Source: Phyto melanocephala
Lineage: Eukaryota; Arthropoda; Insecta; Diptera; Rhinophoridae
NCBI GenBank assembly: GCA_941918925.1
Contig: OW799233.1
Span: forward strand, 148,616,223-148,680,222
Direction of reading: 5' to 3'
Length of the DNA stretch: 64,000 nucleotides
Within the stretch, counting starts at the first letter, position 1; each line of letters starts with the position of its first letter. Under the pieces are notes generated by a model, which saw only the letters and a list, made by a program, of their open reading frames with translations, had not been told where the DNA came from and searched no databases. Shown here one piece after another: positions 1 to 64,000 of the stretch. The translations under genes were made by a program, and so were the position numbers.

Positions 1-133
1 GTGTTCACTTACAATGATATTAAAAATTATCTTAAAATATTAACAATATAAGAATTTTGTTGCGGCCCGGGTTCAACTAAGTAATTTCACATACATAAGA
101 TTTTTTATACGAGTAAGTATCTATTGAATTCAA
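1..133. other. AT-rich noncoding, nothing recognised
   Basis: This is short AT-rich sequence at the window edge. I see no coding potential, RNA gene or clear repeat in it. It may be the continuation of a repeat lying outside the window. Confidence 0.4.
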
Positions 134-470
134 TATGACTTGAGATCTTATTATAGCCTTCACCTGTGGTGCCTAAGATTTAGCTTTCTCATTCCAATTG
201 TAATGTCTGTAATATTTATTTCCGACCCCATAAATTATATATTTTCTCATTGAATCTATTAAGCATTGTCTGTATTTCAGTTTTCCGTGCGCTGGTTGAG
301 TTAACATTAATAAAGCCTACATATTGCACAGACATATATTCCTAAGGAAAATAAATAGAGATATCGACACCGAAATGTTTTTTTTTTTTTTTCAAAATTT
401 GCAACCGAAAAGCAATTTTTGAGCTTCTAGACAACCGAGATGGTCAATATTAATTCACATTAACTTTATT
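134..470 (+). mobile_element. Degenerate 5' part of a mini-me-like element
   Basis: The stretch matches the 5' half of the complete elements at 44191 and 47805. It has the 'cttcacctgtggtgc' start, the 'ttccgaccccataaa' core, a decayed version of the sequence around the GTCY run, and a later 'cttctagacaaccgag' segment that also occurs in the copy at 51766. The GTCY tetranucleotide run and the 3' hairpin are gone. The boundaries are approximate. The copy looks old compared with the full-length ones. Confidence 0.6.
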
Positions 471-2149
471 TACATACATATACAAATTTTACTTTAGTTT
501 AATTTGCATTTTATTTTAAAATTACAATGGTCTTATAACTAAGTCAAATAAGCGATATTCGGCATAACGCTTATATTTTTTGTCAGTAGTTATTTCTAAA
601 AAAAAATATGTACAAGATTTTTACGTATGTGGGGTAGTAGTTGTGCGTGTGTGTGTGTAACAGTCATGGTCAAATTTTCATTTATATATTAATCTTAAAT
701 AATAATTTTTTATCTTTGGCGTGATTGTTTTGCAAATTTAGATTTAAGTTTTCTATTGAAATAAGTGTTGCATACTTTAAGGTAATTTGTTAAACAAAAA
801 TAGCAACGACAATATTGCCAGAAGTAAAAAATAAAATAAGCAATTAAAATTATCCGAATAACGGATGGAAAACGATTGTTTTCAAACGTTTTCCAAAGGA
901 CCTTTTTAAAAAGATGTGATAAATTCCGATAGATTTTGAAAATAATTTTGGAACCATTCTCAAACTATTGACTTATTAAAAGCATACTAAAAGATAAAAT
1001 ATAAACAATGTAATAAAACTGTGAAACGAAATTAATCAATCGAAAAACAGTTTTGAAATTGGTTGATAAATCGACTATAGCAAACACATCACACCTTTCA
1101 TCGTTTTCAAATAGGTTTTTTGTCTAATTCGTTTTTCATCACATCACATACCTTTTTTATATTTATTTATTTATTTAATTAAGTCTATGGAGAAGTACCT
1201 TACAGACCAATATATAAAATTGAACTGAAACATGTAAATACAAAACGTTTAATTATTTAAAAATGTTACGTTAAATAAAATAACCATTTATAGAAAAATC
1301 GATTAAATGATACACGGCACAAGCATAATTTCTATGGGAAAATGGAAGATACAAATGTATAAAGTAACATGGGCGATAATAATTTAGTTCACAACTTTAT
1401 CGGACAAATTAGCATTTAAAATACTATTTTTTATTTAAAAACATTTTTTACTGTGAAATTATAAAAATCTTTATTACGAGTGTTCTGCATTGTATTTCGT
1501 ATTTTATAATAAAAATATAATATAAAATGTTAAATTTAAATAGAACAATAAATAATTTGCTGGGTAGCTTCATCTTCTGGATTATAATAAAATATTTTGT
1601 TTTATATTTGTATTAAGCTGTTTTAAAGCTTGCATGTAAGGACAACATATTGATAAAGATCGTAGATATCAAAATAGAACTTTAAATTAAATACACACTT
1701 TATAAAAACTGTATAACAATATTAACACCACAGGAATATTTAAATTTACCTTAATTCTTAATTTACAAATACAAGCACAAATTTAAAAGAAAACCATACC
1801 TAAAACATACATTTGTGCATTGTGCAATGTTGATCCACATTTAAAAATGTAAATCGTAAACCTCTTCCTTAACTTTTTCTTTGAATAATTTTAAGCACAA
1901 CGACAGGAATGAGATTTATATAAATAATAAAAAAGAACAAAATGCATAATTTTTTTGTTTGTATTCAATGCATCTCTGTTAAGAAACATATGATTTAATA
2001 ATACCCCAAAAAGAGGTATGCACATACACCTTTCAAAAGGCCTTAATAGCCTTAATTAGCACACACAAAGATACGTTATATACTTATTCATTTTTTACAC
2101 GCATTATTAGGAACATTTTACGGACTATATTGTAAAAAAAAATAAGTTT
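471..2149. other. AT-rich noncoding DNA
   Basis: This 1.7-kb stretch has no recognised gene or repeat. It holds a short (GT)n run near 640-657 and TTTA-type low-complexity sequence near 1155-1180. Open frames are short and of low-complexity composition. Confidence 0.5.
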
Positions 2150-2990
2150 TGATAGGTCATTTCAGTAAATAATCCCTGAAGGTATTGTTGGCTTGGATCC
2201 GACGAACAGTACGAGGGTGTGCATTTTACGGATGGATCATTTGTCAATATAATATATGAGAGAGCATTAGGAGGTTCTAAAGAATTTCTGATAATTGTAG
2301 CGTGTTTCAAGCCGACCATAGGGCAACGAATTATGAATAATAAAACTTATTCCGAGGGTAAGGGAGATTACTTTTAACGTTAATAGTCAGGGGCTTTCAG
2401 GACGTTGAAAGCAAGTGACAAATCAAAGCTAGTTATGGAATGTAGAAGAGCTCTTGATAGAATTATAGAATTTTGTTTACGTCCGATTGTGCTAGGTACA
2501 AGGGCACTGTGAAGTTGTAGGTAATGAAATTGGTGACGAACTTGGGCGAGGTGGACCGGCACTGAAGTCGACATATGCAGACGTCATAGTAAGTCCACAG
2601 ATGAGCTAATATTTTGTAGAATTATGGCGTAGATATCGCGGAGGACTATTACGTCATGAAGGAATAGAATGGACTGCAAAGAGTCAAGGGCTTTATGGTC
2701 CAAGTTAAACTCGGCAGACTATACGATCGATACTCTTGGACCTGAATAAAGTATGTCTGAGAGCCTCTATTAGGGTTACAACAGAACATTTTCCATTAAG
2801 ATCTAGCATCAGTAGATGGGATAGCGGTACATCATCACACATCCTGCATTAAGTGTAGGATGTAATAAAAAATGGTGCATGTTGTCTGTCACTACCCGAA
2901 ATTACAGAACCACAGAGTTAAGTGTTTAGGTAGGCTATTCCACGATGAGTTGAGTGATTTCTCGGGGGCCGAGTGGTAAGTGGATAAACA
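2150..2990 (+). pseudogene. Non-LTR retrotransposon remnant, RNase H region
   Basis: Conceptual translation in shifting frames gives the C-terminal half of a retroelement RNase H domain. One segment (about 2395-2480) reads TLKASDKSKLVMECRRALDR, which fits the helix region after the second acidic residue. The segment at about 2501-2590 reads GHCEVVGNEIGDELGRGG, the hallmark 'GH..V.GNE.ADELA..G' end of retroelement RNase H. Downstream decayed frames (2690-2990) resemble the cysteine-rich tail that follows RNase H in several LINE clades. Several frameshifts and stops interrupt it, so it is dead. Whether it belongs to the same family as the antisense remnant at 30190-31150 is uncertain. Confidence 0.7.
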
Positions 2991-3750
2991 ATAAGGGCTT
3001 GTTAGGACTTATACACATTTTATTCTTCTACACTATTTATCTTCTTAATATTACCTTCTTTAGTAATTGTTTTTAATTATGAATCTTTTTGGTTTTTCTT
3101 TTTATCGAAGGAAACAGAATAGACCACATTGTACTCCGAGTATGGGTGTTGGAAGTGTCTTTTACTTCCTGCAACTCTTTTCTTACCTACCTACCTACCT
3201 TCGTACTTAGTTATAACAGAAACTGGAATAACTTTTTGGTATTTTCAAAAGGGCTTAAAGGTTTTTAGCAGACTTTTACTGGAATGTTAGATAAAAAAGT
3301 TATAAATCTAAGAGAAGGCCTGGAATGTGAAGTCCTGTTGATATATTGTACGGCCAAACATTTGTGTGCAAATCCCAAGATATGTATGTACATATGTATT
3401 GATATTTGTTTGTATGTATGAGGGAAATAACAAAATAGTGTTAGTTTTATTGGTAACTAATGGACTATTCATCAGTTTATTTGTAATAAAAATCCAAACA
3501 TTTATATTAAAATACTTGTTTCTTACCAGACGCACCAGTATGCTCGTATATGTGTACGTATGTATATTAATATGTACTGTGTATTTTGTATAAATCTTTG
3601 TATGTTTGGTCTTCTTACAGTTTTCTATTATTTGACTAACTCGATTTTTCATTACCATTTTACTGCACTACATTACACTAAAAACAAACACACACATTCT
3701 GTACAAAATCGTACGTAATAAATGCACTGTATTTGCTAACTGTGTATGTA
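2991..3750. other. AT-rich noncoding with CTAC and TATG microsatellites
   Basis: A short (CTAC)n run lies near 3186-3200, and TATG/TGTA-rich low-complexity sequence lies near 3380-3420 and 3540-3570. The open frames here on both strands are made of this low-complexity sequence and carry no recognisable domain. Confidence 0.5.
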
Positions 3751-4640
3751 TTAGGGATGCCAATCACGAAATCTCGGGATTTTCGGGATTTACACATCCC
3801 GATTTTTTCTAAATATGGATTATTCATATAATAATTATTATTTTGGCAGTGATTTTCATTCAACTTTTAGAGAAACGGTTAAGTGATTTTGGTATATCAC
3901 TGTCTAGTGAACTCTAGCCTAGTTAGTTTAATCTAGTTACAACGCTTCTAGTAGCGCAAGTGAAAATGAAGCATCGTTATAAAATGATGATAATAAAAAA
4001 AAAAAACAAAACAATTTTGTGTTATTGAAACAAATAGCGATCTAACTGGAAAATTTCTCAATAAACTGCTCATTAAAAAAGTCATAATAACTTTAAAAAT
4101 TTTTCGAAAGTCGCCAACAAAAAAAATGAGGTTTCGCAAAAGAAAATTTAAAAGAGCCGAAACTTATTTTCGTTTGCATAGCAAGATGGGATACATTTCT
4201 TGATATGTGCAAACGATTTTGTGAATTGGAAATGCCTATTAAAAAGGCATTAATAGACTACTACTACGAATAAATGTTAAAGATATTGCTATAGTTAAAC
4301 AAATATTAGTTATCAAAAACAGATTGCAAATTAAGTAATAAATTGGAAAAGCTCTTCCTAAAAAAATAAAAACTTACTCGACACGTGTGAATTATTTAAA
4401 TAATTCAAAATTAAAATATGTTTTTGATAATATATACAAAAAGTTAACATCCCAATTTCAAAGTAATGAAACTTTTAGCAGTTTGTCTGATTCGGATTTA
4501 TCATTACTTGAAGATAATATTGCCGATTAAAATTTTCAGTAGTAAAAAATTAAATAAAGCAATCGACATATGCAAAAGTCATATTAAAGCTTACAATATT
4601 AAATGTTATGATACCCAGCAAAAAAAGTTTTGCTCTAAAT
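3751..4640 (+). pseudogene. hAT transposon fossil with left end
   Basis: The left end starts TAGGGATGCC and is followed by several copies of a TCGGGATT-type motif on both strands. Inside, 4181-4261 translates as ARWDTFLDMCKRFCELEMPI and onward, matching the 'RWDS...LKRFLELK.PI..AL' segment of hAT transposases. A later frame (about 4441-4520) reads as acidic, serine-rich sequence that could be more of the same protein. Stops and frameshifts occur throughout. I could not find a matching right end, so the 3' boundary is a guess. hAT transposases are DDE (RNase H-fold) enzymes with a C-terminal hATC dimerisation domain. This copy can only be a relic. Confidence 0.65.
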
Positions 4641-4719
4641 CAATGTGAATAACATTTTTCCTGATTTCTAATTCATACATGCCAGAGGAGGCATTAAGAA
4701 TTCCTTCTCCAAATCCAAA

Positions 4720-4995
4720 ATAGTTGGCCATTTAACCATTATATTTGGAGAGCGAATAATTTTGGAGGGCGAATAATTTCCACATATTCGGAAATCAATT
4801 CGCCAGCGCTTTCGCTAAATTTGTCAGCACGGGACTATTTTCTTTGCGGTTATTTGAAGGAGCGAGTATATGTAAACAAGCCCGAGACAACACTAGAACT
4901 CAAGCCCAACACTGGTGCAGAATGTGCTACAGCCACAAATTTTGAAAGATGTTATTGAAAATGCTCTTAAACAGGCCCATCAGCTGAAGACGGGA
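4720..4995 (+). pseudogene. Tc1/mariner transposase C-terminal fragment
   Basis: One frame (about 4769-4915) reads RIISTYSEINSPALSLNLSA followed by RDYFLCGYLKERVYVNKPET. This is the block around the third catalytic acidic residue of a mariner-type DDE transposase; the aspartate of RDYFL is kept. Sequence before and after is frameshifted. No terminal inverted repeats were found, and the piece is about a quarter of a full transposase. Confidence 0.75.
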
Positions 4996-5109
4996 TTAAT
5001 TAATTTATTATTTATTTTCTATACTCAATGTAAAAAAATTCCTTTTTGTGTATTTTATAATCTGAAAAAAATAAGATAAATATATAAACGAAAATTTCAT
5101 TAAATTTGT

Positions 5110-5437
5110 AAACTCCATGACTTTTCGCCCACAATGCAAAATGCAATAAAATGTGGAACAATTAAAATCCAAGATGCCGTCCTAAACAAAATGTCGGATA
5201 TGCCGGTCAAATATAGTAATTACAAATGTATCTCCTGTAAATTTAAATCCATGATGTCGTCTGAAACAAAATCACATACTGTTTTGTTTTTGTTTTCTAA
5301 ACCAAACCAATATGAGTATCAAATGAAAACCTTGACTAATATAATTAGGTCATTATTACAAGTTTGACATACTTATGTACTTGATGGTGAAGGGTATAAT
5401 AAATCGCCAAGCCGAATATATCATTCTTACTTGTTGT
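5110..5437 (+). mobile_element. 3' part of a mini-me-like element
   Basis: The end reads 'gtgaagggtataataaatcg', then a decayed hairpin around 'gccgaatat', then 'cttacttgtt'. This matches the 3' terminus of the full elements. The body carries 'aaaatccaagatg'-type units, which are also seen at 49980-50340 and 52370-52640. The 5' half is missing. The open frame that crosses it is only a translation of the repeat. Confidence 0.6.
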
Positions 5438-7595
5438 CTTGTAATTAATTTTGACAGCTTGTGTTAAACGATTATTGCTCAGCAATGTTTCTTTACAGTT
5501 ATTGTTTACAGATTAATATCTTTTGTTACTAATGGAAACTGAGAATTGCTACAGAAATAGTTATCAAACTTATTAAATACGTAGTGGGGGTGTAAAGCTT
5601 AATGAGCACATTTTAATTTGTGCTATTAACACAGCATACAATTCTTTGTCCCCGGCATAGTTAAAAATTCTAATATCAATATTTGTGTTGCTATAATAAA
5701 ATTAAAAAATATTACATTAGTTTTAGATATTTTAACGTCAATATTTTTTCAGATTTTAAAAGCTCTATAAATATTCTAAAAATACAAGGAAAATGTGTTT
5801 TCAAAGTTAAAGTTGATATGGGAAGAGAGTACAAAAATACAAATAATAAATCAGCTATTAAACTAACATAAATTGTACAAATATTGGTAAAATTTCGGTA
5901 CTTCGAAGTATTAATTCTTTAGTAGTTCTGCTTAAAATCATGTATCAATGTTAGTCATTGCGTTTATGAAGAAAATTTTTGCACTTGGCTCCAACTCCAT
6001 GTATCGTCACCACAGAAATTATAGACAGACATCCAAGCAGAGATTTTAGTTTTAAGCAAAACAGACACACATACTTACATATTTCTTGTTTGGAATTAAA
6101 TTGTATTCATACTAGCTGGCACATAAAAGAAATTTGGCTGTATTTGAAGTCGTCCTTTTAATTTTAAGTATTTAAAAGAATAAGAGTAAAATTGAGATGT
6201 AATACAACTATTTCAAAATGTACATATTTCATCACTTAAAAAGAAGGAAATTTTATCATTAAGCAAAAAATATACGAATGTGTGTGTTTAAAGATGAAAA
6301 AGAATATAAGAAAAGCCAACGACAACAGTCTGACAAATGTCGCTTTATTTATTTTTTAATTCTTTTTTGCTCTTTACCTCCTTCATTTGCTTTATTCAAT
6401 AGTTCACTTTTAACCGCCTCGTTGTACAAATGCTTGTGTTTTACTTTGAACTCCAAAAACCATGTGTTCGCACTTTGTTTTACAAGTTGTGACAGTATGT
6501 AGGTATGTATGTGTGTGCTTGCGTATGTTTGTGGGTATCCATGTATGTTTGTATGTAAGTAGGTATGTATGTGTACAAAGTTCGACAATACAGCCAAATA
6601 TGTTCATAGTTGCTACTTATAACTCTTTTGTTTTTTTAGGAATAAAAAATTAATACAGACAAATTTTGTATTAGAAGTCAGTGTCTTTGGTTTTCGCTCT
6701 TGTTGCTTGTCATCTCATCATCATCGTTATCACCAGCAACATTTACTTATTCTTTTGGTTAATGGGAATATTAAAAAGTTGCTCCTTTAAGGGGTTAAAA
6801 TATTTCATCATTAACAATTTAAAAAAATTTCTAGTCAGGAAATGTGTTAATTTTATATTTCAAATACATACATAATCGGTTGTGCTTTGAAACTTTATGG
6901 TATTACGAAGCATTTCATATCAGTAAAATATTTAAAAATATTTGTTTAGACATGAGTATGATTAATGCTTAAAGTAATACATGCAAAGTAATAATATGCA
7001 AGTACAAATAAATTACTTTGTACTATATATTGGTTCCGAACCTCATCTAGCTACCCCTTAAATACTTTAATTTTAATTTTCTATAACAGCTACAGCATAT
7101 CTTGTATACCGTACTGCCCTACAGCAAAAAAATAAATATTAAGTATTATTAATGTCTTCGACATTAACAGTTAAATTATGATATACCACTACGCTTGTCT
7201 TAAGAAGGCAAGTGTATTGTTCCAAATGCCATTGATCTGAAGTACCCTTTTATAATATTTACCCACTAAATCTGAGTTTCTAACAATCATAAAACTTTTG
7301 CTTAGCAAGTAAATATGTTAAATTTGTATCTATTTATTTTGTTGTTGAATGTAGAGGTCGCCTTTTTAAATTTTTGTTGAGGTCAATGACCAATAGAGAA
7401 TGGTCTAATAATTAAGTATAATTAATAATAAGCAGCTGTCACAAATGTTTATGATTGTTAAATCTGGAGTGCTTTACGAAAGAACAGCTTATTACAAAAA
7501 TTTGGTTTGTTATACTGAGACCGCTCGCAAACTTTGAAAATTTGATATCAATGGTTGATGTGTCAGCCATTTGAAAAGTGGTTAAAAAATTAAAA
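5438..7595. other. AT-rich noncoding DNA with TATG microsatellites
   Basis: I recognise no gene or transposon. A (TATG)n/(TGTA)n block lies at about 6495-6575 and produces overlapping low-complexity open frames on both strands. The remainder has short open frames without domain character. Confidence 0.5.
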
Positions 7596-7599
7596 ATAA

Positions 7600-8290
7600 A
7601 CTGGTTATGAACAGTAAGATTTATGTGTGTCAACGTAGCTTTCGGTTTCTTGAAAATATTACTGTTGTATATGAGAGTGTCTCTAAAAATCTAAAAAAAA
7701 AAATATGGCATCTTCCTCAACAACTGCAAATTTCACGAAGTACTACTCAACGGTTTTTTACAAAATTCAGTTTATTCAGGAACTTATACCAGCAGAACAT
7801 GGAGCAAAGTGAAGTAAATGCTAATTCTTGGAAAAAAGTAAGCTTTTACGATAAAGACCTTTTCCATCTTAATGTCTTCGTGAATACAAAAGATTGTATA
7901 ATTTGGGATTCAGAAAATGTTCATGTAATACATGAAAAACAAATGTATCCACCGGTAACTGTCTGATGCGGATTTTAGTCAGGCGGCGTGACTAGGCCTT
8001 CTTTTTTTTAAATGAGGCCGAAATTGCGGTGACTGTAAACGTCACTTGTTACAGGAACATGATAACGCAAATTTGTGACCTCAGCTGAATGGCATTGATT
8101 TGGAGGACTTATGATTTTAGCAAGACGACGACATCTGCCACACTACCCTTTATAGCAGCAACGATTTCCAGAACATATATTAAGAAATCTTTATGTCAAC
8201 TGGCCACTAAGGTTGTAATAATGATTATTTGCCATATCCAGATATCTTCTATGGGATGTCACTTAACACAAAAAAACTTCATTACCGAAA
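7600..8290 (+). pseudogene. Dead mariner-type transposase
   Basis: The frame starting at 7607 includes an N-terminal piece (LPQQLQISRSTTQRF, resembling the helix-turn-helix part) and then YDKDLFHLNVFVNTKDC with IIWDSENVHVIHEKQMYPPV. This corresponds to the 'SDEAHFHLNGYVN' block with the first catalytic aspartate. After 7966 it continues through stops as a 'VTVN' segment and then, near 8105-8140, a damaged 'QQDGATCHT' block that still has an aspartate. A trace of the 'NWP' block follows near 8195-8215. Many stops and frameshifts rule out function. It lies just left of the Helitron at 8338. Confidence 0.75.
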
Positions 8291-8439
8291 AGCGTTTCTT
8301 AAATCGCTCACTTAGCGCGCATGATTTTTATATACGACTAGCCAAACCCGGCGCGCGTTGCTACGCCCCTTAATGAATCGAAATGCATTCTAAATTTTAA
8401 TTGAAAATCAAGTGCAAAAACCTAAAAATTATTATTTTT

Positions 8440-9450
8440 TTCTTGTGGGCGTTGCATTGCCCACTTTTCTAATCACGAAGTTGTAAAGTCATAACAGCTC
8501 AATATGTGTGCAAAGTTTCAGAAGAATCGGACCAGTGCAAGTTCCTAAAAATTATAATTGCTTTTATGGGCGTAGCCCTGCCCACTTTTCTAATCACGAA
8601 ATTGTAAAGTCATAACAGCTCTATCTGTGCGCAAAGTTTCAGAATAATCGGTCAAGTGCAAGTACCTCAAAATGGTACCTTTTTTTATGGGCGTGGCACT
8701 GCCCACTTTTCTAATCACGAAATTGTAAAGTCATGACAGCTCGATATGTGTGCAAGATTTCAGAAAAATCGGTCTGGTGCAAGTACCTCAAAATTATAAC
8801 CTTTTTTTATGGGCGTGGCCCTGCCCACTTTTCTAATCACGAAATTATATGGTTATGACAGCTTAGTATGTGTGCAAAGTTTCAAAAAAATCGGTCCAGG
8901 GCAAGTACCTAAAAATTAAAACTTTTTTAGGGGCGTGGCCCCGCCCACTTTTCCTATCACAAAATTATTTAGTCATGATAGCTCGATATGTGTGCAAAGT
9001 TTCAGAAAAATCGGTCTAGTGCAAGAACCTCAAAATTATAACTTTTTTTTTATGGGCGTGGCCCTGCCCACTTTTTTAATCACAAAACTATAAAGTCATG
9101 ACAGCTCAATATGTGTGCAAAGTTTCAGAAAAATCGGTTCAGTGCAAGTAGCTAAAACTGATAACTAATTTTTAATGGGCGTGGCCCCGCCCACTTTTTT
9201 AACCACGAAATTATAAAGTCATCACAGCTTAATATGTGTGCAAAGTTTCAGAAAAATCGGTTTAGTGCAAGTACCTCAATATTAAAACTTTTTTAGGGGC
9301 GTGGCCCCGCCCACTTTTCTTATCACAAAATTATTTAGTCATGACAGCTCGATATGTGTGCAAAGTTTCAGAAAAATCCGTCAAGTGCAAGGAGCTAAAA
9401 CTGATAACTAATTTTTATGGGCGTGGCCCCGCCCACTTTTTTTTACCCAT
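8440..9450 (-). repeat. Nine-copy ~121-bp tandem array inside the Helitron
   Basis: The landmark 'cccacttt' starts at 8460, 8581, 8702, 8824, 8944, 9067, 9190, 9310 and 9432, so the period is 120-123 bp. Each monomer has a GC-rich near-palindrome (gggcgtggcc...gcccac) and a segment reading 'tgtgcaaagtttcagaaaaa'. Monomers differ by point changes, so the array is not recent. Confidence 0.95.
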
Positions 9451-9526
9451 AAACACTCCCTGGTATGTGTCCAACAACTTGCCAAAGTTTGAGTCCGATC
9501 GGTTTTACAGTTTCGGAGTCTATAGC

Positions 9527-9529
<3 letters not shown>

Positions 9530-9566
<37 letters not shown>
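9530..9566. repeat. (AC)n microsatellite
   Basis: A pure AC dinucleotide run of about 17 units lies within the 5' part of the minus-strand Helitron. It is probably length-variable. Confidence 0.95.
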
Positions 9567-9568
<2 letters not shown>

Positions 9569-9589
9569 ATTCACTTTTATATATATAGA

Positions 9590-10124
9590 TGACCCACATT
9601 ATAAATCACTTTTTGCAATTAATAAGTGCTAATTTTATCCCTAACAGCAATAGCAAAATCATGCCTTGATCGCACTACTTAAAAAGAGAGAACAGCAACT
9701 AAGAGAGAAATATAAAAAATTTCATTGAAATAAAATTTGTCTCCTCTTTTCTACTGCTGAAATAAAAGCAGTACACAAGACATGCTTTGTTGCGCTATCG
9801 TATGCAAACAATTTACATGTATGCAGTACGGTAAGCAAATGAAGTCTGTACTGCTTACAAAATTCGAAAAAGCTTTATGTGAGTTAGGAGATTTATAAGT
9901 ATAGCATATATGTATCTCTTGACGCTAAACTAACCAATTTGATGAGTATCTTGACAATAGAATATTACATAGATTGTCGTCAATCCACTTTAATACATTG
10001 CGATTATTATTGACAACTAAGCATATCGACCAAATATGATACGCATACTTACTGTTTTGTCAGTTCATTTCTATTGAACATTGAAATCTTCGTGCCTTTA
10101 CTATATCATTCGATATTGACTAAA
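9590..10124. other. AT-rich noncoding DNA
   Basis: I found nothing recognisable. This is flanking sequence between the Helitron and the palindromic unit at 10125. Confidence 0.45.
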
Positions 10125-10280
10125 GCTGCCTTTACACTATCTAATTTCTCATCTGAGTTGAGCTATTACATATATACTAGTTCAAAGCTTGCCTAGTTTC
10201 CGAAACTTTTAAAATTTTACAAATTTGACTTGACTTGTTAAACTCAGATGAAAACTAAGATAGTGTAAAGATAGCATAAA
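10125..10280. mobile_element. Short MITE-like inverted-repeat unit
   Basis: Arms of about 36 bp face each other. The left arm contains CTTTACACTATCTAATTTC and then TCATCTGAGTT, and the right arm is its reverse complement with a few changes. The total length is about 155 bp. It has no coding capacity. I could not see a clean target-site duplication, so the superfamily is open. Confidence 0.65.
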
Positions 10281-11116
10281 AGCTTCACGCAATTTCCACA
10301 ATCATTTTGCAGAAAGCCTAGCCTTTTTTTGGTTTCAACAGTTATTGCTGAAGGTTGCTTTAAATAACAACTTTGCCATGTCTACTGATCGTTGATTTCG
10401 AGTGCCTTTCTTATTAAAAAATTGTGACAAATTTCTTTATATTTTACAATTTCAATACAATTCGTTATCAGATGCAGTTCAACTGTTCATGTTTATGCGG
10501 ACGCGAAGACATAAATATTTTAATAAAATCAGATTATCGAAAGGCAAATTGAATAGGGGCATGAGCTTGGGTGCAACTAAATTTTACACAAACGCACTTA
10601 CAGCGTTGTAGGTTAAAATTATATACAAAATAAACATTTCAAAATTAAAACATGTCTAAGTACTGACCTAAGGGCCGTTAATAGTCCATTACTGGTTATA
10701 AACAATACATTTAGAGCAGCAACGATAACCACAAACATATAAATATACTTTACTCGGCTCTACTAGTCAGTGGCACTTTCTTTTGTTCACTCGTTTCATG
10801 CTGATTTATAGTTCTAATAATAATGCTTTTTTTTCGGTTGAGCCTGTCTCATATGCCATTAAAACAGTAAATAGAAGCAACTTCTTTTTCATGCATCCAT
10901 ACTCATACCATTATCAATGCGTGTACGTATCAGAGATGTTCATAAGCTGATTCGCTTTTGCTCTCTATGCTCAACCAAATTTTCAAAACTTTTTGAGCCA
11001 CACTAACTTTATTCCTTATTGAAATTAATTTCTTTTGCATACGAAAGCGAAACAAATAAGTGTTTTATACTGCATAGCAGTTTTTTATATAATATCTTAT
11101 ATAATATCTTTCGACT
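10281..11116. other. AT-rich noncoding DNA
   Basis: No gene or recognisable repeat was found. The open frame at 10402-10611 has no domain character. Confidence 0.45.
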
Positions 11117-11512
11117 ACATTTACAACTGAGCCAAAACTAGTAAGTACCAGATTTTGAGCAAATCTAGGTTATTTTTACTAGATTTCCTATACAAAACGA
11201 TATCTACTTCGCCACTAGATTTTTGCAAAATCTAGTACTACTTCGTGATCTAATTGTATTTTTCATCACAATGTACTAAAAAATACTACGTTGCATAAAG
11301 AAAAATTCAATCATCATTTATAAGGTCGTTGTAATTGAAGAAATACGTTATTGTTAACATTTTTTTAGTATGTAGTTTGAGTTTAGGATAAGCAGAGTAT
11401 AGAAAGCCTCTTACACCACTTTATAAATAAATATAATATTTTGAAAACGGTATGGATTTTGATCAAGATTTTAATTAAAATCTACTAGATTTCGTGCAGG
11501 TGTAAATGTACT
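11117..11512. mobile_element. MITE-like unit with short inverted ends
   Basis: The left end reads TACATTTACAACTG, and the right end on the opposite strand reads TACATTTACACCTG. Several 'ctagattt' and 'aaatctagt' motifs lie inside near both ends. The unit is about 395 bp and noncoding. The flanks give no convincing target duplication. Confidence 0.55.
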
Positions 11513-13680
11513 ATTAAAAATTTAAAAATTTACAATTTGTTCATAACTCACATAATTAGCAAGAAAATTATCTTTTATTAATATCTATCAAGTCGGAAAG
11601 AGGTTAAAAAATAATTTAATAAAATGTTGTCCTTTTTCTACTGCTACAACGATAAGTAGTACAAAGGACATGTTTTGCTCGCTTTCGAAACATAATATTA
11701 AAATTAATTAGAAGCTTATATGAGTAGTAGGAATACACAAATGAAAAAAAATATTATGTGAATGCCTTCGAAGGAATAGCTTCCGTTCACTTTTGCTTTA
11801 GGCTAAAACCTACCCTAGGTTGTAATAGCCATATAAGAAAAAGAAGCATTAAAAAACCGAAAATAAAACACAAGAATAACGAATTACTTTATTTCAAAAT
11901 AGTCAAGTGGTGGCGTCTATCACCAAGTGCAGCCAAGTTTACTATTGAAGCAACTTAAAAAAAAACTTATCTCTTATAGACCAAACAACCAAAACAAGTC
12001 GTTGAGTAATATAGCGGTAACGTTGAGGTGACCAACCTAAACAAGAGCGTCAACGTGGTGTAATGAATAGTAATTTTCATTTATGGTTTTTAAAACAACT
12101 CACTTAATATAAATACAATCACTAGATTTACCTGAAAATAGTTAACGTGGCATTACTTTTCAACAATTAAAAAAATAAAAAAAACAACATCAGTTGTACT
12201 GCAGCCAATTTTCATACCTAACGCCTTGTCAAAATTGAATTATTCAGTTGCAAAACGTTGCTACTGCGATATTTCGGTTTGTTTCATACAAAATGTATGA
12301 ACATGAGAATTTTTGACAACCAAAAACGCTTGCCGCTCTTGTTTAGGCTTGGCTGTTCTTTTAGGGGCCGACATGTTAAATGAAGAGACAAGAGACATGC
12401 TAAATGGCATATTGATATTTTTTGCCCAACTCTAACATTTAGTATGAATTTATAGAAATTAAAAGCATCTACATATATGCATTTGTCAGCAAAACACTTG
12501 TTGTAATGAATCATGCAATGATATATTTTCACTTTTGCAAAATAATAAAAATGCAATTTTAAGGCCATTCATGTACATCTCTGATAAGTAGTATAGTGTG
12601 CTTGTATTAGAGAGAATATTTGAAATACTCATAAAACTTTCTTCATCGTTTTTGCATTATTTCTAAGCAAAAGGATTACACTTACATAAAAAACCCATTT
12701 GTAGACGTAACGGCTCGGTATGTTTTTTTTTATTTTTTGGTGTTTTGTTGCTCTTTTCTTTTCTTATGAACTTATGTGGTAAATTTCTGTTGTTTTTTTT
12801 TTCATCTTTCTGCCGATACGTCGCTCGTTTGCAATATGTACATATATTTCTGTTCTAAGAATACATCTCATCCTGCCTATTGCTCTCTTGTTGTTTTTTT
12901 TTTTGTTTTATTCCATCTAAGTATGCGTTTTAAAATTATAATGACAACTATGTGTACGCTTAAAAATTTCGATCGAAATACTGTTTGGTAGATGTACAAT
13001 ATACATATGTTGGCAAAAAGGATGGGTTAAGTAGGCTTGCAGTAGCATTAGTTGAAAAATATGCTAAAAAAGGAGACTACAACAACCAAACTCCAGTTAT
13101 TTATTTTTAAAAAATATTCATTAGTTCATTCTACGTACTTAACTTTTTCCATATCGTTAGATATTTTGTTTGTTTTATTTTATCTCACACTCGGCCGCTT
13201 ACATGTCTTACTCCAAACACAGCACACTATTTTACAATATGTTTTTCCACACTCTATTTTTTGGAAAAATTATGCCTCCGGCTTTAAAGCAAACAAAAAA
13301 AAGGATGTTAAGAAAAACGTGCTTATATGTGTGAATCGACTTCAAACGATTTTTGTTAATACCATATTTTCCATTTGAAATGTTTTTTGATAGTATGACA
13401 ACTTGTCGGCTTTTATGTATGAAAAAAAGAACGCATGAACGAACGAACCGAAGAAACACTCAACTAAGCAAAGCAGAACAAACAAACGATAGTTAAATTG
13501 TAAAACATAGATGCATAAGGAAGCAGTATTTAAAACACTTTTAAGGGTTAATTGCTTATTTAAAATTGAATATTATTATAGTTTTTTATTTTAATTCCCT
13601 TATTTTCGTTGAACGAGTTAATTATTGAATTATTTACACTTTATTGAAAAATCTAATTATAATTTAAAGAGTGGTGTTTG
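11513..13680. other. AT-rich noncoding DNA
   Basis: This 2.2-kb stretch has no recognised transposon or gene. Poly-T-rich runs are frequent around 12720-12910. The longest open frame (13052-13378, plus strand) has low-complexity content and no motif I recognise. Confidence 0.45.
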
Positions 13681-13689
13681 TAACTGTAA

Positions 13690-14740
13690 ATAGAGTGGCC
13701 CATTAAAAAAAAAAAACTTTTGGGTTAAATATATTCGTGGAAAATTTTCTGGTCATAAGGAGTGAGATCAAATTAAATTTTAACACACGTTTTGCCTCTT
13801 AACTTTTTTCGAAAGCAATATCAAATTTATTTCCATCCAGTACTCTTTGAAAAATATGTCCGTTATTATTTGGAATGACAACCATGAGCTTGATTGAAAT
13901 AAGTTAAAAAAAAGAAGTACGTGCTAAAATTATTAAAAATTTTTAAACAAAAAAATTAAAATTGGTCCTACAAAAAAATTGGTCAAAGAATTGAAGGTCT
14001 GCCGTCAGACTGTTTCAAGTGTTTTTAAACTGTATCAGTAGATACTGTTTGGAAAGCCAAGAATATGGAAAACATATTGAAAAGCCAATACAGGTTTGAA
14101 AGCAAACAAAGTGGAAAAGTTCCACAAATAAATGCTGTAAAATAACCAAAACAAAAAATAGGGTACGAATATTGAAGTGTTTCATACAAAAATAATTGTT
14201 GCACAATTGACGTTGCATATTTTTTGCAGCTTCCGGGTCAAAATTTCTATATAGCTAATGCTTGAGTTAATGTTAAAGATAAGTTTAAAACCTAAAAGCA
14301 GGTAACATTTCGTAAAACAATCATGATAATTCAAATTTTACACAGTTGCGACAAAAGAAGCAAGTCATTTGTTACAATGCGCTCTATAAATAATAAAGCC
14401 TTATTCCTTTCATAAGAGAGCACAATATATATTCACATATTTCTGGCCCAATTTTGCATCGTGTCACTATATTAAGAAAGCTTTTAAATGGTACCAAAAC
14501 AATAACATGGTTTTTGTACCAAGAGAGGCCAATTCACCAAATTGTCCGGTGCTTAGACCAGCGAAAAAATAATGGGCTCTTGTGAAAAGATTATTGAAGT
14601 GCCCAAATAAGTATCCCACATTAAGGTAACTTAAAAAATAGATGGTCAAACTATTTTAAAAAAGTGACTAAAACAACTATCAAATCTCTAAGAGAAGGGT
14701 TACCAAACAAGCTCCACGAATTAATAAGTAGCGGTTAAAA
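13690..14740 (+). pseudogene. Dead Tc1-like transposase gene
   Basis: A helix-turn-helix segment at about 13979-14041 reads LVKELKVCRQTVSSVFKLYQ. Around 14210-14260 a frame gives 'LQLPGQNFY', which fits the region after the first catalytic aspartate. From 14441 one frame reads FWPNFASCHYIKKAFKWYQN, then NNMVFVPREANSPNCPVLRP, then AKK and a stop. In related transposases this is 'FWPDLASCHY ... LRPIEKYWA', so the second catalytic aspartate is now asparagine and the third acidic site is lost. Stops and shifts are spread along the gene, and inverted repeats are not evident. The enzyme family cuts and pastes DNA at TA sites. Confidence 0.75.
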
Positions 14741-14744
14741 CTAT

Positions 14745-14927
14745 GAAAGTCATCATCTCATAAACAATGGTATCAAATAAAAAAATAAAAGGGCTTGACT
14801 GTATTCTTAGCAAAAATTCAAAATTAAATAAGGCGCCCGAAATAATAAAGAAAATACCATAGAATCTAAAATTACGGTGAATTGTATTATATGATTTGGC
14901 ACGGCCGAATGTAGCACTTTTCTTGTT
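14745..14927 (+). mobile_element. 3' tail of a mini-me-like element
   Basis: The segment ends with 'ggcacggccgaatgtagcac' and 'ttttcttgttt', the standard 3' hairpin and terminus of the family. It is preceded by an 'aaagggcttgactgtattct' unit that is also found at 41150, 52490 and 62950. The 5' part is absent. Confidence 0.65.
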
Positions 14928-17554
14928 TTACTTAGTCTTTTTACAGCGCTCTTTATGTACCATATCATTTTTTGCGATTCTCTGAATCAGACAGTCCACC
15001 CACTGAAAAGCATTTTCACGGGAAAGTTCTGAATTATAGGAACTCCCCAAATACCAGCTATGCCTACGTGTCTCGTAACCTACATTAGCGCTACCTTGTG
15101 TACAGAGGAACATCAATTTAGATTCAGAAAACATTTAAGTACCAGTTAGTATTCCATACGTTTGCCATAGGTACGTACGTAATAAAAGATTGGTTATTAA
15201 GTGCTACCAGACTCTTCTTTCTCTCACATAGCTTGATTAAATCATGTACTTAGCAAAGCAATCAACTCTGGTATTCGGACCCATAAACCTACTTTTCCTT
15301 TAATAAGGGAACGATCAGTAATAAATTTCGACATGTTGTTTAATTACAAATACTCGGACATTTCTTGTTCGACTTAGAAAGTGATTATTTATAAATCGAT
15401 CAGTGTACTTAAAGGTTAAAGAAGATCTATAAACATAAATATATTTTTTGCGCTACAAATGCCAGCTTATATGCATGATATTCAACATAAATTTATATAC
15501 ATATAGTGGTGTTAGGTCATACATGTTAAGAATTTATTTTATTTTAATTTCTTAACAAGCTCCCCACCAAAATCATAAATATTTTTGTAAATATGCTAAT
15601 TTTTTCAATCCCAACTTCTTGAACAATAAATACTTGTAATAGCTCTTTCTATTAAATTGTAGAAGCTAGCTTATTTAAAATGTATCTTTCTTCAAAGAAT
15701 CAAAAAACCAAAAAACCAATAAAATAAAGGGCTTTCCCATTAACAAACAGAAGTCTTTAATCATTTAAACTTATATTACAAGTGCTAAAAATGAAGAAGA
15801 TAAAGTACATTGGCTCCATTTTGAGTAGCATTTAAATAGAAATCACACCTTATTGATATTTATTAACCTTTTGCAATGAAAATATATTCATGAGTTTATG
15901 GCAGTAGCGTTGTTCTTTATAATTTTTTTTATTACAATTTTTGTTGTTGCTTTTTTCCAATTTCTTTACCGTCTGTCTATTTACAGCATTATGTGCGAAA
16001 ATCAAAATTATTCCAAGGAGAAGATTTCAAACGAAGGCATTAAATTTGCATCATTTAACGGCTAGAATACTTCAGATAGTCAGCCGTTTTGTGTAGCCGT
16101 AGAAACAGGCTGAGACAAGACGTATACGTATTTAATACACATTGCTTTTTCCCATAAAAACACAGACTTGTACACGCACACATTATTAAATAATAAATGT
16201 TCCTTCAACGATAAAACCACCAAAGCAAATCTAATGCTACATACAACATATGCATAGAGAGAAAAATAATATAAAAAAAATTCGACAGGATAACGAAAAT
16301 ACAAAAAAAAAGTAACAAACGAACAATATAAAACATGTTGAGGTTGTAGCTAAAACTTGACATCGTCAAACTCAAACTTCAACAATTTTAGAGAAAAATC
16401 TCTACATGTTTGATTTGAATTTTTTGCTGTTCGTTTTCCTGCTGCATTTTTTGTATTGTATTACGGAAGCGGAATTATTCGAAAAGTGTTGATGAGCGAA
16501 CGAGTGAGCGGCATTTAATAAAGGTCTGCATACAAGGTATACACTAATAAGGCACATATGTGCACCAACACGCATTTGTATGAATGGATAAGGAATTTCT
16601 AATATTAAAAACAGCTGTTTTTACATCATCGTCATAATCACCAACTTTCTCATCGTTTTTATCGTTGTTGTATAGAATCCGGTATTCAATTGTGTATGCA
16701 GTAAGCAGAACTGTTCGTCGTTTCTGAAAAACGCCGGTTTTTTACGAGAGACTTTTTTTGTTGTTGTTTCTGTGTAGGAATACCAATACGTGTATATATG
16801 TATGTATGTATGAGTATATGAGTGTTTACAAATTGTATACGTTTTAATACCCACATTCAAACCCAGTATGAGTAGCTGCTAATGTACATTTATTTTATCC
16901 AAAGGGGACAAGTTTTTCTCTTTTACCCACATACATCAACACACTCACATCCACTGACAAATAAAAAAAACGATACAAACGAAGAATCAGAATAGAAACC
17001 AGGAAAATACATAAAATAACACCAACTCATTTTGTCTTTTCAATCTAACGGTATCAGTTGAAAAAAGTGTGGAAATTGTATTTTTATTCAAAACAATGCC
17101 TTTACTGCAACAGGTATGTAAATAATAAAAAAAAAACTCACACACACATTTAACAAAAACAATTTGAAAACTCTTAACCACACTTTACACAGTAAATAAA
17201 ATAATAAAAGTACAACTAGGAACCCTTTTTTATTATTATTAAATACAATTGCTATATCCAGAGTAGCAATTTTATGTATGTGTGTATGGTATGTAGGTGT
17301 GTAGGTATGTGAGTATGTAGGTATGTATGGATGTATGTCAAGAAAAGCTGAGAATTTTAAACTGCACGCATGAATTGGGAAAATATTGTACTTTAACTGA
17401 CATTATTTTACAAATTTCATTTACAAAAATTGTTCACATTGAACCAGAAGGCGGGTGCAATTAAAAAATAATAAACGACTTAAAACAAATTCTCTTTAGA
17501 GTTAACAACTATTAATTTTTCTTTTTATTTAATTGTCGAACTATTTAATGTATA
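14928..17554. other. AT-rich noncoding DNA with TATG microsatellites
   Basis: I found no gene or classified transposon. (TATG)n lies at about 16797-16815, and a longer imperfect TATG/TAGG run lies at about 17275-17338. Short open frames here are uninformative. Confidence 0.45.
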
Positions 17555-17940
17555 AAGACTATATTATTTTTTTTATTCAGGCTCAAGTTCATTTTATATT
17601 AAATTTCTCATATATTTTCCTTTTTATATAGATATGAAGAAATCAATTTTTATTTTTGGTAATGAAAGAATATACTGGAAAAGTTATTATCCCGACACCA
17701 GCCGAGTGGAATGCATTTTCGAAACCAGCTACGGTTTCATCATCAGCACTCTTTTGATAACAACTATAGTTATACCGTTTAAATAAAAAGAACATTAATT
17801 TACTAGTCGCTAATTGGGAAAAACCTTCTGTACCTTTGTGTACATTTGCCTGGGTAATAAAATAAAATTCTGAAATAGTAATCAAAAAATAAGAGGTTGG
17901 GCTTCTAAAAGGCTGGTAGCGATTTGTAAGCAAATTTTAC
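17555..17940 (-). mobile_element. Hammerhead-bearing retroelement-like copy (Penelope-like?)
   Basis: On the minus strand the unit contains a hammerhead ribozyme (17683-17764) followed by sequence ending near 'gaacttgagcctgaataaa', which matches the end of the copies at 57.7-58.5 kb. Upstream of the ribozyme (17765-17860) it shares 'ttaaa...aaagaacatt'-type sequence with 57950-57990 and 39290-39330, so the family extends beyond the ribozyme on both sides. I see no protein domain. The placement of a ribozyme in a terminal repeat resembles Penelope-like elements, but this assignment is an inference. Boundaries are approximate. Confidence 0.6.
17683..17764 (-). ncRNA. Type I hammerhead ribozyme, intact core
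   Basis: Read on the minus strand, the order is as follows. The outer stem I arm is GUUGUUAUC, then an AAAA internal loop, then the inner stem I arm GAGUG. The core CUGAUGA comes next, then one extra U. Stem II is GAAACC, loop GUAGCU, GGUUUC. The core GAA follows, then a short stem III of AAU, loop GC, AUU. The cleavage-site base is C. The inner arm CACUC comes next, then a 12-nt loop, then the outer arm GAUAAUAAC, which pairs 9 bp with one G-U. All conserved hammerhead positions are present. Cleavage is predicted after the C at 17709. Related ribozymes occur in Penelope-like retroelements. Confidence 0.85.
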
Positions 17941-18770
17941 AAAATTGTGTTATCAGTGAACGCCAGGCAAAAAATGTTTCATCTAATCTGAAAAAAAGAA
18001 TCTGAAATTTTAAAAAAGTAATCTGCAAATAACTGATGGATTAAAGGTCAATTAAAGTGATTTTATTTCGAAATTTTGATTTTTCACCAAAATAGACAAG
18101 TACAATATTATTATTCCCTAATTAAGATCAACTCAACTTTATTCATTCAATTCGATTAATCCCTCAATTGTTGGCTCAAAAACTACTAAATGTATTTTAA
18201 AAAAATTAAGTATGAAGCTATTTTAACACATAAGATACTTTATATCACAAGTATATTATCTCATTTCTAACAGAAAATAGAAAAATTAACTATTAATTTG
18301 CACCGACAACGATGTATGAATTTATCTTAAAATGAATACAATAGAAAAAATATTTTTGGCGCCAGCAATGTGGCCTGGGTAGCCTGTGAAAGTTATAAAA
18401 AAATCTGTATTTTTTTTACTTAATTTTTTAAATCTAAAAATTGATTTAACAAAAGAATACAGTAAATATTCTTCAAACTGAACTGGTGTAAAATTTTAAT
18501 AAAATTTAATTTCTTATACCGATGTGAAAGTAAGTTCTGAATAGTTTCCAATTTTGTTAAAAACAATAGTGTACAATCTTGCAGATGTCGAATATAAAAC
18601 TAATTTTCTTTTAACTTATGAACGTCATTCTTGCTTTAAGAAAAAAAAACGTTAGTTCAAGTTTTAAACTTGATAAAAAGTTTCCTCTTCAAAAGTAGGC
18701 AATTTTCTCGGAAACTAATAGACCGATTTTTAATTTGTTCTCACAATTTTAGTATGATTTGAAGATTCGA
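17941..18770. other. AT-rich noncoding DNA
   Basis: No gene or recognised repeat was found. There are several A- and T-rich runs. Confidence 0.45.
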
Positions 18771-18773
18771 TAT

Positions 18774-19497
18774 ACACAAAGAAAAAATATGATTGTGATA
18801 ACCATACTCGAAGAGCAACATACTATGGTTGAATTGTATGATTATGGTTAAAACATAAAATGGTTACTAGTTATCATTATTATATTTAATTAAAGTATCA
18901 TTCAATAATCATATATATGACTACAATTGAATTTGACAATCTTTGCTTTTTTACGGCAAATTATTGTCTTTTGCTGTAACATGCACACATTGATTGTACT
19001 TACCAATTTAATACCAATTTTTTTACCAATATTTTTTTACATTTTCTCGTTTATTTGAAAATTTTCTTTAACTTTTAAAAATTTGGTTTATTTTTTTTTT
19101 TTTTTTGACATTTCAAACTTTTAAAAATAATAAAAATTTATTCAGCAAGAAGAATAACAGTTAAAATCAAATTATTATTAAGAAAAAATCATAGCTTGAT
19201 TAACTTGTAATCATACTGTTGTCCCACCTATTATTTAATGATTATTTGTAATTTTTAATGCTTTTGAATATAATGCTATTTTTGCCAAATTTTTTTTTAA
19301 TCATATTATTTTTAAATGATAATCATTTTGAAATTTTTACGAAAAGTAAACAAACAAATGCTTTATTATTGTGACAAAATATATGATGAAATGAAACATA
19401 AATAACTATTACTTGTTTTTGACAACCAAATGTTGTTATAGAAACTATAACATGACCGTCGTGATAATGTCGTAACCATGGTTTTTCTTTGCGTGAA
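18774..19497. mobile_element. Possible MITE with weak inverted ends
   Basis: The left end reads ACACAAAGAAAAAA and then an ATG/GTGATAACCAT motif. The right end on the opposite strand reads CACGCAAAGAAAAACCATGG. Related 'accatac' and 'accatgg' motifs lie inside both ends. The body is AT-rich and noncoding. There is no clear target duplication, so this is tentative. Confidence 0.4.
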
Positions 19498-19629
19498 GGT
19501 GGTGCTGTAATCAAATCAATCGGTCGTGTCGATTCTCAAAGTTATAGTAACCACATCGCAGCTTAACTTAGATTTATTATTTATACGCCATTTTTATTTA
19601 TTATTTCAGACGCCATCTTTGATTTTGAA

Positions 19630-20260
19630 TTTTTATATAGTTAGTTGTATTCTATCAGTCAAGCCCCTTTATTTGATAACCATATTGATGTAGCTGAAGC
19701 GTGCAAAGTTAAAATTTCTTCATTTGTCCCATGTACCTGCCATTTTATTTCTCACGCAATATTGAATTTTAACTTTTACAATGTCTACTGTATTTCATTA
19801 GTCAAGCATTTTTATTTGATACCCATATTGGTGGATATTGGATTTTAACTCCTTCATAGTTTACTGTATTCTACTGGTCAAGCCCTTACATTTGATACCA
19901 ATATTGTGGTGGTGAAGGGTGCAGAGCCGCAATTACTCTATTTGACCCATATATCTGCCAATTTATTTCTGACACAATAATCGATTTTAACATGTTCATA
20001 GTTTACTGTATTCTACTAGTCATGCCCTTTCGCTTTATACCAATATTGGGGGTATGAAGTGGGTTAATTTTTAATTACTAAATTTTATCCATATATAAAA
20101 GTTTATTTTACACCACTTTATAGTGGCGAACATCATGGACTTTAAATTTTTGATGTAGTATTATTATCCGTTAGTGAAGCCCTTTTTTATGATATTCATA
20201 CTGATCTTTTCTGTTGTATGAAAACGATTGTCATTTTTAAATTTTATGAAAAATACCGAA
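19630..20260 (-). repeat. Mini-me-related internal tandem units, antisense
   Basis: A unit of roughly 130-200 bp recurs, each time with 'ctattagtcaagccctt'-type sequence followed by 'tttgataccaatattg' and a 'gattttaactt' block, at about 19650, 19795, 19875, 20010 and 20170. The reverse complement of the same units occurs in plus-oriented mini-me-like copies at 41150, 50240, 52490 and 62950. No termini are present. Confidence 0.6.
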
Positions 20261-20811
20261 GCGGTTTTTTTGTGCTCATAGATCTGTTATTTTTAAACCG
20301 ATTTCTCAGCAATAATTTTCAAGAGTACGGCTTATAATTTGTTATCTTTGGCATGCACAGAAATTAATAAGAAGCTTTAATATCTATATACAGTGAGGCC
20401 TCGATCATCCCTTTTTTTACGTGGATTTATTTTTTTGTATCAATTAATCGTGACTACCTCTATAAGCCGGTATTATATACATACATAATTTTTTAAAAGG
20501 AGAATTCCCTTGTTTGCATACAATGAGCCAGAAGCAGGTATGTACATACGTATGTATACGTGTTGAATTTGAGAACCGTGGATTGTTAGTGTTTATATTT
20601 CCAATGGCATCACTTGTCAGCATTAAAAGACAAATGAAACTTTAGCTTTTGAAGACAAAGGTAAAATATTAATAAACCTTCAAAAAATAATTTGTGTTAA
20701 AATTCTGTCATAAAATAATTTTCGGAAATTACCTAACATGAAATTCTTATGAATTGGTCGCTGTTTGCTGGTAAAATTATTATCATAATAAATAAATCAT
20801 CATGAATAGCT

Positions 20812-21450
20812 TTACTCGTTATGAATCATGGGGCATTGACAATAGACCTTAATGCTTTAGATTGAAACCTTTGTAAAATTACTGGCTGTTCCCCATAATT
20901 GTATACCGTAGGTCCAAACTGGTTTTAACGTTATCTTGTATAAAATTATTTTATTTTCAAGACTGAATTTTGACCTTAAGCCAAGTAACCCAAATAGCAC
21001 CATTCAAATGGTGCTTCTTCGCCTTAATATAATTTTTCCATGTAAGTCTACGATCAATATTTAGTCCTAGATATTTAACTGTGTCATGTTGTGGAATATA
21101 ATTGTTGTTTAGGTACACAGTTCTAATAATGATTTATCAAATCCGATGGTCAAGGATGAAATTAAGAAATATAGCGAAAATAATCTGCAAAGATTGAGTA
21201 ATCATTGCAATCCATTAGCCATAGTGCTGCTTGATGACACTAATGAAGTTCGAAGACTTAAAAGAAATCACATATTGGATCTACCATTTTAAAATTAAAT
21301 TTACATGTTTTTAAATAGATTATAATATTTATCTTATTTCTATTTTTGTAAATTACTTTTTAAATATCTTTGTTGTATTTTTTATTGTTGTTCTCGTGGG
21401 AGTTCAGCAATAAATATATTATTTTTTTATTTAAAAGAAAAAAAAATTTA
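20812..21450 (+). pseudogene. Jockey-clade LINE, 5'-inverted insertion
   Basis: The 3' segment is on the plus strand. From 21131 to 21292 a frame reads DLSNPMVKDEIKKYSENNLQ and ends LLDDTNEVRRLKRNHILDLP F and a stop, the C-terminus of a jockey-type ORF2. It is followed by a 3' untranslated stretch with AATAAA near 21410 and an A-rich end near 21437-21446. The 5' segment is inverted: on the minus strand 21118-20812 reads HDTVKYLGLNIDRRLTWKNY, later LENKIILYKITLKPVWTYGI, and ends near KALRSIVNAP. In an intact ORF2 these two pieces are adjacent. The structure is the twin-priming product typical of target-primed reverse transcription. Frameshifts show that it is dead. Confidence 0.8.
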
Positions 21451-21975
21451 CTTATTATCCTAGGATAGATTGTAAATAAAATGAACTATATTAAAAAAAA
21501 AATTTTAAACAAGTTCATAAAATTCCCGAATGATTGTGTTACTATTTAAATATAACAATATTCATCAGTAAATTATTAAAAAACATATAAAAAACAAATA
21601 AAATTGTTACTCAATTAACCGTGAAAATTGATTATCCAAAGAATTCTGTCCGTGCCATTACCGATAATCGAAGTCTCAGTGTATATTAAAAATATACACA
21701 TATGTACATATATTTGCGACTTATTTTTGCCTATAACTTTGTCGATTAGCAACTAATTTGTCCAAAAGTTTTTATGAGTAGCTCTAGACATACAGCATAT
21801 CCATAAATAGTAACAAACTTGTCTATAAATTATTCTAAAGCTGAAAATGTTAGTTTTTATGAAAAAAACAAAACAAAAATTTGGTCGTATTAATAGCGGC
21901 TTACTTCCTGATATTTTCAAAAGATTTATATCACATACAGAACTGTACAATATGTGAGGGCTTTTAAAAGTTGAC
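21451..21975. other. AT-rich noncoding DNA
   Basis: This is flanking sequence downstream of the jockey insertion. Nothing is recognised in it. Confidence 0.4.
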
Positions 21976-22115
21976 TTCTAAATACTAACTCACGGACAGA
22001 CGGACACATATAAATTAAATTTTTAATGGGGTCGAAAATCAATATTGTAGAAATTACCCAGGAAATGACAAAGCTATTTATACCCTTGGAACCACAGGTG
22101 AGGGGTATTATAATT
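21976..22115 (-). mobile_element. Mini-me-like 5' fragment, antisense
   Basis: 'ggacagacggacaca' (a remnant of the GTCY run in antisense), 'tggggtcgaaaatcaatat' and 'tacccttggaaccacaggtg' match the reverse complement of the 5' end of the family. About 140 bp survives. Confidence 0.7.
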
Positions 22116-22414
22116 GCACAATTCACAACCAGTCGTAAGAGTCGTAGGTTGTAAGAACACACTTCTTCATATTTTAGAAAAAAAATGGCGATAGTAACTA
22201 CTTTTCCACCAATGATGTATATATTCAACATTCTATAAATATAGGTAAAATTGTTATGTGTGTTGTAAGAAAAATTTATGTTGAAATTACCAACAAAATG
22301 TGTTTAACTACTACGACGTACAACACCTACGACAGCTTGTGAATTGAGCATATATATTTATGAATTAAAACGATTAAAAAGGAAAATCATGAATTTTGAA
22401 TACTTTGCTTGGGC

Positions 22415-23343
22415 TAGGGATGGTCAAAAAATATCGATATATCAAAATATCGATATTTAAGAAACAAATATCGATATACATCGTCGATATTTCAAAAACC
22501 AATGCATCGATATATCGATTTTTATATACGAGTATCGTTTTTAGTATCCTTTTCGATATTTTTAGAGCTCTTTAAATTTTAGACTTTTTTCAACAATACT
22601 GGCGGGCATCACCGCATGCATCATATGTTTGTACATCATCACTTTTTTTATGACGTCTAGTTTAGCCACTCCTGTTTTAGTCCGCCAAATGACGAATCAA
22701 TCATCTTCTTTGTCCACTTTAGGGTTTCTTGTAAAAGACGCTTTTATTAAAAAGGTTGAAGGAAAAATAGAAAAAAATATTTTTCTTTCAACAGACACCA
22801 TATTGGATTTAAGGTTCAAGCATATTCTTTTTACTTGTATAACAGCTGTCTCAAATGCTATATTAAAAATAAGCGTATTATTCGCTCAAAACATGATAAG
22901 AGGGAACAAGTTTCTCCTGTCTTCAGGTCTGCTAAAAGAAGCGGATTGACAGGGGATCACATAAATCAAAGAGTACTTCTGATGTCCATATCCGATGAGT
23001 ACTGGTTTGAATAAAATGTAAGCGTAAGGTGATGGTTTCGTAACTGACAATATTTTTTGTTGATTTTTTTTTCTATTATTTTATTGTTTTTATTGAATTG
23101 TTCTCGGATATAAATATTTAAAATCATATAATAAGTTTGTACATATGTATGTATGTATTATGTGTATTTAATTTTTAAACTTGGAATATTTTAACAACAT
23201 TGTTAGGTTAATACTTCGATATATCGAAATATCGATTTTTTTTAAATATATATCGACACTGTTGAAAAATATACGATAGATATCGACACTGTTGAAAAAT
23301 ATACGATAGATATCGATACATTTTTTTTATTTGCCCATCACTA
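22415..23343 (+). mobile_element. hAT element with 8-bp target duplication and TATCGATA arrays
   Basis: The left end is TAGGGATGGTCAAA and the right end on the opposite strand is TAGTGATGGGCAAA. The flanks are GCTTGGGC (22407-22414) and ACTTGGGC (23344-23351), an 8-bp hAT-type duplication with one change. Subterminal DNA is packed with CGAT palindromes, including exact TATCGATA at 22432, 22448, 22469 and 23311. A 30-bp unit is repeated in tandem at 23251-23310. The centre encodes a scrap of transposase (see the next entry). The length of 929 bp shows that it is an internally deleted, non-autonomous copy. Confidence 0.9.
22629..22949 (+). pseudogene. hAT transposase C-terminal fragment
   Basis: The open frame is about 106 codons long and has no ATG at its start. 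It contains KVEGKIEKNIFLSTDTILDL and then RFKHILFTCITAVSNAILKI. This matches the 'ATLLDPRFK.L.F....A' block that precedes the dimerisation domain of hAT transposases. In most relatives the motif is LDPRFK; here the proline is a leucine. The BED finger, the catalytic acidic residues and the hATC domain are absent. It is therefore a leftover of an internal deletion inside the element at 22415-23343. Confidence 0.75.
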
Positions 23344-23351
23344 ACTTGGGC

Positions 23352-25345
23352 TGTAATCAAATCGTAAAGTACTTAATAAATATCTCCAAAGAAAGACACT
23401 GGATAGATTTCAATATATTTATTTATTTATATTAAATTCGTTTTTAAAATGTTACAAGAACAAAATTACAGAGTTTGGACGCCAGAATTCATAGCTTATT
23501 TTTAAGATAAAATTACGTCATTTTCCTAATTTAAATATCACTTAAAAATTACTAAAAAAAATAAATTCATAAATATATACATAATAAATTAATTAAAATC
23601 TATCTTATAATAAAACACACTTATTATGTTAGGCACATCATTGCCGTAAGGGTTCAGCTAAAATTTCCTACTTTACCAATTCTTGCTTTTCTGTAAGATC
23701 TTCTTTTAATGCAGTAAAAACCTTAGTTCGTGCTGTACAGTATTTTATGGATTAGCCAACCAGCAATAAAGCTTGCTTTGCTAAGTGTTTGACAATTTTT
23801 TCTTAAAAATCCTTAAAATTCCATAATTAATATTTCTTTATTGTCCAATTGTCCTTCTATTGTTGTCATAACATTGAATGATATTTTTTTAATTTTTTTT
23901 TTCATATTACATTTGTTTCTTTAATCCGTACTTGAGTACTTCATAATTCTTTCAAGAAGTCATTGTTTACTTAACATTCATTTTTCTTACGTTTAACCAG
24001 CCAGCCAGTAGCAGCATAAACTTTTATGCACAACCAACATTAACAAAAATAACAACAAGAGCTACATCGCTACAAGTGGTGTGGAAACAATGCAAGTACA
24101 GCAATCATAGCTAGATGCTTATGTGTTTGTACGAATATGTTTCAACCACTCGAAGCACCCACCTGCTTGATTCATTTACTAATAGAAAAATAATAGAAGA
24201 AATACGAAAAAAAGTATTAAATATATGGCGACTAAAAGAGAAGGAGGTATAGAAATAAAAAACCTCAGTAGTACTTATAATGTAGAATATATGATAATAT
24301 ACAAACATACATACATACATAGAAACAGTCGATCTTAATCAGATTACTTAACTTTATGTGCTTCGTGTGTCTACGAAAGTCTGCAAGATATTATGTGTGG
24401 GAATAAATTCGATTAAACTAGTGGTAGTACAAGTATTAATAGTTGTTGTTGTAGTGTTAAAAGTAGGAACAGTATTGTAGCATTAACCAGCCATCCGCAT
24501 ACAATAAGTAAATGAATGTACTCCTTCTGTTATAATACTCGTCCATATGTACGAGCACCACCAGAGTGCACAACAGTAGGGAGTAAACAAACAATATGAG
24601 TATTATCATCAACATCATGCCCAACATCATCTGTGTAATTTAAGTAATAGAATTTTGTGCACTTCATACACACACACTTCTCATATGAGAGTGTGTGAGA
24701 TGTTCTTTTGTTTCCTCTTCCGTTTCGTAGATGTAAAAATGAGTATTGTACACTCGCATTCGTTTAAATGCAGAAATAAATGAGTGCGTATAAATTTCTA
24801 TTCTTCTGCTATTGTTTCTTGTTGTTATCAAGCATTTTTTTGTTTCCTCTTGTCTTGAATGTAATAAATTGTGGAATAAAAGTGTACAAAAAACTGTGTG
24901 GGGAAAAAGTTGTGAGATTTAATTTAACTAATTAAATCCAACTTTGTCTTTGTTTGATACTTTGCTCATGTGATTAATTCTATTAAACTTAATATTTCAC
25001 ATATGTGCCATACCGAAGCATCAGACATACTGTGTGATGTCCCCAAGAAGCTAGATGTTACATGCCCAGCTTCTTAATTTACTTAACAGCCAACAACGTT
25101 TAACGGGGCTAATAACCTGTCTATTGTGTGGTTGTTGTTTCACATTTAGCAACAAGTGGATGTAAAACTAGTCTTTAAGGGTTCGAAATAAATTGTGTTC
25201 AAATATTGTTAAGTATGTATGTATGTCTGTATGTAAGTACATGCTTTTTTTAGTTTGAAATATAGAAAACATTAAACTTGTTAAAGTGATGTAAATTTAG
25301 TAGATTAAATAATTAACAAGTGTTACTTTTGAACCACAAATTTTG
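23352..25345. other. Noncoding DNA, repeat-poor
   Basis: No transposon was recognised across about 2 kb. It holds (CATA)n near 24303-24320 and a near-perfect palindrome centred on 'ctcatatgag' at about 24667-24698. The composition (CAA-rich runs, mixed codon-like texture near 23990-24130) differs from the surrounding repeats and may be older single-copy DNA. No exon could be supported. Confidence 0.45.
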
Positions 25346-25353
25346 TAAAGACA

Positions 25354-25505
25354 CAACCAGCAGCATAATGCTGTAACTCGCTATAGCCAAAACTCTAAAA
25401 AGTATATTTAGAGATATATTCTCTAAAAATCTAAAAATATATTTTTTATAGTTTTAGTCATAGAGATTTAACTTAAGCGAGTTACAAAATAATTCTGCGG
25501 GTTGC
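25354..25505. mobile_element. 152-bp MITE with 8-bp target duplication
   Basis: The inverted ends share CAACC-GCAG and GTAACTCGCT and then 'aaaact.taaaaa', about 45 bp per arm with mismatches. The flanks are TAAAGACA (25346-25353) and TAAGGACA (25506-25513), an 8-bp duplication with one change. This suggests hAT-type mobilisation. The unit has no coding capacity. Confidence 0.75.
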
Positions 25506-25513
25506 TAAGGACA

Positions 25514-26079
25514 AGTTATGCTAAAATTTGAAGTTGTTTTGACACTTTCATTACAAGACAGTATTTGCCGCATACTTAAATTACCTTAACTCATATATGA
25601 GCTATTCCATTATTAATATGCCGAATTAAGATAAGAATAAGTTGAGAAAGTATAGAAGGCTTGGATCTTTAGTATCAAGAAAACTTTTATAATCCATAAA
25701 ATTTTTGAGCTTCATTTTTATAGGATTTGTCATATTATATTTAATAAATCCTAGTAGGGGGCGTAGTATATAAAGCTAAGGAATACAATTTATATAAAAT
25801 ATGTCGGGATTTAGATAAAACTGTGAGAGAACCAAAATCTGTTATTTATCATAATATTTTCTAAAATATTCTTTTATATTCTTTATACAAGTCACTCTGA
25901 CAAGAGTTTTCGGTTAAAAGGCAATATTAATGGGGTGTATGATATAAAAATGCGGGAATTTCAAAAGATGGCGTACCTTTTAGACGCTGTTTTGGTCTTT
26001 CATATGACATTTTGAAGTTCTATATCCGTCAGTTATTTTTACTTCTTAAGTTAAAGAAAAGTGCCGCTGAATCAGAAGA
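25514..26079. other. AT-rich noncoding DNA
   Basis: I see nothing recognisable. It could contain the decayed 5' end of the mariner that follows. Confidence 0.4.
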
Positions 26080-26720
26080 ACTGATAATTTAATACGCAGG
26101 ACAAAGACCAACCAGGTGAGCTAAAATAAAGTTTGAAGACATTATTCTATAAAATTGAGAACTTCTCCAGCAGCAATCTTAAAACTTTTATGAACCGCAC
26201 GATTCATTAAAAATTAGGGAAATTGAGTGCATACAAATTAAAGCCGAGAGACCTATAAAGACATTTTTGGATTTCCGAAATGCTACTTAAACGATATAAA
26301 AGAAAAATATAATTTTTGCAACGAATTATAAGCTGCAATGGAACATGGATTCAAATATCCTTGGCACTAAGGTCATGCTCTGTATTTGGAGGGACAAAAT
26401 TTTTTCTATATATTATGAGCTACTCAAATCTGCCCAGAACATCACAGGAGACCTGTACCAAATGCAACTGATTTATTTAAAGCGAGAATTATCCGAAAAA
26501 CGCCTAGAATATATTGCCAGATATGAAATTGTATATTCCAGCACAACAATGCTCGACCACATGTAGTAAGGCCTGTTCAAAACTATTTTGGGTTAGGAAG
26601 CTTTGCCTCACTCATCACATTGCCCCATCTGACTACTTTCTGTTTTGATAGTACATAACCCTCTCTCAAAGGAATATGCTTCCGTTCAGAACAGGGTATT
26701 TGAATTTGAATTGATTCGTT
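26080..26720 (+). pseudogene. Dead mariner transposase (SETMAR-type)
   Basis: An open segment at 26345-26566 reads VMLCIWRDKIFSIYYELLKS and then ITGDLYQMQLIYLKRELSEK, closely following the mariner block 'VMLCIWWDQKGVIYYELL...ITGDLYQQQL'. The next frame gives NNARPHV (26548-26570), where functional relatives have DNARPHV, so the second catalytic aspartate is changed. The third site near 26630 ('PSDY' in relatives) is also lost. Upstream, 26165-26340 retains traces of the N-terminal helix-turn-helix linker region. Inverted repeats were not located. Confidence 0.75.
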
Positions 26721-27571
26721 CAGTGGTCAGCGTTTTGACGGGGTGTCCGGATGGAAAAGTTTCGTTTATTTTTGCAGGGATGCACAATGAGTTTTTTCTT
26801 AGTATTAAACAACTAAGTTGAGTGTGCTTTTTTGATAAAAAAGTACTAAACTTATTTATATTTGTCGTTTTTTACCCTTTATCAAGGGTTTCACAAATAT
26901 ACATTCCGTTTTTAAATAAATTTTGTTCAATTAAACTAATCATAACAACTTTTCCATCTCTGATATCAAGGCATATCTATTCATCAGGTAATAACGGTTC
27001 GGAGAGAATTTTTTGTTTATATTTTTTATATATGAAGTTTGACATTTGAAATTAATTAGAAAAGAAAGAAAATTGTTTTTTATTTATGCATTTTGACAGC
27101 GGAAACTTAAAGTAAGTGTTAAAAAAAATAATCAGCTGGCAAATCAAGAGTACCTGATGAATAAATATGCCTTGCTCTGATATATAAAATCGCTTTGACA
27201 GAAAACCCTTACTAAAAAGTTGCTTTGTTATATCAATTCGCCATTGCATATACCTGTATAAATATGCCTTGGGTTATATGTATGTTAGATCCAAAAACAC
27301 CAATATACTTATATTTCGTAGTTTATAATTTCTTTGTGAATTTTCTTATCTTCTGGGAAACGATAGCCCTAAAAGTTTTCATTAATTTCAGTGAAATTGG
27401 TCCACATATGTATGTTAAAAATAAAAGAAGTCCATTAAACGTGACATTTCGCATTTAACGCAAATGTTAAAGTGTATTTATATAAAAACCCGTCGTAACT
27501 TTTGTGATATTAATTTTGTGTTTGTGATCACGCAGAAAAACATGTAAATTATAGCAGCGGGCATCAATTTT
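26721..27571. other. AT-rich noncoding DNA
   Basis: I recognise no element or gene. Several short open frames lie on both strands without domain features. Confidence 0.4.
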
Positions 27572-28183
27572 TATACCCGCCACCAAAAAAATGGTGGGGG
27601 TATATTCATTTTGTCATTCCGTTTGTAACACATCGAAATATCCATTTTAGACCCCATAAAGTGTATATATTCTGAATCAGGGTTTGATTTGATGACGATC
27701 TAGCTATGTCCGTCCGTCTGTCCGTCTGTTGAAAGCACGATAGAGGTCGCACCAAAAAAGCTAGGGGGCTCAAATTTTGCCAGAATCTTTCTTATAGACA
27801 AGGTTTGTTTGGTATTGAAAATGGGCTAAATCGGAATATTAGGAAGCGAGTTATAGCTCGAAAAGCAACAGTAGGTCGAAAAAATCGTGTCCTTCAAACA
27901 TCGAATAAAATGGAATTGTGTCCAAACGCATTAACGTAGACTCATGAAACTTCGAATATATATTTCCTGAGTAAAAACAATATTTTTCCCAGAAAATGAT
28001 CTAAATCTATGCATTAGGAGAGGAGTTATTGATCAAAATGTACGAAAATTTATACCGCACAGTGTATTTTTTGGTATATTTAAAAACAAAAACGTCATAA
28101 AAGCAACAAAATTGGATGTACGACCCTGAAATTTTGCACACATGGCTTTTTGGTCAAATGCTTTGTTCTAACGGAAAATCAAT

Positions 28184-29240
28184 GTGCCACGCCCACTTTA
28201 ACGCCCACCTCCCATATAACGTTTTACCCAAAATTCATATAATTTTTCTATTAATAAAGATTTTGGAATATAAAAGGACTATATTGAAACACCTAAGTTG
28301 TACTCATTACCGAGAACAACTTTGACACGCCTACTATAACGCCCACTTTTCACGTTATCTACCGTTAATAAAATTTAAAAGCTCATAAAACCGCCAAAAT
28401 TAGAGGTATGAAGATAAAACTTGCTACGTATATCCCCCTAGGCAATGTCATTACTGTGCCAAAAAATTAAGGTGCCACGCTCACTTTTACGCCCACCTCC
28501 CATATAACGTTTTACCTAAAATTCATATAATTTCTCTATTAATAAAGATTTTGGAATAATAAAAGACTATATTGAAACACCTAAATTAAACTCATTAGCG
28601 AGAACAACTTTGACACGCCTACTATAACGCCCACTTTTCACGTTATCTACCGTTAATAAAATTTAAAAGCTCAAAAAACCGCCAAAATTTTAGGTATGAT
28701 GATAAAACTTGCTACGTATATCCCTCTAGGCAATGTCATTACTGTGCCAAAAAATTAAGGTGCCACGCTCACTTTTACGCCCACCTCCCATATAACGTTT
28801 TACCTAAAATTCATATAATTTCTCTATTTATAAAGATTTTGGAATAATAAAAGACTATACTGAAACATCTAAGTAGTACTCATTAGCAAAAACAACTTTG
28901 ACACGCCTACTTTAACGCCCACTTTTCACGATATCTACCGTTAATGAAATTTAAAAGCTCATAAAACCGACAAAATTAGAGGTATGATAATAAAATTTGC
29001 TTCGTATATCCTTCTAATCAATGTAATCGTTGTGCCAAAAAGTTTAAGTGACACGCTCACTTTACCGCCTACTTCCCATATAACGGTTTATCTTAAATTC
29101 ATGTAATTTCTCTATTGACAATGTTTTTGGGAAAATAAAGGACTATATTAAAATATCTAAGTTGTATTTATTAGCAAAAGCTTTATTGACACTCCTACTT
29201 TAACGCTCACTTTTACTAAAAGACTACATTTACGAAAACA
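28184..29240 (+). repeat. 288-bp tandem array, about four copies
   Basis: The landmark 'gtgccacgc' (last copy 'gtgacacgc') starts at 28184, 28472, 28760 and 29049, so the period is 288-289 bp. Each unit holds 'cccatataacg' and 'acgcctac..taacgcccact' blocks. The last copy is more diverged. Reverse-complement relatives lie at 36811-37786 and 58736-59395. Confidence 0.92.
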
Positions 29241-29265
29241 TTTTACTATCATATCGAAGTTATTA

Positions 29266-29834
29266 AGGGTGATTAAATATTAATGGCCGATGTTGATTTT
29301 AAATAAAACACAAATTATTTAGGATATTATTATTATTATTTCTTTTTGTAATTATAATATTTGTATGGTTCAATTATGTATTGAATAAAATATCGGCCAA
29401 ATGGCCCCCCTCCCCATCCTTGGCGCCACTACTCTATCTGATGGTCCAAATTTTCAATGACAATGTTGATGCTTCTTTGTTGGGCATGATGATGAGTCGA
29501 GGTTGACTGCTCTTTTGCCACACTATCGCAAAGAACAGCAATGGTCCCCATTCAACGAACTAAGAAGGCATTTACAGATTTTCTAACATTTTATACAGAC
29601 CTGTTTTGCAGAAATTTAAATATTTTTTACAATTCTCCCGATTGTGGACGAATTTGAACGTCCATTTTTATAAAAAACCTGAATAACTTTAAAGCGTTGC
29701 TCATTTGCGTATCTTTCCACGGATCAAATTGAGTAAGTTTGAAATTGAGAAATATCCAATGAAATGCAAAAAACAAATTTAAAGACTAGGTGTAGTTCAC
29801 CTTCAACATGGGCCCTTAAAATTTAACCACCCTC
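29266..29834 (-). mobile_element. Internally deleted mariner nested in family-N element
   Basis: The ends are inverted: AGGGTGATTAAATATTAATG on the left, and AGGGTGGTTAAATTTTAAGG read from the right, with similarity continuing for about 32 bp. Each end is next to TA. The related element at 58736-59395 lacks this block at the matching site, which provides an empty-site comparison. On the minus strand 29744-29640 reads ERYANEQRFKVIQVFYKNGR, a transposase N-terminus of the DUF4817 type. A later frame near 29500-29540 reads DSVAKEQSTSTHHHAQQ, matching the second helix-turn-helix region. The catalytic domain is deleted. Confidence 0.85.
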
Positions 29835-30189
29835 TACAAAGAAAGTGATACATATTTTATTATAAAGAAATTATTCCATAGCGATTAACAAAATAATAAA
29901 TATTGTGCTTTAAATGTACACAAAATTGGTGGTGGGTATAAAAGATTCGGCACAGCCGAATATAGTGCTCTTACTTGTTTTATTACTAAATAGTTGACGG
30001 CGAACTTGTTTAAATCTCACAATCAACAAATGTTTTGCTAGCTATTAGCTTAGTTAAATTTAGTTGTGTACTAAGATAACATAAAAGCTCAAAATAAATC
30101 AAGTTCAAAACTACTTATACAAAAATCAAAATGTATTTTTAACAAATTGAAATTAATGTATTCCATAAGGCAGCAAAGAATTTTGCAAC

Positions 30190-31150
30190 TGTTTAAAGAA
30201 AAGTTGCCCTAGACGCCGTTAATTTCGGCGGTTCTGAACTGGTTGAGGGAATCATCCAGACTGGTTTATGAAGGGGCAACTCGATCCATTACATTGATTT
30301 ATTAGTGATACTTGTAAGAAATAAAGTGAAAAGGTTTTTAATACGGATACTACATACTTAGGACGTGATATATAAACAAGACAAGTTCTGCAGAAGTAGT
30401 CCCATTCTCCTGGTATGTTTTCCAAATCTGCAATGATTGCTTAACGTGGCCACAATGTTTTCAGCTGCTTCCTATTAAATACCAGAATATGCTTTGTGCA
30501 ATATGAATTCATTCTAGGCCAGGTAACCTCTAAAATCATTCAACCATTTTTCGGAAAACGATATATAGAGGTATAAAGCAATGCGAAGTTTGCAAGCAGA
30601 AAGGCAAATGGTCGAGTAGTGATCACAATAGTGATAGCTATCGTTCCCCTGCATCATTATAAGTATGTACGAATGTATCGTCATTCAATTTAAAGACGTT
30701 CATAGGCGAGAAGTGCTATCAAACAGACAACAATCACCCTTTTTTCACTTAGTCTACATATACATACAGATTGGTTGCATCAGAGGAGAAGCTTTCTTCT
30801 GCCCCCGTCTACGAGATGACAAAGAGAAATATTCTACAGTTTTTATTTTATTCTATGTTTTTAATAATGCTGACCTGTAATAACATACGCCCACAGCATA
30901 ACGTCTTATTATAGTGTTTGTGGCCAGTTTTATCGCTAGGAGATCCACTGGCAGCCAATTAAAACATCTCAAAGAGTGCCATGTCCGGAGTCGACTTAAT
31001 TGCACACGGCGCCAAGTTTCTCAAAATCTTCTAAACCTATTATAGATTAGCGGCGTCATCCATTGCCTTCCATCGGACCATTGTTGCATAAAAAGGATGA
31101 ATTTAATGTCAACTTCATGCAACCAGCTTAAAATCCTAGGCTTTAAGCCC
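30190..31150 (-). pseudogene. Antisense LINE remnant, region after RNase H
   Basis: On the minus strand, 30450-30360 reads ATLSNHCRFGKHTRRMGLLL, which fits the 'LTGH...GKH..RMGL' motif that follows RNase H in several non-LTR clades. At about 31000-30880 a frame reads 'WLPVDLLAIKLATNTIIRR', similar to the 'L.PLDL.AK..A..TA.RL' segment before RNase H. Heavy frameshifting prevents a clade assignment. Confidence 0.5.
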
Positions 31151-33594
31151 TCGGTTCTGCAAATGTATTGAGGAAATTAAAAAGTAGTTGCATTGAGTGC
31201 CTATATTAAAACACCTTGTGATATATGAAATGATTAACTAGATGAGTTGATTCCTGGTCGCTGCCTGTCTTTGAAACATCTTGTGATACACGAAATTTCG
31301 TTTTTTGTACTTTCGTTTGAATATCCTACTTTCTTCTACTGTAATAAATTTAAGTATTTAGATGTTTTAATCTTTGTTACCCGATCACGCAATAACGGCT
31401 AAAGCGAATTAAATGGATATTCTCTAAACAGATAATTTGTATACCGAAAATCACGAAAATTCGCGGACAGATGCAATATAACTTAACATTTAGTTTTCTA
31501 TCACTTAAATCTTTTATTAATTTCGCAGGTAGATGCTAGTCAGAAATATATAAGAAGTGTTTCATAAGTTTCAAATAGCTAAAGTTGCCCAGTCAAAGAA
31601 AAAATGTCTTCATATTTTCGTTTATACATATGAGTTTTTTTCTTATTTTCTTATTAAATATTTATAATTATAATATTAAAACCCAAATACAAATACAGCA
31701 GCCAATATTCGGATAACACTATATTTGTATAAATAAGAACCACTACAAATGTGATATTTTTAATAAAACGATGTTCTGCTAAATCCCTAAAACTTGAAAT
31801 GCGACGAGAGGAAAGGTGGAATAAAAAGCTTAAATTGGGATTTTTTAAAACTTATCACTAAAATGTAAACAAATACAACTCATAAACAAACAAATTCAAA
31901 TAATATACCAAAGATTGCTAACAGTGTATGTAGCTGTTCTATAAAAAGTTTCAATAAGGGATTTATTAGAATCACATTTGCTGTGTCATTGTACTGTCGT
32001 TCTCTCTATGAAGAATAAAACATAAAAAAAAACTCAAAAACAGTAACAAACTATTATTTGATTTTGTATTAAAATAAATAAGAACATGTAGTATGGGTGC
32101 GTGTAGGTGTGATTTTGTAAATAAAACCAGAAAATCCAGAGGATTTCTCATTCGAAAGATTCCAAAAAAAGAGTTTTTTTTTATTGTTGTATCAAAGTGA
32201 ATTTCCACATTTCCGCTTTGTTTTTGAACAATAATTAAGTTCATGAATGTGCATGTGTTTGTAAGCCTAACTGAATGCTACATACTTGTATTTATAAGCA
32301 CGATTATAATGCAATATGGTTGGTTAAAGTAACTGGCTGAGAAAAGAAAAAAATAGCTAGATTGGCTGCAAGATTAAATGGTAGACTGATTTTTTTATAT
32401 ATGTATGTATACATACCTCTATGTTACTTTCATACACATATGCACATGGCTGTAGTTGTTTGTCGTTACAAAGGACTACAATAAAATAAACAGTTTAAGA
32501 GACGAAATTCCTACTTACATATCGCATACTAAGTCCAATAACGTCACAACTAAAATTTCTTAAAATTTTAGGAGAGGCATAACACTGTTGATCGCGCAGA
32601 AACAATGTAATTAACAACAGTGTTTTCCCAGTCAAAAAATATAGTGATAAGAAAGAATTATTTAAAGTAGTTAGCGATGTACATATATTGTGAAATAATT
32701 TATGATAAAAAATTTTTTTTTGTAACATTTTGAGTTGTGACGTTATTGTATTTAGTGTGCAATATATATATTTAGTTACTCGTACATGAGAGCTTGTATA
32801 TGTGCACTTAAATATCGACTTTTCTGTAACTTTTTATTCATATCCACTTACACATTCGCATGCACAAGCATATGCATGTATGTATGTTTTGGAAATGTGT
32901 GCATATGTAAGTGTGTTTACAAAACGCATTTGTGTTACAATGTTTACACAAATATTTACGGATAATCTGTTGATTTCAAAGCTAAGGGATTATTATGCAA
33001 TTTTTCATCGTTTTGTGTTACAATTGTCGTTTTTTTTTGTGTTGTTGTTGCCTTTTCTGTTGTAATCAGGATGTTTTTTTATGATACTCATGGTTTTCGT
33101 CGTTATCATCATCGTCGTCGATGTAATAAGGACAACAAGCAAATAATGCAAAAAGTCTAAACAATGTTTTGTTGTTGCTTGTTTTAATTTTTTTGTTTTT
33201 GAATTTTTAACAATAAAAAAATCATCTTCATCTTTATAATCATGATGAGCAAAGTACTGATAAAGTTTAATAAAATTTCTGATATTTTCTTCTAAAATGA
33301 TGGGCCTTTTGTTTTTTTATTATTTTTTTCTTACAGCCTACGCTAAAAAGATACATTTTATATTAATTTTATCACGTGATTTGTTACATATAATAAAATA
33401 AACTCCTAATAAGCTGTCTGGTTGTTAATAAATTTTCTAAAAAATCCACTTTTTTAAATAAAAACTAGATCGATTTTCAAGATTATTCCCGGCTTTTCAA
33501 AATTTTTTTTAATATATTGTTAATACCAAAGCGACTTTTTTACCTTTTTAATAATTGTGATGAGTAAATTTTTCCCTTTACGTTCAATATTTAA
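31151..33594. other. AT-rich noncoding DNA
   Basis: No gene or classifiable transposon was found. Small TATG/CATA runs lie near 32398-32415 and 32870-32890, and TCATCG-type repeats near 33100-33125. Short open frames have no domain features. Confidence 0.4.
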
Positions 33595-34885
33595 TAGGGT
33601 GATCGATTATTCGACTTTTTAAAGAAACCGGGTTTCAAATAGTTTGAAATTAAAAAAACCGGTTGCTATTTTGAAAATTAAGAAAAACCCGGTTAACCGG
33701 TTCGAATATATAAAATATAATATATAAAGAAAAAATTAAAAAATATTGTTCAAAAAGATTATAATAAAAATTATATCTAAATATGAAATTTTTACAGTTT
33801 ATATACGTTTGGGTGCACAATAGCGCAATAACTGACATGAATGCAGTTGACTAATTTGATTTTAACTTGTTGAATTTATGGACAAAAGGTACTCTTTACA
33901 AGTAAAATAAATAAATACAATAAATTTATAAATGCTCCCTGTGTACATATATACTATATATTAGCTTATGTTACTCTTTATTATATTAAATTTTTATTGT
34001 TATTAATTTTGAATAATGAATCATATTGTTAATTTAATTTTTATTGTATTGCCACTTTCATATTTCTTAGTTATTAATTTTATAATTATTGCACATTGTT
34101 GTAAACTCATAACCATATATGGTCCATTAGGGCTCGGTTATTAAATGAATTTTAAATAAATAAATAAATTAATACATAAATAAATAAGACTTTTTAAAAG
34201 GCTGTTATAAATTTTTGTATCTCCTTCTGTACATTTTTCAAATGTTAAATAGATCTTTTAAACTAATACGCACTAACGTATTTTGTTTAAAATGATTTCT
34301 GTAATTTAAAATACATTTTAAAGGCTAGAGAGAAAATTAATTTTAAAAATTTGATTTTAAAAATTCTTTCTTATACCCCTGACAGACATACAAATATAGG
34401 TATAAACTAGTTTGTTCAATGGTTTAATTGAAATTTAAGTTGACAGACACTTAACGCCATTAATTAAAATTAGGATCTGGAAAAAGAGATTATTGGTTTT
34501 TCTTTATTGTAACTACATTTTTCACCTAAAAGTGATCGATCAGCTTAGTTTATGCTTCAATTACCTTTAACTTTTAACTTTAGGTTTATATCCTATAAAA
34601 AAAAATAATATTGAAGCTTTATTATTTTTCTTATTTTACATTTACATTTTACATTAGTAGTTTTTATTTTCTGATTTTGGAAACTTTTCGCATACTCAAT
34701 ATACTATGGTACGATTGGTTACAAAGATATATGAAAATAAACTTAAAAATATAAAAAAACCGGATTTTTCGAATAAAAAAACCGGTGTATTCGATATTTG
34801 AAAAATCAAAATTTAGAAAAAACCGCCAGCAAAAAGAGGAAAAACCGGGTTTTCCATCAGTTGTAAAACCGAGTCGATCACCCTA
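33595..34885. mobile_element. Non-autonomous hAT-like element with AACCGG arrays
   Basis: The left end is TAGGGTGATCGATTATTCGA, and the right end on the opposite strand is TAGGGTGATCGACTCGG. The flanks ATATTTAA and ATATATAT agree at six of eight positions, fitting an old 8-bp duplication. Near both ends there are repeated AAACCGG/AACCGGTT motifs, at least four on the left and five on the right. No transposase is encoded. A second, shorter copy begins at 43750. Confidence 0.7.
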
Positions 34886-34898
34886 ATATATATGCATA

Positions 34899-36140
34899 TA
34901 TACAGCGTGATCCATTTTGAGGTTCTCTACTTTTTTAAAGAAAAAATATAGAAAATTGCTATTTAATGGGGAATGTTTATTATCATTTGAAACAACATGA
35001 TTTGGCATTTTTTTTTTTAAGATTATGTCTATCAAATGTTGGCCGTTGCTACGTCGCAGATGGTCCATGCGTTGAGTCCAATTTTCGATGACTCGTTCGA
35101 GCATTTCGACTGGTAACTGGCGAATGACACGCGTGATGTTTTCTTTCAAGGCCTGATTCGAAGCGGGCTTATCCGCATCAAGTTTAGACTTTACCACACG
35201 ATCTTGGTGGCCAATCGACCGGCCCAAAACGTGAAATTATGCGCTTACCGAAGTGTTCTCTCAATAAATCTATTGATTGATGCGATGTGTTGAAAGTGGC
35301 ACCGTCTTGCTGAATCCAAATGTCGCCGAGATCACGAGCTTCAATTCCAGGCATCAAATAGTCGGTTATCATGGCACGATAACGGTCGCCATTGACGGTT
35401 ACGTTCGCACCGGCATCATTTTTAAAGAAATATGGACCGATGATTCCACCGGCCCCCAAACCACAGAAAACGTTGTTTTTCTGGATGAAGGGGCAGTTAT
35501 TGAATCACTTCAGGTTACTCTTCGTCCTAATTGCGGCAATTTTGTTTGCTTATATACCCATTGAGCCAGAAATGGGCCTCATCGCTGAACAAAATTTGCC
35601 TCGAAAACGTCGGGTATTCTTGAAATATGTCGCTTGGGAAGGTCGAGCGGCTTCAGTAGTTGCACAATCTTTATTTTGCACGCTTTCAATTTAAGACCTT
35701 GACGTAAAATGCGCCAAGTCATTCTATACGTCAGTCCGAGTTGCTGCAAACGGCGCCGAATCGACTCTCCACGGTATTCGTGTACATTCTCAGCTACGGC
35801 TGCTATATTTTCTTCACAGCGTGCTGAACGTGGTCTATTCGGTCGAATATTATCCAATAATGAATGCTGGGTCTCAAAATAGGTGATGGTGTTGCCAATA
35901 GTACGCTCAGTAGGCCGATTATGTTGACCATAAGTTGAGCGAAGTGCACGAAACACATTCCTCACAGAGCATGAATTTTTGTAATAAAGATGAACGATTT
36001 GTAAACGTTATTCAGGCGTAAGTCTTTCCATTTTAAAATGCCATTACTAAACAAAAATAACATGACACGACTCACGGGTGATCTGTTAAAAAAAGGCTAT
36101 TGAAAAAAATATCTCTACTTTAATCGCCAATTATATATGC
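34899..36140 (-). pseudogene. Nearly full-length mariner with disabled transposase
   Basis: The start is ATG at 36031 on the minus strand (MERLTPE), with an immediate in-frame TAA at codon 8. The N-terminal DUF4817-type helix-turn-helix part runs 36031-35579, including YGQHNRPTERTIGNTI and LRQGLKLKAC. A frameshift near 35580 is followed by SDEAHFWLNGYISKQNC, with the first catalytic aspartate. The next open part (35459-35184) has AGGIIGPYFFKNDAGANVTV and IQQDGATFNTSHQ, with the second aspartate. After DWPPRSCG about 30 bp are missing, which removes the 'DLTPLDYFLW' block and the third aspartate. The C-terminus continues from 35190. The left end CAGCGTGATCC abuts TA; the right end is decayed. 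Confidence 0.9.
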
Positions 36141-36810
36141 TGGCTGAATGCTGAATGTTGTTTTAACAGACAACATTTTGTAAATGAAAACCTATTTTCA
36201 TCAGTCCTTACAAATTTGGTTTTATTTTATTTATTTATTTTTTTGATTTCTATTGGTGTTGTTATTGTGAGTAAACAAATTAAAATAATTTATTTATTTT
36301 TTCAAGTATTTCAAATAAACATAAATACATTTTTTGATAATTATGAAAATAATTTTTAATCATTAATTAATATCTGCATAGATAATAAAATATATTTATG
36401 GTGTTTTCTTTTCTTGAAAAATATGAATTTTTTTGCTTAAATGAGTGTAATTTCGTATTATTTTTCACAATATTAATATTGCAGCCCTGCGTTTTCTAGT
36501 TTATTCATAGAAATAATTACTGCAGCTTTCTCACTGTATAATCTAAGATTAGCTAGTACAATATAGAAGTACTTTTTTTAAATAAAAATTGGTTATTGCG
36601 ACATCACTCATATAAGTACTTTTATTATTATTTTTTTTTCTTTTTGCACAATTAATATCTTACATTATTACATGATAAGTTTAAATTTTTAAATATATTC
36701 ATTCGAAAGAGTATCCCAAAACTACACAAGCTTTGAATTTGTCACCATTTCTGCAGTAAGGTGTTGGCAACACTAACTAAAAATTAGTGGACAATATTTC
36801 AGAAATAATA
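36141..36810. other. AT-rich noncoding DNA
   Basis: TTTA-rich low-complexity sequence lies near 36225-36310. Nothing is recognised beyond this. Confidence 0.4.
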
Positions 36811-37786
36811 ACAAGTAAGAGCACTATATTCGGCAGCGCCGAGTTTTTGATACCCATTCACAATATTGTGTGCTTTTATAGCTCAACATTAATTTTTTTG
36901 TTTTTAACAGTAATCGCTATGGAATAATCTCTTTATAATAAAATATGTTGTACTTTGTTTATGTAACTTTGATCTGCTACTATTTTTTTTTATCTATTCT
37001 TACGATGAAACCTTAAATACTACTCACTCTCTTCTACTACACTATTGTATTTTTACGGAAACTGAATTCAACTTAGATAAGAAATAATGTGAATTTAAGA
37101 TAAAGCGTTATATGGGAAGTGAGTGTTAAATTGGGCGTGTCACCTTAATTTCTTGGAACTATACTTATATTGGCAACGAAGATATTGCAACATAAAGTTC
37201 ATTATTATTCCAAAATCTTTGTCGATAGAGAAATTATATGAATTTGAGTTAAAACGTTATATAGGAGGTGAGAGTGTCATCTTAATTTACCGTTATTACA
37301 AGTTTTTTGACCAAAAAGCAATGGTTTTTAAGATTTTAGAATCGTACATCTAATTTTGTCAGTTTTATTTCGTTTTAAATTTTAAATATACCGAAAAAGA
37401 CACTATGCGGTATTAAATTTTATACAATTCGATCTAAATATAACTCTTTTTGTAATGTATAGATTTCAGCAATTTTCAGTAAAATATTACCTTTTTCCTC
37501 AGAAATTATACTTGCGAGGTTTCATCGCTCTACGTTTAGGTACAATCGCATTTTATTCGAGTAGGAAGGACATTGTTTTTTTTACCTACTATTGCATTAC
37601 GAGCTATAACTTTATTTCTAATATTCCCAGGCAGATAGACGAACGGACATATCTAGATCGTCATAAAATTTAACCAGGACTTAATAAATATATACTTTGT
37701 GGGGTCTAAAAAGGATATTTCGATGTGTTACAAACGAAATAACAAAATGAATATACCCCCACACCATTTTTTTGTGGTGGGTATAA
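36811..37786 (-). mobile_element. Family-N hairpin-ended element, antisense
   Basis: Read on the minus strand it begins at the 'tatacccaccac' hairpin (about 37786) and ends with the 'cggc..tgccgaatatagtgc' hairpin and 'tcttacttgtt' (36811). The core 'gaccccacaaagtatat' and a decayed GTCY run (near 37630-37650) are present. It has about one and a half copies of the 288-bp unit, against four in the element at 27572. It is noncoding. Confidence 0.8.
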
Positions 37787-38310
37787 AAATAACATCTTCA
37801 GTGAGTATACGCTGTAGAGAGCTTCTTGAAATTTGCAATTTTTATTCACAATGCCGAACTGGTGTTCCCGGATAATCGTAGAAACTTTCACGCACAACTT
37901 TGATATTGACATTTGAACGACCTGTGTGCTTGGCGCCCCCAGTCTCCTTTAATTTTTCAAGTTATTTCTTTACAGTTTATGAAATTAAAATACTATTTCG
38001 ACCATATTTTGTATAAAATTTTCAAACTGCAGCCACTAGGCCTCCCCTTTTTTTGAAATTTTGTTCAATAATTTTTTCTAACCCTAAACTATCCGCTGCC
38101 ATATTGCTTTTTAGAATTGCCAATACTATCCTGCACATAAGGCGACAAATTTAAATCTTGTGTTAATTTTGAAACACCTTAAAAAGGCAAAATTTGTCAG
38201 ATAATATAAAAAAATTATTTGTTTGATCGAACTGTTTATTCTTTGTATATCATTTTTAAGTTTAACCACACACATATTTAAAAGTAGCTTTCAATCAATA
38301 AGAAAACAAA
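37787..38310. other. AT-rich noncoding DNA
   Basis: This is a spacer between two hairpin-ended elements. I recognise nothing in it. Confidence 0.4.
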
Positions 38311-39062
38311 CAAGTAAAAGCGCTATATTCGGCCGTGCCGAATCTTATATACCCTTCACAACGTGTAGTCATGCAATAACAGTAAATTCACGTATGTATG
38401 TTAAAAAAAACAAAAAAAAAATAAAAAAAAAAATTTAAAAAAAAAATTAAAAAAAAAAAAATTATTATATACATATATAATATATATAAAACAAAAAAAA
38501 AAATAAAAAAAAAATTAAAAAAAAAAAAATAAAAAAAAATAGTAATAAAAATATATATAATATATTAAATAAAAAATAAAAAAAAAATAAAAAAAAAATT
38601 AAAAAAAAAAATTTTAAAAAAATTTAAAAAAAAATTTTTTTGCCTCAGCTGGGATTCGATGCCACGTTTTCTCTAACCAGTATACACGTTTGTATGTATG
38701 TATGTTGTTGTTGTAATGTTGTTTTTATGAAAAGAAAATCGAGGTGGTCGTGGGTTTTTGCTCATATCTCAGTTGTTTATGTACCGATGTTTCTGATTTT
38801 CAATACCGATCTACTCCCGAATATTTCTGATATTTTAATACCTTACCCGGGTCCAACCTATGTCGGGGGGCTTCAAAAAGTTGATTTCAACATACACACG
38901 GACAGACGGTCAGACGGACAGACGGTCAGGGCTTAATCGACTCCTCTATTCATAAGCTTTCAGAAAATATATACTTTATGGGGTCGGAAATGAAAATTGT
39001 AGAAATTTCACACGGAATGACAAACCTATATATACCCTTTTTCACTGTGTGAAGGGTATAAA
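38311..39062 (-). mobile_element. Mini-me-like element, full length, antisense (subfamily a)
   Basis: On the plus strand it begins 'acaagtaaaagcgctatatt', then the hairpin ATTCGGC-cgt-GCCGAAT, and ends with the 5' terminus in antisense ('gtgaagggtata'). It contains GTCY repeats in antisense (38898-38932), the 'tatggggtcggaaatga' core, a TATG microsatellite (38693-38706) and about 250 bp of A/T homopolymer-rich sequence (38400-38640). It is noncoding. The architecture (a GTCY tract, a conserved core and a second simple repeat) is that of dipteran mini-me elements. Confidence 0.85.
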
Positions 39063-39238
39063 AATTGGCTGAGTTTTCTTAAATAATAAACTTTATGATT
39101 TTTAATGCATACGGCAATTAATATTTTGACTTAAATATCTTTAAGATATAATTATAAATTGATTTTTTTTGAACTTTTCATTTAAATTTATTGTAAATCA
39201 TTTATGCTGGCCTAAGCTTGTTTTTTCTCAATTATTAT

Positions 39239-39340
39239 ACCAGCTACGATTTCATCATCTGCATCGGTATACTCATATTAGATTTTAAAACGAACATTTA
39301 TGTTACAATTTAATGAAATTAAATAATGGGAAGCATAATA
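39239..39340 (-). mobile_element. Decayed hammerhead-family fragment
   Basis: On the minus strand it carries 'cagatgatgaaatcgtagct' where intact copies have the CUGAUGA core and stem II, so the second core base is changed. Sequence 3' of stem II is lost. The upstream part (39290-39330) matches the flank of the copy at 17683. The ribozyme is not functional. Confidence 0.6.
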
Positions 39341-39509
39341 TTATAGTTTTTTTTTTTTAAATCTCATTCATATTCTCCCATATTCTTAATACACTTTTGT
39401 TATGCTTTCTATATAGATCCTTTGGCTGGTAGTATTAAAAGCATAGTTGTTTTACGGAAGTTTAATAATTTAGAACAAATTAACTTAAGCCAGAAAAAAT
39501 GATTTATAA

Positions 39510-39894
39510 TGGGCCAATTCAAAGTGGTTGCATATCAGTCGTATTTGTACTATTTCATATTATTTTAAGCATGCTTAAAATTTTTGTTAGTAATTTCCAT
39601 ACAAAAAAAATAATATGACTTTACACATTTGTTTCCTATGTATAAGAAATTGTTTATGTTATACTTTTAACCATACTGTCTCTCAGAGAGAATTTCTTCG
39701 CTTCTCACCTCTCAGAGAGAATATTTTCTATTTTCTTCTTTCCTGTATACATACAATTTTTAACAGCGTCATCTCTGTCTTCTTTCTTGTATTAAATACA
39801 TAATTTGTTAACAAAAGGTGTTCAAAGTCACTAGTCATATTAATATGAATTATATGACATAGTACAATATGAGAGTTTACTTTGAATTGGCCCA
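39510..39894. mobile_element. 385-bp MITE with perfect 16-bp inverted ends
   Basis: The ends are TGGGCCAATTCAAAGT and its exact complement, and similarity continues as a 'catattgtactat'-type motif further in. The flanks ATTTATAA and ATATATTT are only partly alike. An internal 'ctctcagagagaat' block occurs twice, near 39682 and 39712. The unit is noncoding. Confidence 0.75.
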
Positions 39895-39963
39895 ATATAT
39901 TTTAAAGATATATTACATAAAAATATTTCTCTTTATCTTATTTTCTCAATTAATTAAAAGTTT

Positions 39964-40251
39964 TCAATAAAGTTTCTTCTGATGGGAAAGATTTTTATAA
40001 TTTTTGTTAATAAATAATGCCGGGTAAATAAAGTTCGACTCTTTCAAATATTTTTCTACAATCTTTACTTTTGTCCTTTGTGTTGTTTTCTTGATTTTGC
40101 TACTGTTCCCTGTTTTAAAATCAAGTAAAGATTTTCTAAGATACAATATTATATTCTGTTTAAGATTTGGTTGTTGTTGCTGCTGTTGTAACTGTTTCTG
40201 TTGATATTGTCGTTGTTGTTGCTGCTGTTGTGACAATTGTAAATAAATTTA
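39964..40251 (-). repeat. CAA/CAG repeat with an open glutamine-rich frame
   Basis: On the minus strand, CAA and CAG triplets (40160-40230) encode runs of glutamine, and the frame stays open for about 90 codons with a lysine-rich tail. There is no ATG between the upstream stop (at 40251) and the repeat, and I see no firm splice acceptor. CAX (opa) repeats are common in fly genomes, both in exons and in noncoding DNA. I treat this as a microsatellite that might be part of an exon. Confidence 0.5.
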
Positions 40252-40925
40252 CAATTTGTTATACTTATACGAATGATATTGTTGTCACATAAATACACAT
40301 TGATACACACAAAGCCATTAGTTCACTTATGTACATATGTATGGTTGTATATACTAGTGTATGTAGATTACACTCATTTCGTTTCCTCGCTCGTAGTTGT
40401 TGTTTATGATGTAATAGAAATGTATTTGAAATTTTCCTTTCAGTTGCGTAAGCGTTTTCAATACACTTTATTGTATTTTATTATATCTGGCAGTTGACAA
40501 CAAAAACTTCACAGAAATATACTTACAACATAAACCAGCAACTAAAACAACATCAAAATGACGCGGAGAATGAGCAACTGCAACAAAAAAAAGAAAATAA
40601 ATAAATTTAAAAACTTAGATAAATAAACATCCATATATAGAATCAAACATGGAAACTACATATGTATGTATATTAAATGTACATACTTAAAGACAAAATC
40701 TTATATATGTACATACGTATACAAATGTATGCACTTATGTGTGATTATTTGCATTTATTTTAGTAAAGATTGACAACGAAATAATATTAAAATAATTATT
40801 TTAATAGATACCTACAATGCAATTGCAATCATACATATGTATATAAAAATCAACTGCCGCATGTATTAAGAGCATAATTTGAGCAGGGCTTAATCGAATT
40901 CGCTGATTCTTTTTCTAATATTTGT
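40252..40925. other. AT-rich noncoding DNA with CATA/TATG runs
   Basis: Many short TATGTA and ACATAC runs lie at 40330-40350, 40660-40740 and 40830-40850. No gene was recognised. Confidence 0.4.
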
Positions 40926-41335
40926 AATTAGCAAGTCAAGGTTTGTAGGGGTTATAATAGAGAAGTGGATGTGGCCGCATGTCTGTTAAAGTATAACTTT
41001 AAAACGGCTCGACCCATTTAATCCATTTATTATGACCGTCACTACAAAATGGCGTACAATAAAAATATATATGTATGGGTCAAATGTAGTAATTTAAAAC
41101 ATACTCACTATAACTCACTCAATATTGGTATCATATAAAAAGGCTTGACCAGTAGAGTACACTAAACTATGAAAAAGTTAGAATCCAATATGGCGTCTCA
41201 AATAAAATGATGGATAATTTTTTTCGACCCTATAAAATGGGTATCAAATAAAAGGTTTTGACTATTCGAATACAGCTAACAATGTTAAAATTTAAAATCA
41301 AAGATGACGTCCAAAATAGTAATGCCTTGCTACGA
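40926..41335 (+). mobile_element. Mini-me-related body fragment
   Basis: It contains 'aaaatggcgtacaataaaaa', 'atgtatgggtcaaatgtag', 'aaaggcttgaccagtagagt' and 'aatccaatatggcgtc'. These internal units are shared with 49980-50340 and 52370-52640. Neither terminus is present. Confidence 0.6.
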
Positions 41336-41416
41336 CTTATAAAATAAGAAATATCACATAAGAAAGTGCCAACTTAAATTAATTTTTTGACCTTCTGAAA
41401 TTAAAGTGTACCATCT

Positions 41417-41698
41417 AACAGGGGGATAAAAAGTCCTTTTTTATTGAATATAAATTACCTTTGCAAAGCAACTTCAAAAAAAGTGTACTTTAAGGAATTT
41501 TTATCTTTTTCAAGAATGGAACACAAAAGTTTCATACATTGAATGATTAGAGGGTTAAAAAATCGTACCAAAATATTCCTTGGTGTATTTAACATAAAAC
41601 TACTAAACAAAATGCATACCTAAAAAATAAATATCACAAAAGTTTCTATGCCAATTTACAATACAAATGTGAAAAAGAAGCTAATTTAACATCCCCCT
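41417..41698. mobile_element. Possible MITE with AGGGGGAT ends
   Basis: The left end reads AGGGGGATAAAAAGT, and the right end on the opposite strand reads AGGGGGATGTTAAAT. Only about eight bases match well, and no target duplication is clear. This is a weak call. Confidence 0.3.
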
Positions 41699-42435
41699 AA
41701 AATAAAACTCAGACTTAAATTTTTTAAACGTCGATCAACGCATATATGTGTTTCTCTTTGATATTGTCCGTTAAAATATATTATCGAAACCTTGTTAAAC
41801 ATTTCTCTATAATATACATATATGTATATATACAAAAATATTTTAAATATTAAAAAAAATATCAAAAACAAATAGCAAATTATGTATTTTAAAATTTGTT
41901 TGCAAAGTATAAATGAGTATTAGTTTAGAATAAAATTTAAAAAAATATAAGCTAATTCACTGAAATAAATTCACTCTAAGAGAGTAAAACATACAGGAAA
42001 CCAAGCCAACTTATTAACAATTTTTTCAATCTATAAAATGTCGTACACACTCAAATGCACTCCCAACAATATTATCGCTTAACTATTACCTTTTGGCTTG
42101 TCATCTGCATAACATGATACAAATGTTACGCTACCAGATGTCTGGACCATAGAATACCTTCCTTTTGTATGTAAGAAAAAGATACGATATAGCAATAACC
42201 AAAACAATTTTTACAATGCGACTTAAAGAAGCAGTAGCGACATCAATTGAAAATATCTACAAACAACAACTACATTACATTGCCATCATCAATGGTAACA
42301 ACGCACAAACACACACACATTTTTATATGCTGCAAATAAAAGGCCAACTTTTTTAAAGACTGAGTAACTACTACATGCTTAACTGTTGTACAGAATGATA
42401 GTGACTATCATTATTTTTATTGAAACATTTGTTAT
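41699..42435. other. AT-rich noncoding DNA
   Basis: No gene or repeat is recognised. The open frame at 42165-42356 has no domain features. Confidence 0.4.
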
Positions 42436-43237
42436 TATACCCTTCACACAGTGAAAAAGGGTATATATGTAGGTTTGTCATTCCGTGTGAAATTTCTACA
42501 ATTTTCATTTCCGACCCCATAAAGTATATATTTTCTGAAAGCTTATGAATAGGGGAGTCGATAAAGCTTTGTCAGTCTGTCCGTCTGACCGTCTGTCCGT
42601 GTGTCAATCAACTTTTTGAAGCCCCCCGACATAGGTTGGACCCGGGTAAGGTATTAAAATATCAGAAATGTTCGGGAGTAGATTGGTATTGAAAATCAGA
42701 AACATCGGTACATAAACAACTGAGATATGAGCGAAAACCCACGACCACCTCGATTTTTTTTTCACAAAAACAACATTACAACAACAACATACATACATAC
42801 AAACGTGTATGTATACTGGTTAGAGAAAACGGGGCATCGAATCCCAGCTAAGCCAAAAAAAATTTTTTTTTAATTTATTTAAAATTTTAATTTTTTTTTT
42901 TGTTTTTTTTTTATTTGTTATTTAATATATTATTTATATTTTTATTATTATTTTTTTTTTTTAATTTTTTTGTTTTATATATATTATATATAATAATTTT
43001 TTTTTTAAATTTTTAAAAAAATTTTTTTTTTTAATTTTTTATAAAATTTTTTTTTTTTTTTTTTGTTTTTTTAACATACATACGAGAATTTATAATTTTA
43101 CAATGGGATGTTTTTATATATGTATGTACGTATTTCATATGGGATGAATGGTGACACAAACTACTGTTATTGCATGACTACACGTTGTGAAGGGTATGTA
43201 AGATTCGGCACGGCCGAATATAGCACTTTTACTTGTT
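42436..43237 (+). mobile_element. Mini-me-like element, full length (subfamily a)
   Basis: It begins TATACCCTTCACACAG with an immediate hairpin, and has the 'cgaccccataaagtatat' core, the GTCY run (42571-42602) and a CATA microsatellite (42788-42800). About 250 bp of T-rich homopolymer sequence follows, then the 3' hairpin ATTCGGC-acg-GCCGAAT and 'cttttacttgtt'. It shares the 'ccccgacataggttggaccc' segment with the copy at 38311, which defines a subfamily distinct from those at 44191 and 47805. Confidence 0.88.
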
Positions 43238-43309
43238 GTTGTTTACAAGTGTGTAGGGAGCATCATTAATTGTTAGTTTCTGGTTGTTATTTGCATTCTC
43301 AATTTTTAC

Positions 43310-43749
43310 TGCTATTTTTATACACATCACCAAAGAAATGGTACGGGAGTATATTTATTTTTCATTCCGTTTGTAATACATCGCAATATATCGAGACCTG
43401 GGGCTCAATTCTCGTTCTGTGAAACTGTGAGATAAAAAGTTTTTGTTTGCCATATCATGTGGTGCCACCAATCTTTTGCTGTACAAAAACTTTCCATTTA
43501 TAAGTTTCATAGAACTAGAATGAGCTCCTGGTTTGATTTTACGATGCCTTTCGTCTGTCCGTCTGTTGATAGCAAGATAGAGTTCGAACAAAACAAATCT
43601 AGGGGGATTGAATTTTTAAAGAATATTTCTAATAAATCAAAAATGTTTGGTATTAAAAATGATCAAAATGGGTCTATTACGAAGAGAATTATATATAATA
43701 ATATAAAAAAGGCTTTCAGACATCAAATAAAATATGAAAGCGTCTAAAC
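43310..43749 (+). mobile_element. Family-N 5' fragment
   Basis: It matches the 5' end of the element at 27572: 'acatcaccaaagaaatggta' hairpin remnant, 'ttccgtttgtaatacatcg', a GTCT/GTCC run (43551-43566) and 'ctagggggattgaattttt'. It is interrupted by the MITE at 43399-43528. The 3' part is missing, and an AACCGG-array element follows directly. Confidence 0.75.
43399..43528. mobile_element. 130-bp MITE inserted in family-N fragment
   Basis: The left arm reads GGGGCTCAATTCTCGTTCTG and then TGAAACT...AAAGTTTTTGT. The right arm on the opposite strand reads GGAGCTCATTCTAGTTCTAT and then GAAACTT...AAAGTTTTTGT. The arms are about 47 bp. The uninterrupted family-N element at 27640-27690 lacks this block, which supports insertion, although about 25 bp of the host element is also missing. 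Confidence 0.7.
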
Positions 43750-44190
43750 TAGGGTGATCGATTATTCGACATTTTTAAGAAACCGGTTTTCAAATAGTTC
43801 GAAACTTAGAATTAAAAAAAAAAACCGGCTGCTTGTTTAAAAATTTAGAAAAAACCGGTTAAGCGGTCGAATATATAAAATATAATTCTTTCTTATACCC
43901 ATGACAGAGATACATATATAGGTATAAACTAGTTTGTTTTATGGTTTTATTGCATTTTAAGTTGACACAAACTCAATGGCATTATTATAAAATGCCGTTA
44001 TTTAAAATAAAGATGTTAAAGGACAGACACTTTTTGCCTAAAAGTGACCGAAAAGTTAAGTTTATGCTTCAATTATTTTTAACTTTTAAGGTAAGGTTTA
44101 TAAATTTAAAAATGCCATTGTTTCTCCACATGAAACAAAATATGGCAACTAAATTGTGATTTATATATTTTTCTAATTCGACCTTTTTAT
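43750..44190. mobile_element. Second AACCGG-array hAT-like copy, right-truncated
   Basis: It starts TAGGGTGATCGATTATTCGA like the element at 33595 and carries the same AAACCGG/AACCGGTT motifs (43783-43865). It then jumps to sequence matching 34370-34590 of the first copy, so about 650 bp is missing inside. Its right end is lost where the mini-me-like element at 44191 begins. Confidence 0.75.
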
Positions 44191-44946
44191 TATACCCTTC
44201 ACCTGTGGTGCACAAGGGTATATATAGCTTTGTCATTCCGTTTGTAATTTCTACAATTTTCATTTCCGACCCCATAAAGTATATATTTTCTGAAAGCTTA
44301 TGAATAGAGGATTCGATTAAGCCCTGACCGTCTGTCCGTCTGTCCGTCTGTCCGTGTGTTGGTTGAAATCAACTTTTAGAAGCAACTATATGTTCCTCAG
44401 ATCTGTATATGGTATCAATCTCTTGGAAATATTCAGGAATGAATCGCTATTGAAATTCAGCATAATCGCCCCATAACTTTCTGAGATATGAGCAAAAAAC
44501 CACGACCACCTCGTTTTTTTTCACAATTACAACAACAACATACATACATACATACATGTAAAAAACATACCAAACAAAAAAAATTACAAAAAAAAAAAAA
44601 TATTAAAAATAAGAAAAAAATAATAAAAAAAAACTACAAAAAAAAAATTTTAAAAAAATTAAAAAAAAAATTTTTAAAAATTTTTTAAAAATTTTTCTAA
44701 AAAAATTTTTTAAAAAAATTTAAAAAAATATAAAAAAAAATAATAAAATATAAATAATATATTAAATAAAATAAAATAAAATTTTTTTGGCTCAGCTGGG
44801 ATTCGATGCCACATTTATTCTAACGTGTACGTATGCACGTATTTTATATGGGATGAATGGTGATACAAACAATTGTTATTGCATGACTACACGTTGTGAA
44901 GGGTATATAAGATTCGGCACGGCCGAATATAGCACTGTTACTTGTT
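44191..44946 (+). mobile_element. Mini-me-like element, full length (subfamily b)
   Basis: The 5' hairpin pairs TATACCCTT with AAGGGTATA around 'cacctgtggtgcac'. The core 'cgaccccataaagtatat', the GTCY run (44328-44359), the CATA run (44540-44555), an A-rich tract (44575-44785) and the 3' hairpin plus 'gttacttgtt' follow in order. It is nearly identical to the copy at 47805, so both derive from recent spread or duplication. Confidence 0.9.
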
Positions 44947-45400
44947 TTTTTTAAGTTTTTAATATCTAATATTTGTGACACAAAACAGTAAATAAATCAT
45001 CAAAAATGTTATTTCGTTTTGTAAAATTTTTTAAGAAATAAATTAATTTGGTAAAAGTAATCGGTTTTGCTCTGGTACTGCCATATAAAAAAAAAAACTT
45101 TGTTACAAGGAGGTTGTCATAATGAAAAATATTAAAAAAGTCACCACCTCACTGCTCACGGTAGTCAAAGTTACCTTTTATTAACATTAACTTTATAGGC
45201 AAGTTGTAATAATGGACATTTGTGTGCCGAACTATTTTATGTTATCTGATATGTTATCAGAGATATTAGAAGCAAAATATTATGAGATTCGAAAATAAGA
45301 TCAAAAAGTATTGCAAAGTACAATAATTTGGTCAAAAAAATTACCTGAACAGCTGATTATCACAGCAAATTATAAAACATAGGTTTTTGATAAATGTTTC
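44947..45400. other. AT-rich noncoding DNA
   Basis: I recognise nothing between the mini-me-like copy and the decayed family-N copy. Confidence 0.35.
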
Positions 45401-46251
45401 TTATACTTAATAACGGAAAATTAAAGTGACTCGTTCACTTTTACGGCCACCACGCATATAAAGCTTTTTCTTAAATTTATATCCTTCCTCTATGGATAAA
45501 GATTTTGGAAGAATCAATATCTAACTAGAAATATATAGTAGAAATTGCTTTAACACTTGTTCTTTAATGCCCACCTTTTATTTGCATATGGCAAAATTTA
45601 ATATTAAAATAATTAAAGTTCATAGCACTGACAGCAATAGACAAATTATGCTGCAATTTTGTAAATGTGGCATTTTGGTCAACATTATTAAAATACCAAA
45701 AATTAAGGAGACACGCTCAATTTAACAAAGCTTTCCCATATAAACCTTTTTTAACATTCATATAATTTCTGTATGGAAAAGATTTTGGTATAATAAAATT
45801 TTTTTGAGCATAACAGTATTAGTAGAATTCATAAGCAGAAATTTCTTTGACACACCTGCTTGGACTCTTACCTCCCATCTCTCATATAAGGTTTACTCGA
45901 CCTATTATAAAATTTATAACTTTAAAAAACTGTACGGAGCTGAAATTTTATCAGTGCAGCTTTCCGGCCAATATTAACTTTAAACGAAAAAAAAAAAATA
46001 ACACGCCCATTTTAACGCCTACCTTTAATATAAACTATAACTAATATATAACTTATAACTATTGTTAAAGATTTTAAATTCTAAAGCTAATCTGTGGTTA
46101 TATTATATTTAAAATAAATTGGTAAATTATAGGTGTGTCACGCCCACTTACTTATAGTAATTACAAAAATAATTCATTTCAAGTTAGTACAACCCAAATT
46201 GGTGGTTGGTATCAAAAATTAGGCACAGACGAATATAGTGCTCTTATTTGA
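45401..46251 (+). mobile_element. Family-N element, decayed, 3' end present
   Basis: Repeated 'cacgc(c/t)cactt' and 'cccatataa' blocks mark degenerate 288-bp-type units at about 45430, 45710, 45880 and 46000. The 3' end reads 'gtggttggtatcaaaaatta' and then 'ggcacagacgaatatagtgc' and 'tcttatttg', the terminus with a damaged hairpin. The 5' end is not seen. Confidence 0.6.
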
Positions 46252-46845
46252 TTTATAAGTTTGTCATTCTGTTTGTAGATTCTACAATATTCATTTTAGA
46301 AGCTATAAAGTATACTATAAAGTAAGTATACTATAAAGTAAAGTATACTAAAGATAAAGGAATTGATTTAGAGAAGTTCGTCTTTCTGTGTTTAAGGCCC
46401 CTACGTATACTTCTGACTTTTATATGGTATCAATTTATCATATATGCTTTTGATAATTTTGCTATGGAATATTAGTGGGCATATCACGACCTGAATTTTG
46501 AGCAAAAGAACACTATTGCTTCTGTTTTTCACCCAAACAAAGTCAGATTTTGTAGCTCCTACGTAACTTCTTTAAAGGTTTGTTACGTATATGTAATATA
46601 AAATATGTACCTTTGGCAACATTTATTAAAATCTTAGTTTAATCAGTCAATTACCGGCAGAGATATCAGCGAAAAAATTTTTGGAAAAAAAATGTGAACT
46701 AAAAGTTAAAACAATCGATTTCCTAAATAAATTTTGGTTGCAGTTTCACCATATAAAATTGTCAGTTATGGTCATTACAAGGTGTTGCAAACTGTGTGAA
46801 GGGTATATAAGATTCGGCATAGCCGCATATAGTGCCTTTACTTTT
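46252..46845 (+). mobile_element. Mini-me-like element, decayed
   Basis: The stretch opens with 'aagtttgtcattctgtttgt' and a core remnant, has lost the GTCY run, and ends 'gtgaagggtatataagattc' with the hairpin around 'ggcatagccgcatatagtgc'. It abuts the 3' end of the family-N copy, so one may have inserted at the T-rich end of the other. Confidence 0.65.
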
Positions 46846-47804
46846 TTTATATAAAACTGAATTAAACAAAAATGCACCAGTCAATGAGAAAAAAATTGTT
46901 TTTTTTTATTTTTCATTTACATGAATAGTCTATGCTAGTACATGTGTTCTAAAGTCATTAACTAAATATGTAATTAAAAATCCTGGCTCTTTAGGCATCA
47001 TTTACTGAATTTAAAAATTTTTCTTTCTATTCACGTAATTGTTCTACTAAAACAAATAAAGAAAATCCTTTTTAAAAGTTATACGCATTCGTGCTTTCAC
47101 TGATTTAGTGAATTTATTATTTTTATTATGTAAGTATTGGAGGAACCAAAAAGGTTATGTTAAATAGTAACGCTATTCTTTAATTTTTGTATTCAGCCTC
47201 AATAACTGCTTAATAATTCTTTCAATGGAATGTTCTCGCAATAAGCATATTCTAGGTTCTTATTTAAAAATGATACGAAATTACGTTCCAAAATATTTTT
47301 AAAATTAAATAAAATTATCCTTTTGACTGACACTATTACAAAAATCATAATTTAAATTCCTCATAAAAGTACCTGCATATTTCATTTAATCGATTGTTAT
47401 TGGCAAGACTATCTATTATCGCAAAAAAAAAATTTAAATAAAAAATTAATTAAATAACAACAATAATATATAAACCTTGCTTTCTCTTTATTGCTTGCTT
47501 TCCAATTATTTGCAACAACTTCTATTTAATAGAAACGAGAAAAGACAATGAAATTAAAACAAAACACGGAAGTTACAGAGTTGCAATTTAATACAAAACA
47601 AGTATTATAGAAATAAATGTTTAATATTTGTCAAAAAAATGCTAAATGCCCAATGTAATAAAACTCCTTCTTTATTTACTATTATCTAGAAAAAGTATAA
47701 CAAAAGTTGACGACACGTCTTGATAAATGTAATAAAATATCTTATTTTATTTGCATTAATAAATTAAGGCTGGACTAGCTAATATTTAAAAAAAAAAATA
47801 TTTT
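46846..47804. other. AT-rich noncoding DNA
   Basis: No gene or repeat is recognised. There are several A/T homopolymer runs. Confidence 0.4.
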
Positions 47805-48584
47805 TATACCCTTCACCTGTGGTGCACAAGGGTATATATAGCTTTGTCATTCCGTTTGTAATTTCTACAATTTTCATTTCCGACCCCATAAAGTATATAT
47901 TTTCTGAAAGCTTATGAATAGAGGAGTCGATTAAGCCCTGACCGTCTGTCCGTCTGTCCGTTTGTCCGTCTGCCCGTCTGTCCGTGTGTTGGTTGAAATC
48001 AACTTTTAGAAGCAACTATATGTTCCTCAGATCTGTATATGGTATCAATCTCTTGGAAATATCCAGGAATGAATCGCTATTGAAATTCAGCACAATCGAC
48101 CCATAACTTTCTGAGTATGAGCGAAAAACCACGACCACCTCGTTTTTTTCACAATTACAACAACAACATACATACATACATACATACATACATACATGTA
48201 AAAAACATACCAAACAAAAAAAATTAGAAAAAAAAATATTAAAAATAAGAAAAAAAAAAATAAAAAAAAACTAAAAAAAAAAAATTTAAAAAAATTTAAA
48301 AAAAAATTTAAAAAAATTTTTTAAAAATTTTTCTAAAAAAATTTTTTAAAAAAATTTTAAAAAATTATAAAAAAAAATAATAAAATATAAATAATATATT
48401 AAATAAAATAAAATAAAATTTTTTTGACTCAGCTGGGATTCGATGCCACATTTATTCTAACGTGTACGTATGCACGTATTTCATATGAGATGAATGGTGA
48501 TACAAACTACTGTTATTGCATGACTACACGTTGTGAAGGGTATATAAGATTCGGCACGGTCGAATATAGCACTGTTACTCGTTT
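47805..48584 (+). mobile_element. Mini-me-like element, full length (subfamily b)
   Basis: It has the same order of parts as the copy at 44191: 5' hairpin, core, a longer GTCY run (47942-47990), a CATA run extended to about eight units (48165-48197), an A-rich tract, the 3' hairpin and the terminus. Differences from 44191 are mostly repeat length and single bases. The copies show how the element carries two microsatellites of different unit. Confidence 0.9.
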
Positions 48585-48784
48585 TATTTCAAATAAATAA
48601 ATTTAAACTGGCCAAAACACTAAAAATAAAAAAAAATAATTTTTTACTTTTTTTCCTTATAAAGTTAATGTTACTTTTTAATAAAAATCGCTATAATAAT
48701 ACAAAATAAACGCCAAGTTGTCATATTCGATGAAACTATAACCTAAAAACTAAGGAACTTTTTTAATTTTTAAGTTTTATTTTC

Positions 48785-49560
48785 GAAACGTCTATACAAC
48801 ATAAATTTATTCAAAGTATTGGCCATTGTTAGCTATAACCTCTTTCATCCTTTCTGGCAACATATCGATTCGGTGGCAAAAGAACAGCTCATCTTTTGAA
48901 GCCAAAATGAATCAAGTTAATTTCGGATAGCCTATTCTGAAGTGAAGCTTATCACAAAGAGAGCATTCTGTACTGATCGAAAAAAAGGAAGTCGCACTAG
49001 GTAAGTTTTGGACTATATGTTGAATGAGGCAAAACTTTCCAACCACTTTCATCTAAATACTTTCGGAGAGGTATGCAAAATGTGATCGAGCGTTGTCATA
49101 ATCAAATATTACAATTTCACATGGCCACATACTCTGGACGTTTTTCGGTCAGATTCACTGTGATTGATAGAACCCTTCTGGTCCCACTTAATACAGAGCT
49201 ATAAATATTTGGCATTGGTATCGATAAAGCTGGTTGGTCGGGCTTCACACATGATTTCCAATGCTTCGGGTTATCGTAATCGATCCATATTTAATTGAAA
49301 ATAATGAGTCATTGCAAAAAATATTTTCTTTTATAGCGTTTAATTAGCATTTTAGATAAATAAAATCGTCCTTCAAATTCTCTTGGTTCTTATTTATATG
49401 ATACCGAATTTACCTGCTTGTAAATAAATCCTCGTAATGAATTAACTGGCCTGAACAATATTTTTCTTCTATCAGCATCTTTAACCAATTCTAGCAAGTT
49501 TTACTCGATCAAACACATTCACCATAAGTCATGTGTCTTGTTGGCTCAAAATTCATCATC
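48785..49560 (-). pseudogene. Dead mariner transposase
   Basis: On the minus strand, frames run from about 49310 to 48790. 'LCIKWDQKG' fits the post-first-aspartate block. 'RPEYVA' and a damaged 'DNARSHFAYLSE' region cover the second site. 'LDESGWKVLPHST' follows, then a YSP..L..CDF.FFRS block covering the third site. 'FTSE*AIRN*LDSF' follows, and the C-terminus reads LPERMKEVIANNGQYFE in shifted frames. The N-terminal half upstream (49560-49310) is barely recognisable. The order and spacing match a mariner of about 340 residues, but there are many stops. Confidence 0.75.
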
Positions 49561-49619
49561 TTAGAAGCAAAAAAGCCTAATTATTTACACTATAACCTTC
49601 AAATAACTAAGTGGGAATA

Positions 49620-50436
49620 AGTAATATATTATGCTTCAAAAAAACTTACATAAGTTATTAAAGTCAAAAATTGTGTTCAGAAAACTACTTTTTGAGGAAT
49701 CGTTCACCAAACGCCAAAGTTATAGGCAAAAGCAATTCTTAAAAATATATATTTTTTAAATAAATCAAGTTACTTAATCTTCATTAATTATTGGACACGC
49801 CAAAGACATCAAAATTTTATCGTGTTGCTTAGAAAATTATTGGCAAAAAAACTGAAAAATATGTTCATATTTAACTGAGATATAAGCACAAAATTACAAA
49901 TGCTTTAGTGTTTTTCCTAAAATTTACAAACGAAAATCCATCTTTTGCAGCTTCTGGCAACGGAGAGGATATTAAAACACTGTAGAAATCTTTTAATTAC
50001 ATGATGGGCGCCACCACAAAATGGCGTATTTATATAAGGGTCAAATCTAATAATTCAACCGACTTCAACCCCATCAATATTGATATCAAACGGAGGGGCA
50101 AGACATGCATGTTATACAATTAACGATGAAAAAGTTAAATCCAAGATGGCATCCGAAATAAATTAGCGTATATATGTCATATTGTAATGCGAATATTGTA
50201 ATATGGCTTTGCCCCCTTTAATTCCCACAATATCGGTATAAAATGAAAGGGCTTAACTAGAAAAATACAGCTAACTATGTAAAAATTCAAAATCAATGAT
50301 GGTGTAGAAAATAATAAAGCAATATGGCGTATAAAATTAAATCTAAAACATTTGCTAAGCTAATATGTTGTCACTACGCGATTGTGAAGAGTATTATTAG
50401 ATTCAGTACTGCCGAATACAGCATCCCCACTTGTTT
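49620..50436 (+). mobile_element. Mini-me-like element, 3' two-thirds
   Basis: The body has 'cttctggcaacggagagg', 'atgggcgccaccacaaaatg', 'aatccaagatggcatccg' and 'aaagggcttaactagaaaaa' units. It ends with 'gtgaagagtattattagatt', the hairpin around 'cagtactgccgaatacag' and 'cccacttgttttt'. The 5' hairpin and the GTCY run are absent. Confidence 0.6.
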
Positions 50437-51765
50437 TTATTGAAAAAAGATAGATTCTTTATTCTTTGCAAGTAATACCAATAATTCAGCTTCTATGGGA
50501 TTTTAAATATAAATAGTCACATACTTTTGATCGTTTTTCATTTTAATTCAAATTATTGTACAATATTAATACACTTAATTATTTAATTATACTTATCTTT
50601 TGATCCACTTAAGGTATGAATATAGCAATTATTTTTTGTAATTGCATATAAGCGAACGTATGTATTTGTAACTATATGTTTGTATGTATTTCATATTAAA
50701 ATACATTAAATTGTTTATTTTTCGATTTCTTTTTTATTGTTCTGTATTCATTTTCTGGTTAAATGACTGTATTAATAACAAACAATAATAAAATAATTGC
50801 TTGTGCAGTTTGGGGCTATTCGAAATTGTCGGTTTTAATAATTTTACAATTACAAACAATTGTGAAATACATAAATTAAATTGAATTGCGGAACTGATAA
50901 AGATGATCAAATCCCAACTACGTCCCACAAAACGAAAAGATTTCAGTCAGTTTATTTGCATTTTGCACAATTTTTGTTCTTATGCCATTTAAAAAATATA
51001 TAAAAGGCTGTTAAAACAAAAAAATAATGGAAAAAGTACAACGCGTATGCGAGCCAAAAACAACTACCCACAACTACATATTATATACACCCATTTAATA
51101 GTTTTTTTTTAGTTACTCTGTTTTTGTTTTTATTTTTTTTTTTTTTTGAGAATATTATTTCATTTCGTTTATTCATTTGTAATTTAAACTGTGCCTACAC
51201 TCGACATTCCGCACAAAATATGAAGTTGCAGTGCAGTCCAACCAACCTACAGTGGGGTCAAAGAACGATAAAATAGAAACATTGATGCCATCATTTGAAA
51301 GACCAATGTGTGCTTCTTAAAGCCGATCTATAAACGTTAACAGGCCTTATTTTTCAGGTCCTTTTAAATTCTTTTTGTATGCTATATACTAGAGAAATCG
51401 ATTTTAATTTTAAATTTGCTGAAGCTGTTTATGTTTAAATATAATTATTTTGACTATCGAATATCTTATATATGTTATTTTGGAAAAATTAAAAAAAGTA
51501 TAAATTGTATTTATATGTTTTCCTTTCTTTTGTTGTAAATATACCCGTAATTAAGTATTTTTGCAACTGTAAAACAAGCTTCATTTTCTTATTGATCTGG
51601 CATGAACTATCGTGTGAAAGTTCATACCATGCATACTACGCTTTTTCGCATCCTACGCCTGTCTATAAAAAGTTGAATCAATAAAATTGCACATAACCTT
51701 TTTAAGCGTCATAAGCGGCGAGAGATCAAAGTACCTGATTTTAAATGCCAGGGATAACAAATTAT
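50437..51765. other. AT-rich noncoding DNA
   Basis: No gene or classified repeat was found across 1.3 kb. T homopolymers lie near 51100-51150. Confidence 0.4.
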
Positions 51766-52650
51766 ATTATACCCCTCACCTGTGGTGCACAAGGCTGTAT
51801 TGTCATTCCGTTTGTAATCTCTTCAATTTTCATTTTCGATAAAGTATATATTTTCTGAAAGCTTATGAATAGAGGAGTCGATTAAGCCCTGACCGTCTGT
51901 CCGTCTGCCCGTTTGTCCGTGTGTTGGTTGAAATCAACTTTTAGAAGCAACCATATCTACCTCAGATCTGTGTATGGTATCAATATTTTGGAAATATTTG
52001 GGAATAAATAGCTATTGAAATACAGCACAATCGCCCCATAACTTTCTGAGATATGAGCAAATAAACACGACTGCCTCTGTTTTTTTCCATATTTTTACCA
52101 CCAAAATTAAAATTTTTCGGTCATAGAATAATTTATAGGTACCTTTGCTACTATTTGTAGATATAACATGCCTCTAGAAATATTCGTGAAAAATTTTGGA
52201 TAAAGCGGCCTCTAATCGGTAAAGTTATAGGCAAACATTTTTTTAAAAAATATATATTCTATAAATTTACAAACGAAAACCAATTTTTTTCAGCTTCTGG
52301 ATAACCGAAAGAGTCAAAATTGGTATCATCTGAAATGACTTGACTAGCAAAATATTAGGCACTATAAAAAAATTAAAACTCATGATGGCCGCCCCCAATA
52401 AAAAATAGCGGACAATACATTTATATGTGGGTCAAATCTGGTATTTTAAAATGTAACTTCTAGAACCCCCTCAATATTGATATCAAATGAAAGGGCTTGA
52501 CCAGTAAATACAGTAAAATATTAAAAGATGTAAAATCCGAGATGGCGTCTTAAACAAAATGGTGGGTAAAATTTTTTTAATCTCATCAATAGGGGTATCA
52601 AATTAAAGGGCTTAACTAGTAGAATACAGATAACGACGTAAAAATTAATT
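51766..52650 (+). mobile_element. Mini-me-like element, 5' two-thirds
   Basis: It starts 'tatacccctcacctgtggtg', has a shortened core and the GTCY run (51895-51922), then the 'cttctggataaccgaaagag' and 'gatggccgcccccaataaaa' body units and 'aaagggcttgaccagtaaat' repeats. It stops at a TTAATTA stretch where the CACTG-ended MITE begins, so the 3' end is lost or displaced. Confidence 0.7.
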
Positions 52651-52659
52651 AATTAATTA

Positions 52660-53134
52660 CACTGTGCATGAAATTGACACTTTTTTTTCGTGACAAGCTG
52701 GTCACCTAGCGTTTTAACATAATTCGGGTACGCTGAATCCAGTGGTGCCCACGGTTTTTTAAGATTGGCTCTGGTTTTCAATTTTTTATGAATTTTTAAA
52801 AAATAAAATTTCGAAATTTTTATAAAAAAATTAATTTTTTTTTCAAAAAAAAAGTTATGTTTCTAAAACGACTGCGAATATTAGAAAGAAGTTTTACTTT
52901 TCTTAAAGGAAATTTTATTGCGGAATTTCGGTTTTTTAAGTTTTTTCAATAAGCTAAAGCGTTTTTGAGTTACGCGAACATATGTTGTGCAACCTCCTCC
53001 ATTTTCGAAATAACGGTATATCTCGAAAACCAGAGCCAATCTTAAAAAACCGTGGGCACCACTGGATTCAGCGTACCCGAATTATGTTAAAACGCTAGGT
53101 GCCCGGCTTGTCTGTTTTTTCAACTAGCACAGTG
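52660..53134. mobile_element. 475-bp MITE with CACTGTGC ends and 3-bp target duplication
   Basis: The ends are CACTGTGC. Inverted arms of about 117 bp include AGCGTTTTAACATAATTCGG, ACGCTGAATCCAGTGGTGCC and ACGGTTTTTTAAGATTGGCT with very few differences. TTA flanks both sides (52657-52659 and 53135-53137). CACTG ends with a 3-bp duplication fit the CMC (CACTA/Chapaev) superfamily. The interior is AT-rich and noncoding. Confidence 0.85.
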
Positions 53135-53390
53135 TTATCAAATGCAAGGCAACAGTGTTGCCAAATCTTCGTGACCAAAAAAGACTAAATTCCATACAAA
53201 ACAGAGCTAAAATAGGCTAAAAAAGGCTAACAATTTTAAAGGAGATTTCATTAAAACCCATTAGTTTTTAGTTTAAATCACGTACCTATAGTTTCTTATA
53301 TTCAATCAGAAAATAACGACAGCAAGTGGTTAATATAAAAAGTATTCCGTTAATTATTTTAAAACAAAAAATCAGTTAAAATACAAAAGA

Positions 53391-53720
53391 ATGTTGTTAA
53401 AAAACGGGTGTAATATATTTTTCACAAAATATATGTTCAAATTTTACACCTCATTTAGAAATATGGGATTTGTGATTTATTTCAAGTCTCTTGGCATATT
53501 CTTAGATAATAAGCTGGATTTTGGTTTACATATTAATAATATTATTGCAAAAATATCCTTTAAATTAAAATGGTTTTACGCACTTTTTTGCAACTACTAT
53601 TAAAGCTAATAAAGACAAATTGTTAGCCGTATTTTAAAATTAGATTTTAATTTGGAAACTCATCCAGGACTCATGCTTTAATATCTCGGAGTTATCATTC
53701 GTTAATTATGAAAAGATCAT
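53391..53720 (+). pseudogene. Non-LTR reverse transcriptase fragment
   Basis: The frame at 53391-53603 includes KSLGIFLDNKLDFGLHINNI and IAKISFKLKWFYALFCNYY. This resembles the segment just after the palm of non-LTR reverse transcriptases ('K.LG..LD..L.F..HI..I..K......L'). It is followed by stops and a decayed continuation. The catalytic palm itself is not present. Confidence 0.6.
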
Positions 53721-53927
53721 TTGACGACGAATTAATTAATCTATGTAATGTTATAATTCCATGTTCCTAGTGTAAATTTGCACATTCTATAAAACAGTTT
53801 AATAATATAATTCTTTAACACTTGTAAATATTGAAATTTTTCCTTTTTTGTTATTATTGCTGTCAATTATCTTGTATTCAATTTTAGTTAATTTTTTTCT
53901 ACTCTTAATATTTGTGCAATGGGGTAA

Positions 53928-54571
53928 TCTACATATATGTATATATAAAAATGAATCCCTTTTTCCCTTGGTCACGGCATCACGCGTGAATGGCTGGACC
54001 GATTTTACTAATTCTTTTTTTGTTGTATTTGTTATTATTAGGAGAAGGTGCTTATGTCAGTTTCGTGATTATAAAAATGGGCAATGACACGCCCATAAAA
54101 AATTAGTTATCATTTTTAGCTACTTGCGATAGATCGATTTTTCTGAGACTTTGCACACATATTAGGCTGTCATGACTACATAACTTCGTGGTTATAAAAG
54201 TGGGCAGTGCCACGCCCATAAAAAATGAGTTATAATTTTTAGCTACTTGCACTAGATTGATTTTTCTGAAACTTTGCACACATATTGAACTCCGATGACT
54301 ATACAATTTTGTGGTTGTAAAAGTGGGCAGTGCCACGCCCATAAGAAATGAGTGATTATTTTTAGCAACTTGCACTGGACCGATTTTTCTGAAACTTTGC
54401 ACACATATTGAGCTGTCATGACTATATAATTTCGTGAATAGAAAAGTGGGCGGTGCCTTGCCCATAAAAACATGTTATAATTTTTAGCTTCTTGCACTTG
54501 ATATTCAATTAAAATTCAGAATGCATTTTTATTCATTAAGTGGCGTAGCAACGCGCGCCGGGATTGGCTAG
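53928..54571 (+). mobile_element. Non-autonomous Helitron, complete
   Basis: It begins TCTACATATATGTATATATA after an A and ends GGGATTGGCTAG before a T, matching the A-T insertion rule. The 5' region has 'ccttggtcacggcatcacgc' with a TCACGCGTGA palindrome. The 3' end has the same GCGT-loop-ACGC palindrome as the element at 8338. The body has four monomers (landmark 'cccat' at about 54091, 54214, 54337 and 54458; period 121-123) in the same orientation relative to the ends as in the first element. It is noncoding. Confidence 0.9.
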
Positions 54572-54947
54572 TTTAAAATAAAATTAAAAAGTAAAAAGTC
54601 ACAATGCTTTTGCTTTTTGTTTTCTTTTTAGATTAAGTTAATTGGTGTCCTTTTTTTTTAATAAATATTTTAATAATTAAATAAGTAGTAAGAAATGTTG
54701 CCATATAGGTTCGTTGGGCCTAATGGCTTTAAAACTGTTTGAATTGCATAAATAAATAAAATTATTTTTCAAATAAATAATATAATACCTTTAAATAAGT
54801 AGATGCTTTTAAAATCTTCTAAAAAATGTTTAATATTAAAAAAAATACTGAAAATATTTTAAATCAAGTAGAATTTTGAAAAACGTAAAGATTTTTTATA
54901 AGATTTGCTGCTTTGTTTAATCGAAAAGGATAATTGGTCATTATTTT
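54572..54947. other. AT-rich noncoding DNA
   Basis: This is a spacer between the Helitron and the mariner fragment. Nothing is recognised in it. Confidence 0.4.
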
Positions 54948-55517
54948 TTTGAAAATGAACACGGGGTCACCGTTTCCGTCAATGGTGTCAGATATCGAAC
55001 AATGTTGGAAATTTTTTTTAGACCAGCCGTGGAAAACCATCCGCAAGTATGGTTTCATCAAGATGGAGCCACAGCGCACACTGCAAGGGACACAATGGCT
55101 CTTTTACGGGACATCTTTGGTGAACGAATTATTTTGCGTACAAGTGATTTTAGTTGGCCTCCGCGTTCACCGGATTTAACCGCTCCAGACTGTATTTTTA
55201 GGGTTATTTGAAAGGAAAAGTCTACATTAATAAACCTAGAGCCATCTAGTAAAGAAAAATCAATTTACACAACGAAATAAACAACATAAAAGTTGAAGTT
55301 TTGCGAACAGTTATGGAAAATGTGTTGGAAATAGCACGAATTTACGAAGCAGAAAATGGCCACCACTTGTGAGATATTATTTTTCATAAGTAAACTAAAA
55401 ATATTTCTCATTTACATATATACTGTATTAAAACCAAAAAAAAAAAAAACAATAAATTTTTCTTAATTAAAAAGCTATAACGAATTCACACTCCCTCGTT
55501 AATTTTAGGCCACCCAG
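54948..55517 (+). pseudogene. Mariner 3' fragment with right end
   Basis: From 54951 one frame reads ENEHGVTVSVNGVRYRTMLE and continues as PAVENHPQVWFHQDGATAHT, with the second catalytic aspartate, then WPPRSPDLTAPDCIF, with the third. A frameshift after 55200 leads to 'YLKGKVYINKPRA' and later to VMENVLEIARIYEAENGHH near the stop. The right end reads CTGGGTGGCCTAAAATTAAC on the opposite strand and abuts TA at 55518. The first 200 residues or so are missing, so it is a 5' truncation. Both surviving catalytic residues are intact. Confidence 0.85.
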
Positions 55518-55519
55518 TA

Positions 55520-57735
55520 TAATATAAAATGTTAAATCTTAAAAAAGGTAAAATTTTTTGAATCTTTTAAGTTTAAGAAAATTTCTGTAAGCAGAGAATA
55601 ACAATTTTACGAAGATACCATAAAAAGAAGGTATTTGAAATTTTTTAGAGATTGCACAATTTTTTAAAAGTTTAATATATTTTTAGAAATTAAATCAGAT
55701 ATTAATACAGAATTTTGCAAAAAAAAAACACTCACTTCATACATACTTCTTATTTATATGTCTAAAGGTTAAATTAGAGGTTAGAAACTAAAACAATTTT
55801 GTGCAATTATCTTGTTATAAATAAAGTTTTTACTTAAATTAAGTAAAACTGCTAATTTATCGCATCCGAACTTTGTGATTTTCGTTTTTAATATTAACGC
55901 TATTAATATCAGTCGTTTCGTTCATAAACATGGAATTTGTTAACGATTTTAATACAGCACCAAAAGTATCCTTTAACTAACTACAATGTTAAATAAAAAT
56001 TTTGAAGAAAAATAAACAAAAACCGCCACAGTAGTTCTCGAAAAATCTGCGTACATACGAACAGCGACATTTGAAAATAGAAAAATAGAAATAGTTGTTC
56101 AGCTCCACTGTGCTTAAAGAAAAACTATTATGAGTAAAAGAGAGGGCGTAGTTGGGAAAAGCTTCAAATGGAGAACATACACATGTATGTTAAAAATATA
56201 AACGTTACATGCCCAGGCATATAAAACTTCAGCAACAGTCTGAACAGTTTTATAAAGAAGAAGAACACATTTGCACAAACTTTAAACATAAAAAGTTGGA
56301 ATCGTACAGTTTGTTGTTACCCATACTTTGGATTTAACTTCATATGCTTAAGTAAAACTACACACTGCTTTCTCAAGGGATGTGAAAAACAACAGGCAGT
56401 AGACATTTGTGTTTCAACGGCAACATTTCCGAGTTTCGTTCGTTTGTACTTTTTTCCAGTTTTACTTTACTCACAGTTAACATGCATTTCCGTTAAATGA
56501 GTGAGTACAAAGACGGACTATTAGATGGGCAGACAGACATACGAACTTTCTGAACAACAGACAAATATTCTTTACAATACCAGCACTGAATAAATGTAAA
56601 AGATAAAATATAAAAAAAATACACAAAAATTCAGACCTATTACATTATCTTTAAAGCTAGCTAAAAGAAGAGGAGAAAAAAGTAATGAAATCTACATACA
56701 CACCAATTGTATTCATAACAAACGTCATTCAATGAATGCACTTTTTAAACAAATACTTACTAACAAAGCAACAACAGCGTTAACAAACAACTGCCTACAC
56801 ACTTTTATTTACAAATATTTATTTGTTGTTGGCTACGTTAGTTATAAACTTGTATTTTTCATTCAGGCATGTCGATAATGCAGCCGTAGCTGTGACTGCC
56901 ACAACAACAAGCTTTATTGCAGTCATCGCCTTCTCAACAACATTGCCATTTACTGTAGAACTGATAACAACAAACTCGAAAGCGTGTAGATGCTATTTTT
57001 AGGCTTGAGAAAAACTTTTTCTATGCCTTTTCAATGTTTCGCTTTTATTATTTTTATTTCATTTCTATTTAACAGTGAATAATAAAAATATGTTGCACCC
57101 ACACGCACGCATTGTAATTTTGGCATCCCTAAGAGCATGAACGATTTTCATACGGCAAACATTGTATGTACATAACTATTGCATACTACATTACCAATCT
57201 GCACATTTCACAAAACTACTAACCAACTTCCTTTTTCTCTTGAATCTTATCTTCGTCACACTTACGAAATACGTTTAGTCAGTAGAAGCCCATTTTAGTA
57301 CCAGAAATACAAAATTAAAATAAAAAATTATGCATCTTAGCATTCTATTTTAAAAACAATTAGTGCAGTGTTAAAAATGTAATTTAATAATAGACAATTG
57401 ACCAGCTCAAATATATATGTAAATACAAAGTTAATATGTAGTTGTAACCAATTAACTATTTGTAAATATAACGCTTGAATTTTCTAAAATTTGTTTTGGG
57501 CAGTTGTAATAGCCTCATACTGTCTTATTTAATTTCACGTTTATCAAAATTGAACACTAATATGGTTTAAGCATTTCTTTTAACACCTGTGACAATCTTA
57601 CAAATATTATTTCAATAACAAAACGATTAATAAAACTACTTCATTATATTGCATTATATTGCAATGCCCAGCTGAGTTTTTTTTTAATTTTTTAACACAT
57701 TACCTCAAAAAGTATTTTAAATTATCTGTAAAAAT
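55520..57735. other. Noncoding DNA, repeat-poor
   Basis: About 2.2 kb has no recognised transposon, apart from an isolated TTGGCATCCCTA at 57121-57132 that equals the hAT-type end at 3751. Texture near 56030-57130 is less AT-extreme and CAA-rich, and may be single-copy intron or intergenic DNA. I could not support an exon. Confidence 0.4.
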
Positions 57736-57846
57736 TATTTAAATTTGTTAATCAGGCTTGAGTTCATATTAATATTCTTTATTTTTACAAAGAATTTGTT
57801 TTAATTGTGATAAATGAAAGAATAAATCTTGAAAAATTATATTTTT

Positions 57847-57917
57847 ACCGACACTAGCCGAGTGGAATGCATTTTCGAAAACAGCTACGATTTCATCATC
57901 AGCACTCTCTGATCGGT
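57847..57917 (-). ncRNA. Type I hammerhead ribozyme, second copy
   Basis: Minus strand: the outer stem I arm is ACCGA, then loop UCAGA, the inner arm GAGUG and the core CUGAUGA. Stem II is GAAAUC with loop GUAGCU and GUUUUC, with one U-U mismatch. The core GAA follows, then stem III AAU-GC-AUU, the cleavage-site C, the inner arm CACUC, an 8-nt loop and the outer arm UCGGU. The outer helix uses different bases from the copy at 17683 but still pairs. The mismatch in stem II may reduce activity. Confidence 0.8.
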
Positions 57918-58328
57918 GGTTACATGTTGGTTGTAAATATCATCTATTTAACTCACGGGACTTATGTTAATTGAATTCGGTAACTAATTTTTAGTTTTTC
58001 CTATTTCATATATTTTTACCACAATGAGTTAGATTGAAATTTTAACCAAACAGCAACCCTTTTTTACTTTTTGTTTGTTATTATCTTTCATTTATCACTA
58101 TTTTTGTCCTGCTCTAGCCACCAGTTAGGTAGCGATAAGAACAGATAATTGTTTTTAACAATCAATGTTTATAATCATTTGTTTTATTTTCTGTGAGGTC
58201 AGTATACAACGAAATGTTGACTGACTAACAGTGGATGAATGATTTTTTTGCACCGTGCCCTGTGTTTATATAAATTGAATTTTTATTTGTCGAACTTTTC
58301 TGTTTAAACTATTATTTAAATAGTTTAG

Positions 58329-58371
58329 CTGATGATGAAATCGTAGCTGTTTTCGAAAATGCATTCCACTC
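58329..58371 (+). ncRNA. Truncated hammerhead, stem I missing
   Basis: The core CUGAUGA, stem II, GAA, stem III, the cleavage-site C and the CACUC arm are present. The sequence just 5' of the core (GUUUAG) cannot pair with CACUC. Homology to the minus copy starts within a base or two of the core, so stem I is gone and the motif should not cleave. Confidence 0.7.
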
Positions 58372-58649
58372 GGCTAGTGTCGGTAAAAATATAATTTTTC
58401 AAGATTTATTCTTTCATTTATCACAATTAAAACAAATTCTTTGTAAAAATAAAGAATATTAATATGAACTCAAGCCTGATTAACAAATTTAAATAATAGT
58501 TTAAACAGAAAAGTTCAACAAATAAAAATTCAATTTATCTGTAAAAATATTTCTAAATGTAAAGTTAAAAAAAAAAACCTTGAAGAAAAAGTTTTTATGA
58601 AAAAGAAATGTTACAACATAAACATCTGCTTTCGAAACATAACCACCTT

Positions 58650-58735
58650 TTTCATTTCCCGGGAACCCGAAAAATAATCCCGGGATATCAGAAAAATTAG
58701 ATATCTCAAATTCCCGGGAAAAAACCCTATTTATA
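58650..58735. repeat. CCCGGG motif array, hAT-like end fragment
   Basis: Three CCCGGG palindromes and one AACCCG lie in about 75 bp, separated by A/T-rich spacers. The texture matches the TCGGGAT motifs near the hAT left end at 3751. No terminal inverted repeat is present, so it is only a fragment. Confidence 0.5.
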
Positions 58736-59395
58736 GCACAAAATGTATTATTTTGTTATTAACATTAATCGCTATAGAATAATCTCTTTAAACTAAAATA
58801 TGTATCACTTTCTTTGTATAACTAGTAAAATGTTTTCGTAAATTTAGTATGAATGAAAGTAGGCGTGTCAATAAAGTTTCTGCTAATAAATGAAACTGAG
58901 ATATTTCAATATAGTCCTTTGTTCTTCCAAAAACTTTGTCCATAGAGATATTCTATGAAATTAAGATAAACCGTTATATGGGAGGTAGGTGTTAAAGTGG
59001 GCGTGTCACCTAAATTTTCTGCCATTACAATGACATTGACTAGAAGGATGTGGCAAATTTCATCATCATACTTCTAATTTTGTCGGTTTTATGAGCTTTT
59101 AAATTTCATTAACAGTAGATAACATGAAAAGTGGGCGTTAAAGAAGGCGTGTCGAAATAGCTTCTTCCAATAAGCTCCACTCAGATATTTCAATATAGAG
59201 TCCTTTATTCTTCCAAAATCTTTATTCATAGAGAAATGATATGAATTTGAGATAAAACGTTATATAGGAGGTAGGCGTAAAAGTAGGCATGTCAAATTTA
59301 TTTTCCGTTAGAACAAATTATTTGACCTAAAATCAATGTTTGAAAATTTTCAGAATCATACATCTAATTTTGTCAGTATATTTAAAAACTTCTTT
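58736..59395 (-). mobile_element. Family-N body fragment, antisense
   Basis: It contains about two and a third 288-bp-type units in antisense ('gggcgtgtcacctaaattt', 'gttatatgggaggtaggtgt') and the 'attaatcgctatagaataat' segment near the 3' end of the family. It lacks both terminal hairpins. It serves as the empty-site control for the mariner inside the element at 27572. Confidence 0.75.
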
Positions 59396-60533
59396 TTGAA
59401 AACTTTAAAATTTTTTTTTTAATTTTTTTAAAAATATTTCATTTATTTTTAAAAACAATTCCAACATTTCTGCCTTGAATTGTACCAAAGAAAAGTAACA
59501 AAATGAACTCGAATTCCAGTTTCTTAAAACGAAAAAAATAGAATAGAAAAAAAAAACACGCAGTTTATTTAACATTTCCTTTGCACAGTGCAGTATTATG
59601 TCTAGAATTACTGAATGCAACAACAACAAGAGCTGCAACATGAAACAGCAACTTATAAAAATAAACAGTGTATTAAATGATAACGGACGGAAACTGCGAA
59701 TGGTAACTGTATTGTGTGTGTATAAATGTATGAGTGTTTGAGTGTATAAAACAGAGTACGCTATTTTGCATTTGAGTGTGTATTAAAAAAGAAAAACGCT
59801 ATGCCATATACAAAAAAAAAATTAAGAAATACTAAAAATAAATAAATTTTTATACAATAGAAACAGACCAATTTTGATTTATTTTTTATTTATTTTTTTT
59901 TTTTTTGTTTGTTTTATATTCAATCTTTACTATTCCGTTTTCTCTTTTTTAACAATAAACAGCCTTCAAATTTTGCTGTCTGCCCAAAATACATCGATGT
60001 TCATTTTGTGCCTTAGCACTCTAAAATCGCCATGGTTGCAGGTTATTTTCATGTTTTTCTTTTTTTTTTTTTTAACATAAAGACTTGTATTAAAATGATT
60101 GAATAAGGCTGGAGGTTACTTTAAACTTTAATAATATAGAAAAATCCACGAAAAGACTTGAATGCTTTTGTAGTGTGTATTAAAATATAAATATTATAAC
60201 AATAAAAAATATATTATAATCCTGAAAAATTTTGTGATTTATTAAAGATGAAATTAAGTCTACATATGTAAGCGTGTATTATTTAGAATCATTTAATTAC
60301 CGCAGCTGAGTCACAGCAATTCCTGTTTTGCTGTCTCATTCTGAATATTAAGTCACAGTACAGCAATAGAAATATGTAGATTGCAAAAAATCTGCTATGT
60401 TTTTGCGTATTTGCTAAAAGTTAATCAAGCAATATCCCTTTGTCCGTGTTTTAGTTGATATTAACTTTTAAATACTCCCACCCCACATATTGTATATTAT
60501 TTTGCGTATTGCGTATTATTTCTTGTATTTAGA
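59396..60533. other. AT-rich noncoding DNA
   Basis: T homopolymers lie at 59410-59450, 59890-59910 and 60060-60075. No gene or transposon was recognised. Confidence 0.4.
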
Positions 60534-60991
60534 CTTACAATATATATAAAAATGACTCCCTTTTTCCCTTGGTCACGGCATCACGCGTGAATGGATGGAC
60601 CGATTTCACTAATTCTTTTTTTGTTGTACATATTTGTTATTATTAGAAGAAGGTTCTTATGTAAGAAAATAATAATAATAATGTGTCACTGGCATTAATA
60701 TTCACGTAGTTAACATTAAGACTTAATATAGTGTTGGAAACTTTTGATAGACCATTTTGATACTTTTACAAAAGAATACCAACAACTCTATTTATACACG
60801 CGCCAGAAAATAAAACTAAGAATATTGCGTATCATAAAGCATTAGAATAATAAACACTTTGTTTTTGGAATAATTTTGATTTATTAATATACTAAAAGCA
60901 ATACTTAATAAAGAAATTAACTTAATTCAGATAAAAAGGTAACCGATATTTCTTGATTATAGGGCTGTACGAAGTTCGCCGGGTCAGCTAG
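60534..60991 (+). mobile_element. Helitron without tandem monomers
   Basis: The 5' region 'tatatataaaaatgactccc' and 'ccttggtcacggcatcacgc' with the TCACGCGTGA palindrome match the Helitron at 53928. The 3' end reads 'cgaagttcgccgggtcagct' and AG, giving CTAG before T. The first two bases appear mutated from TC. The internal ~350 bp is unrelated to the 121-bp monomers and noncoding. Confidence 0.8.
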
Positions 60992-60999
60992 TTTACAAT

Positions 61000-61130
61000 A
61001 TAAATAAAATTTTTATTTATCGAACTTTTCGATTTAAATTATTATATATAAATTTTAATTCAGGCTTGAGTTCTGGCTTGTGAATGTTAACATGAACTCA
61101 AGCCTGAATTAATATTTAAGTATTATATAA
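61000..61130. repeat. Foldback of hammerhead-family 3' ends
   Basis: 'aattcaggcttgagtt' and 'gaactcaagcctgaatt' face each other across about 25 bp. Upstream, 61013-61050 matches the 'tatttgtcgaacttttc' 3' terminal sequence seen at 58285. Two 3' ends of the family thus lie head to head without their ribozymes. Confidence 0.65.
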
Positions 61131-61270
61131 ACAATATATTTTAAAAAACAATCACCTAAATAACAACACGACTACCTTATTAATATACATTGATCTCGTT
61201 AAAATTAAGTCAACTCATGTTGAGAATTTAACAAATCATTTTTTTTCTATCTCTTAAAAACCGACATTTT
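61131..61270. other. AT-rich noncoding DNA
   Basis: This is a short spacer in which nothing is recognised. Confidence 0.35.
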
Positions 61271-61400
61271 AATTCAGGTATCACAAAGGGATCAATATAA
61301 TGGACCCAAGTAAGCTGCACAACAGCTGCCGTTCTACATAACCTAAGACTGACATCAAATGTCGGACCAAAGATATTCGAAACACATCTCTAAATCTAAT
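61271..61400 (+). mobile_element. SINE-like 3' segment
   Basis: 'caggtatcacaaagggatca' and 'ccaagtaagctgcacaacag' match the body of the tRNA-headed unit at 63313-63490. The tRNA-like head is missing, so this is a 5'-truncated copy. Confidence 0.55.
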
Positions 61401-62502
61401 ATATAAATATTAAAATACCAGCGAAATACCCGCTACTTTCTTACTTCTCAAATTAGTGTTAGTTATTAAATTAATTGTAATTGTACATTGGTACTATTTA
61501 GTGTTATTTGGTACAGTATTACTTCTATTTTAAAAATTAATTAAATAGTTTATATAAGGTACTTCGAAGTCTCTCTCTAAAATTTTTCATCTCAAACCAA
61601 GATCAATGTTTCTTACTTTCTGAATTCTAGAGTCAAAATGTCCGAAATGCAAAAATTACTATTAAAATAACCAAAGTACTTTTACGACATTCTCAAAAAT
61701 TTTAAAATTAACTATTGGGTAAATAGACCATAATTTTCAAAATTTATATTCATAAATATAATAAAAACATAAAAAAATAAAAACGTACTTTTTCCCCCTT
61801 AACCTCAACTTGGATCAATAGTCACCTGATTTCAAAATTCTAGATTCATAAACTTAAAAAAACACAAAAGATACCACGAAAATGGAATATAATATATTTT
61901 GGATTCCCTATATTATTTTGTATATAACCATGGATCATAACCTTATAAAATACAAAAATACCATAAAAATGGTAAAAAGTACTTTTTAGGTGCCCAATAT
62001 AATTTTCACAATAGGTTCTATTGATTAAAGGTGAGATTGAATTTAAAATTTACAGTATACAAAAATTACCTTATGAGTACTTTATATCAATATACAAATT
62101 ACAGGTTTGAAATATTTAAAAATCTATTCGAAATATTTGAATTGACATTATTTTTAAATAAATAAATTTTATCTTATTTGGGTATAAAACAATGTTTTCT
62201 AAGAAGTACCAAATTTTCCCTTTTCTTTTTTTTATCTGTAGAAATCCCTTTTAAAAATTTTATCTGAATTGGCTCTGAATATAGAAAGTAAATATGTTTT
62301 CCCCTTTTGGGTAAATTTTTTGTTCTTGTTATAGTTTTCAGAACCGATACCTAAATAATTGTCTATATAGTTTTAGGCGTTAACAACAATCTTTTCATGT
62401 ACTATTGTACAATATAAAAAAAATGTTAAAAAAGGACCAAAAAAGGGAATAATTTGCCCTCTTTACACATGTGAATTTTAGAAAAGTGCTATTAACTTAT
62501 TT
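61401..62502. other. AT-rich noncoding DNA
   Basis: I recognise no gene or repeat. Repeated 'tacaaaaat' and 'aaagtac' wording near 61640-62100 suggests a decayed repeat, but no period is clear. Confidence 0.35.
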
Positions 62503-63015
62503 ATAATTACAACCTTCACAAAAAGTGTAAGGGTTTGTATAGGTTTGTCATTCCGTGTAAAATTTCTACAATATTTTTTGTGACCCCACAAATATTTTAA
62601 ATATTTGGAAGTAGATGGGGATAGAAAATCAAATACATCGGTCCATAAACAACTAAAATATGAGGAAAAAACCAAGACCACCTCGTATTTTCACAACACA
62701 TCCATACAAACGTGGTATACTGGTTAGATCGAAGCTGGTTTTTGAATCCCGGCTGAGGCAAAAAAAAATTTTTTATTGTGTTTTTGATACATACATTAAT
62801 TAACTCTTATTTTATAGTTTTACGATGGTATGTTTTAAAGCGGATAAAGTCATTAAAAACAATTATAAAACGAATATATGTACGTACTTAATTTTAATGA
62901 GAAGGAAACTGTGTAAAAACTTAACCCCCATAATATTGATATTAAATGAAAGGGCTTGACAAGTAGCATACTATAAAAACTATACAAAGATAAAATCCAA
63001 GATGTGCTAGAAAAG
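62503..63015 (+). mobile_element. Mini-me-like element, decayed
   Basis: The start reads 'accttcacaaaaagtgtaag' and then 'ttgtcattccgtgtaaaatt' and a shortened core. The GTCY run is deleted. The 'gtatactggttagatcgaag' segment (62713) matches the subfamily-a copies, and 'aaagggcttgacaagtagca' with 'aaatccaagatg' follow. The 3' hairpin is absent. Confidence 0.65.
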
Positions 63016-63312
63016 TATTAAAATCATATTTTAACCTTGTCTCATAGGCTGATTACAATGACTTTTAAAATTAATTTGCATCTTATGTAATGTAATGTTA
63101 CCGGTTTTACCTTTTTTTATCCCCCTAGCGATTGAACTAAACAAAATATATTCTTTTTAGGTCCCATTATCCAAATTTGATGCTTTTAGTTTTTTTTTTA
63201 ATTTGGAATGTTCAGTCCCATATTCAAACAGTCAGTTACGATACTTTTTTTTAATAGATATAGATTCGTTATATAGATATGTTGTAATAAATAAAAGAAA
63301 TTAGAGATAATA
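63016..63312. other. AT-rich noncoding DNA
   Basis: Nothing is recognised apart from a 'tatccccct' motif near 63119 that resembles the right end of the weak MITE at 41417. Confidence 0.35.
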
Positions 63313-63490
63313 AGGTGCCCCGTTGGAGTAGTCAGTAGCGTGCTGGTCTGCTAGTCTGGAGGTTCGATTCCCCACATAGACTCTGGGCCGGTCTACTTCT
63401 GTTTCTCTTCTTTTCTATTCTATTCTATTCTATGCAGGTATTATAAAGGATATCCAAGTGAGCTGCACAACAGTTATAGCCACATTGGAA
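63313..63490 (+). mobile_element. tRNA-derived SINE candidate
   Basis: A pol III A-box-like TGGAGTAGTCAGTAGC starts at 63324, and a perfect B box GGTTCGATTCC lies at 63361-63371. The tRNA cloverleaf is imperfect: the T stem has mismatches and no acceptor stem closes. A tRNA-unrelated body follows, with a (TCTAT)n run near 63408-63432 and 'caagtgagctgcacaacag', which is shared with 61271. This fits a SINE better than a functional tRNA. Confidence 0.65.
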
Positions 63491-64000
63491 ACAATCGTAT
63501 TTAAACGTTAAATTAATATTTTTAATTTAACATTTAACACTGTCCGAAAATGACCATCTACCATAATTGTTGCATTATTCTATTTTACAACTTACATTAT
63601 CTTAATGCACGTACTAAACTTCTTTGAAAACCTTTACATACTTACTTATACACTCTTAGATATTTTAAATTGCATAGAAAATCCATAGATATTCCATTAC
63701 GTTCTTGTTTTTTTTTTTCTAAATACATTTTATATTATTATTTGTTTGTATTCGACATTTGGTTTAATGATGTGGCTAAAGGGCATAATTCTTTCTTTCG
63801 TTCGTTTTTTTCATGCCTTCGCTAAGAGAGTGAGTCAATGCAGTCAGTATTTTGTGACGTATGAACCATGTTCTTGCATCTTTTTTTACGTTTTTTATTT
63901 AATTTTTTTGTCATTGTCAGTTGATTTGTCGCGTGACATTTCCTTGTTCTTAAAGGTCTGCGTTTTTACTTTATACTTTTCTACTATTAGTGCCAAACAC
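63491..64000. other. AT-rich noncoding DNA
   Basis: This is the window end. No gene or repeat was recognised. Confidence 0.35.

Follow-up and report, generated by a model that had tools for sequence, protein, structure and literature searches.

Introduction

Insertions of Penelope-like elements comprise tandem and head-to-head copies, with duplications of 8-10 bp in the cases described, and one of the two inverted copies may carry an optional tail (PMC3846280). For a Penelope element from a lizard, the account in PMC11167929 has both target strands cleaved and extended, with AT-rich DNA preferred and with reverse transcription beginning at two adjacent sites whose interval corresponds to a 30-40-bp tail; the start site was alike on top and bottom strands. 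The lizard element has a hammerhead at the start of its ORF, and an active hammerhead is not required for its insertion in vitro (PMC11167929). Hammerheads of Penelope-like elements are also described in PMC6155905 and PMC7761336.

In animals, retrozymes are short repeats in tandem that contain type I hammerheads and are expressed as circles, and insects are among the hosts of retrozyme-like repeats (PMC7229834). Animal repeats with type I hammerheads are given there as 150-450 bp long, and the discussion of the same paper gives circles of 150 to over 1000 nt. As to what mobilizes retrozymes, Penelope elements are put forward as a strong candidate, as a proposal rather than a demonstration (PMC7229834, PMC7761336). 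A departure from the canonical hammerhead core is described for the plus strand of the viroid CChMVd, which has an additional A between A9 and G10.1; changing this A to U increased trans-cleavage 3-4-fold (PMC3705267).

Here we describe a hammerhead repeat family found through one copy in a 64-kb stretch of DNA (the window) and followed through the genome. No description of this family was found in the titles or abstracts of open-access papers.

Results

Anatomy of the hammerhead in copy A

The core, stem II, a 3-bp stem III, C17 and stem I of a hammerhead motif were all found on the minus strand at 17751-17704 (Table 1). The CUGAUGA...GAA core is combined with an NUH cleavage site and with a stem I that opens toward the flanks, which is the type I arrangement. 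The preliminary description had every core element in order; the elements are present on this strand, but an extra U at 17739 had been missed.

An outer stem I of 9 bp had also been claimed. The 3′ strand of this 9-10-bp stem is 17691-17682, and its 5′ strand is mostly AGTTGTT, which falls within the direct repeat AACAACTAT present on both sides of copy A. Because copy A is truncated and most of that 5′ strand is target-site-duplication DNA, we consider the pairing to be fortuitous. The native 5′ partner of outer stem I, AUCCCGAU, has been truncated away in this copy, and the 10-bp stem was rejected as a native helix since intact copies pair differently.

Table 1. Positions of the hammerhead elements and of the repeat copies in the window
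Feature	Position	Strand	Remark
Inner stem I, 5′ strand GAGUG	17751-17747	minus	
CUGAUGA core	17746-17740	minus	
Extra unpaired U, between A9 and stem II	17739	minus	
Stem II GAAACC/GGUUUC, loop GUAGCU	17738-17733/17726-17721	minus	
GAA core	17720-17718	minus	
Stem III AAUGCAUU, self-complementary, 3 bp and 2-nt closing loop	17717-17710	minus	
Predicted cleavage-site C17	17709	minus	from motif anatomy; 5′-OH product would start at 17708
Inner stem I, 3′ strand CACUC	17708-17704	minus	
Hammerhead catalytic part, inner stem I through inner stem I	17704..17751	minus	
Native outer stem I, 3′ strand GUCGGGAU	17689..17696	minus	starts 5 nt nearer than the 3′ strand of the fortuitous stem
Copy A, 5′-truncated solo insertion, subfamily A, 246 bp	17513..17758	minus	ends at the tailed 3′ end
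Left copy of the direct repeat AACAACTAT (target-site duplication)	17504..17512		by eye from flanks
Direct repeat AACAACTAT, right copy	17759..17767		by eye; fortuitous stem takes its 5′ strand mostly from here
Approximate tail of copy A, unit about 157-197	17512..17552	minus	between the two 3′ end points of the family
Copies B and C, one head-to-head insertion, subfamily B	57734..58538		
Copy B hammerhead, GAGUG to CACUC	57860..57907	minus	stem II G-to-U mismatch
Copy C hammerhead, lacking the stem I 5′ strand	58328..58381	plus	
Copy E, small head-to-head insertion, diverged (83-84%), lacking a hammerhead	60998..61133		tail only on left
Copy D, relic of older subfamily O, ribozyme 3′ half missing	39147..39263	minus	

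Copies within the window

The suggestion that the hammerhead sits in a dispersed repeat was borne out, with further copies both in the window and in the genome. Copy A contains unit positions 510-559, followed by 1 to about 197. Copies B and C belong together as the halves of a single insertion (minus half 57734-58321, plus half 58328-58538), which has a tail only on the right and, as read by eye, a 14-nt direct repeat (57722-57735/58535-58548) that shares a few bases with the ends of the element. Copy C has no stem I 5′ strand because the head-to-head junction falls there. The stem II mismatch is shared by copies B and C and is missing from the common forms of the family; the same G-to-U change occurs in one copy at locus L099. 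A reading of copies B and C as a foldback element or MITE was dropped after they had been mapped onto genomic units.

Other repeats are present in the window. Tandem repeats of about 120-123 bp at 8408-9454 and 54058-54477 lie on opposite strands and are 79-85% alike, and the latter has a 123-aa stop-free frame built of 41-residue repeats. A 288-bp tandem repeat (four copies, 28081-29244) has inverted relatives, 75-86% alike, 30 kb off at 58856-59373. A 61-nt element occurs as six dispersed copies (29923, 43181, 44890, 46196, 46790 and 48527), most with TTCGGCACGGCCGAA-like palindromes, and presumably resembles a fly repeat family.

The repeat family and its tandem arrays

When the genome of 740 Mb was searched for copies of the family, most matches lay in tandem arrays. 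The copy A query gave 47 matches from the best 40 of 1,414 candidates and the copy B query 41 matches from the best 40 of 700; another genome search scored the best 40 of 165. Because the best matches come first, the arrays sampled are the youngest. Units of subfamily A were spaced by 559 bp in four of the five loci examined and by 562-564 bp in the fifth, and those of subfamily B by 574-576 bp, with a few interrupted spacings also found among the arrays. Tandem Repeats Finder, with periods limited to 500, gave nothing at L051. One unit from each subfamily had a G+C content of 0.29, and the longest ATG frame in a doubled unit was 45 codons in A and 62 codons in B.

Differences between units of subfamily A were 0.6 within the same half of an array, 0.7 between opposite halves and 2.8 between loci, and the corresponding values for subfamily B were 2.4, 2.2 and 4.5. 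In subfamily B, L102 was exceptional, with units within one array differing by 2-9. Gene conversion could also explain the similarity of units within arrays. L050 (C4:55548000-55556000) and L051 (C4:55561500-55566500) are neighbouring multi-unit arrays with the same complex centre, because of which they are probably duplicates; within this centre lie two additional partial units in inverted orientation, as though copying had switched template twice.

An additional U in the core

In a scan that allowed 0-3 additional letters after A9, all 102 copies with an exact core (32 non-overlapping fetched loci) had exactly one T between A9 and stem II; these copies are young and not independent of one another. 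A scan by the downstream half of the motif found 105 copies, among them 101 with the same spelling, two with CTGATAA followed by T and two lacking the upstream half. Among the aligned relics of subfamily O, which is older, 14 of 16 also have the extra T.

Conservation and pairing among subfamilies

Subfamilies A and B are identical at 58 of 60 nt in the ribozyme and at 50.5% of the remaining alignment. The best non-overlapping 60-nt window reaches 80%, and the ribozyme is thus the most conserved window. Its two differences are a C/U change in stem II, which turns C-G into U-G, and one loop base. Outside this stretch, outer stem I of intact copies pairs CCCGAU with GUCGGG in A and ACCGAU with GUCGGU in B, a replacement of C-G by A-U with pairing retained. 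Inner stem I and stem III are the same in A and B (a few copies break a pair) and therefore provide no evidence from pairing-preserving changes.

In subfamily O, the well-kept relic L119 has the outer helix CCGATA/TATCGG, and relic L122 shows a further two-sided change, ATGATA/TATCGT. At the position of covariation between A and B, the O consensus would have A opposite A and so no pair, and several O relics break stem pairs. Since outer stem I of subfamily B was misplaced in the MAFFT alignment, pairs were counted relative to anchors; because this tally presupposes the extra T, it cannot serve as evidence for the extra U, and its copy counts include overlapping loci and are not usable as copy numbers.

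Covariance models, chance and folding

The preliminary description had looked to a covariance-model match to confirm the motif and to its absence to dismiss it. Across the whole window no Rfam family scored at or above its gathering threshold, and no Rfam hammerhead family was reported at E≤10 for short stretches around copy A, copy B and one intact genomic copy. Taken literally, this is the outcome that was to count against the motif; we do not regard it as a refutation because of the comparative evidence above and because one viroid hammerhead is known to work with an extra nucleotide at this site. RF00163 was reported at one of the ten scanned viral loci with a canonical core pattern (10 among 80 listed). 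This model is therefore in the library, but either it is insensitive or the other nine viral loci are not hammerheads. Small nucleolar RNA matches from cmscan were dismissed, all being far under their gathering scores.

With a strict descriptor (at most one extra nucleotide, and no fewer than 5, 5 and 3 bp in stems I, II and III), no match was obtained in 416 million strand-bases simulated under a first-order Markov null, and a relaxed descriptor gave two. The window itself has one strict match and two relaxed matches, the latter two being homologous. Searches of prokaryote and viral collections with short DNA patterns gave either no matches or matches that we took as chance.

Folded freely, copy A (z -3.2) pairs GAGUGC with GCAUUC in place of inner stem I. 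Inner stem I and stem II do form in the folds of one intact copy each of A and B, whereas the fold of the decayed relic L122 lacks this arrangement. Unconstrained folds of circularized A and B units form inner and outer stem I as well as stem II, with pair probabilities for inner stem I of 0.86-0.88 (A) and 0.57-0.58 (B) and for stem II of at least 0.98; stem III was absent from these predicted circular folds. A type I hammerhead, as read in the preliminary description, is thus supported by sequence conservation, by pairing-preserving changes between A and B and by the predicted circular folds, once the extra U is admitted and outer stem I is redrawn.

Structure of the insertions

Thirty-five insertions were mapped to units, 32 at genomic loci taken from the best matches and three in the window. 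Twenty-nine of them were head-to-head and six had a single orientation. A tail was present on exactly one side in 23 of the 29 head-to-head insertions, as for the 30-40-bp Penelope tail, with a length of 28-54 nt by alignment ends (median 39) and with end classes that were defined after the ends had been seen. The outer ends of these 23 insertions lie at unit positions 143-159 on one side and 196-201 on the other in subfamily A, and at 130-140 and 167-180 in subfamily B. Six head-to-head insertions depart from the one-tail rule (L051, L102, L055, L062, L104 and L111), and two of these, L051 and L102, lie across the edge of the fetched stretch. The tail is one-sided although no difference in start site between target strands is described for the lizard Penelope enzyme (PMC11167929), and the lizard result alone therefore does not explain it.

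Head-to-head junctions were found at many different unit positions. At L094 one half-array measures 4,621 bp, and the template was therefore longer than one unit.

Direct repeats of at least 8 nt (9-15 nt) flanked 21 of the 29 tested loci, and two loci had none. The longest direct repeat at insertion ends had a mean of 10.4 nt versus 2.6 in random pairings, 3.5% of which had a direct repeat of at least 8 nt under the same search freedom; several of the repeats are AT-rich runs, which could mislead. Head-to-head copies within one insertion that has a target-site duplication are a hallmark shared with Penelope-like elements. The identity of the family, which the preliminary description had left open, can now be given as Penelope-type, judged by insertion structure.

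Search for an autonomous partner

Genome-wide scoring of 126 candidates with the Pfam GIY-YIG profile (PF01541, E≤0.001), which may miss Penelope endonucleases, found no autonomous copy. The one match, at C1:50685447-50688686 (L112), is presumably the host gene SLX1. No polymerase gene was visible by eye inside four interrupted arrays. The units hold no long ORF that could code for a telomerase-like reverse transcriptase, with or without a GIY-YIG endonuclease, and the family is therefore at most a non-autonomous relative of Penelope-like elements.

In subfamily O (L118, L119, L122, L123, L245 and L251), the ribozyme lies in an open frame with an ATG start, as seen by eye (MSIPIKSADDEIVAGFENAFHSANIGIIF, then a stop). 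This frame may be a fossil Penelope ORF start that overlapped its hammerhead.

Discussion

We think it likely that a type I hammerhead with an extra core U is carried here by a mobile repeat that is young and non-coding, its units measuring 559-576 bp, and that this repeat depends on a Penelope-like reverse-transcription cycle. The best reading is that of a retrozyme-like RNA that is non-autonomous and owes its insertion to Penelope-type machinery, and the comparison of copies makes it very likely that the hammerhead was functional in the recent past of the family. We infer that self-cleavage, circles and a Penelope enzyme belong to its cycle, which might run as follows. The repeat unit would be transcribed and its multimers cut by the hammerhead into units, which could be ligated to circles. 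A Penelope-like reverse transcriptase would copy the unit RNA at a staggered AT-rich target where both target strands prime, one from each of two start sites separated by about 40 nt; either primed strand could copy several units. The two cDNAs would then join head to head and leave a duplication, mostly of 9-15 nt.

A more specific form of this cycle, to which we give slightly less than an even chance, is that a single self-cleaved RNA circle is reverse-transcribed by a Penelope-type enzyme from both strands of one chromosomal break, from the proximal site on one strand and from the tail site on the other, each for up to several rounds. If true, it would yield head-to-head arrays whose halves share one private sequence, and it would constitute a physical link between retrozymes and the machinery of Penelope elements that had earlier only been proposed.

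A real hammerhead might take no part in insertion, with arrays derived from linear, multimeric transcripts that read through older arrays, or from duplication at the DNA level, and with circles and self-cleavage uninvolved. This would suit the complex centre common to L050 and L051, one of which is probably a segmental duplicate, the in vitro insertion of a Penelope element without an active hammerhead (PMC11167929), and the units of L102 that differ by 2-9; gene conversion may account for array similarity. However, separate direct repeats and varied unit numbers at many loci indicate separate insertions, and the ribozyme, as the most conserved window between A and B, therefore matters somewhere in the cycle. 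We judge this account rather unlikely. Head-to-head arrays also resemble the inverted terminal repeats of a foldback or MITE-type DNA transposon, in whose long inverted repeats a hammerhead-like stretch would have arisen by chance; but the two outer ends differ by the tail in 23 of 29 insertions, the junctions fall at many unit positions, the direct repeats vary in length, and single-orientation copies exist, among them copy A with its flanking direct repeat, so that a transposon of this kind is highly improbable.

We attach similarly little weight to a coincidental resemblance in which the conserved block (SADDEIVAGFENAFHSA...) is the remnant of a protein-coding start. Its frame is open in A, B and O, with an ATG start in O by eye, and the lizard Penelope hammerhead overlaps an ORF start (PMC11167929). 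Against this, each pair of subfamilies shows 0 synonymous and 2-3 non-synonymous differences over 18 codons, with no third-position change; upstream of the block, A has two extra nucleotides and B one relative to O, as seen by eye, which shifts the frame; and the longest ATG frame is only 45 codons in A and 62 in B. A coding remnant was rejected as the sole explanation, the codon changes not looking protein-driven. The Rfam miss, the extra core nucleotide and the alternative free fold of copy A would fit a chance resemblance with no catalytic function, which is nevertheless most improbable given the absence of strict matches in 416 Mb of simulated sequence, the conservation, the pairing-preserving changes and the tandem non-coding repeats, a known setting for animal hammerheads as described in PMC7229834.

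The preferred reading, a retrozyme-like RNA inserted by Penelope-type machinery, bears on how non-coding RNAs that carry hammerheads re-enter animal genomes. Since a non-coding hammerhead unit here bears the insertion signature of Penelope and its arrays are young and near-identical, this question becomes testable, and start sites, circle junction and template unit should be readable from genomic and RNA data. The family also provides an example of an animal hammerhead whose core has an extra U and which goes unreported by Rfam release 15.

Comparison with known systems

The plus-strand hammerhead of CChMVd, as described in PMC3705267, resembles the present one in having one extra nucleotide at A9/G10.1, an A there and a U here. 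CChMVd is a plant viroid whereas our repeat is genomic, and the likeness concerns the position of the extra nucleotide.

With the metazoan non-LTR retrozymes described in PMC7229834 the family has in common non-coding tandem repeats with one type I hammerhead each, a low G+C content and duplications longer than 4 bp. Its units of 559-576 bp lie outside the range of about 150-450 bp given there, and, unlike the retrozymes of that description, it has head-to-head arrays, a one-sided tail and an extra core U.

Penelope-like elements encode a reverse transcriptase, with or without an endonuclease, whereas our units have no ORF for either. Stem III has 3 bp in our repeat, whereas Penelope hammerheads, as described, usually have no helix III, and direct repeats reach 15 nt here versus 8-10 bp in the elements of PMC3846280. 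In the layout of insertions the two agree: tandem and head-to-head inverted copies, a tail on one copy and target duplications are common to both, as are a hammerhead upstream of the reverse-transcription start sites and AT-rich targets, in so far as these are described for Penelope-like elements in PMC3846280 and PMC11167929.
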